From assembly GCA_945787525.1 (NCBI GenBank), contig CALZJC010000008.1, forward strand, positions 1 to 39,279: DNA of 39,279 bases, read 5' to 3'. Origin of the DNA: Thermoanaerobaculia bacterium. GTDB lineage: Bacteria > Acidobacteriota > Thermoanaerobaculia > Multivoradales > JAHEKO01. Position 1 is the stretch's first letter. Each line of letters starts with the position of its first letter. Made by a program: the position numbers and the translations under genes. Shown here piece after piece: positions 1 to 39,279 of the stretch. A model generated the notes under the pieces. That model did no database searches and was not told where the DNA came from. It was given only the letters and a program-made list of their open reading frames with translations.

Positions 1-738
1 GCGACCGGCGACCGCCGGCGGCGAGCGCGGATCGTCGTCCGCGCCCTCGAGCGGTTCGCGCCGGCCGTGCGGACCATCCATCCGCTGCGAGCCGAAGCGC
101 CGGAGGAAGACACCTGGCTGCTGGCTCATACCTTCGTCTCGATGACGTTCTCGCTACTGGCGCGCGTCGAGAGCTACTCCGATTGGCTGCGCGATTCCGC
201 CCAGGATGCGCTCCGCCGGGCCTATGACCTCTATCGCCTGGAGCTGCAAGCGCTCGACTGGCAGCGCCCCGGCGGCTTCTGGGTGCTCAAGTCTCCGGCT
301 CATCTGCCGACGTTGGCAGCGCTCCTCGAGCGCCTGCCCGAGGCGCGGATCGTCATGATGCATCGCGACCCGCTCGCCGTCGTACCGTCGACGTGCAGCC
401 TGTTTGCGACCGTGCGTGGCGTCTTCTCCGACGAGGTCGAGCCGCAGCAGATGGGACCGGCTCTGGCCGACAGGCTGGCCGGCTACCAGCACCAGGCGGA
501 GGAGGCGAGTCGGCGCTTTCCGGAGCGGGTGCTCGACGTCCGGTTCGAGGAGCTCGTCGAACGGCCGCTGGAGACCCTGCGCGGCGTCTACCGGCATGCC
601 GGCCGCGCCTTTCGGCCGGAGCTCGAGCGGTCGGCCGAGGCGTGGCTCGCTCGTCATCGGCGTCCACCCGAGCATCGCTACGACCTCGACCAGTTCGGTC
701 TGGACAGGGATCGGGTGCTGGCCGCTTTCGGTCGTTAG
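1..738 (+). CDS. Sulfotransferase family protein, 5' truncated by the window edge
   Basis: Frame is open from base 1 to the stop at 736-738. WVLKSPAHLPTLAALLERLPEARIVMMHRDPLAVVPS resembles the C-terminal PAPS-binding region of sulfotransferases. Confidence 0.75.
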   Translation, partial: ATGDRRRRARIVVRALERFAPAVRTIHPLRAEAPEEDTWLLAHTFVSMTFSLLARVESYSDWLRDSAQDALRRAYDLYRLELQALDWQRPGGFWVLKSPAHLPTLAALLERLPEARIVMMHRDPLAVVPSTCSLFATVRGVFSDEVEPQQMGPALADRLAGYQHQAEEASRRFPERVLDVRFEELVERPLETLRGVYRHAGRAFRPELERSAEAWLARHRRPPEHRYDLDQFGLDRDRVLAAFGR

Positions 739-858
739 CGGCGGCGGGGCCGGTGCCCGCGGGTCTCCTTGCCTGCCGCGTCCTTCTCCGACAGAATAGC
801 TGCTCTGCCGCCGCGCTCCGCGGCATCCGCCCACAACACCCCGGAGTAGGTCCAAGCA

Positions 859-1428
859 ATGGGTACCATAGACGCCAACGCCTGCCGTCCCGGCAAGAAG
901 CTGATCATCGACGGTGAGCCCTACTCGGTCATCGAGCGTGCGCACCACAAGCCTGGCAAGGGCGGCGCCTTTGTCCGCTTCAAGCTCAAGGGGGTCATCT
1001 CCGGCAAGGTGATCGACCACACGGTCCGTGCCGGCACCAAGATGGAGGAGGCCGATGTCACCACCCGGCCGATGCAGTATCTCTATCAGCAGGGTGATGA
1101 CTTCGTCTTCATGGACCAGGAGAGCTACGAGCAGACCACCGTGTCGAAGGACCTGCTGGGCTTTGCGGTGAACTTCCTGATCGAGAGCGCCGAGGCGCAG
1201 GTGACCCTCTACGACGGCCGGGCGATCGGTGTCCAGCTGCCGCAGAAGATGGCCTTCGAGGTCACCGACACGATCGACAACCCGGCGATGGGCAACACCG
1301 CGACCAACGTCACCAAGGACGCGACGATCGAGACCGGATACGTCGCCCAGGTGCCGCCCTTTATCAAGGTAGGCGAGAAGATCCGGCTGCTGACCGAAGA
1401 CGGAAGCTACCTGGAACGCGCCAACTAG
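859..1428 (+). CDS. efp: Translation elongation factor P
   Basis: Full-length 189 aa with the KPGKGGAF tip loop and C-terminal OB domain (GYVAQVPPFIKVGEKIRLLTEDGSYLERAN). Confidence 0.95.
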   Translation: MGTIDANACRPGKKLIIDGEPYSVIERAHHKPGKGGAFVRFKLKGVISGKVIDHTVRAGTKMEEADVTTRPMQYLYQQGDDFVFMDQESYEQTTVSKDLLGFAVNFLIESAEAQVTLYDGRAIGVQLPQKMAFEVTDTIDNPAMGNTATNVTKDATIETGYVAQVPPFIKVGEKIRLLTEDGSYLERAN

Positions 1429-1465
1429 CGCATTCGCCGACCCCGAACCCAAGAGGTACTCCAGC

Positions 1466-3034
1466 ATGACGAGAGCCCTGTCGAAGAGGTTGTGGGCGGG
1501 CCTTCTGCTCGCCGCCATCGCCGCCCTGTCATTGGCCCCCGCCGCCGCGGCCCAGGACCTGGCGGCTTTCGAGAAGACGACCACCGTAAAGGTCCTGGAG
1601 AACGGTTGGACGTTCATCATCGTCGAGCGCCCGGTGGCGCCGGTGTTCTCCTTCGCCACCTATGCCAACGTCGGCTCGGCTCAGGAGCTGCCGGGTATCA
1701 CCGGACTGGCGCACATGTTCGAGCATGTCGCCTTCAAGGGAACGCCCAAGCTGGGCACCAGCGACTATGAGGCCGAGAAGGCGGCGATCGCCGACATGGA
1801 GGCCTCCTACAACGCCTACCTCGAGACGCGGCTGGCCATCGGCGCGGACCCGGAGGAGGTCGACCGGCTCTGGCAGCAGTTCAAGGCCAAGGAGGAGATC
1901 GCCAACTCCTACTCGCTGAGCGAGGCGTTCGGCGAGATCCTCAACCGCGAGGGCGCCACGGGTCTCAACGCCTTCACCAACACCGATTTCACCGGCTACT
2001 TCTATTCGCTGCCGGCCAACAAGTTCGAGCTGTTCGCCTATCTCGAGTCGACCCGCTTTCTGAGCCCCGTCTTCCGCGAGTTCTACAAGGAGCGGGACGT
2101 GGTCCAGGAGGAGCGCCGGCTGCGCACCGAGAGCAACCCGATCGGCCGGCTGATCGAGCAGTTCGTCGCCGCCGCGTTCGTGGCCCATCCGTACAAGAAC
2201 CCGGTGGTCGGCCACATGAGCGATCTGGAGTCGTTCACGCTGACCGATGGAGAGGAGTTCTTCCGCACCTGGTATGTGCCCGCCAACCTGGTGACGGCAA
2301 TCGTCGGCGATGTCGACGCCGAGGCCGTGCTGCCGGTCATCGAGCGCTACTTCGGCCGCGTGCCGGAGGGCCCCAAGCCACCGGCGCTGCGCACTGTCGA
2401 GCCGCCGCAGATCGGCGAGAAGACGATCGTGATCCAGGACCCCTCGCAGCCGGTCTACGTCGAGGGGTACCACAAGCCGGCCCAGACCCACCCGGACCAG
2501 CCGGTCTGGGACGTGATCGACGACGTGCTGTCAAACGGCCGCACCTCGCGTCTCTACCGGTCCCTGGTGCGGGACAAGAAGATCGCCGCCCAGGCCGGCT
2601 CTTTCTCCTCCTTCCCGGGCAGCAAGTACCCGACGCTGTGGATCGCCTTCGCCATCCCGTCGCCGGGCATCGCCAACGAGGAGGTGCGCGACGCGATCCG
2701 CGCCGAGATCGAGCGTCTCAAGAACACGGACCTGGCCACTGAAGAGCTGGCCCGCGCCAAGACCCGCGCCAAGGCCGGCCTGCTGCGCTCGCTGCGCAAC
2801 AACTTCGGTCTGGCCAACAACCTGGCCCAGTGGCAGACGCTGTTTGGCGACTGGCGCGAGCTGTTCCGCTACATCGATCGCATCGAGGCGGTGACCGCGG
2901 CCGACGTTCGCCGGGTAGCCGGCGACACTCTGGTGGGGTCGAACCGGACCGTCGGCATGATCGTCACCGAGAGCACCGAGACCGGACAGGACGGCGAGGC
3001 AGCGGCCGACGAAGCGTCGGCGGCGAGCCGCTGA
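1466..3034 (+). CDS. M16 family zinc metalloprotease (catalytic-type subunit), exported
   Basis: N-terminal signal peptide (LLLAAIAALSLAPAAAAQ) and the inverted zinc motif HMFEH (1712-1726) with downstream EERR. Confidence 0.92.
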   Translation: MTRALSKRLWAGLLLAAIAALSLAPAAAAQDLAAFEKTTTVKVLENGWTFIIVERPVAPVFSFATYANVGSAQELPGITGLAHMFEHVAFKGTPKLGTSDYEAEKAAIADMEASYNAYLETRLAIGADPEEVDRLWQQFKAKEEIANSYSLSEAFGEILNREGATGLNAFTNTDFTGYFYSLPANKFELFAYLESTRFLSPVFREFYKERDVVQEERRLRTESNPIGRLIEQFVAAAFVAHPYKNPVVGHMSDLESFTLTDGEEFFRTWYVPANLVTAIVGDVDAEAVLPVIERYFGRVPEGPKPPALRTVEPPQIGEKTIVIQDPSQPVYVEGYHKPAQTHPDQPVWDVIDDVLSNGRTSRLYRSLVRDKKIAAQAGSFSSFPGSKYPTLWIAFAIPSPGIANEEVRDAIRAEIERLKNTDLATEELARAKTRAKAGLLRSLRNNFGLANNLAQWQTLFGDWRELFRYIDRIEAVTAADVRRVAGDTLVGSNRTVGMIVTESTETGQDGEAAADEASAASR

Positions 3035-3045
3035 GGAGAGTCGGA

Positions 3046-5208
3046 ATGATGCCAAGAACGAGACCCAACTGGATTCTGTGCCTGCTGCTGACGATCGTCG
3101 CGCTGGCGCCCGCCGCTGCCCAGGTCGAGACCGTCGACGAGCTGACCTACCCGGCGCTGCCCGATTTCGACGTGCCGGAGCCGCGCCGCGTCGAGCTGGA
3201 CAACGGCATGGTGGTGATGCTGCTCGAGGATCACGAGCTGCCGTTGATCGACGTCATCGCCCGGGTCCGCACCGGCGCCCGGCTGGAGCCGGCCGACAAG
3301 GTCGGCCTGGCTTCGCTGACCGGCGCCGTGTTGCGCACCGGCGGCACCGCCTCGATGAGCGGCGACGAGATCGACGACTTCCTCGAGAGCCGGGCGGCGA
3401 GCATCGAGACCTCCATCGGCACGGTGTCGGGGTCGGCTTCGATGAGCTGCCTCGAGGGCGACTTCCGCGAGGTGCTCGGCCTGTTCGCCGACGTGCTGCG
3501 CAACCCGGCGTTCCACGAGGAAAAGCTGGTGGTGGCCAAGAACCAGGCCAACACCGGCATCGCGCGGCAGAACGACCAGCCGCAGCAGATCATGTTCCGT
3601 GAGTTCGGCGAGATCGTCTACGGTCCCGAGTCGCCCTACGCGCGGCAAGAGACCTACACCTCGGTCGATGGGGTGACTCGCGACGACCTTATCGCCTGGC
3701 ATGGGCGTTTCTTTCACCCCAACAACATCATCCTCGGGCTGGTGGGTGTTTTCGACGGCGACGAGGCCCTGGCGATGGTGCGCCAGGCGTTTGGCGACGG
3801 GCCGGCGGGACCGCCGGCGCCGGAGTTCGAAGGCGGCTACCGCACCGAGGCATCGCCGGGCGTCTATGCCATCCGCAAGGACGACATGACCCAGTCGAAC
3901 ATCATCATGGGCCATCTCGGCATCGAGCGCGACAACCCGGACTACCTGGCCGTCGACCTGATGAACGAGGTGCTCGGCGGTAGCTTCGCCTCGCGGCTGT
4001 TCTCCAACGTTCGCACCAAGAAGGGGCTCGCCTATGCCGTTTCCGGCGGCGTGCGCAGCAACTTCGACTATCCGGGCCAGGCGAGCTTCTGGATGACGAC
4101 CAAGACCGAGACCACGGCGGCCGGCATCGATGCCCTGCTCGAGGAGGTCAGGGGCATGACCGCCTCGCCGCCGGACGCGGACGAGGTGGAGAAGGCGCTG
4201 GCCGGCATCCTCAACTCGTTTGTCTTCAACTCCGATTCGCGGCGCAAGATCCTCGGCCAGCAGCTCACCTACGAGTACTTCGGCTACCCGCTGGATTGGC
4301 TGTCGCGCTACTACGAGGGCATCCAGAAGGTCGGCCTGGAGGCGGTCCAGGAGGCGGCCCGGAAGTACCTGCATCCAGACAAGTTCGCCATCCTCGTGGT
4401 CGGCCCGGCCGAGGGTCGCGATCGGCCGCTCGAGGAGTACGGCGAGGTCAGCGAGGTGGATATCACGATCCCCGAGCTCGACGTGGCACAGGTGGCGGCG
4501 ACGGCCGAGTCGCGGGAGCGCGGCGCGGAGCTCATCGCGCGCGCCGTTGAAGCGGTGGGCGGTGCCGAGCGGCTGGCAGCGGTGCGGTCGCTACGTCGCT
4601 CGGCCGCGGCCGTGGCGTCGACGCCGCAGGGAGAGATGCAGATCGGTCTGAGCGAGCTGAACGTCTATCCGGACAGCCAGCGCCAGGAGATGACGTTGCC
4701 CTTCGGCACGATGGCAAGCGTGGTGACCCCGGAGGACGGCTTCATGGTGACGCCCCAGGGAGTACAGGACCTGCCCGGGTCGCGGCTCGCCGAGACCCGC
4801 AAGTCGATGCGCCGCCAGCTGGTGCCGCTGCTGCGCGCCCGCCTCGAGGAGGGCTTCGAGGCCGTGGCCCAGGGCGGCGCCGAGATCAACGGCCGGGCGG
4901 TGGAGCAGGTGCGTGTAGTGCTGCCCGGCGACGGCGACGTGATCACGCTGGCGATCGCCGGCGACAACGGCGACGTCGTGGCGATGTCGTACCGGGGCTC
5001 CGGCTTTACCGGCGCGCCGGGCGAGATCCACCAGGTGTACTCGGATTTCCGCGAAGTCCAAGGGCTGCGTCTGCCGTTCGAGGCCAGCGCGACTTTCGAG
5101 GGCGATCCGTACCTCTCCGTGACGACTTCCGAGATCGAGGTCGACCTCGAGGTGGAGCAGGGCGCCTTCGAGCGCCCGGCGCCCGCGGCGCCCGAGCCCA
5201 CGGGCTAG
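3046..5208 (+). CDS. M16-like protein without HxxEH, with a C-terminal LolA-like extension
   Basis: Start placed at ATG 3046 (MMPRTRPNWILCLLLTIVALAPAAAQ signal peptide); the track start at 2830 lies inside the upstream gene. M16 fold with NVRTKKGLAYAVSGG; no HxxEH; about 200 aa extra at the C-terminus. Confidence 0.88.
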   Translation: MMPRTRPNWILCLLLTIVALAPAAAQVETVDELTYPALPDFDVPEPRRVELDNGMVVMLLEDHELPLIDVIARVRTGARLEPADKVGLASLTGAVLRTGGTASMSGDEIDDFLESRAASIETSIGTVSGSASMSCLEGDFREVLGLFADVLRNPAFHEEKLVVAKNQANTGIARQNDQPQQIMFREFGEIVYGPESPYARQETYTSVDGVTRDDLIAWHGRFFHPNNIILGLVGVFDGDEALAMVRQAFGDGPAGPPAPEFEGGYRTEASPGVYAIRKDDMTQSNIIMGHLGIERDNPDYLAVDLMNEVLGGSFASRLFSNVRTKKGLAYAVSGGVRSNFDYPGQASFWMTTKTETTAAGIDALLEEVRGMTASPPDADEVEKALAGILNSFVFNSDSRRKILGQQLTYEYFGYPLDWLSRYYEGIQKVGLEAVQEAARKYLHPDKFAILVVGPAEGRDRPLEEYGEVSEVDITIPELDVAQVAATAESRERGAELIARAVEAVGGAERLAAVRSLRRSAAAVASTPQGEMQIGLSELNVYPDSQRQEMTLPFGTMASVVTPEDGFMVTPQGVQDLPGSRLAETRKSMRRQLVPLLRARLEEGFEAVAQGGAEINGRAVEQVRVVLPGDGDVITLAIAGDNGDVVAMSYRGSGFTGAPGEIHQVYSDFREVQGLRLPFEASATFEGDPYLSVTTSEIEVDLEVEQGAFERPAPAAPEPTG

Positions 5209-5236
5209 CTCGTGGTGGAAGTCTGGATGGTGTCGG

Positions 5237-7018
5237 TCAGTCGAGCTGCACGCTGGGCTCGCCCTCGCCGTCGATGAGGATGCGCAGCACGCGGCTGGCT
5301 CCCGCCGGCAGTGACACGTCCAACGTGCGGCGGACCGCGGCGCGATTGGGCAGCGTGACGTAGACCCGCAGCTCGGTGTCGCCGGCCGGCAGCCGCCGCT
5401 TCGCCTCCAGCCTGCCGGCGCCGGTCTTCCTGCGCAGCAGTCCGCTGCGTTTGCCAAAACGGAACCGCTGGTTCATGACCTGCTCGGGGCCCGCGTAGAC
5501 GGTCACCACGCCTCTGGGCATCTGGCTGAACAGATCGATCCGCAGATCGGACCAGTCGGGTAGGACTGGGCGGGGAGCTTCGACCGGCACCGTCGCCGGC
5601 GTTACGAGCTCCGCTGCCACCGGCACCACCGGGGGCTGTTTCTCGGGCTGCCGTCGGCTGGCCAGAGAGCGCTCCCGAGCCGCCTCGAGGCGAGCCAGCA
5701 GCTGCCGCACGGCGGGCTTCTCGGGGTCGAGCTCCGCAGCCTGGCGCAGAGCGTTGATCGCCTGGCTGTTGCGCCCCTGGCGCTGCGCTCGCTGCGCTTC
5801 GAGCAACAGGCGCTCGACGGTGCCGTCGCGCCAGAGAGCGGCGCGCTGGGCTTCCGCCTGGGTCTCCGCGGTGGCGCGGAGCCGGCGGATCTCCGGCCGG
5901 TGAGGCGCCATCTCGACCGCCAGGTCGAGCAGGCGGACGGCGGTCAACGCGTCGCCGGTGACGAGTAGCTCCTCCGCCTCATGCACCAGCTCGGCGTGCC
6001 CGGCGTTCAGCTGGTGAAGCGACACCGCCGGCATGTCGGCGGGCGGCGTCTCGAGCTTCTTCTGCGCCAGACTCCAGCCGCTGGCCGTGGCGAGCAGCGC
6101 GGCGACGCCTGCCGCTATCCACAACAGCGGCCGGCGCCGGCCGACCGGCGGCTCCGGCGGCGGGGGCAGCAGGTCGGAAAGATCGCGGGTGGCGGCCTCC
6201 TCGCGGTCCTCGAAGGCGGCGCGCAGGGACCGAGCCAGGGCGCCGGCAGTGGCCAGGCGGTCGGCTGGGGCCTTGGCCAGAGCCCGGCGCAGCACCTTGA
6301 CGACCGGGGCCGGCAGGGCGGCGCCGTGCTCCTCGGGAGGCGTGAACGGCTCGTTGGCCAGGCGCCGGACGACTTCCTTGAGGTCGGGATGATCAAACGG
6401 GCGCTTGCCGGTGAGCATCTCGTAGACCACGACGCCCAGCGCGAAGACATCGGCACGCCCGTCGACGGCCTCGCCGCGCAGCTGCTCCGGCGCCACGTAG
6501 TGCGGCGTCCCCAGACGGTCGGCGGGCTCGGAAACGGTCGGCGCCGAGGCGATGCCGAAATCGGTCAGCTTCACCCTTTCGTTGGCGGTGATCAAGATGT
6601 TGCCAGGTTTGACGTCGCGGTGGACCACGCCCTTGGCATGGGCGTAGTCGAGGGCGGAGGCGACCTGCTCGGTGACCTTGAGCACGAAGTCGTCGGGTAG
6701 CGGCTTGCCCGGGCGCAGCACCTCTTTCAGGTCGGTCCCCTGAACGTACTCCATGGCGATGAACGGCTGCTCGCCGCCCGCGGCGTCGTGCACCGTGACG
6801 ATGCCCGGGTGGTCGAGGCCACCGGCGGCACGGGCCTCGCGCAGAAAGGAAGGTCCATCTCCGTCCTCGTCGTGGCCGTTGCCGAGATGGCCGTTGAGCG
6901 CCTTGACGGCGACCAGGCGGCCGAGCGCCGGGTCCTGTGCCAGGTAGACGGTACCCATGGCGCCGCGCCCCAGCTCTTCGACGATCTCGTAGCGGCCCAG
7001 GCCTTCGGTCTTCGTCAT
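5237..7018 (-). CDS. Membrane-anchored serine/threonine protein kinase with C-terminal repeat region
   Basis: GRGAMGTVY glycine loop, VVHRDVKPGNIL, DFG, APEQL; TM LLWIAAGVAALLATASGW followed by a TPR-like region. Confidence 0.93.
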   Translation of the reverse strand: MTKTEGLGRYEIVEELGRGAMGTVYLAQDPALGRLVAVKALNGHLGNGHDEDGDGPSFLREARAAGGLDHPGIVTVHDAAGGEQPFIAMEYVQGTDLKEVLRPGKPLPDDFVLKVTEQVASALDYAHAKGVVHRDVKPGNILITANERVKLTDFGIASAPTVSEPADRLGTPHYVAPEQLRGEAVDGRADVFALGVVVYEMLTGKRPFDHPDLKEVVRRLANEPFTPPEEHGAALPAPVVKVLRRALAKAPADRLATAGALARSLRAAFEDREEAATRDLSDLLPPPPEPPVGRRRPLLWIAAGVAALLATASGWSLAQKKLETPPADMPAVSLHQLNAGHAELVHEAEELLVTGDALTAVRLLDLAVEMAPHRPEIRRLRATAETQAEAQRAALWRDGTVERLLLEAQRAQRQGRNSQAINALRQAAELDPEKPAVRQLLARLEAARERSLASRRQPEKQPPVVPVAAELVTPATVPVEAPRPVLPDWSDLRIDLFSQMPRGVVTVYAGPEQVMNQRFRFGKRSGLLRRKTGAGRLEAKRRLPAGDTELRVYVTLPNRAAVRRTLDVSLPAGASRVLRILIDGEGEPSVQLD

Positions 7019-7129
7019 CGTCAGGCTCCCAAACCGAGGGTAGGTGGACCGCCGTCTCTACGCTATGCAGCAATTCACTTTGCAGAGCGGCCAGCGGCGG
7101 GCAGCGTCGGCAGGTACAATGCGGCCGGC

Positions 7130-8344
7130 ATGGAGACGAAGGGCATTCCCCAGCACAGTGCCGCCGAGTCGCTCGGCGGATTTGCCGATCTAGGTGTGAG
7201 CGCGCCGGTGGTCGAGGCGCTGGAGCGGATCGGTTTTCACTCGCCGACGCCGATCCAGGCGGCGGTCATCCCGCCTGCGCTGACCGGGCGAGACGTCATC
7301 GGCCTCGCCGAGACCGGTTCCGGCAAGACCGCGGCCTTTTCGCTGCCGATGCTCGAGCGGACCGAGCCCTCCGGTCGCTGCACCGGTCTCGTCGTCTGCC
7401 CGACGCGCGAGATCGCTCTGCAGACCAAGCGGTTCCTCGACGGGCTGGTCGGTCTCAAGGGGTTGCGCTCGGCCTGTCTTATCGGCGGTGTCAAGCTGCC
7501 GCCCCAGACCGAAAAGCTGCGTGGTGGAGTCGATCTTGTCGTCGCCACTCCGGGCCGCCTGCTCGACCACTGTCGCCGGCGCAATGTGTCGCTGGACGGC
7601 GTCCGCTGTCTGGTCCTGGACGAGGCGGACCACATGCTCGATCTCGGCTTCCTGCCACAGATGCAGGAGATTCTCGACCTGGTGCCCAGCCGCCGGCAGA
7701 CACTGATGTTCTCGGCCACGTTGCCGCAGGTGATCGAGCGTCTCGCCAAGCGCGTGATGAGCGACCCGCTGCGCTTCGACCTGCTGCCCAGCGGCCGCAC
7801 CGCCGAGGGCATCGAGCACCGCCTCTATCTGGTGCACGACCGCGACAAGAAGAGCTGTCTGGTGGCGCTGACCCACCAGCAGGAAGGCAGTACGCTGGTC
7901 TTCATGCGCCGCAAGGTCGATGCCGACTGGGCCTCCAGGCAGCTCGAGCTCGAAGGCGAGTCGGTCGCGCGGCTGCACTCCGATCGCTCGCAGAGCCAGC
8001 GTGTGGCGGCGCTGGAGGGCTTTCGCAAGGGCGGCTTTCGCATCCTGGTAGCCACCGATCTGGCGGCCCGCGGCATCGACGTGCCGCGCTGCGCGCACAT
8101 CGTCAACTACGACCTGCCGGCCACCGTCGAGGACTATGTGCATCGCGCGGGGCGCACCGCGCGCGGCTCGCTCAAGGGGGTCGTCTCCTCCATCGGCACC
8201 TGGCGGGACAAGCAGATGGTGCGCGACATCGAGGCGGCGATAGGCGAGCCCCTGCCGCGCCGGGTGGCGGCGGGCGTCACGCCCCAGGAAGAGCGGCGCT
8301 CGACGATTCGCGGCCGCGAGCGCGTGCGGCGCCGCCTGATGTGA
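7130..8344 (+). CDS. DEAD-box ATP-dependent RNA helicase
   Basis: ETGSGKT, LDEADHML, SATLPQ, ATDLAARGIDVPRCAHIVNYDLP, HRAGRTARG. Start at ATG 7130 (METKGIPQHS); the track ORF start is upstream inside the divergent kinase gene. Confidence 0.93.
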   Translation: METKGIPQHSAAESLGGFADLGVSAPVVEALERIGFHSPTPIQAAVIPPALTGRDVIGLAETGSGKTAAFSLPMLERTEPSGRCTGLVVCPTREIALQTKRFLDGLVGLKGLRSACLIGGVKLPPQTEKLRGGVDLVVATPGRLLDHCRRRNVSLDGVRCLVLDEADHMLDLGFLPQMQEILDLVPSRRQTLMFSATLPQVIERLAKRVMSDPLRFDLLPSGRTAEGIEHRLYLVHDRDKKSCLVALTHQQEGSTLVFMRRKVDADWASRQLELEGESVARLHSDRSQSQRVAALEGFRKGGFRILVATDLAARGIDVPRCAHIVNYDLPATVEDYVHRAGRTARGSLKGVVSSIGTWRDKQMVRDIEAAIGEPLPRRVAAGVTPQEERRSTIRGRERVRRRLM

Positions 8345-8366
8345 GCCGCTTCGAGACGGCTTCGTC

Positions 8367-10022
8367 GTGATGAAGCCGGGCCGGCAGGTCGTCACGGGCG
8401 CGGTCGCCATGGCGGTGCTGGCCGCGGCGGCGTCGCGAGCGCAGCCGGAACAGCCGGACGGGTGGCTGGCGGTGCGCAGCGCCAACTTCACCGTCTACTC
8501 CGACGCCGAGGCCGAACGCGCCGTCGAGATCGCCAGCGGCCTCGAGCGGCTGCGCGACGCCTTCGCGCGGCTGGCTCCGGAGGTCTCCGTGAGCTCGCCG
8601 GTGCCGACTCGCATCGTCGCCTTCCGCGACGCGGAGTCGTTCGCCGGCTACAAGACCATCGCGGACCGCGACGGAATCAAGATCCTGGGCCAGTTTCTGG
8701 CCCATCGTGACGGCAACTTCATCGCCTTGAACGCCGACCCCAGCCTGGTGGGCGCCCTGGCGACCATCCAGCACGAGTACGTGCACGAGCTGGTGCAGCA
8801 CAACCTGCCGACGGTGCCGCTGTGGTTCAACGAGGGGCTGGCCGAGTACTACAGCACCTTCGCGGTCGAGGGCGAGGTCGCTTTCGTCGGCCGGCCGGTG
8901 GCGCGCCACCTGCGCTGGCTGCAGGCCCATCCGCGGTTCTCGCTCGGCGAAGTGCTCGCCACGACCCGCGCGTCCGCCGCCGAGCATGGCGCCGAGGCCG
9001 CCGGTCAGATGTACGCCGTCTCATGGCTGCTGGTGCACTATCTGCTGTCCGGCGATGCCGACCGGCTGGACGCCGCCGCCGAGCTTCTCTACCTGCTCGA
9101 CAGCGGCGAAGAGCCGGAGGCGGCGGTCTACGCGGCGCTCGATCTCGGCGCCGTCGAACTGACCGAGCGGCTGCGCGAGTACCTGCTGCGGCCGCTGGCC
9201 CAGGCCGGCTGGCGGCTTCCCGCCGGCGCCGGCGCCGCGCCGGCGGTCGAGTCGGTGGACGCCGCCGATCTGCTGAGCCACCTCGGGGACCTGCTGACGC
9301 GGCAGCGGCAGCTCGACGCCGCCGGCCGGCACTACGACCTGGCGCTGGCCTACGACAGCCTTCACGCCGGCGCTCACTCCGGTCTGGCCACGGTGCGCGA
9401 TCTCGAGGGCCGGCTCGAAGAAGCGGCGATCCTGCACCGCGAGGCGATCGCCTTGCGGCCGGTGGCAGCCGAGCCCTATCTGCGCTTCGGCCGTCATCTG
9501 ATCGAGGTGGCGCAGAGCGGGCTGCCCGACGAGACTGCCGCCGCCGAGCTGGCCGATGAGGCGCGCGCCATGTTTGCCATGGCGGCGCGCCGGGCTCCCG
9601 ATTTCGCCGAGTGCCGCGCCATGCTCGGTGCGGCTCAGCTGCTGCCGGGCGGCGCGCCGGAGCGCGGGATCGCGCTGCTCGAGGAAGTCCGCCGTGAGTT
9701 GCCGCAACGCGCCGACATCGTCTTCAACCTGTTGCAGCTCAATCTGGCCGACGATCGCGTCGCGCCGGCGGCGGCCCTGCTCGGTGGCGCCCTGGCGCGG
9801 CTCGCCGACGCCGAGATGCTGGCCCGGGCCCGCGAGGCGGTGGAGCGGACCTCGTACCTCAAGGCGGCGCGCGAGGCGCTGGCCGACGGGCAGGTGGACG
9901 AGGGGCTGCGGCTACTCGATCGGGCGCTCGAAGCGACCAGCGATGCGCAGATGCGGGCGGCGATCGCCGCTCAGCGCGCCACCATCGAGCGTCGCGCGGG
10001 CTACCGCGGGCGCGGCGAATAG
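8367..10022 (+). CDS. Exported gluzincin-like (peptidase MA/DUF1570-type) protein with tetratricopeptide-like repeats
   Basis: HEYVHELVQHNLPTVPLWFNEGLAEYY (HExxH plus NEGxAEY) and repeat region such as LAYDSLHAGAHSGLATVRDLEGRLEEAAILHREAIALRP. Confidence 0.8.
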   Translation: MMKPGRQVVTGAVAMAVLAAAASRAQPEQPDGWLAVRSANFTVYSDAEAERAVEIASGLERLRDAFARLAPEVSVSSPVPTRIVAFRDAESFAGYKTIADRDGIKILGQFLAHRDGNFIALNADPSLVGALATIQHEYVHELVQHNLPTVPLWFNEGLAEYYSTFAVEGEVAFVGRPVARHLRWLQAHPRFSLGEVLATTRASAAEHGAEAAGQMYAVSWLLVHYLLSGDADRLDAAAELLYLLDSGEEPEAAVYAALDLGAVELTERLREYLLRPLAQAGWRLPAGAGAAPAVESVDAADLLSHLGDLLTRQRQLDAAGRHYDLALAYDSLHAGAHSGLATVRDLEGRLEEAAILHREAIALRPVAAEPYLRFGRHLIEVAQSGLPDETAAAELADEARAMFAMAARRAPDFAECRAMLGAAQLLPGGAPERGIALLEEVRRELPQRADIVFNLLQLNLADDRVAPAAALLGGALARLADAEMLARAREAVERTSYLKAAREALADGQVDEGLRLLDRALEATSDAQMRAAIAAQRATIERRAGYRGRGE

Positions 10023-10072
10023 AAGAGCCGCCGCGGCGTATAGAATCCCGGGAGACGACACAGGGGCTCGAC

Positions 10073-10660
10073 ATGTTCGATTGGTGGTCGACACTCGGCA
10101 AGGCGCTGCAGATTTTCTACGGCATCGCCATCACCACGTCCGCCGTGATGCTGCTGCAGCTGGTGCTGATGCTGTTCGGCATGGATGGCGATTCCGACTT
10201 CGACGTCGACGACATCGACGACCACGGGACCGGCGGCATCCTCTCGGTGCGCACCGTCACCGCGTTTTTCGTCGGCTTCGGCTGGACCGGGGTGGCGGCC
10301 ATCGAGGCCGGTTGGACCCTGCTGCCGGCGATCGTCGTCTCCACCGGCGTCGGCGGCGCTTTCATGGGCGGCGTCTTCCTGCTGATGCGCACCCTCTACA
10401 GCATGCGCTACACCGGCACCCTCGACTATCACAACGCGATCGGCCAGGTGGGCAACGTCTACCTGCGGATTCCCGCGGCGATGGCAGGACCGGGCCAGAT
10501 CGAAGTGCTGGTCCAGGGCAGGTTGCGTGTGGTGCAGGCTTTTACCCGCGCCGAGCGCCAGTTGGGCAACAGCGAACGCGTTCGGGTGACCGAGTTGATA
10601 GACGAGACGACACTGCTCGTGGAGCCGCTGGAAGGCGAGCCGCGGGCCGAGGAGGACTGA
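10073..10660 (+). CDS. NfeD-like membrane protein
   Basis: TM segments followed by a small beta domain (AIGQVGNVYLRIPAAMAGPGQIEVLVQGRLRVVQA); immediately upstream of flotillin. Confidence 0.72.
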   Translation: MFDWWSTLGKALQIFYGIAITTSAVMLLQLVLMLFGMDGDSDFDVDDIDDHGTGGILSVRTVTAFFVGFGWTGVAAIEAGWTLLPAIVVSTGVGGAFMGGVFLLMRTLYSMRYTGTLDYHNAIGQVGNVYLRIPAAMAGPGQIEVLVQGRLRVVQAFTRAERQLGNSERVRVTELIDETTLLVEPLEGEPRAEED

Positions 10661-10664
10661 GCTC

Positions 10665-12068
10665 ATGGGTGGACTTGGCTTTCTGTTCCTGGCGGTTTCG
10701 GGTTTTCTGGTTGCCTTCGTGGCCGTCGTCGCGGTACTGCGTCGCTACAAGCGCTGCCCCTCGGACAAGATCCTCGTGGTCTACGGCAAGGTCGCCGGCG
10801 GCGGCAGCGGCGCTTCGGCGAAGTGCTACCACGGCGGCGCCTCGTTCATCGTGCCGGTGTTCCAGGACTACCGCTTCCTGGACCTGGCGCCGATGACCAT
10901 CGACATCAAGCTCGAAGGCGCCCTGTCGCTGCAGAACATCCGGGTCAACACGCCGTCTACGTTCACCGTCGGCATCTCCACGGAGCCCGGCGTGATGGAG
11001 AACGCCGCCGAGCGCCTGCTGCACATGGACATGAACCATGTCGCCGAGCTGGCCCGCGACATCATCTTCGGCCAGATGCGTGTGGTCATGGCGACCATGC
11101 CGATCGAGGAGATCAACGCCGACCGCGACAAGCTGATCGAGAACATCTCCTCGGGGGTCGAGGTGGAGCTCAAGAAGGTCGGTCTGCGGCTGATCAACGT
11201 CAACGTCCAGGACATCACCGACGAGTCGGGCTACATCGACGCGCTGGGCAAGGAGGCCGCGGCGCGGGCCATCAACGAGGCCAAGGTCAAGGTCGCCGAC
11301 AAGGAGCGGGACGGCTCCATCGGCGCCGCCGAGGCGGATCGCGACAAGCGGATCAAGGTGGCGGAGGCCGGCGCGACTGCGGTCGAGGGCGAGAACCAGT
11401 CGAAGATCAAGGTGGCCAACTCGGATGCCCTCAGACGCCAGGCGGAGGCCGAGGCGGAACGGCTGGCCAGCGTCGCCGAAGCGGTCAAGACCGCGCAGGC
11501 GCTGCAGGAGGCCTACACCGCCGAGGAGCTGGCCGAGCGCGAGCGCGCCCGACGCGAGGAGGCGACCCAGGCGGCCAACGTCATCGTCCCCGCCGAGATC
11601 AAGAAGCGCGAGGTCGAGGTGCTGGCCGAGGCCGAGGCCGAGCGAGTCCGACGGGTGCGCAAGGGCGAGGCCGACGGTCTGCTTTCGGTCATGGAGGCCG
11701 AGGCCGAGGGCCTGAAGGCGATCCTGACCCGCAAGGCGGAGGGCTTCGGCCACATCGTCATGGCCGCCACCGGCAAGCCCGAGCTGGCGTCGTTGCTGCT
11801 GGTCACCGAGCAGCTGCCCAAGCTGGTCGAGGAGCAGGTCAAGGCGATCTCCAACCTCAAGATCGATTCGGTGACCGTCTGGGAGGGTGGTGGCAGGAAC
11901 GCCGACGGCAAATCGTCGACCGCGGACTTCGTCTCCAGCCTGGTGGGCGTGCTGCCGCCGCTGCACGAGCTGACGAAAAACGTCGGCGTCGAGCTGCCGG
12001 AGATCCTCGGCCGCTCGCGCGGCGAGCGCGAAGGCGGCTCCGGGGACGGCGGCGACGGTGTCGCCTGA
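10665..12068 (+). CDS. Flotillin / SPFH domain protein
   Basis: N-terminal TM, SPFH domain (LEGALSLQNIRVNTPSTFTVGISTEPGVMENAAERLL) and Glu/Ala-rich coiled coil with EAEAERV. Confidence 0.93.
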   Translation: MGGLGFLFLAVSGFLVAFVAVVAVLRRYKRCPSDKILVVYGKVAGGGSGASAKCYHGGASFIVPVFQDYRFLDLAPMTIDIKLEGALSLQNIRVNTPSTFTVGISTEPGVMENAAERLLHMDMNHVAELARDIIFGQMRVVMATMPIEEINADRDKLIENISSGVEVELKKVGLRLINVNVQDITDESGYIDALGKEAAARAINEAKVKVADKERDGSIGAAEADRDKRIKVAEAGATAVEGENQSKIKVANSDALRRQAEAEAERLASVAEAVKTAQALQEAYTAEELAERERARREEATQAANVIVPAEIKKREVEVLAEAEAERVRRVRKGEADGLLSVMEAEAEGLKAILTRKAEGFGHIVMAATGKPELASLLLVTEQLPKLVEEQVKAISNLKIDSVTVWEGGGRNADGKSSTADFVSSLVGVLPPLHELTKNVGVELPEILGRSRGEREGGSGDGGDGVA

Positions 12069-12087
12069 GTGAGAAGGTCACTCTGAC

Positions 12088-12999
12088 CTAACCGGTGCGG
12101 TTGCGCGCCAGAAAGGTGCGCATCAGCTCGGCCAGCTGGTCCGGGGCTTCCTCGGGTGGAATGTGACCGACGCCGTCGAGCAGGTGGAACTCCGCCCGCG
12201 GCAGGATCTCCGACGCCTCGCGTCCGTCCTCCGGCACGGTCAGCTCGTCCTTGGCTCCCCAGACCAAGAGCACCGGCAGATCGAGGAGCGCCAGATCGGG
12301 CAGCTCGCGGGGCTCGCGGGTGGGCATCGTGAGACCACGGAAGGCGCGACTGACCCCCTCGATCCGTACCCGTTCGTGGTAGGCGTCCACCAGATCGTCG
12401 CTGATCTGCGAGTCGTCGGCGAAAGATCCCTCCAGGCCTGACACCACGGCGCTGCGCCTGATGGCGCGGGTACGAACGAAGAGGTACGTGAGGGGCCGGT
12501 TGGCGGCCGAGCGCTGCCGCCGCTCCCACGGATACGCGGCGCCGGCGCTGTCGACCAGGATGAGCGAGCGAACCCTCTCCGGGTGGCGCCAGGCCAGGTG
12601 GGTGGCCAGCGCCCCGCCGTAGGAGTGGCCGGCGATGTGAGCGCTGTCGAGCCCCAGCCCATCCATCACCCCGAGTACCAGGGCCAGCTGTCCGGCCACG
12701 GTGTAGGCATCGTAGGAGCGCGAGCGCTCGGTGTAGCCAAAGCCGTTGAGATCGACGGCGATCAGCTCGTATTCACCTGCCAGCGCCGCCGTGACGTGAC
12801 GCCAGGAGTAGGCCGAAGCGCCAAAGCCGTGCAGCAGCACCACCGGCTCACCGCGGCCCGAGCGCACCACGTGAATCGTCCGACCGTCCACCTGGACGAG
12901 ATTCTCGGCCGGCAGCCGAGCCCTCAGCTCCTCGTAGGGGATCAGCGGCACGCAGCCGCCGGCGAGAACCAGGGCGAGGGCGCCCACCAGTGGCCTCAT
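12088..12999 (-). CDS. Alpha/beta hydrolase, putative lipoprotein
   Basis: Lipobox-like LVLAGGC; VVLLHGFGASAYSW; nucleophile elbow GHSYGG; C-terminal DGVGHIPPEEAPDQ. Confidence 0.9.
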   Translation of the reverse strand: MRPLVGALALVLAGGCVPLIPYEELRARLPAENLVQVDGRTIHVVRSGRGEPVVLLHGFGASAYSWRHVTAALAGEYELIAVDLNGFGYTERSRSYDAYTVAGQLALVLGVMDGLGLDSAHIAGHSYGGALATHLAWRHPERVRSLILVDSAGAAYPWERRQRSAANRPLTYLFVRTRAIRRSAVVSGLEGSFADDSQISDDLVDAYHERVRIEGVSRAFRGLTMPTREPRELPDLALLDLPVLLVWGAKDELTVPEDGREASEILPRAEFHLLDGVGHIPPEEAPDQLAELMRTFLARNRTG

Positions 13000-13023
13000 G
13001 GTCGTATCGAGCCGCCGCTCCGG

Positions 13024-13311
13024 CTAGTCCCGGGGCCGCTCGTAGCCGGCTCGGTCGATCCGGGTGCGGGACTCCAGGTCGCGGTCGACGTCCGCCTGCC
13101 AGGCGCCGGCGAGGGCCCTCGGCCCGGCCCACCGGTCGAGGGCCCGTCGCGCCGCTTCGGTGGCCGGTTCGAGCGATGCCAACTCCTCGACCGCCATCGC
13201 CGGGGGCGGCAGGTGGAGTCCGATCGAGGCGATCCCGTCGGCTTCTGGGCGATCGTTGCAGCGGTCATCCGGGCTTCTGCTTTTCTTTCGCTCGTAGCGA
13301 AAGGGAGGCAT
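13024..13311 (-). CDS. Hypothetical small protein
   Basis: 95 aa ORF filling the gap between two co-oriented genes; GC-rich third positions in its C-terminal half. Family not recognised; start uncertain (ATG 13311 or 13197). Confidence 0.42.
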   Translation of the reverse strand: MPPFRYERKKSRSPDDRCNDRPEADGIASIGLHLPPPAMAVEELASLEPATEAARRALDRWAGPRALAGAWQADVDRDLESRTRIDRAGYERPRD

Positions 13312-13374
13312 CGTACAGGGGATGGGCGGTGAGGTCTACAACCGGCGTCAGACGCGGCGCAAGACAGGCGCCGG

Positions 13375-14115
13375 TCAGCCAGAGGACGGCAACCGTCGGT
13401 CGATGCGATCGCCGGCGACCAGTGGCTGGGGCTCGGAGCCGCGCAGGAAGAGCTTGCCGCCCGGCTCGCCCTCGATGGTGATCCGCTCGCCCTCGATCTC
13501 CAGCAGGGCGCCTTCGCGCAGGGCCACCACCGGAGTCTCGTTCTCCTCGTGGAACTCCCTGAGCCGTGCATCGCGGGTCTCGCCCATGTGCGTCGAGGTC
13601 GGGTCAGGGTCGATGTAGTGCGGGTTGATCTGGAACTCCACCAGCCCGAGAGCGGTGAACGAGGCGGGCTGCACGATCGGCATGTCGTTGGTGGTCCGGA
13701 TCGTCAGCCCGGCGACATTGGAGCCGGCGCTGGCGCCGAGATAGGGCGTGCCGGCCTCGACGCGGCGGCGGATCGGCTCCACCAGCCGGTCCCGCAGCAG
13801 CCGATCGAGCAGCCTGAAGGTGTTGCCGCCGCCGATGAAGATCGCCGCCGCGCCCTCGACCGCGGCGACCGGGTCGGGCGCCTGGTGGATGCCATCGACG
13901 CCGACGCCGAGGGCGGCGAAGCGCTGCCGCACCTGGCCGAGGTAGCCGTCCAGATCGTGCCCTGCGTAGGGCACGAAGAGCAAGCGGTCGATGCCGGCGA
14001 GCAGCTTCTCGAGATGCGGCTCGAGGTGGTCCAGATAGCCGGTGCCGTGCACCCGCGAGGTGGAAGCGAGAATGAGCCGTCGAGCCGTGGGTGCCACCGT
14101 CCAGACCTCTGCCAT
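13375..14115 (-). CDS. pepE: Peptidase E-like (S51) dipeptidase
   Basis: IFIGGGNTFRLL, GTPYLGASAGSNVAGLTIRTTNDMPIVQP, and QINPHYIDPDP are typical of the PepE/S51 family. Confidence 0.92.
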   Translation of the reverse strand: MAEVWTVAPTARRLILASTSRVHGTGYLDHLEPHLEKLLAGIDRLLFVPYAGHDLDGYLGQVRQRFAALGVGVDGIHQAPDPVAAVEGAAAIFIGGGNTFRLLDRLLRDRLVEPIRRRVEAGTPYLGASAGSNVAGLTIRTTNDMPIVQPASFTALGLVEFQINPHYIDPDPTSTHMGETRDARLREFHEENETPVVALREGALLEIEGERITIEGEPGGKLFLRGSEPQPLVAGDRIDRRLPSSG

Positions 14116-14121
14116 GGGCTG

Positions 14122-14793
14122 CTAGACCTCCAGGAAGTCGATGATGCCTTGGCCGATCCGATCGAGTCGGTCGGCCAGGCGGTGATCGGTGTCGAGCAGA
14201 CGCAGCGACACGTTGGGGCGGTCGGCGGCGAAGCGCACGCTCTGCCGGTAGGGCACGCTCTCATCCCGGCGGCCGTGGTAGATCAAGGTCGGCATCTCCA
14301 GGTGGGCCGAGAAGCTGTCGTAGCCGCGCAGATCCTCGACCAGCCCGTAGTGTACGGGGCGCTGGTCGCCGCTGGCCGAATGCGGCAGGTCGAGAAAGCC
14401 GTCGCGCCGCCAGCGTTCGAGCCAGTCATCGTCGAGCTCGCCGCGCTCGCGCCGGCGCTCCGCGTCGCCCAGGAGATCGAGCGCTGGCGCCAGCAGCACC
14501 AGCCGCCGGATCTTCGCCGCGGCGTCTCCGCGGTGTCGATCGACGAAGTGCAACGCCGCCAGGCCGCCGAAGCTGGAGCCCACCAGGTCCAGCGGGCCGG
14601 GTGACATGTCCGTCACCAGCTCGGCCACGCGGTCGACCACCGCGGTCAGGGTGAGTCGCTCGAAGCTGGGTACCTCGAGATCGGGCACCAGGTAGTTGAA
14701 CCCGCGGCGGCGCAGCCGCTCGCCCAGCACGACCGCCTTGGCGGAGGCAGGCGAGGAGCCCAGGCCGTGCAGATGCAGGACGGTTGGCGGCAT
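14122..14793 (-). CDS. YqiA/YcfP-type alpha/beta hydrolase (esterase)
   Basis: LHLHGLGSSPASAKA; nucleophile elbow GSSFGG; C-terminal YHGRRDESVPYRQSV and DTDHRL. Confidence 0.85.
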   Translation of the reverse strand: MPPTVLHLHGLGSSPASAKAVVLGERLRRRGFNYLVPDLEVPSFERLTLTAVVDRVAELVTDMSPGPLDLVGSSFGGLAALHFVDRHRGDAAAKIRRLVLLAPALDLLGDAERRRERGELDDDWLERWRRDGFLDLPHSASGDQRPVHYGLVEDLRGYDSFSAHLEMPTLIYHGRRDESVPYRQSVRFAADRPNVSLRLLDTDHRLADRLDRIGQGIIDFLEV

Positions 14794-14903
14794 CGGTGGG
14801 GTATCGTCTCAGAAGCCTTTCAGGGCGCCAAGATCGGCCTTCGCCCCGGAGTCCGGCAGGACGGGCGCTGGCGCCCGACCACGGCTCGCCGCCGGCCGCC
14901 TGG

Positions 14904-15692
14904 CTAGGACCGGTTGTCGGCCCGGTTGCGGTAGAGCTCGGGGTCGGCGACCGCCGCCATCCCCTCGACGTCCAGGTCGCCGCCCAGGAAGGCGGCCAGG
15001 CGGCGGGCCTGCTCGAGCGGTTCGGCCAGCACCGCGGTGTAGTGCACCGGCAGGACGCGGAACTGGGGCCCGTTCTTGAGCAGGTAGCCGGCCCTCCAGA
15101 GGTCGTTCTCGAAGACCTCCCTCATCTGCTCGTCGCCGGCGTCCGCGTCCTCGCCGCGGCGCTCGAGCATCTTGGCTTGCGAGGCCAGGATCTCGCCCAG
15201 GTCGCGGCGCATGAAGACAACGCGGTAGTTGTGGCGGGCGGGCAGCTCGCGCAGCAGGGTCGAGATGATCTTCACACCCTTGCCCCGCGCCCCGACCAGC
15301 CAGGACTTGTCGGGGTTGCGGGCCAGGTTCATCACCGGCTCGTACTCGAAGTAGCCCTTGGGGTTGTCCTCGTCGGCCTGGCGCTCGCCGTCGGTCAGCA
15401 GGGGCAGGCCGCCGGCCTGCAGCATCTTCATCGCCATCGAGGTGCCCGAGCGGGGCAGCCCCGACACCACGATGATGGGCCGGCCGTAGCGCAGGCGTCG
15501 GTAGGTGTCGCGCAAGCTCACTGGCGTCTCGAATCCGTGCAGTTTTGATAGGATCTGCTGGCCCGGCGGGGCACCGCGCGGTGGCCGCCGTCGGCAGCCT
15601 GGACACGATACAACAAGACCACCCGGCTTCATCAGAGGGCGGCGAGCTTTACCGGCGGCCGGTCGGCCGTCATTGAATCGACCAACAACCAC
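14904..15692 (-). CDS. Sulfotransferase family protein
   Basis: PIIVVSGLPRSGTSMAMKML (PAPS-binding loop) and MRRDLGEILASQAKML. Start uncertain; recognisable homology begins near 15550. Confidence 0.75.
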   Translation of the reverse strand: MVVGRFNDGRPAAGKARRPLMKPGGLVVSCPGCRRRPPRGAPPGQQILSKLHGFETPVSLRDTYRRLRYGRPIIVVSGLPRSGTSMAMKMLQAGGLPLLTDGERQADEDNPKGYFEYEPVMNLARNPDKSWLVGARGKGVKIISTLLRELPARHNYRVVFMRRDLGEILASQAKMLERRGEDADAGDEQMREVFENDLWRAGYLLKNGPQFRVLPVHYTAVLAEPLEQARRLAAFLGGDLDVEGMAAVADPELYRNRADNRS

Positions 15693-15704
15693 GACGGGAC
15701 TCAG

Positions 15705-17858
15705 TTGAGAGGGAGAGCTTCATCGACCGCGGCTCGGGCCCTGGCCCTGGCCTGCCTGGTGGCGGTGGCCGCCGCCGTGCCGGCGGTCGCCTATGTCGGC
15801 CCGGGTGCCGGCTTCGCCCTGGTCTCGTCGTTTCTGGTGATCTTCGTCACCCTGATCCTGGCCCTCGTCTCGCTGCTCATCTGGCCGATCAGGACACTCT
15901 GGCGGGTGCTGCGCCGCACCCGCCGCGCCAAGCCGACGATCCGGCGCCTCATCGTCGTCGGCCTCGACGGCCAGGATCCCCGTCTCACCGACCGCTTCCT
16001 GGCCGAGGGCAAGCTGCCCAACTTCCAGAGGCTGGCCGAGGCGGGCTGCTACTCGAAGCTGCGCACGACCTTCCCCTCGGTCTCGCCCGTCGCCTGGTCG
16101 TCGTTCTCCACCGGTGCGAACCCCGCCAAACACAACATCTTCGACTTCCTCGACCGTGATCTGCGCACCTATCTGCCCACCCTGTCGTCGACCCACATCG
16201 GCTCGGTGGACCGGTTTCTCAAGATCGGCAAGTACCGGTTGCCCCTCGGCAAACCGGAGCTGCGGCTGCTGCGCAAATCGAAGCCCTTCTGGACGATCCT
16301 GGGCGAGCAGAACATCTGGAGCACGATCCTGCGGGTGCCCATCACCTTCCCGCCGGACCGCTTCTACGGCGCCCAGCTGGCGGCCATGTGCGTACCCGAC
16401 CTGCTGGGCACGCAGGGCACATTCTTGCTCTTCACCACCCGCCCGACGGGCGAGAAGTTCAAGGAAGGCGGCATGCGGGTGCCCCTGACCGGCGACACCG
16501 ACGGAAACGGCAACGGCCGCTACGAGGCCACCATCGAGGGCCCCGAGAACCTGTTTCTCGAAGACAGCCCGACGATGACCCTGCCGCTGGTGATCGATCT
16601 CAACGGTGACGGCGAGCGCGGCCAGGTGACCCTCGGCAAGGAGACGGTCGAGCTCGAGCGCGGCAAGCTGACCGACTGGGTCACGATGTCGTTCCGCGCC
16701 GCGCCGGGCGTCAAGGTCAACGGCATCTGCAGGATGCTGCTGACCGAGACCGGCGAGCACGTCTCGCTCTATATGACGCCGATCAGCCTGGACCCCGAGA
16801 ACCCGGCAATGCCGATCTCGCATCCCAACTACTACTCGACGTACCTGGCCAAGCTGATCGGCCCTTACTCGGCCCTCGGACTGGCCGAGGACACCTGGGC
16901 TCTGAACGAAGGCGTCATCGACGACAGCACCTTCCTCGAGCTGACCTACGACATCGATGACGAGCGCGAAAAGATGTTCTTTGCCGCCATGGACCGGCTG
17001 CGGATGGGTTCACTGGTCTGCGTTTTCGACGGCACCGACCGTATTCAGCACATGTTCTGGCGCTATCTCGATCCGGACCACCCGGCGGGCGGCGACCGCG
17101 ATCAGGCCGAGCACAAGGACGCCATCGAGAAGCTGTATCTGCGTAACGACAGACTGGTCGGCAAGGTCATGGATCGTCTGCGGGACGGGGATCTGCTGAT
17201 GGTGCTGTCGGACCACGGCTTCACCTCCTTCCGCCGCGGCATCAACCTCAACAGCTGGCTGCTGGCCAACGGCTATCTCAAGCTCAAGGAGGGCGCCGAC
17301 GGCGCCGCCGAGTGGCTCCGGGACGTCGACTGGTCCGGGACCCGTGCCTACGCCGTCGGCCTGACCGGCATGTTTCTCAACCTCGAGGGTCGCGAGTCAG
17401 AGGGCGTTGTCAAGCCGGGCGAGGAGGCGACGGCGTTGAAGGCCGAGCTGATCGCCAAGCTCAATGGGCTCGAAGACGAGGAGAAGGGCGAGATCGGCAT
17501 CACCGAGGTGTTCGACACCGCCGAGATCTACCACGGTCCCTACAAGGGCAACGCGCCGGATTTTCTGATCGGCTACAACTCCGGCTACCGCACCTCCTGG
17601 GATTGCGCCACCGGAGTCGTTGCCGGCCCGGTCTTCGAGGACAACGTCAAGGCCTGGAGCGGCGACCACTGCGTCGATCCGCGCCAGGTGCCCGGCGTCT
17701 TCTTCTGCAGCCGGCCGATCGACTCCGAGGACCCGGCGCTGATCGACGTGGCGCCGACCGCGCTGGAGCTCTTTGGGCTCGAGCCGCCGGCCCACATGGA
17801 GGGGCGATCGCTGTTTGACACCGCCCAGGCGAAGCGCGGCCCCGGAGGTGAATCGTGA
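15705..17858 (+). CDS. AlkP-superfamily phosphodiesterase/phosphatase, membrane-anchored
   Basis: N-terminal AYVGPGAGF and TM; LIVVGLDGQDPRL, SVSPVAWSSFSTG, LLMVLSDHGF. Proposed TTG start at 15705. Confidence 0.87.
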   Translation: MRGRASSTAARALALACLVAVAAAVPAVAYVGPGAGFALVSSFLVIFVTLILALVSLLIWPIRTLWRVLRRTRRAKPTIRRLIVVGLDGQDPRLTDRFLAEGKLPNFQRLAEAGCYSKLRTTFPSVSPVAWSSFSTGANPAKHNIFDFLDRDLRTYLPTLSSTHIGSVDRFLKIGKYRLPLGKPELRLLRKSKPFWTILGEQNIWSTILRVPITFPPDRFYGAQLAAMCVPDLLGTQGTFLLFTTRPTGEKFKEGGMRVPLTGDTDGNGNGRYEATIEGPENLFLEDSPTMTLPLVIDLNGDGERGQVTLGKETVELERGKLTDWVTMSFRAAPGVKVNGICRMLLTETGEHVSLYMTPISLDPENPAMPISHPNYYSTYLAKLIGPYSALGLAEDTWALNEGVIDDSTFLELTYDIDDEREKMFFAAMDRLRMGSLVCVFDGTDRIQHMFWRYLDPDHPAGGDRDQAEHKDAIEKLYLRNDRLVGKVMDRLRDGDLLMVLSDHGFTSFRRGINLNSWLLANGYLKLKEGADGAAEWLRDVDWSGTRAYAVGLTGMFLNLEGRESEGVVKPGEEATALKAELIAKLNGLEDEEKGEIGITEVFDTAEIYHGPYKGNAPDFLIGYNSGYRTSWDCATGVVAGPVFEDNVKAWSGDHCVDPRQVPGVFFCSRPIDSEDPALIDVAPTALELFGLEPPAHMEGRSLFDTAQAKRGPGGES

Positions 17859-19831
17859 ACGTGTTCGTCCGGCGCCGCGGCGGGGCGCGCCGTTGGGCCG
17901 TTGTGACGCTGCTGGCGGTGGCCTGCGCGGGGCTCGCGGCCAGCTCTTGCTCCCGATCCGCCGACGGCGGCGGCCAGCGGGTCATCGTTCTGGGTTTTGA
18001 CGGCATGGACCACGGCGTGGTCACGCGGCTGATGGCGGAGGGCCGGTTGCCCAACCTGTCCCGGCTGGCGGAGGCCGGCAGCTTCTCGCCGCTGGAGACG
18101 TCGGTGCCGCCACAAAGCCCGGTGGCCTGGTCGGATTTCATCACCGGTATGGACGCCGGCGGCCACGGCATCTTCGATTTCGTGCACCGCGATCCCGCGA
18201 CCATGCTGCCGTACCTGTCGACCAGCCGGGCCGAGACCTCCGAGGACTGCTACGGCATCGGTAGCTGGAAAGTGCCGGGACCGGGCGGCAAGATCGAGCT
18301 GTTGCGCCGCGGCGTGCCGTTCTGGGAAGTGCTGGAGGACAACGGCGTGGAGAGCTGGATCGTGCGCATGCCGGCCAACTTTCCGCCCTCGGGCAGCGCC
18401 TCGGTCGAGCTCAGCGGCATGGGCACCCCGGACGCGGTGGGCTCGCCCGGCGAGTTCTCGTTCTACACCTCGGAGCTGTTCGCCTTCGAGGGCGAGGACA
18501 TCAGCGGCGGCGAGATCTACCCGGTGGACTACTGGGAAGGCACTGCCGAAGCCACCCTCTACGGACCTCCCAACACCTGCCTTCCCGGCCGGCCTCAGCT
18601 GACGGTGGACTTCACGGTGCACGTGGACCCCGTCGAGCCGGTGGCCAAGCTGGTGGTGGGCGACGAGCAGCGGCTGCTGATGGTGGGGGAGTGGAGTGAC
18701 TGGCTGCCGATCTCCTTCCCCCTGCCCCTGGGTGACCTGCAGGTGATCGCCCGCTTCTACCTCAAGTCGGTGCGGCCCGAGCTCGAGCTCTACGTGACGC
18801 CGTTCCAGATCGATCCTGAGCACCCCGCGATGCCGATCTCGACACCGGACGGCTTTGCCGGCGAGCTGGTCGAGGCGGCCGGGCGCTACTACACCCAGGG
18901 CATGCCAGAGGACACCAAGGCGCTGACCGAGGGCGTGCTCTCCGAGGAGGAGTTCCTCCGCCAGGCGGCCTACACCGGCCGGCAGTTCATCGATCAGTAC
19001 AAGTGGGTGTTGGACCGCTTCGACGGCGGCTTCCTGTTCTACTACTTCGGTAACCTGGACCAAACCTCGCACATGCTGTGGGACACGCTGGATCCCGGTC
19101 ACCCCGCCTACGTCGCCGAGACCGACGCCCGGTTTGCGGATGTCATCGAGTCGCTCTACCAGGAGCTCGATGGCGTAGTCGGCTACACCCTGGATCGCAT
19201 CGGCGACGACACCACGCTGGTCGTGATGTCGGATCATGGCTTCGGCAGCTGGCGCCGGGTGTTCCATCTCAACAACTGGCTCGAGGAGAACGGTTACCTG
19301 GTCCTCAAGGATCCGAACCGCCGGGACCCCGGCGTGTACCGCAATGTCGACTGGAGCCGCACCCGCGCCTACGGGCTGGGGCTCAACGGTCTCTTCATCA
19401 ACCTGCGGGGGCGCGAGAGGAGCGGCATCGTGCCGGCGGAGGATCGCACGGCTCTGTTGGAGGAGATCACCGAGAGGCTCCTGGCTACGGTCGACCCCCA
19501 GACCGGCGAGCCGGCTGTCACCGAGGTCTGGCCGCGCGAGCGGTACCGCGATCGCGGCTATCTGGAGATCGGCCCCGACATCCAGATCGGCTACGCCTGG
19601 GGCACGCGCGGCTCGGGCAAGTCGGCGATCGGCGACTTCACCGACTCGGTCTTCAGCGACAACCTGGACGACTGGCCGGGTGACCACTGCTGGGATCACA
19701 CCACGGTGCCCGGGATCCTGCTCACCAACCGAGACCTCGGCCGGCCGGTGGTCAAGCTGACCGATCTGGCCGGCGCCATCCTCGCCCAGTTCGGCATCGA
19801 AGATTTCCCGGCCGGAACCCCGTCCTCCTAG
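17855..19831 (+). CDS. AlkP-superfamily phosphodiesterase/phosphatase, putative lipoprotein, paralogue of the upstream gene
   Basis: GTG start overlaps the preceding stop (GTGA). VIVLGFDGMDHG, QSPVAWSDFITG, LVVMSDHGFGSWRR; N-terminal signal with Cys (SSCSRS). Confidence 0.87.
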   Translation: MNVFVRRRGGARRWAVVTLLAVACAGLAASSCSRSADGGGQRVIVLGFDGMDHGVVTRLMAEGRLPNLSRLAEAGSFSPLETSVPPQSPVAWSDFITGMDAGGHGIFDFVHRDPATMLPYLSTSRAETSEDCYGIGSWKVPGPGGKIELLRRGVPFWEVLEDNGVESWIVRMPANFPPSGSASVELSGMGTPDAVGSPGEFSFYTSELFAFEGEDISGGEIYPVDYWEGTAEATLYGPPNTCLPGRPQLTVDFTVHVDPVEPVAKLVVGDEQRLLMVGEWSDWLPISFPLPLGDLQVIARFYLKSVRPELELYVTPFQIDPEHPAMPISTPDGFAGELVEAAGRYYTQGMPEDTKALTEGVLSEEEFLRQAAYTGRQFIDQYKWVLDRFDGGFLFYYFGNLDQTSHMLWDTLDPGHPAYVAETDARFADVIESLYQELDGVVGYTLDRIGDDTTLVVMSDHGFGSWRRVFHLNNWLEENGYLVLKDPNRRDPGVYRNVDWSRTRAYGLGLNGLFINLRGRERSGIVPAEDRTALLEEITERLLATVDPQTGEPAVTEVWPRERYRDRGYLEIGPDIQIGYAWGTRGSGKSAIGDFTDSVFSDNLDDWPGDHCWDHTTVPGILLTNRDLGRPVVKLTDLAGAILAQFGIEDFPAGTPSS

Positions 19832-19844
19832 GAGACGCCCAAGC

Positions 19845-20039
19845 ATGTTTGCGAGCAACAAGATCAAGCTGGACAAGGAGCTGATCGCGCGGATTCGGCG
19901 ATACGCCGAGATCGCCGGCTACTCTTCGCCCGAGGAGTTCATCACCCACGCCCTGGAGAAGGAGCTGGCGAAGCTCGACGGAGCGGAGAGCGAAGACGAG
20001 ATCAAGAAGCGCCTCCGCGGTCTGGGCTACATCTCCTGA
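19845..20039 (+). CDS. Small ribbon-helix-helix-like protein ending in GLGYIS
   Basis: 64 aa: IKLDKELIARIRRYAEIAGYSSPEEFITHALEKEL resembles an RHH fold; 13 bp after the upstream gene and 7 bp before the next. Confidence 0.75.
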   Translation: MFASNKIKLDKELIARIRRYAEIAGYSSPEEFITHALEKELAKLDGAESEDEIKKRLRGLGYIS

Positions 20040-20046
20040 CGAGCCC

Positions 20047-20880
20047 ATGTCCGTCCTCAACGCCGTCCTGAGAGCCGCCGTCGACGGCCTGCTCTCTCCC
20101 TTTCGCGGCCTGTCGCCGTGGGTGGGTCTGGCCGTGGTGTCGATCCTGACGGCGGTGCCGATGCTGCTGGTCTTCAGGGCTACCTCCAACCAGACAGCGC
20201 TGGCGGCGGTCAAGAAGCAGATCCACGCCGGGCTTTTCGAGATCCGGCTGTTCAATGACGATCTGCGGGCCATCATGAGGGCGCAGCTCCATATCCTGCG
20301 CCAGAACCTCAGCTACCTCCGCCTCTCGCTGCCACCGATGCTCTGGATCGTGCCGCCGCTGGTGCTGCTGTTCGCCCAACTGCAGTTCCACTACGGCTAT
20401 CGCGGCCTGGAAGTGGGCCAGCCCGCTCTGCTGGAGGCCACTATCCGTGAGAGCGCGCTGGATGGCGCAACCGGCAAGCCGACGCTGCGGCTCGACGTCC
20501 CCGACGGCCTGCGGGTGGAAACGCCGCCGCTGTGGATCGCCTCCGAGAGCCGCTTCAGCTGGCGTATCGCCGCCGAGCGGCAGGGTGACTACACCGTCAA
20601 GCTGGGCTTCGCCGGCCAGGAGGTCGAAAAGTCGGTGCACGCCGGCGAGCGGGTGGTGCTGCGCTCGCCCGAGCGGTTGGCCCCCACTTTCGTCAATCAG
20701 CTGCTCTATCCAGCCGAGCCGCCGCTGCCGGGCGACGGACCGTTCAGCGCGGTGAGTATCGGCTACCCGGAACGCGCCCTGTCTCTCTTTGGCCTCGAGA
20801 CGCCGTGGTGGGTGGTCTATCTCGGCCTGCTGTTCCTCGTCATCCTGGCGTTGCGCAACGCCTTCGGCGTGACGATCTAG
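20047..20880 (+). CDS. Uncharacterised three-TM membrane protein
   Basis: Predicted TMs: GLAVVSILTAVPMLLVF, MLWIVPPLVLLFAQLQF, WWVVYLGLLFLVILAL; charged helical segment between TM1 and TM2; beta-rich loop between TM2 and TM3. Confidence 0.8.
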   Translation: MSVLNAVLRAAVDGLLSPFRGLSPWVGLAVVSILTAVPMLLVFRATSNQTALAAVKKQIHAGLFEIRLFNDDLRAIMRAQLHILRQNLSYLRLSLPPMLWIVPPLVLLFAQLQFHYGYRGLEVGQPALLEATIRESALDGATGKPTLRLDVPDGLRVETPPLWIASESRFSWRIAAERQGDYTVKLGFAGQEVEKSVHAGERVVLRSPERLAPTFVNQLLYPAEPPLPGDGPFSAVSIGYPERALSLFGLETPWWVVYLGLLFLVILALRNAFGVTI

Positions 20881-20946
20881 CCTGGACTTCTCACCGATCC
20901 CCTACGAAACGCCGTAGGTGCCTGAATCTGCTGCGTTACGGTCGGG

Positions 20947-21428
20947 TCACAGCGCCGCCGCCAGCAGCCGCCAGGCGGCCTCGACCTGAGCCCTCAGATC
21001 GGCCTCGGGCTCGAGCAGCCGGCGGCGGGCCAGGCCCTCGCACAGCGATGCGGCGAGCTCGGCCAGGGCGGCGGCCGGCGCTCCCAGCGCCTCGCCGAGC
21101 GCCTGCCGTGCCGACTCCCGGCGCCTATCCAACGCTGCAGCGACCCCGGGAGAACGCAGCGCGGCGGTCTCCAGCTCGAGCTGCAGCCGCGCCGGTGGAA
21201 GCCCGGCGGCGGCCGCCTCGAGCAGCCGGTGCAGGCGCTGCGAGGCATCCGCAGCGTCCTCGGTCGCCGCCAGCGCCGCCTCGACGAGGCTCGGCGTCGC
21301 CGCGGCCACGGCGGCAACCAGCTCCTCTTTGCCGGGCCCTCCAGTCCGTTGCGCTGCAGGCAGCGGGCGGCGGCCTGGACGATGCCCCGCTCGCGGGCGA
21401 GCAGGCGTTCTGGAGAGAGCTTTGGCAT
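20947..21428 (-). pseudogene. TetR/AcrR-family regulator with deleted helix-turn-helix and frameshift
   Basis: N-terminus MPKLSPERLLARERGIVQAAARCLQRNGLEG is in one frame; the typical post-HTH GKEELVAAVAAATPSLVEAAL continues in another. The expected recognition-helix region between them is missing. Confidence 0.75.
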
Positions 21429-21432
21429 AAAA

Positions 21433-21442
21433 AACGATCGTT
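21433..21442. promoter_or_regulatory. Palindromic operator-like site upstream of the TetR remnant
   Basis: AACGATCGTT perfect palindrome inside AT-rich AAAAACGATCGTTCGATTTTATAT, next to the tetR ATG (minus strand). Confidence 0.5.
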
Positions 21443-21532
21443 CGATTTTATATCAAGATCACGAACAGGCGTCAAGCCGCGGCTGGAGCGGAGAGCGCCT
21501 GGGGAGCGCCGCGGCGCGGCGGCTGGAATCCC

Positions 21533-21940
21533 TCAGCCGACGTGCACGACCAGGCGTCGCGGTCGGGGCCGGCGCCGGTGCTCCCAGAGGAAGACGCCCT
21601 GCCAGGTGCCGAGGGCCAGCCGGCCGTCGATCACCGGGATGGAGAGGGAGGTTGCGGTCAGGGCGGCTTTGACGTGTGCCGGCATGTCGTCAGGGCCCTC
21701 TTCGGTGTGGGTGAACAGCTCGTCCCTCTCCGGCACCAGCCGATCGAGCCAGTTCTCGAGGTCGCGGCAGGCCGCAGGATCCGCGTTCTCCTGAATGGTC
21801 AGGCTGGCGGACGTATGCTGCAAGAACAGGGTGCAGAGGCCTTCGCGCATGCCGCTGGCCGCAACCGCTGCGGCGACGCGATCGGTGATCTCGAACAGAC
21901 CGGCGCCGCCGGGCTCGAGCCTCAGGGTCTCAGTCGACAT
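21533..21940 (-). CDS. yjbQ: YjbQ / UPF0047 family protein
   Basis: LFLQHTSASLTIQENAD, DLENWLDRLVPERDELFTHTEEGPDDMPAHVKAAL, and GTWQGVFLWEHR. Confidence 0.93.
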   Translation of the reverse strand: MSTETLRLEPGGAGLFEITDRVAAAVAASGMREGLCTLFLQHTSASLTIQENADPAACRDLENWLDRLVPERDELFTHTEEGPDDMPAHVKAALTATSLSIPVIDGRLALGTWQGVFLWEHRRRPRPRRLVVHVG

Positions 21941-21978
21941 GGGGTTTTGCGCGAGGATCGGATCATAGCTGGTCGTCT

Positions 21979-23274
21979 ATGGGTTCCTGTGACGATCTCC
22001 TGACGCTGCCTGACGTATTCTCCACCAAACCCGAGGCGTCGAATACCAGCAACGGCGCCAGCGCGGCGGTTGCGGCGCAGATACTCGGAGGCGGCATCCT
22101 GAAGATCGGCCCACGGATCCTGCTGGTTGACGAGAACGTGGAGGATCGCGCGCTCGCGGCGACGGTTCTGTCGCGCCACCTGCCGGAGGCGCGGCTGGAC
22201 GAGGTGGGGCATGCGGCCGACTTCGCCCGCGCGCTGGGCGCCGGCCGCTTCGACGTTCTGATCAGCGAGTTCCATCTCAGCTGGTCGGAGGGCGACAAGC
22301 TGCTGGCGGCGGTGCGCGACAGTCGTCCCGAGATCCCGGTGCTCTTCTTCTGCGCCGACGCCGAGGTCCAGGAGGTCGTGGAGGCGATGAAGCGGGGAGT
22401 GGCCGACTTTCTCTTCAAGACCTCGTCAGGATATCTCCGATTGCCCCGGGCGGTGGAGCAGGCGCTGGATCTCGCCCGCCGGCGCCAGCTGGCGGCGCGC
22501 AGCGAGGGACGGCGCGACCTCGAGCACAAGATCGCCGCTCTCGAGCAGACCAACGCGCGCCTCGGGGACTTCGCTTCGATCGCTTCGCACGAGCTGCAGG
22601 AGCCGTTGCGCATGGTGGAGAAGTACGGCGCCCTGGTCGCCGAGGGCGGCGGCAAGCTGACGGGTGAGCAGCGGGAAGCGCTGGAGTTCGTCCGTGGCGG
22701 CGCTCGCCGCATGCGTACTCTGGTGGAGGATCTGCTAAAGTTCTCGCGTCTGGAGACAGAAGCGAGGGCTTTCGAAGCCTGTGATTGCAGCAGGCTTGTG
22801 GAAGAGGCGGCGAACAACCTGCTCGCCGCGTTCGAGGAGAGCGGAGCCAGAATCGAGCGAGACGAACTTCCAACGGTGTTGGGAGATCACGCGCAACTTG
22901 TTCAGCTCTTTCAGAACCTGCTGGGCAATGCGGTGAAGTTCCGCGGTGACGCGCCGCCAGAGATCCACATCTCGGCCGAACGAAAGGGTGGCGAGTGGGT
23001 CTTCGCGGTCGAGGACAACGGCATCGGCATCGACCCCGCGCGGACAGAAGAGGTCTTCAAGCTGTTCACACGTCTACGGCCCGAGCTGCCCGGCACCGGT
23101 ATCGGATTGGCGCTGTGTCAGAGAATCGTGGAACGCCACGGCGGCCGGATCTGGGTAGAGTCGCGACCCGGCAAGGGCGCGGCGTTCATGTTCACGTTGC
23201 CCGAGCGCGGCTCCGGTGCGAAAGCGCATCCGGCTGCGGCCGAGGCGCTGGAGCAATCGGGTAGCGAGGCCTGA
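21979..23274 (+). CDS. Receiver-histidine kinase hybrid protein with degenerate receiver
   Basis: N-terminal REC-like fold (RILLVDENVEDR...FDVLISEFHL...FLFKTS); HisKA SHELQEPLRMV; HATPase N box LLGNAVKF and G box VEDNGIGI, GTGIGLAL. Confidence 0.9.
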   Translation: MGSCDDLLTLPDVFSTKPEASNTSNGASAAVAAQILGGGILKIGPRILLVDENVEDRALAATVLSRHLPEARLDEVGHAADFARALGAGRFDVLISEFHLSWSEGDKLLAAVRDSRPEIPVLFFCADAEVQEVVEAMKRGVADFLFKTSSGYLRLPRAVEQALDLARRRQLAARSEGRRDLEHKIAALEQTNARLGDFASIASHELQEPLRMVEKYGALVAEGGGKLTGEQREALEFVRGGARRMRTLVEDLLKFSRLETEARAFEACDCSRLVEEAANNLLAAFEESGARIERDELPTVLGDHAQLVQLFQNLLGNAVKFRGDAPPEIHISAERKGGEWVFAVEDNGIGIDPARTEEVFKLFTRLRPELPGTGIGLALCQRIVERHGGRIWVESRPGKGAAFMFTLPERGSGAKAHPAAAEALEQSGSEA

Positions 23275-25442
23275 TGGGCGACGCACCGATCCGGGTACTG
23301 ATGATCGAGGACAGCCCGGGCGACGCCCGGCTGATCGAGATCTATCTGTCACAGGCGACCACCACCACCTACCGGTTGACCCACTGCACGACTCTGGATG
23401 ACGGGCTCGGGCGGCTCGACCGGGACGAGTTCGACATCGTGCTGCTGGATCTCAAGCTACCGGACTCGAGCGGCATCGAGACCTTCGAGCAGACCTACGC
23501 TCGCGCACCGGACGTACCGATCGTGGTCATGACCGGTCACGACGACGCCCAGCTGGCGTTCCGGGCTGTGCGGGAAGGAGCGCAGGACTACCTCGTCAAG
23601 AACAACGTCGACGCGCCGTTGCTCAACCGGTCCATCCGCTACGCGATCGAGCGCAAGCACTACGAGGAGGCTTTGCGGGTCAGCGAGGAGCGCTACGCGC
23701 TGGCCATCAGTGGCGCCAACGACGGGCTGTGGGACTGGGATCTGGAAGAGGACCGGATCCACTACTCGACTCGTTGGAAGGAGATGATCGGCTACGACGA
23801 GGACGAGCTGTCGATCCATCCCGAAGAGTGGTTCAGCCGCGTCCACCCCGACGAGGTGGCGCGACTCAAGCAGGAGATCAGCGATCACCTTTCCGGTCGC
23901 AGCCTGCACTTCAAGCACGAGCATCGGATGCGGCATCGTGACGGCAGTTATCGCTGGATGCTGAGCCGTGGCATCGCGGTGCGCGGCGCCTCGGGCAGGC
24001 CCTGCCGCATGGCGGGCTCGTTGACCGATATCAACGCCCGCAAGATGACCGAGCAGCAGCTGCTGCACGACGCGATGCACGACGCTCTGACGGACCTGCC
24101 CAACTGGGCGCTCTTCATGGATCGATTGGGTGTGGCGATCGCCCAGTGCAAGCGGCGTGACGACCACCAGTTCGCGGTGCTGTTCCTCGACCTGGACCGT
24201 TTCAAGAACATCAACGACAGCCTGGGTCACGCCGTGGGCGACCTGTTGCTGATCAGCATCGCGCGTCGCTTTCGCGCCTTCCTGCGCCCCGGCGACACCG
24301 TCGCCCGGTTGGGCGGCGACGAGTTCGCCATCCTGGCCGACGCCATCGAATCGCCGAGCGACGCGACCCGTATCGCCGAGCGCATCAACGAGGAGCTCGG
24401 CCGGCCGTTCGACCTCCAGGGACACGAGGTCTTCACCAGCGCCAGCATCGGCCTCGCGCTGAGCTCCACGGGCTACGATCGGCCGGAGAAGGTGCTGCGC
24501 GACGCCGACACCGCCATGTACCGGGCCAAGTCGCTGGGCAAGGCCCGGCACGCGATCTTCGACCAGGATATGCACCGCCGCGCCGTCGAGCTGTTGAGCC
24601 TGGAGACCGATCTGCGGCGCGCGGTGACCCGCGACGAGTTCCGCGTCCACTACCAGCCGATCGTCGCGCTGTCGACCGGCGTTCTCGAGGGCTTCGAGGC
24701 GCTGGTTCGCTGGCAGCACCCGGTGAAGGGCCTGGTCTATCCCGAGGAGTTCATCTCGGTGGCCGAGGAGACGGGTCTCATCGTGCCGCTCGGCTGGAAA
24801 GTGATGCACGAGGCCTGCGCCCAGACTGCGGCCTGGCAGAAGCGGTTCCCTGCCGGCCAGCCCCTGACGGTCAGCGTCAACCTGTCCGGCAAGCAGTTTC
24901 GCCAGCCCGAACTGGTAAGGCGGATTGGCGAGATCCTGAGCGACAGCGCGCTCGAACCGTCGAGGCTGTGCCTGGAGATCACCGAGAGCATGATCATGGA
25001 GGACGCCGAATCGGCGGTGGACAAGATGCGCCAGCTGCGCGACGTCGGCGTCGAGCTGCACATCGACGACTTCGGGACCGGCTACTCCTCGCTGAGCTAT
25101 CTGCACCGACTGCCGACCCACACCATCAAGATCGATCGCTCCTTCGTGCGGCGGATGAGCGAGCGCAACGGCAAGTCCCAGATCGTCGGTACCATCGTCA
25201 CGCTGGCGCGCAATCTCGGCATGCGGGTGGCCGCCGAGGGCCTCGAGACCGCCGACCAGCTGGCCAAACTGCGTCAGCTCCAGTGCGAGTACGGTCAGGG
25301 CTTCTTTTTCTCCAAGCCGCTCGACCACGGCGACGCCGGCCGGCTGATCGCCAGCACGGCCATCTCGTGGGTGGTGGCGATGCGCTCTTCGATCAGGGCG
25401 ACGAGGGTGTCGCGGCGGGCCATCAATCCACCGATCTCGTAG
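23274..25442 (+). CDS. Response regulator with PAS, GGDEF and EAL domains
   Basis: REC with DIVLLDLKLPD, VMTG and YLVK; PAS_3; RPGDTVARLGGDEF (I-site RxxD); EALVRWQHP; DDFGTGYSSL; AEGLET. ATGA overlap with upstream kinase. Confidence 0.93.
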   Translation: MGDAPIRVLMIEDSPGDARLIEIYLSQATTTTYRLTHCTTLDDGLGRLDRDEFDIVLLDLKLPDSSGIETFEQTYARAPDVPIVVMTGHDDAQLAFRAVREGAQDYLVKNNVDAPLLNRSIRYAIERKHYEEALRVSEERYALAISGANDGLWDWDLEEDRIHYSTRWKEMIGYDEDELSIHPEEWFSRVHPDEVARLKQEISDHLSGRSLHFKHEHRMRHRDGSYRWMLSRGIAVRGASGRPCRMAGSLTDINARKMTEQQLLHDAMHDALTDLPNWALFMDRLGVAIAQCKRRDDHQFAVLFLDLDRFKNINDSLGHAVGDLLLISIARRFRAFLRPGDTVARLGGDEFAILADAIESPSDATRIAERINEELGRPFDLQGHEVFTSASIGLALSSTGYDRPEKVLRDADTAMYRAKSLGKARHAIFDQDMHRRAVELLSLETDLRRAVTRDEFRVHYQPIVALSTGVLEGFEALVRWQHPVKGLVYPEEFISVAEETGLIVPLGWKVMHEACAQTAAWQKRFPAGQPLTVSVNLSGKQFRQPELVRRIGEILSDSALEPSRLCLEITESMIMEDAESAVDKMRQLRDVGVELHIDDFGTGYSSLSYLHRLPTHTIKIDRSFVRRMSERNGKSQIVGTIVTLARNLGMRVAAEGLETADQLAKLRQLQCEYGQGFFFSKPLDHGDAGRLIASTAISWVVAMRSSIRATRVSRRAINPPIS

Positions 25443-27460
25443 CCGCCCAGATAGGGCTCGAGCCGGCGCCGCACCTCGGTCTCGTCGAGACCGCGCAACG
25501 CCTGGAAGAGGCGGCGCGAGCAGCGCCCGATCCGTTCCGGAGACGGCAGCTGCTTCATCCGGCCGAAGGTCCGGGTGTGGTCGATGAACCAGAGGTTCCA
25601 GTCGGAGTCGTAGAGGATGTTGCCCTGATTGCGGTCGATGTTGTTGGCCAGGTTGTCGAAGACCAGCATGTCCTTGGCGGTGAGACGCCAGTCGCCCGGC
25701 GGCGCGAGCTTCTTCTGCCGGCGATCGGACTCCGTCTGGGAGCTCTCGATCCAGAGCTGCACCGACCCCTTGTCGCGTCCCACCCTGCGCACGACCGCGG
25801 GCGGCACGTTGGTCATGCCGAGCATCCGACTGAGCTCGAACGCGGCGACGTTGTTGGCATAGTGATCGCGAAAGAAGTTCACCACCCTGCCACCGTGCAG
25901 GCGCTCGCGCCGCTTCTCGATACTCACGGTGTGGAAGATGGCATGCGCCCGCACTCCATCGCGCTCGAGCAGCAGCTTCCTGGGCAGGGTCACGCCGGTT
26001 TCGATGCCGCTGGTCTTCACCACCTTGGCGGTGGCCAGGAAATCGAGGACTTCGTCCACTTCGGCAAACGGCAGCGGCTTGCCGTCCGGGCCGATCCAGA
26101 CGGGTTCCGCCGGTAGGGAAGCGGTCGTCTCGACCTCGTCGCTGCCGGTCGCCGCCGCCGCGGCCGGATCCTGGTGCCCGTTGGTGGATTCGACCGGCTC
26201 GTCACCGTGACCGTTGCTGCCCTCGACCGGATCCGGCGGCGCTTTCCCGACGTCCGGGGTCGGCGCAGCCCCGCCGGCCAGCGGCACGCGTTCGTCGGCG
26301 TAGATCGCCGTCACCCTGTCGCCGTCGATCTCGAGGGCGGCGGCGCGGCCTCCCAGCTCGGCGTAGGCCATGGCGGTGTCGATGAGGTACACGCGGCCGT
26401 CGAAGCGAGAGCGGATGTCGCCCGGCTGCGGCGTGTGGCCGACGGCGATGCGCTTGGCGCCGAAGGCCTCCAGAACGCCCTCCAGCTCAGGCGCCAGGTC
26501 GGTCTCGCCGGCATTCGCCAGGCCCCGGTACCAGAGCGGGCCGCTCTCCTCGGTGGGAAACCAGCCACTCATCCCAGGTAGCCGCGCGTTGAGCTCCGCG
26601 AGGTCCGCGCGCCGCTCCAGCGCCGCGGCGCCGCCGTCATGTTCGAGTCGGGCCATTTCGACGAACAGGGAGCAGTACATCTCCCAGAGGCTGGAGAAGG
26701 GCAGGATGACGGCCTCGTCGAGCAGGCGTTGGCGGTCCTGGTCGAACTGCTCTATCGCCAGCCTGCCGGCCTCGTTGATCGCCGCTACCGACCGATAACC
26801 CTGCTCGACGAGAGCCGGGCTGATGCCGCCGTGCAGAAAGACCGAGCCCTCGATCTCGACAACCAGGCCGAGGCCGCGCAGCCAGCTGCCGTACTCGCCG
26901 GCCGGCGACAGCGCTTCGATGTACTCGACATAACCCGGTGGGTGGTCCTCGAACCAGGCGCCGCGGTCGTCGATCCAGGCCCGGTTACCCTCTTTGACGC
27001 AGCCGGGATAGCGTTTCTGCCAGCCGCGCCACTTCTTGTACCCCGCCTTTTGCCGCCGCCCGGCGTCGGTGCCGGCGAAGTCGCTCCAGATCTCGCGGTA
27101 GACCCTGGCCGGTGTCGACTGCTCGTCGAAGAGGTTGGCCAGGTTGCTGATCTCGTGGTTGCCGAGCAGCCCCACAACGCGGCCGCCGCGGCTCGGCGCC
27201 TGCTCCTGGAGAGAGCGCAGCCGGTCCATCACGGCTCGCACTCGCGGACCTCGATCGGTCAGATCGCCGGTCTGCACCAGGATCGCGTCGCCGCCCACCC
27301 AATTGCCGTCCTGGTCCATCAGGGCTGCCGCCCGGAGCACGGAGTCGAACCCCTCGATCTCGCCGTGCACGTCGCCGACCGCGACGATGCGCGCCGCCCA
27401 GGCGGTGCCTTGAGGAAGCAGCCAGATGAGACCGGCGAGCAGGAGGAGTGCGCGGACCAT
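25295..27460 (-). CDS. Exported PPP-type metallophosphatase fused to a PI-kinase/HipA/Fam20-like kinase-fold domain
   Basis: Signal peptide MVRALLLLAGLIWLLPQGTAWAA; GDVHG, GDLTDRG, GNHE, HGGIS, GHTPQPGD; then C-terminal VFDNLANNIDRNQGNILYDSDWNLWFIDHTRTF. Confidence 0.82.
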   Translation of the reverse strand: MVRALLLLAGLIWLLPQGTAWAARIVAVGDVHGEIEGFDSVLRAAALMDQDGNWVGGDAILVQTGDLTDRGPRVRAVMDRLRSLQEQAPSRGGRVVGLLGNHEISNLANLFDEQSTPARVYREIWSDFAGTDAGRRQKAGYKKWRGWQKRYPGCVKEGNRAWIDDRGAWFEDHPPGYVEYIEALSPAGEYGSWLRGLGLVVEIEGSVFLHGGISPALVEQGYRSVAAINEAGRLAIEQFDQDRQRLLDEAVILPFSSLWEMYCSLFVEMARLEHDGGAAALERRADLAELNARLPGMSGWFPTEESGPLWYRGLANAGETDLAPELEGVLEAFGAKRIAVGHTPQPGDIRSRFDGRVYLIDTAMAYAELGGRAAALEIDGDRVTAIYADERVPLAGGAAPTPDVGKAPPDPVEGSNGHGDEPVESTNGHQDPAAAAATGSDEVETTASLPAEPVWIGPDGKPLPFAEVDEVLDFLATAKVVKTSGIETGVTLPRKLLLERDGVRAHAIFHTVSIEKRRERLHGGRVVNFFRDHYANNVAAFELSRMLGMTNVPPAVVRRVGRDKGSVQLWIESSQTESDRRQKKLAPPGDWRLTAKDMLVFDNLANNIDRNQGNILYDSDWNLWFIDHTRTFGRMKQLPSPERIGRCSRRLFQALRGLDETEVRRRLEPYLGGYEIGGLMARRDTLVALIEERIATTHEMAVLAISRPASPWSSGLEKKKP

Positions 27461-27888
27461 CAGTCGATCTTCTCATCCCGCTCTCTGCGCTGCTCGAGAA
27501 TGCTGCGGAAGAGAGCCTTGACGATCTCGATGTTGTGCGACAGCAGATCGAAGAAGTCCTCGGCGGTGATCTCCAGCACCAGGCTGTCCTCCTCGGCCAC
27601 CGCGGCGCGCGAGCGCAGCCTGCCGCTGAGGATCTCGCTGACGCCGAAGGTCTCGCCCGGTCCGACCCGCCGTGACCTGCCGCCGTCGATGGTGCTAACC
27701 GCGCCCTCCACCACGCAGTACAGCTCGCCGGCCTCCTCGCCGGGACTGTAAACCTTCTCGCCGGTTTCCAGGCGTCGCTGATGCACGATGGCGGAGATCC
27801 GCAGGATCTGCTCGGCGGTGCAGGCGGAGAAGAAGTCGACGCTCTGCAGGAAGAGAACCGTCTCGATGCGGGGCAGCTGGCTCATCAC
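27460..27888 (-). CDS. Cyclic nucleotide-binding domain protein
   Basis: cNMP-binding fold: GEKVYSPGEEAGELYCVVEGAVSTI...VGPGETFGVSEILSGRLRSRAAVAEEDSLVLEI. Confidence 0.88.
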   Translation of the reverse strand: MMSQLPRIETVLFLQSVDFFSACTAEQILRISAIVHQRRLETGEKVYSPGEEAGELYCVVEGAVSTIDGGRSRRVGPGETFGVSEILSGRLRSRAAVAEEDSLVLEITAEDFFDLLSHNIEIVKALFRSILEQRRERDEKID

Positions 27889-30710
27889 GTTGGTCGCGTT
27901 ACACCACTGGCGATCCGCTCTTCTGCCCAGCGCGCGGTTTCAGCGACAAAGGGATCGTCTGCCTCGGCCGCCAGGCGGTGCACTTCAGGATATAGCGTCG
28001 AGAGTTTCTCGGCGCAGATTCCGTGCAACGCGGCGACCATCAGGAAGCAGCAGTCCGCGTCATCCCATGCGGGACGGGAGAGGTAGTGGGCGATCACCTC
28101 GGCGAAGTCACGCTGCCGGGTGCCGAAGAGGATCTCCGCCTGTTGCAGCTTGTCGGCCATCGGCTGAGCCTCGATGGCCGCGAAGACCGCCTGCCGAAGT
28201 TTGCCGGTCAGGGTGTTGTCGAGGTACTCCAGAGCGTGGCCGCGGGTGGCCGATCCGCTGGTGGTCAGGCTGCGGTGGGCGTCCCAGATGTGCTCCGGCG
28301 CCCGCAACAGGGCGAGCAGTCCGAACAGGTTCCTCAGGTGGCCTTCCAGCCGGTCGTGGAGCAGCCGGCGGAGCAGGTCCGCAGACCGCGGTCCTCTCTC
28401 CAGGGCGAATACGTCGGCCAGAATCTGCAGGTGGCGCGCCGCCTCACCGATGGCCTGGGCCTCGACTGCGGCCGCCAGCGTCGCCGACAGCGGCTCCGTG
28501 GCGGGAGCGGCGGTGAGCGCCTCGACGATCTTCCGCCGCAGGAAGGGATCGGGCTGCTCGGCCAGGCTCTCGATCAGCGCCGCGCGGGCCGCCGCCGTGC
28601 CGATGCGGATCAGCGTCTTGGGGATGGCGCGGCGCACCCAGACATGCTCATCGGGGTCGTTGAGGAAATGCACCAGCGCCGGGATGGCGACTTCGCCGAA
28701 GGCGACCAGTGATTCGCGTACCTCGTGCTTGAGCTGCCGGTCGCGCAGCAGGGAGATCAGAGTCGGCATGTAGATCGAGCTGACCCCGTCGCGGGCGACC
28801 CGCCGGCGCACCGAAGCGATCGCCTCGCCCACCACCGCCGGCTCCGGGTCGTAGAGCAGCTGCAGCAGGTCGTTGTTGTGGGTAGGCTCGTGCAGGGCAC
28901 CCAGGCAGCGCGCCGCCTCGACGCGGGTCCCGGGCTGCGTGTCGCTCAGCATGTCGCGCAGGGTGCGGCCGGCGCGGGCCGCCATGCCTTCGTCGCCGAG
29001 GTTGGCGAGACAGGCGACGGCGGCAGCGCGCATCGCCGGATCGGGCTCGTCGAGCCGTGGCAGCATCAGCGAGCCCGTGTCCACATGGCGCAGGCTGGCG
29101 AGCACCCGGATCGCCTCGGCGCGCACCTCGGGGTTCTCGTCCCGCAGACGTTTCTCGACCAGCGGCGCGGCGTCGTCGCGCTGGGTGGCGGCGAGGATCT
29201 TCAGGGTCTGATGCCGCACGCCGGCATCGTCGTGATAGAGCAGCACCGGTGGGACCAGGTGCCCCCGGCCGTGGCTGGCCAACAGCTCGAGGGCGTGCCG
29301 CACCTGGCGGCTGTCGGGGCTGCCCAGAGACTGGATCAGGATCTCCAGGGTGCGCGCGTCCGCCAGGTCGATCGGCATGCCGGTGTCGACCGTGTCGCGG
29401 CGCAGCGACTCGCGGTAGGCGTCGACATAGCGGCGATAGACGACCGGCACCACGGCCAGCCAGGCGCCGATCAGCGCCAGGCTGAGCCAGCCGATGTCGA
29501 CCGGCGTCAGCCAGCCGAATACGACTGGCAACAAGAGCAGGGCCGCCAGACCCTTGGCGCCGCGCTGGACCAGCAGGTCGATCACCGCCTTGGCCTTGGC
29601 TCGCAGGGAGTCGGGCACCGGCATGAAGAGCAGCTCGCGGGTCGCCTGGTCGATGGAGTAGCGCAGGCCGTTCTCGCCCACTTTGAGGACCAGCCCGGCG
29701 CCCACGAGCAGGGCGGGGAAGAGGCCGCTGGCGAGCAGCAGCGCGACGGTGCCCGCGCCCAGGGTGACCGGCAGCACCCGCAGGGCGAAACCGACGCCGC
29801 GGCCGCGCTGGATGCGCGACGTCAGCAGGAGCTGGAAGATCACCGCCGCCAGCCCGGTGACGCTGTAGAAGTTGCCGAAGAAGGCGGTGCGCTGGTCGAG
29901 GCCGGTGGTGGCCTGCTGCACCGCCCAGTTGAACTGCAGGTCGACGATCTGGGCGACGACGATCGACAAGACGAAGGCGACCGCCATGATGCGCAGCTGT
30001 GGCGAGCGCGCCACGTCGGCGAGTGCCCGGACCGGTTGGCGCCGCTCGCCGCCGACCGACCGGATGGGCGTGCCGGCGCGGCGCGCGGCGAGCGGCGCCA
30101 GTCCGGCTGCCACCAGCAGCGCGGCGGCGCCGGCCAGCAGCGTGGCGCGGGTGTCGACCAGTCGGCTGACCAGCACGGCGACCTGACCGCCGGCGACGCC
30201 GCCCAGCAGGGCGCCGGCGCCGAGGAAGGCGAAGAGGCGCCGGGCTTGTCTCGGATCGAAGAGCTGCGCCGCCAGGAGCCAGATCTGGCTCAGGTTGAGA
30301 GCGATGACGACGGTGGCCCAGAGATAGAAGACGAACGGCACCCAGGCGGCCGAGAGGCCGTAGAGCCACCAGAAGAGCGCCAGGCTGGCGGCGGTCGAGC
30401 CGCAGGTGAGCGCGGTCAGTCGCGCCGGAGGCAGGCGGTCGGCGAGACTTCCGTAAAGGTAGACGATGGGCAGCGTCAGCAGCGCCACCGCCAGGTAGAC
30501 CACCGGCAGCAGCTCGGCGCCGAAGGTGTCGACGAAGCTCGCCTGGCGAACCGATTTCGTCGCGTACTGGAAACAGACGCAGAAGAAGAAAGTGCCGAAC
30601 AGGGCGAGGACCGTCGGCCCCTCACCGGGATGCAGCTCGACACCGAGGCGGCGCAGGAGGCGGCGGGCGATTCCGGCACCGGGTTCGCCGGGGGGGCTGG
30701 TTCTCATCAC
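27885..30710 (-). CDS. MFS/NTT-like (nucleotide transporter-like) membrane protein with C-terminal HEAT repeats
   Basis: Multiple TM segments in the N-terminal ~430 aa followed by HEAT-type repeats (NPEVRAEAIRVLASL, DPAMRAAAVACLANLGD, GTRVEAARCLGALHE). Confidence 0.8.
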   Translation of the reverse strand: MMRTSPPGEPGAGIARRLLRRLGVELHPGEGPTVLALFGTFFFCVCFQYATKSVRQASFVDTFGAELLPVVYLAVALLTLPIVYLYGSLADRLPPARLTALTCGSTAASLALFWWLYGLSAAWVPFVFYLWATVVIALNLSQIWLLAAQLFDPRQARRLFAFLGAGALLGGVAGGQVAVLVSRLVDTRATLLAGAAALLVAAGLAPLAARRAGTPIRSVGGERRQPVRALADVARSPQLRIMAVAFVLSIVVAQIVDLQFNWAVQQATTGLDQRTAFFGNFYSVTGLAAVIFQLLLTSRIQRGRGVGFALRVLPVTLGAGTVALLLASGLFPALLVGAGLVLKVGENGLRYSIDQATRELLFMPVPDSLRAKAKAVIDLLVQRGAKGLAALLLLPVVFGWLTPVDIGWLSLALIGAWLAVVPVVYRRYVDAYRESLRRDTVDTGMPIDLADARTLEILIQSLGSPDSRQVRHALELLASHGRGHLVPPVLLYHDDAGVRHQTLKILAATQRDDAAPLVEKRLRDENPEVRAEAIRVLASLRHVDTGSLMLPRLDEPDPAMRAAAVACLANLGDEGMAARAGRTLRDMLSDTQPGTRVEAARCLGALHEPTHNNDLLQLLYDPEPAVVGEAIASVRRRVARDGVSSIYMPTLISLLRDRQLKHEVRESLVAFGEVAIPALVHFLNDPDEHVWVRRAIPKTLIRIGTAAARAALIESLAEQPDPFLRRKIVEALTAAPATEPLSATLAAAVEAQAIGEAARHLQILADVFALERGPRSADLLRRLLHDRLEGHLRNLFGLLALLRAPEHIWDAHRSLTTSGSATRGHALEYLDNTLTGKLRQAVFAAIEAQPMADKLQQAEILFGTRQRDFAEVIAHYLSRPAWDDADCCFLMVAALHGICAEKLSTLYPEVHRLAAEADDPFVAETARWAEERIASGVTRPT

Positions 30711-30774
30711 GAGCGGGCAGGAGCCGACTCATTATAGGCCGGTCGCCGCCGCCGCCCAGGCCGCTCCCCACCAC

Positions 30775-30799
30775 AAAAAAAACCGCCCCGCCGGGGCGG
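30775..30799 (-). terminator. Rho-independent terminator downstream of hsp20
   Basis: On the minus strand CCGCCCC-GGC-GGGGCGG hairpin (30783-30799) followed by an eight-T run (30775-30782). Confidence 0.9.
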
Positions 30800-30833
30800 C
30801 GGGGCGGGTTGGAGCGGGCGGATGCCGCGCGGT

Positions 30834-31301
30834 TCAGCTGATGCTGATCTTGCGCGCCTTGGCCAGCTCGGCCTTGGGCACGGTCACCGTCAGCAGGCCG
30901 TTCTCGAAAACGGCGGCGATGCGCTCGGCATCGACGGCGCTCGGCAGCCTGAAGGAGCGCGAGAAGGAGCCGTAGGCGCGCTCGATGCGCCGGTAGTTCT
31001 TCTCCTCGTCCTCCTCGTTGAAGCGCCGCTCACCCTTGATGGTGAGAATGCTGTCCTCGACGGTGATGTCGACCTCGTCCTTGCCGATGCCCGGCAGCTC
31101 CGCCGTGAAGACGAAGGCCTCGTCGCTCTCGCGAACGTCGACCGCCGGCAGCCAGCCGGTCTGACCGAGATCGTCGTTCGGGCGGGTCATGAAGCCAAAC
31201 GGCCGGAAGAGGTCGTCGCTGAACAGCCGATCGAAGTTGCGGAAAAACGGCTCGGCGGTCAGCCCGCTGGGGGTGGTGCGTCGTACCAGGTGCTTTCTCA
31301 T
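30834..31301 (-). CDS. Small heat shock protein (Hsp20/alpha-crystallin)
   Basis: Alpha-crystallin domain FVFTAELPGIGKDEVDITVEDSILTIKGERR and FENGLLTVTVPKAE. Start set at ATG 31301, preceded by AGGAGG; the track extends to 31385. Confidence 0.95.
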   Translation of the reverse strand: MRKHLVRRTTPSGLTAEPFFRNFDRLFSDDLFRPFGFMTRPNDDLGQTGWLPAVDVRESDEAFVFTAELPGIGKDEVDITVEDSILTIKGERRFNEEDEEKNYRRIERAYGSFSRSFRLPSAVDAERIAAVFENGLLTVTVPKAELAKARKISIS

Positions 31302-31425
31302 GATCTTGTCCTCCTGAGGTCTCGATGTTGGTCTCGGCGGGCACCCATGCCCGCCGCGGTGTTCTCTCACCGTCATTAGTAGCAAACACTCAGATCCTGG
31401 GGATTATTTCAGAAAAGCGTAGAAT

Positions 31426-31444
31426 CTTAGTCGAAGCGACTAAG
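31426..31444. promoter_or_regulatory. Inverted repeat upstream of hsp20
   Basis: CTTAGTCG-AAG-CGACTAAG, perfect 8-bp arms, in an AT-richer region. Confidence 0.55.
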
Positions 31445-31601
31445 AAAAGGCCCGATCAGAAGAGCTCGCCTCCACGACCAAGTGGCCTCCCGCCCGAAGC
31501 TGCGCACCGGTCGATCTACAGAGGCCTCGTAAGTGTCTGCAAACGCGCGGCTTGTGGGCGAGGTCGACAAACGCGCCAGGGGCGGGGCCGACAACTCGCC
31601 G

Positions 31602-32324
31602 TCAACCGCTACGAATCACCACGCCGCCCCGCGGGGCCGGGGGCGGCTGGCGCTCGAGGAACAGGCGATACAGCGCGAGACCGGCCAGAAAGCCCCCGAC
31701 GTGGGCCCACCAGGCGATGCCGCCGGCCCCGGCGGCGCCCGAGGCCAGCGCGCTGGCGCCGCTCAGCAGCTGACTGACGAACCAGAAGCCGAGATAGAAG
31801 AGCGCCGGAATCTCGAAGAACAGCGGCCAGAAGAACAGCGGCACCAGGGTCACCACCCGCGACCGGGGGTAGAGCACCAGGTAGGCCCCGAGGACGCCGG
31901 CGATGGCCCCGGAGGCGCCGATGGTCGGCACCGTCGACTCCAGGTTGGTGAGCCAGTGCACCAGCCCGGCCCCCAGGCCGCAGAGCAGGTAGAAGGCGAG
32001 GTAACGGAAGCGCCCCATGCGGTCCTCGACGTTGTCGCCGAAGATCCACAGGGTCCACATGTTGCTCAGCAGATGGAAAAACCCGCCGTGCAGGAACATG
32101 CTGGTGAGGAACGGCAGCGCCAGGCTCTGGGGGTAGCCCGCCTCGGCTGCCCATCCCGGGCTCGAGAATCGAGCCGGCACCATGCCGTAGAGGTGGAAGA
32201 AGCGGGGCAGTCCGCCTTCCGGCAAGGCCAGCTGGTAGGCGAACACCAGGCAGTTGAAGGCGATCAGGCCCCAGGTCACCACCGGTACGCGGCGGCTGGG
32301 GATCGTGTCGCGGAGAGGGAACAT
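31602..32324 (-). CDS. Rhomboid family intramembrane serine protease
   Basis: FLHGGFFHLLSNMWTLWIFGDNVED, catalytic GASGAIAG, and AHVGGFLAG. Confidence 0.95.
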   Translation of the reverse strand: MFPLRDTIPSRRVPVVTWGLIAFNCLVFAYQLALPEGGLPRFFHLYGMVPARFSSPGWAAEAGYPQSLALPFLTSMFLHGGFFHLLSNMWTLWIFGDNVEDRMGRFRYLAFYLLCGLGAGLVHWLTNLESTVPTIGASGAIAGVLGAYLVLYPRSRVVTLVPLFFWPLFFEIPALFYLGFWFVSQLLSGASALASGAAGAGGIAWWAHVGGFLAGLALYRLFLERQPPPAPRGGVVIRSG

Positions 32325-32343
32325 CCGGTGAGAAGGTCAGGCT

Positions 32344-34983
<2,640 letters not shown>

Positions 34984-34994
34984 GACGGTCTACC

Positions 34995-35975
34995 TCAGTC
35001 GCTGCGCCGGGCCTCGAAGGGAGACTCCTCGGCGAGCTCGCTGAACAGCTGTTTTTCGCGGTCGGTCAACGCTTCGGGAACGACGATCTTGAGCTCGGCG
35101 TACAGATCGCCCTGCGCTCCGCCGGAGGCCGGGAAACCAAGGCCGCGCAGCCGGATCTTGCGCCCCGAGGAGGAGCCCGGTGGAATCCGCACGGTGCGCT
35201 CGCCCTCGAGCGTGTCGACGGTGACCTTGCCACCCAGGGCCGCCTCCCACGGGCTCAGCGGCAGCGTGGTCATGAGGTCCGAGCCTTCGAGCCGGTAGCG
35301 TGGATGAGGCAGCAGCTCGATCTTCAGATAGAGCGAGCCGCGTTTGCCTCCTGGCGGCGCCGGGCCGCCCTGATCGGCCAGCCGAATACGCTGCCCCGGG
35401 CGCACGCCGGCCGGGATCTTGACTCTGAGCTTGCGTGTCTGGCCGGTCTCCGGGTCGGTCATCTGGATCTCGCGGCTGCCGCCGCGCGCCGCCTCCTCCA
35501 GCGTCAGTCGGATCTGGGCTTCGCGGTCCTGGCCCCGCGACGGTGCTCGTGCCGTCTGGGCTTCGGGCCAGCCGCTCGTCGACCAGGTGGCCTGCTGTTG
35601 GCCGCCGCCGCCCGCGGCGCCGAACAGCATGTCGAAAAAAGAGCTGAAGCCCGAGGGCGCGCCGCTGAACTCGACCCGCGCGCCGCCGGGGCCGCCCATG
35701 CCGAAACCGAAGATGTCTTCGAAGCCCGGCGGCGGGCCGCCGCTCGTCTGCGCCTGCTGCCAGGCGGAGCCGAAGCGATCGTAGTGGGAGCGCTTCTTGG
35801 TGTCCTTGAGCACCTCGTAGGCCTCGTTGATCTCCTTGAACCTGGCCTCCGCCCCGTCACTCTTGTTGACATCGGGGTGGAGCTTTCGCGCCAGCTTGCG
35901 ATAGGCCTTCTGGATCTCGTCCTGGCTTGCCTTCTTGGCGACACCGAGGGCCTTGTAGTAGTCCTTGTAGTCCAT
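34995..35975 (-). CDS. cbpA: DnaJ-type co-chaperone (CbpA-like, no zinc finger)
   Basis: J domain with HPD (KLHPDVNK), Gly/Phe region, C-terminal peptide-binding domains; no CXXCXGXG repeats. Confidence 0.92.
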   Translation of the reverse strand: MDYKDYYKALGVAKKASQDEIQKAYRKLARKLHPDVNKSDGAEARFKEINEAYEVLKDTKKRSHYDRFGSAWQQAQTSGGPPPGFEDIFGFGMGGPGGARVEFSGAPSGFSSFFDMLFGAAGGGGQQQATWSTSGWPEAQTARAPSRGQDREAQIRLTLEEAARGGSREIQMTDPETGQTRKLRVKIPAGVRPGQRIRLADQGGPAPPGGKRGSLYLKIELLPHPRYRLEGSDLMTTLPLSPWEAALGGKVTVDTLEGERTVRIPPGSSSGRKIRLRGLGFPASGGAQGDLYAELKIVVPEALTDREKQLFSELAEESPFEARRSD

Positions 35976-36125
35976 CTGGATGCTCGTTTCGCCTGGGCCG
36001 TCCCATCCTCGAGATGCGGCGAGAATGCCGCACCCTCAGGATCTTAGTCGATGACCCTCACATCTGAAAACCCGACGGCACGCCGATTTCATTCCTGAAA
36101 AGCCCAAGAGGCGGCAGACGGGCGA

Positions 36126-36377
36126 TCAGGGCGCTTCGAAGCCGAATGCCGCGAAGTTCCTGGCGGTCCACTCCTGCCACTTTCGCGGCAGCTCCTCCAG
36201 GGGGAAGATCGCTTCCACCGGGCAGGCGTCGACGCACAGCCCGCAATCGATGCACTCCTCGGGGTGGATGAAGAGCGTCTCCCAGCTCTCCTTGTCATAG
36301 ATGCAGTCCACCGGACAGATCTCGACGCAGGCCTTGTCCTTTACTCCGACGCAGGGCTCGGCGATGATGTGGGTCAT
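36126..36377 (-). CDS. Two-cluster ferredoxin
   Basis: PCVGVKDKACVEICPVDCIY and CIDCGLCVDACPVEAI. Confidence 0.95.
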   Translation of the reverse strand: MTHIIAEPCVGVKDKACVEICPVDCIYDKESWETLFIHPEECIDCGLCVDACPVEAIFPLEELPRKWQEWTARNFAAFGFEAP

Positions 36378-36466
36378 GCGGCGCTCTTCCCGGGGCTCGG
36401 ACGCGAGCCGCCGGCGGATTATAGCGGCGCCGGCGCTCCCGATTCCCTGCTTGTAGACATTCAGCC

Positions 36467-36640
36467 CACCTTTCTCGCCGAGGCCCTACTGCGCAGCCAA
36501 GTGCACCCGAATCTGCGCCACTTGACTCGCTTGGGCATCCTCGACGTACCTCGAGTACGCCTGCGGTGCCCGCGGTCGTCAAGCAGCGCATCTCCAGGCG
36601 CCCAAGGCCGCTCGCTACGGGCCTCGGTGAGAAAGGCGTG
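36467..36640. repeat. Intergenic element bounded by imperfect inverted repeats
   Basis: Left arm CACCTTTCTCGCCGAGGCCC (36467-36486) is nearly the reverse complement of GGGCCTCGGTGAGAAAGGCGTG (36619-36640); part of the interior resembles 20887-20940. Confidence 0.55.
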
Positions 36641-37519
36641 CTGACTCAGCTAGCAGGCCGGCGGCTGCTGGTCGTCACCGGCAAAGGCGGCGTCGGCAAG
36701 AGCGCCGTCGCGGCCACGCTGGGCACTCTTCTGGCCCGCGCCGGGCGGCGGGCCCTCGTGCTCGAGGTGGATCCACGCGAGAACGTGCACCAGATGCTCG
36801 ACGTGCCGCCGTCGGGCGGCGACATCGTCGAGGCCGCCGAGCGCCTCTTTCTGCAGAACCTGCAGCCACGTCAGGTGGTCGACCAGCTGGTGCGGGATCG
36901 GGTGCGGATCGAGCTCATCGCGCGCCGCATCCTCGCCAGCCCGCTCTACCACAACTTTGTCGAGGGGGCTCCCGTGTTGGAAGAGGCGGCGATCCTCGGC
37001 CATTGCCTGCTGCTCGCCGAGGGTCGCAGCCGCGGAGCGCCGCCGCTGGACGTCGTGGTGCTCGACGCCCCCGCCACCGGCCACGGAGTGTCTTTGCTGT
37101 CGGCGCCGTCACTGGTCTCGGCGGCGATCGCCGCCGGCCCGCTAGCGGAGCTCACCGGCGAGGTTGCAGAGCTGATCGGCGACACCGAGCGGTCGGCGGT
37201 GGTGGTGGTGACCCAGGCCGAGGAGATGCCGGTGACCGAGGCCCTCGAGCTGCGGACCGAGTTGGCGGCACGTCTGGATCGCTCGCCCGAGCTGCTGGTG
37301 GTCAACCAGCTGCTGCCCGGCGGACCGCCCCGGCCGCGGGCCGGCGAGAGCGCCGCGGCGAAGCTCTGGCGCCGGCGGCGGAGGCTGCAGGACCACGAGG
37401 TCGGCCGTCTTGCCGCGGCCTGGCCCGGGCGGCGGTGGGAGCTGCCCTTGCTGCCCTTCGACCGCGGCCCGGAGTTGATCGAGGCCCTGGCGGCGGCCGC
37501 GGCGGGGCAGGACGCATGA
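36638..37519 (+). CDS. ArsA/GET3-like ATPase (first of a pair)
   Basis: LLVVTGKGGVGKSAVAATLG and VVVLDAPATGHGVSLL. Likely GTG start at 36638; the track's upstream ATG at 36566 lies inside the repeat element. Confidence 0.88.
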   Translation: MLTQLAGRRLLVVTGKGGVGKSAVAATLGTLLARAGRRALVLEVDPRENVHQMLDVPPSGGDIVEAAERLFLQNLQPRQVVDQLVRDRVRIELIARRILASPLYHNFVEGAPVLEEAAILGHCLLLAEGRSRGAPPLDVVVLDAPATGHGVSLLSAPSLVSAAIAAGPLAELTGEVAELIGDTERSAVVVVTQAEEMPVTEALELRTELAARLDRSPELLVVNQLLPGGPPRPRAGESAAAKLWRRRRRLQDHEVGRLAAAWPGRRWELPLLPFDRGPELIEALAAAAAGQDA

Positions 37520-38589
37520 CTACCGGCTTCGAGTGGCCGCGCCTCCTGGTCGTGGTAGGCGCCGGCGGGGTAGGCAAGACCACCCTGGCGGCGGCCCTCG
37601 GCCTGCTGTCGGCGCGCGGCGGGACCGATACCCTGGTCATGACCTTCGATCCATCGCATCGCCTCAAGGATGCGCTTGGAGTCGGCGCAGAGGCGGGGGT
37701 CGAGACCAGGGTCGAGCTCGGCGATGCCGTGACCGGGCGGCTCGATGCCAGCCTGCTGGACGCCCGGCGCACGTTTGATGGTCTGGTGGATCGCTACGCT
37801 CCGGATCCGGCTGCCCGCGACCGCATCCTGGGCAACCGCTTCTACCGTCATCTGGCGGGCAGCCTGGCGGGAATCCTCGAGTACATGGCGGTCGAGCGGC
37901 TGCTCGAGGTGTGGCGGGCCGGCGAACACGAGCGCATCATCCTGGACACGCCACCGACCCGGCAGGCGCTCGACTTTCTCGGCGCGCCGCGGCGCATGGT
38001 CAGCTTTCTCGAGAGCGGCGCCATCAAGGTGAGCACGCGTCGCTGGTTCGTCGACGATGGCCGCCTGCGCGGGGCTCGGGCGCTCGGTCCGCTGGGGCGC
38101 CGGTTCGAGAGTTTTCTCGACGACGTGGTCGGCCTCGAGCTGCTGCGCGACATGGGGGAGTTCTTCCAGGCGTTCGGACCGCTCTACGAAGGCTTCAGGC
38201 AGCGGGCCCGGCAGGTCGAACAGCTGCTGGTGTCTCGAGACACGGTCTTCTTTCTGGTCTCGGGCGCCGGCGAGGAGAATGTGCCCGACACCCTCTTCTT
38301 TGCCCGCAAGCTGGAGGAGACCGGACACCACCTCGGTCCCGTCCTGGTCAACCGGCTGCACCCCCGGGCTGGCCTGGCGGCCGACCGCGAGGCGGCCGTG
38401 CGCGGCGACGGCGCCGCTCTGCTGGCCTGGCTGGCCGAGCGCGATGCTCGCGGTCTCGAGCACCTGCGCACGCTGCTCGGCCCCGAACGGCCGCTCTACG
38501 ACCTGCCGCTTCTGCCCGAGGCGCCCAGTGAGATCCAGTCCCTGGCGCGCCTTGCCGAGCTGCTGGCCGAGCGTCTGCGAGGAGTCTAG
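37516..38589 (+). CDS. ArsA/GET3-like ATPase (second of a pair)
   Basis: LLVVVGAGGVGKTTLAAALG, TFDPSHRLKDALG, IILDTPPTRQALDFL; ATG overlaps upstream stop (ATGA). Confidence 0.88.
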   Translation: MTTGFEWPRLLVVVGAGGVGKTTLAAALGLLSARGGTDTLVMTFDPSHRLKDALGVGAEAGVETRVELGDAVTGRLDASLLDARRTFDGLVDRYAPDPAARDRILGNRFYRHLAGSLAGILEYMAVERLLEVWRAGEHERIILDTPPTRQALDFLGAPRRMVSFLESGAIKVSTRRWFVDDGRLRGARALGPLGRRFESFLDDVVGLELLRDMGEFFQAFGPLYEGFRQRARQVEQLLVSRDTVFFLVSGAGEENVPDTLFFARKLEETGHHLGPVLVNRLHPRAGLAADREAAVRGDGAALLAWLAERDARGLEHLRTLLGPERPLYDLPLLPEAPSEIQSLARLAELLAERLRGV

Positions 38590-38602
38590 ACGGGCCAGGC
38601 CT

Positions 38603-38649
38603 TGCCGCACTGCGGCACTCTTGACAATTTTGCCGCATCGCGGTATAAA
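38603..38649 (+). promoter_or_regulatory. phaR promoter with two operator-like palindromes
   Basis: TTGACA (38621-38626), 17-bp spacer, TATAAA (38644-38649). TGCCGCA-C-TGCGGCA at 38603-38617 and related TGCCGCATCGCGGTA at 38631-38645. Confidence 0.75.
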
Positions 38650-38696
38650 TTCTCCGTGACGACGCCGCAGGGCGGCAAGGCTCCAGGAGGTTGACG

Positions 38697-39164
38697 ATGG
38701 TCCGACTGATCAAAAGGTACGAAAGCCGCAAGCTCTACGACACGGAGGAGAGCCGCTACGTCTCCCTCGACCAGATCGCCAATTGGGTGCGGAGCGGCCA
38801 GGAAGTGCGCGTGGTGGACAACGCCTCGGCCGAGGACGTCACCGCTCAGACCCTGACCCAGGTGATCCTCGAAGAGGGCCGCGACGGTCGAACCAAGATC
38901 TCGGCGGAGTTGATGCATGAGCTCGTGCGGTTCGGAGAGAAGGCCTGGAGCTCGAGCGTCGAGCACGTTCAGAGCGGTGTCGACCGCGTCGTGCAGGCCT
39001 CGATCGACCGGCTGGCGCCGGTACGGCAGGCGCGCGCCGAGATGACGCGGCTGCGCAGCCGCCTCGAGGAGCTCGAGGAGTCGCTTAGCGATCTCGAAGC
39101 CGGTCGGCAGCCGACAAAGAAGGCAAGGACGGCCAAGACGGCAAAGAAGAAGACCCGGGCCTGA
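38697..39164 (+). CDS. phaR: Polyhydroxyalkanoate synthesis regulator PhaR-like (PHB accumulation regulatory N-domain)
   Basis: MVRLIKRYESRKLYDTEESRYVSLDQIANWVRSGQEVRVVDNASAEDVTAQTLTQVILEE; lysine-rich tail. Confidence 0.88.
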   Translation: MVRLIKRYESRKLYDTEESRYVSLDQIANWVRSGQEVRVVDNASAEDVTAQTLTQVILEEGRDGRTKISAELMHELVRFGEKAWSSSVEHVQSGVDRVVQASIDRLAPVRQARAEMTRLRSRLEELEESLSDLEAGRQPTKKARTAKTAKKKTRA

Positions 39165-39269
39165 GGGGCCCGCGCCGCGCTGCGGCAGCCGGCAACGCCG
39201 ACGGCCGCCCGCGGCGCAAAGATCGAATCAGTACCAACCTACACAAAGCCATAGACACAGGAGGTCACC

Positions 39270-39279
39270 ATGGCCAAGA
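39270..39279 (+). CDS. Start of a CDS truncated by the window end
   Basis: AGGAGG at 39259-39264 followed by ATGGCCAAGA (MAK...). Confidence 0.55.

Follow-up and report, generated by a model that had tools for sequence, protein, structure and literature searches.

Fusions of nucleotide transporter (NTT) domains to HEAT repeats, with or without a further cNMP-binding domain (NTT-HEAT and NTT-HEAT-cNBD), were described in 2017 by Major, Embley and Williams, and the available text of that survey gives them no function (PMC5381601). The same text reports NTT-HEAT fusions as widespread in free-living bacteria and leaves their role open both there and in Chlamydia (PMC5381601). On the kinase side, the bacterial kinase CotH has been reported as Fam20C-like (PMC12189002). 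A search of the open literature, a scope outside which most subscription journals fall, found no work joining exported FAM20-like kinases with an NTT carrier or an ATP supply. The periplasm is generally taken to be free of ATP, and exported kinases there therefore face a supply problem. The operon described here, which pairs an exported kinase-phosphatase with a carrier of the ATP/ADP translocator family, suggests a way in which bacteria could power extracytoplasmic phosphorylation.

The operon lies within the window, the 39,279-nucleotide stretch of DNA analysed here, on contig C8 of a 4.43 Mb genome that is 89% complete and whose kin are Acidobacteriota, many of them labelled Thermoanaerobaculia. 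Three overlapping genes occupy 30710..25295 on the minus strand, exactly where the initial annotation had placed them: an NTT-HEAT gene (30710..27885, 941 aa), a small cNMP-binding-domain gene (27888..27460, 142 aa) and a phosphatase-kinase fusion gene (27460..25295, 721 aa). Both junctions are of the TGATG type. At the first (...ACG TGA TG...), the carrier stop codon is 27887-27885 and the second gene could begin at GTG 27888 or at ATG 27885, the latter, which leaves a one-base overlap, being more likely; at the second (...GAC TGA TGG...), the cNMP stop codon is 27462-27460 and the ATG of the fusion gene lies at 27460. Because a strong intrinsic terminator (30783..30807, minus strand; 11 G-C pairs, then a T run) sits upstream, after an Hsp20 gene, the three genes look like a single unit with a putative promoter of its own. 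Overlapping or very tight junctions are seen again in most relatives, GC3 of the three ORFs is high (0.88-0.90) and all three proteins are conserved; thus, the gene arrangement is not due to chance.

Several neighbouring genes are also recognizable. A chaperone/protease cluster (30834-35975) encoding DnaJ-type, ClpB, rhomboid protease and Hsp20 proteins lies upstream on the same strand as the operon. On the plus strand, a convergent response regulator-PAS-GGDEF-EAL gene (23274-25442) overlaps the fusion gene tail to tail by 148 bp (25295-25442). A few kb from the operon, 17855-19831 encodes an exported-looking protein of the type I phosphodiesterase / nucleotide pyrophosphatase family (PF01663).

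The product of the first gene joins an NTT-like carrier domain with 12 predicted TM helices (residues ~30-438, window 29397-30623, minus strand) to HEAT repeats (residues ~445-930, window 27921-29378, minus strand; Pfam HEAT_2, 100 bits). Its assignment to the NTT family rather than to generic MFS transporters, proposed in the initial annotation, was upheld: the full-length protein scores 38.4 bits against Pfam TLC (PF03219; cut-off 21) and 32.2 bits against MFS_1, under the cut-off of 33.4 for that family, and the isolated NTT segment scores 44.2 bits against TLC and 33.7 bits, barely over the cut-off, against MFS_1. The best structural match of the AlphaFold model of the carrier (mean pLDDT 81) is ATP-bound AtNTT1 (9j3l; E 1.6e-8, TM 0.74 by target length, rmsd 3.6), and the top sequence matches, like the structural ones, are ATP/ADP translocators. 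Given the higher TLC score and the AtNTT1 fold, an MFS_1 carrier with an unrelated substrate was rejected. From the distribution of positive charge, which is found at the N-terminus, in loop 6-7 and at the C-terminus, the HEAT repeats are predicted to lie on the cytoplasmic side of the membrane.

We take K155, E245, E385 and K527 to be the essential charged residues of AtNTT1; all four letters agree with chain 9j3j at a constant offset of 84, and their counterparts in the carrier are Y72, T133, D257 and K386. The expectation that nucleotide-binding residues would be found here was borne out in part, with K386 kept and D257 conservatively acidic, and failed at the other two positions, where K155 is replaced by Y72 and E245 by T133. 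Across the other carriers linked to a kinase, the majority or even all of the four residues differ. Because half of the key residues are kept, a nucleotide is only a plausible substrate, as judged from sequence. The carrier could instead move another substrate, such as NAD, a phosphorylated metabolite or a sugar nucleotide, with the exported kinase/phosphatase regulating transport from outside or modifying the transported compound. The missing equivalents of K155 and E245 and the presence of E385 only as Asp fit such a reading, as do the glucose-6-phosphate transporter G6PT1/SLC37A4, which comes next among the structural transporter matches, and the existence of NAD-specific NTT family members recorded in the available text of the 2017 survey (PMC5381601). 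We nevertheless regard it as unlikely, given that ATP/ADP translocators top both kinds of matches, that K386 is retained and position 257 has an acidic residue, and that a single NTT-HEAT carrier alongside several kinases in the host genome suits supply over one-to-one regulation.

The small protein encoded by the second gene matches cNMP_binding (PF00027) with 56 bits, has no signal peptide and is conserved within the operon. In its pocket, FGVSEILSGRLR (FGVxEILSGRLR), the phosphate-binding Arg is present and the usual ribose-binding Glu is replaced, unless a shifted alignment puts a neighbouring Glu at that position. A search of the 89%-complete genome for adenylate cyclases, limited to class III, found none. 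The initial annotation had cast this protein as a cNMP sensor gating the carrier; with the usual Glu missing from the pocket and no class III cyclase found, gating by cAMP is unsupported.

The fusion protein begins with a signal peptide (27395..27460, minus strand), MVRALLLLAGLIWLLPQGTAWA followed by ARIVAVGD, with predicted cleavage between AWA and A after residue 22, and its homologues have similar signal peptides. By a simple signal-peptide rule of our own, not SignalP, signal-like starts are present in 72/74 phosphatase ORFs and 42/46 stand-alone kinase ORFs, compared with 0/15 of the cNMP ORFs that served as an internal negative control, in agreement with the export proposed in the initial annotation. 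Residues 23-395 (26276..27394, minus strand) constitute a PPP-type (Shewanella-like) phosphatase domain, which scores 44.6 bits against PF00149 (Metallophos) and matches PDB entries 2z72/1v73 in sequence (E about 1e-23) and in fold (E 7.9e-16). The following residues are present: D30, H32, D66, D69, R70, N101, H102, H210 and H342. The PPP motifs GDVHG, GDLTDRG, GNHE, HGG and GHT are complete and nearly all invariant among 13 homologues.

The kinase domain occupies residues 450-707 (25340..26113, minus strand) and includes D532, D609, N614 and D627. Among the fold matches of its model (pLDDT 81), the first kinase is Fam20C (5yh0; E 3.1e-8), with PI4K and PI3K ranking behind it, and its profile matches are to FAM20A (1.5e-11) and Fam20C1 (9e-9). 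In a Pfam scan, the domain of the window protein passed no kinase family cut-off: Fam20C (PF06702) misses it and is weak in relatives (12/28 at E<0.1, best 3.6e-6), and the CotH family gave no match. Identification as a PI3/PI4 kinase, HipA or TIGR03843/SCO1664 was rejected, all being weaker than FAM20. Across 28 sequences of the family, D609, N614 and D627 are invariant and the position of D532 is acidic (D/E) in all. The catalytic and metal-binding acids of FAM20C are E306, D458 and D478, Q258 being the residue noted for FAM20A; the matching set D532, D609 and D627 is complete in the kinase, with D532 being the likely counterpart of E306 by equal spacing to the next Ala-Ala. The beta-3 Lys position is H510 in the window kinase and H, R, K, Q or N across the family.

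The host genome encodes seven kinase copies, one NTT-HEAT carrier and one short NTT. The six further FAM20-like copies lie on contigs C18, C60, C73, C77, C158 and C246 (L052, L147-L151), the one on C158 being a second exported phosphatase-kinase fusion. A plasmid search with the kinase returned no match.

The order NTT-HEAT, cNMP, phosphatase-kinase is found in at least 11 other genomes (two families, readable carrier) and in one contig-truncated case; in genome G001, carrier, HEAT repeats and cNMP domain form one ORF. Among 79 loci, retrieved solely by similarity to the phosphatase/kinase fusion protein, an NTT is present on 29 and a HEAT stub on 3 more, and a kinase accompanies the NTT on 26 of the 29, in more than 10 gene orders. 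These loci come in part from the same genomes as the 11-genome set, under public names, so the two counts are not to be summed. The neighbourhood survey therefore answers the main objection open to the initial annotation, namely that its association might not recur in other genomes.

In kinase-bearing relatives, a kinase lies within 6 kb of 20/46 NTT matches, where 0.5 would be expected. The kinase is present in 28 of 99 relatives, and a HEAT-type carrier (E<1e-70) in 27 of these 28 and in 0 of the other 71. Since the Fisher test of this co-occurrence ignores shared ancestry, we place weight not on its P-value but on families f3, f6 and f18, each of which contains both states, with and without kinase plus carrier. 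In some kinase genomes the two genes are on separate contigs, and the agreement in presence and absence holds even for such unlinked genes. In one kinase-bearing genome (G118), no NTT was found.

A second group, the relatives of G104 ('Deltaproteobacteria'), shows the same association, with 5/7 kinase copies adjoining an NTT; in two cases an exported phosphatase-kinase is followed within ~20 bp by a single-domain NTT without HEAT repeats. Given these pairs and the varied gene orders, what the loci have in common at their core is the carrier and the kinase, whose link is independent of HEAT repeats, cNMP domain and phosphatase. Other arrangements were observed as well. Tandem NTT-HEAT genes with kinase genes at their flanks occur at L107 (305-9859), without a phosphatase, and at L071 (641-9506). 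Outside the main operon, an exported kinase gene is followed after a short gap by an NTT gene at L144 (5137-7903), where the NTT is single-domain, and at L145 (3384-5913). At L165 (7897-8529), an NTT fragment without its N-terminal half, possibly a broken gene, is divergent from a kinase gene.

These distributions also bear on two further explanations. In one, the operon would serve nucleotide salvage: external phosphoproteins or nucleotides would be dephosphorylated by the exported phosphatase and the product taken up through the carrier, as the location of the phosphatase beside a nucleotide-type carrier and the gene at 17855-19831, of the type I phosphodiesterase / nucleotide pyrophosphatase family, might suggest. 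Salvage, however, needs no exported kinase, yet a kinase adjoins an NTT with no phosphatase visible at two loci (L107, and L128, which begins at a contig end) and the linkage extends to single-domain NTTs; the phosphatase, moreover, is of the PPP protein-phosphatase type. We consider salvage improbable. In the other, the genes would merely share regulation, for example under envelope stress, with no direct biochemical connection among them. The ClpB, DnaJ-type, rhomboid and Hsp20 genes beside the operon are in keeping with this, but the terminator separates them from it, the linkage outlasts many rearrangements and recurs in the second group with a different carrier architecture, and presence and absence agree even for unlinked genes, leaving shared regulation alone with little to recommend it.

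The carrier is not dedicated to kinases everywhere, because NTT-HEAT(-cNBD) is also encoded, with different neighbours, in many genomes that lack the kinase; the idea that NTT-HEAT is always tied to exported kinases was rejected on this ground. In the complete genome of Sulfidibacter corallicola M133, NTT-HEAT, cNMP and exported phosphatase genes stand together in that order and two kinase genes lie elsewhere.

What is established here is the gene structure, the protein families, the signals for export and the conserved linkage and co-occurrence of the genes, and with these in hand we infer catalytic activity, transport substrate, transport direction and regulation as follows. On balance, we lean towards a system for phosphorylation beyond the cytoplasm that has a nucleotide carrier of its own, in which NTT-HEAT would exchange nucleotide to serve exported kinases. 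The FAM20-like kinase of the exported fusion would add phosphate to periplasmic or secreted targets and the PPP phosphatase would remove it. NTT-HEAT, in the inner membrane, would exchange nucleotides, most simply cytosolic ATP out for used ADP in, an exchange suited to kinase supply because it returns ADP, the by-product of the kinase. The carrier would thereby give a phosphate donor to the fusion kinase and to the other exported kinase paralogues of the same genome, and the HEAT repeats and the cNMP protein, on the cytoplasmic side, would probably assemble with the carrier or regulate it. Against this supply model, periplasmic ATP could leak away via porins, and the sequences themselves give pause, with K155 and E245 of AtNTT1 not kept (Y72/T133) and H510 in place of the beta-3 Lys. 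More tentatively, and with somewhat less than even confidence, we extend the proposal to a general system, present in some bacteria, in which NTT-HEAT supplies ATP to sets of exported FAM20-like kinases and their partner phosphatases.

If correct, the supply model would make the conserved carrier-kinase-phosphatase unit a specific answer to the problem of periplasmic ATP. In its general form, it would also explain what the uncharacterised NTT-HEAT proteins do and provide a bacterial counterpart of the ATP-fuelled FAM20 signalling of the eukaryotic secretory pathway. It would be a first functional hypothesis for NTT-HEAT fusions, it draws attention to FAM20-like kinases in free-living bacteria, with several copies per genome, and it makes the question open to testing in S. 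corallicola M133, a strain whose genome is complete.

Compared with known proteins, the carrier resembles AtNTT1 and Chlamydia pneumoniae NTT1 in its 12-TM fold and Pfam TLC membership and differs from them in its HEAT extension and in keeping only 2/4 key charged residues. The phosphatase is like the Shewanella-like PPP phosphatases (1v73, 2z72; RLPH2 5vjv) in sequence, fold and all PPP motifs, but is kinase-fused and carries a signal peptide of its own for export. The kinase shares with Fam20C, FAM20A and FAM20B the fold, the N-lobe motif, the DR..N and metal Asp motifs and a secretion signal; unlike them, it is bacterial, ~255 aa long, often phosphatase-fused and without a conserved beta-3 Lys. 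CotH, in contrast to the window kinase, is a spore coat kinase, and we know of no carrier or phosphatase partner for it. With the NTT-HEAT-cNBD family, the operon shares the succession of NTT, HEAT repeats and a cNMP domain that is either adjacent or fused; it differs in the altered pocket of its cNMP domain, and the exported kinase/phosphatase partner goes unmentioned in the available text of the published account (PMC5381601). The initial annotation, which knew of no description of the combination, was thus mistaken about the NTT-HEAT and cNMP part, already in print since 2017; what is new here is the exported FAM20-like enzyme partner. There is a real chance that the whole assembly represents a new kind of system.
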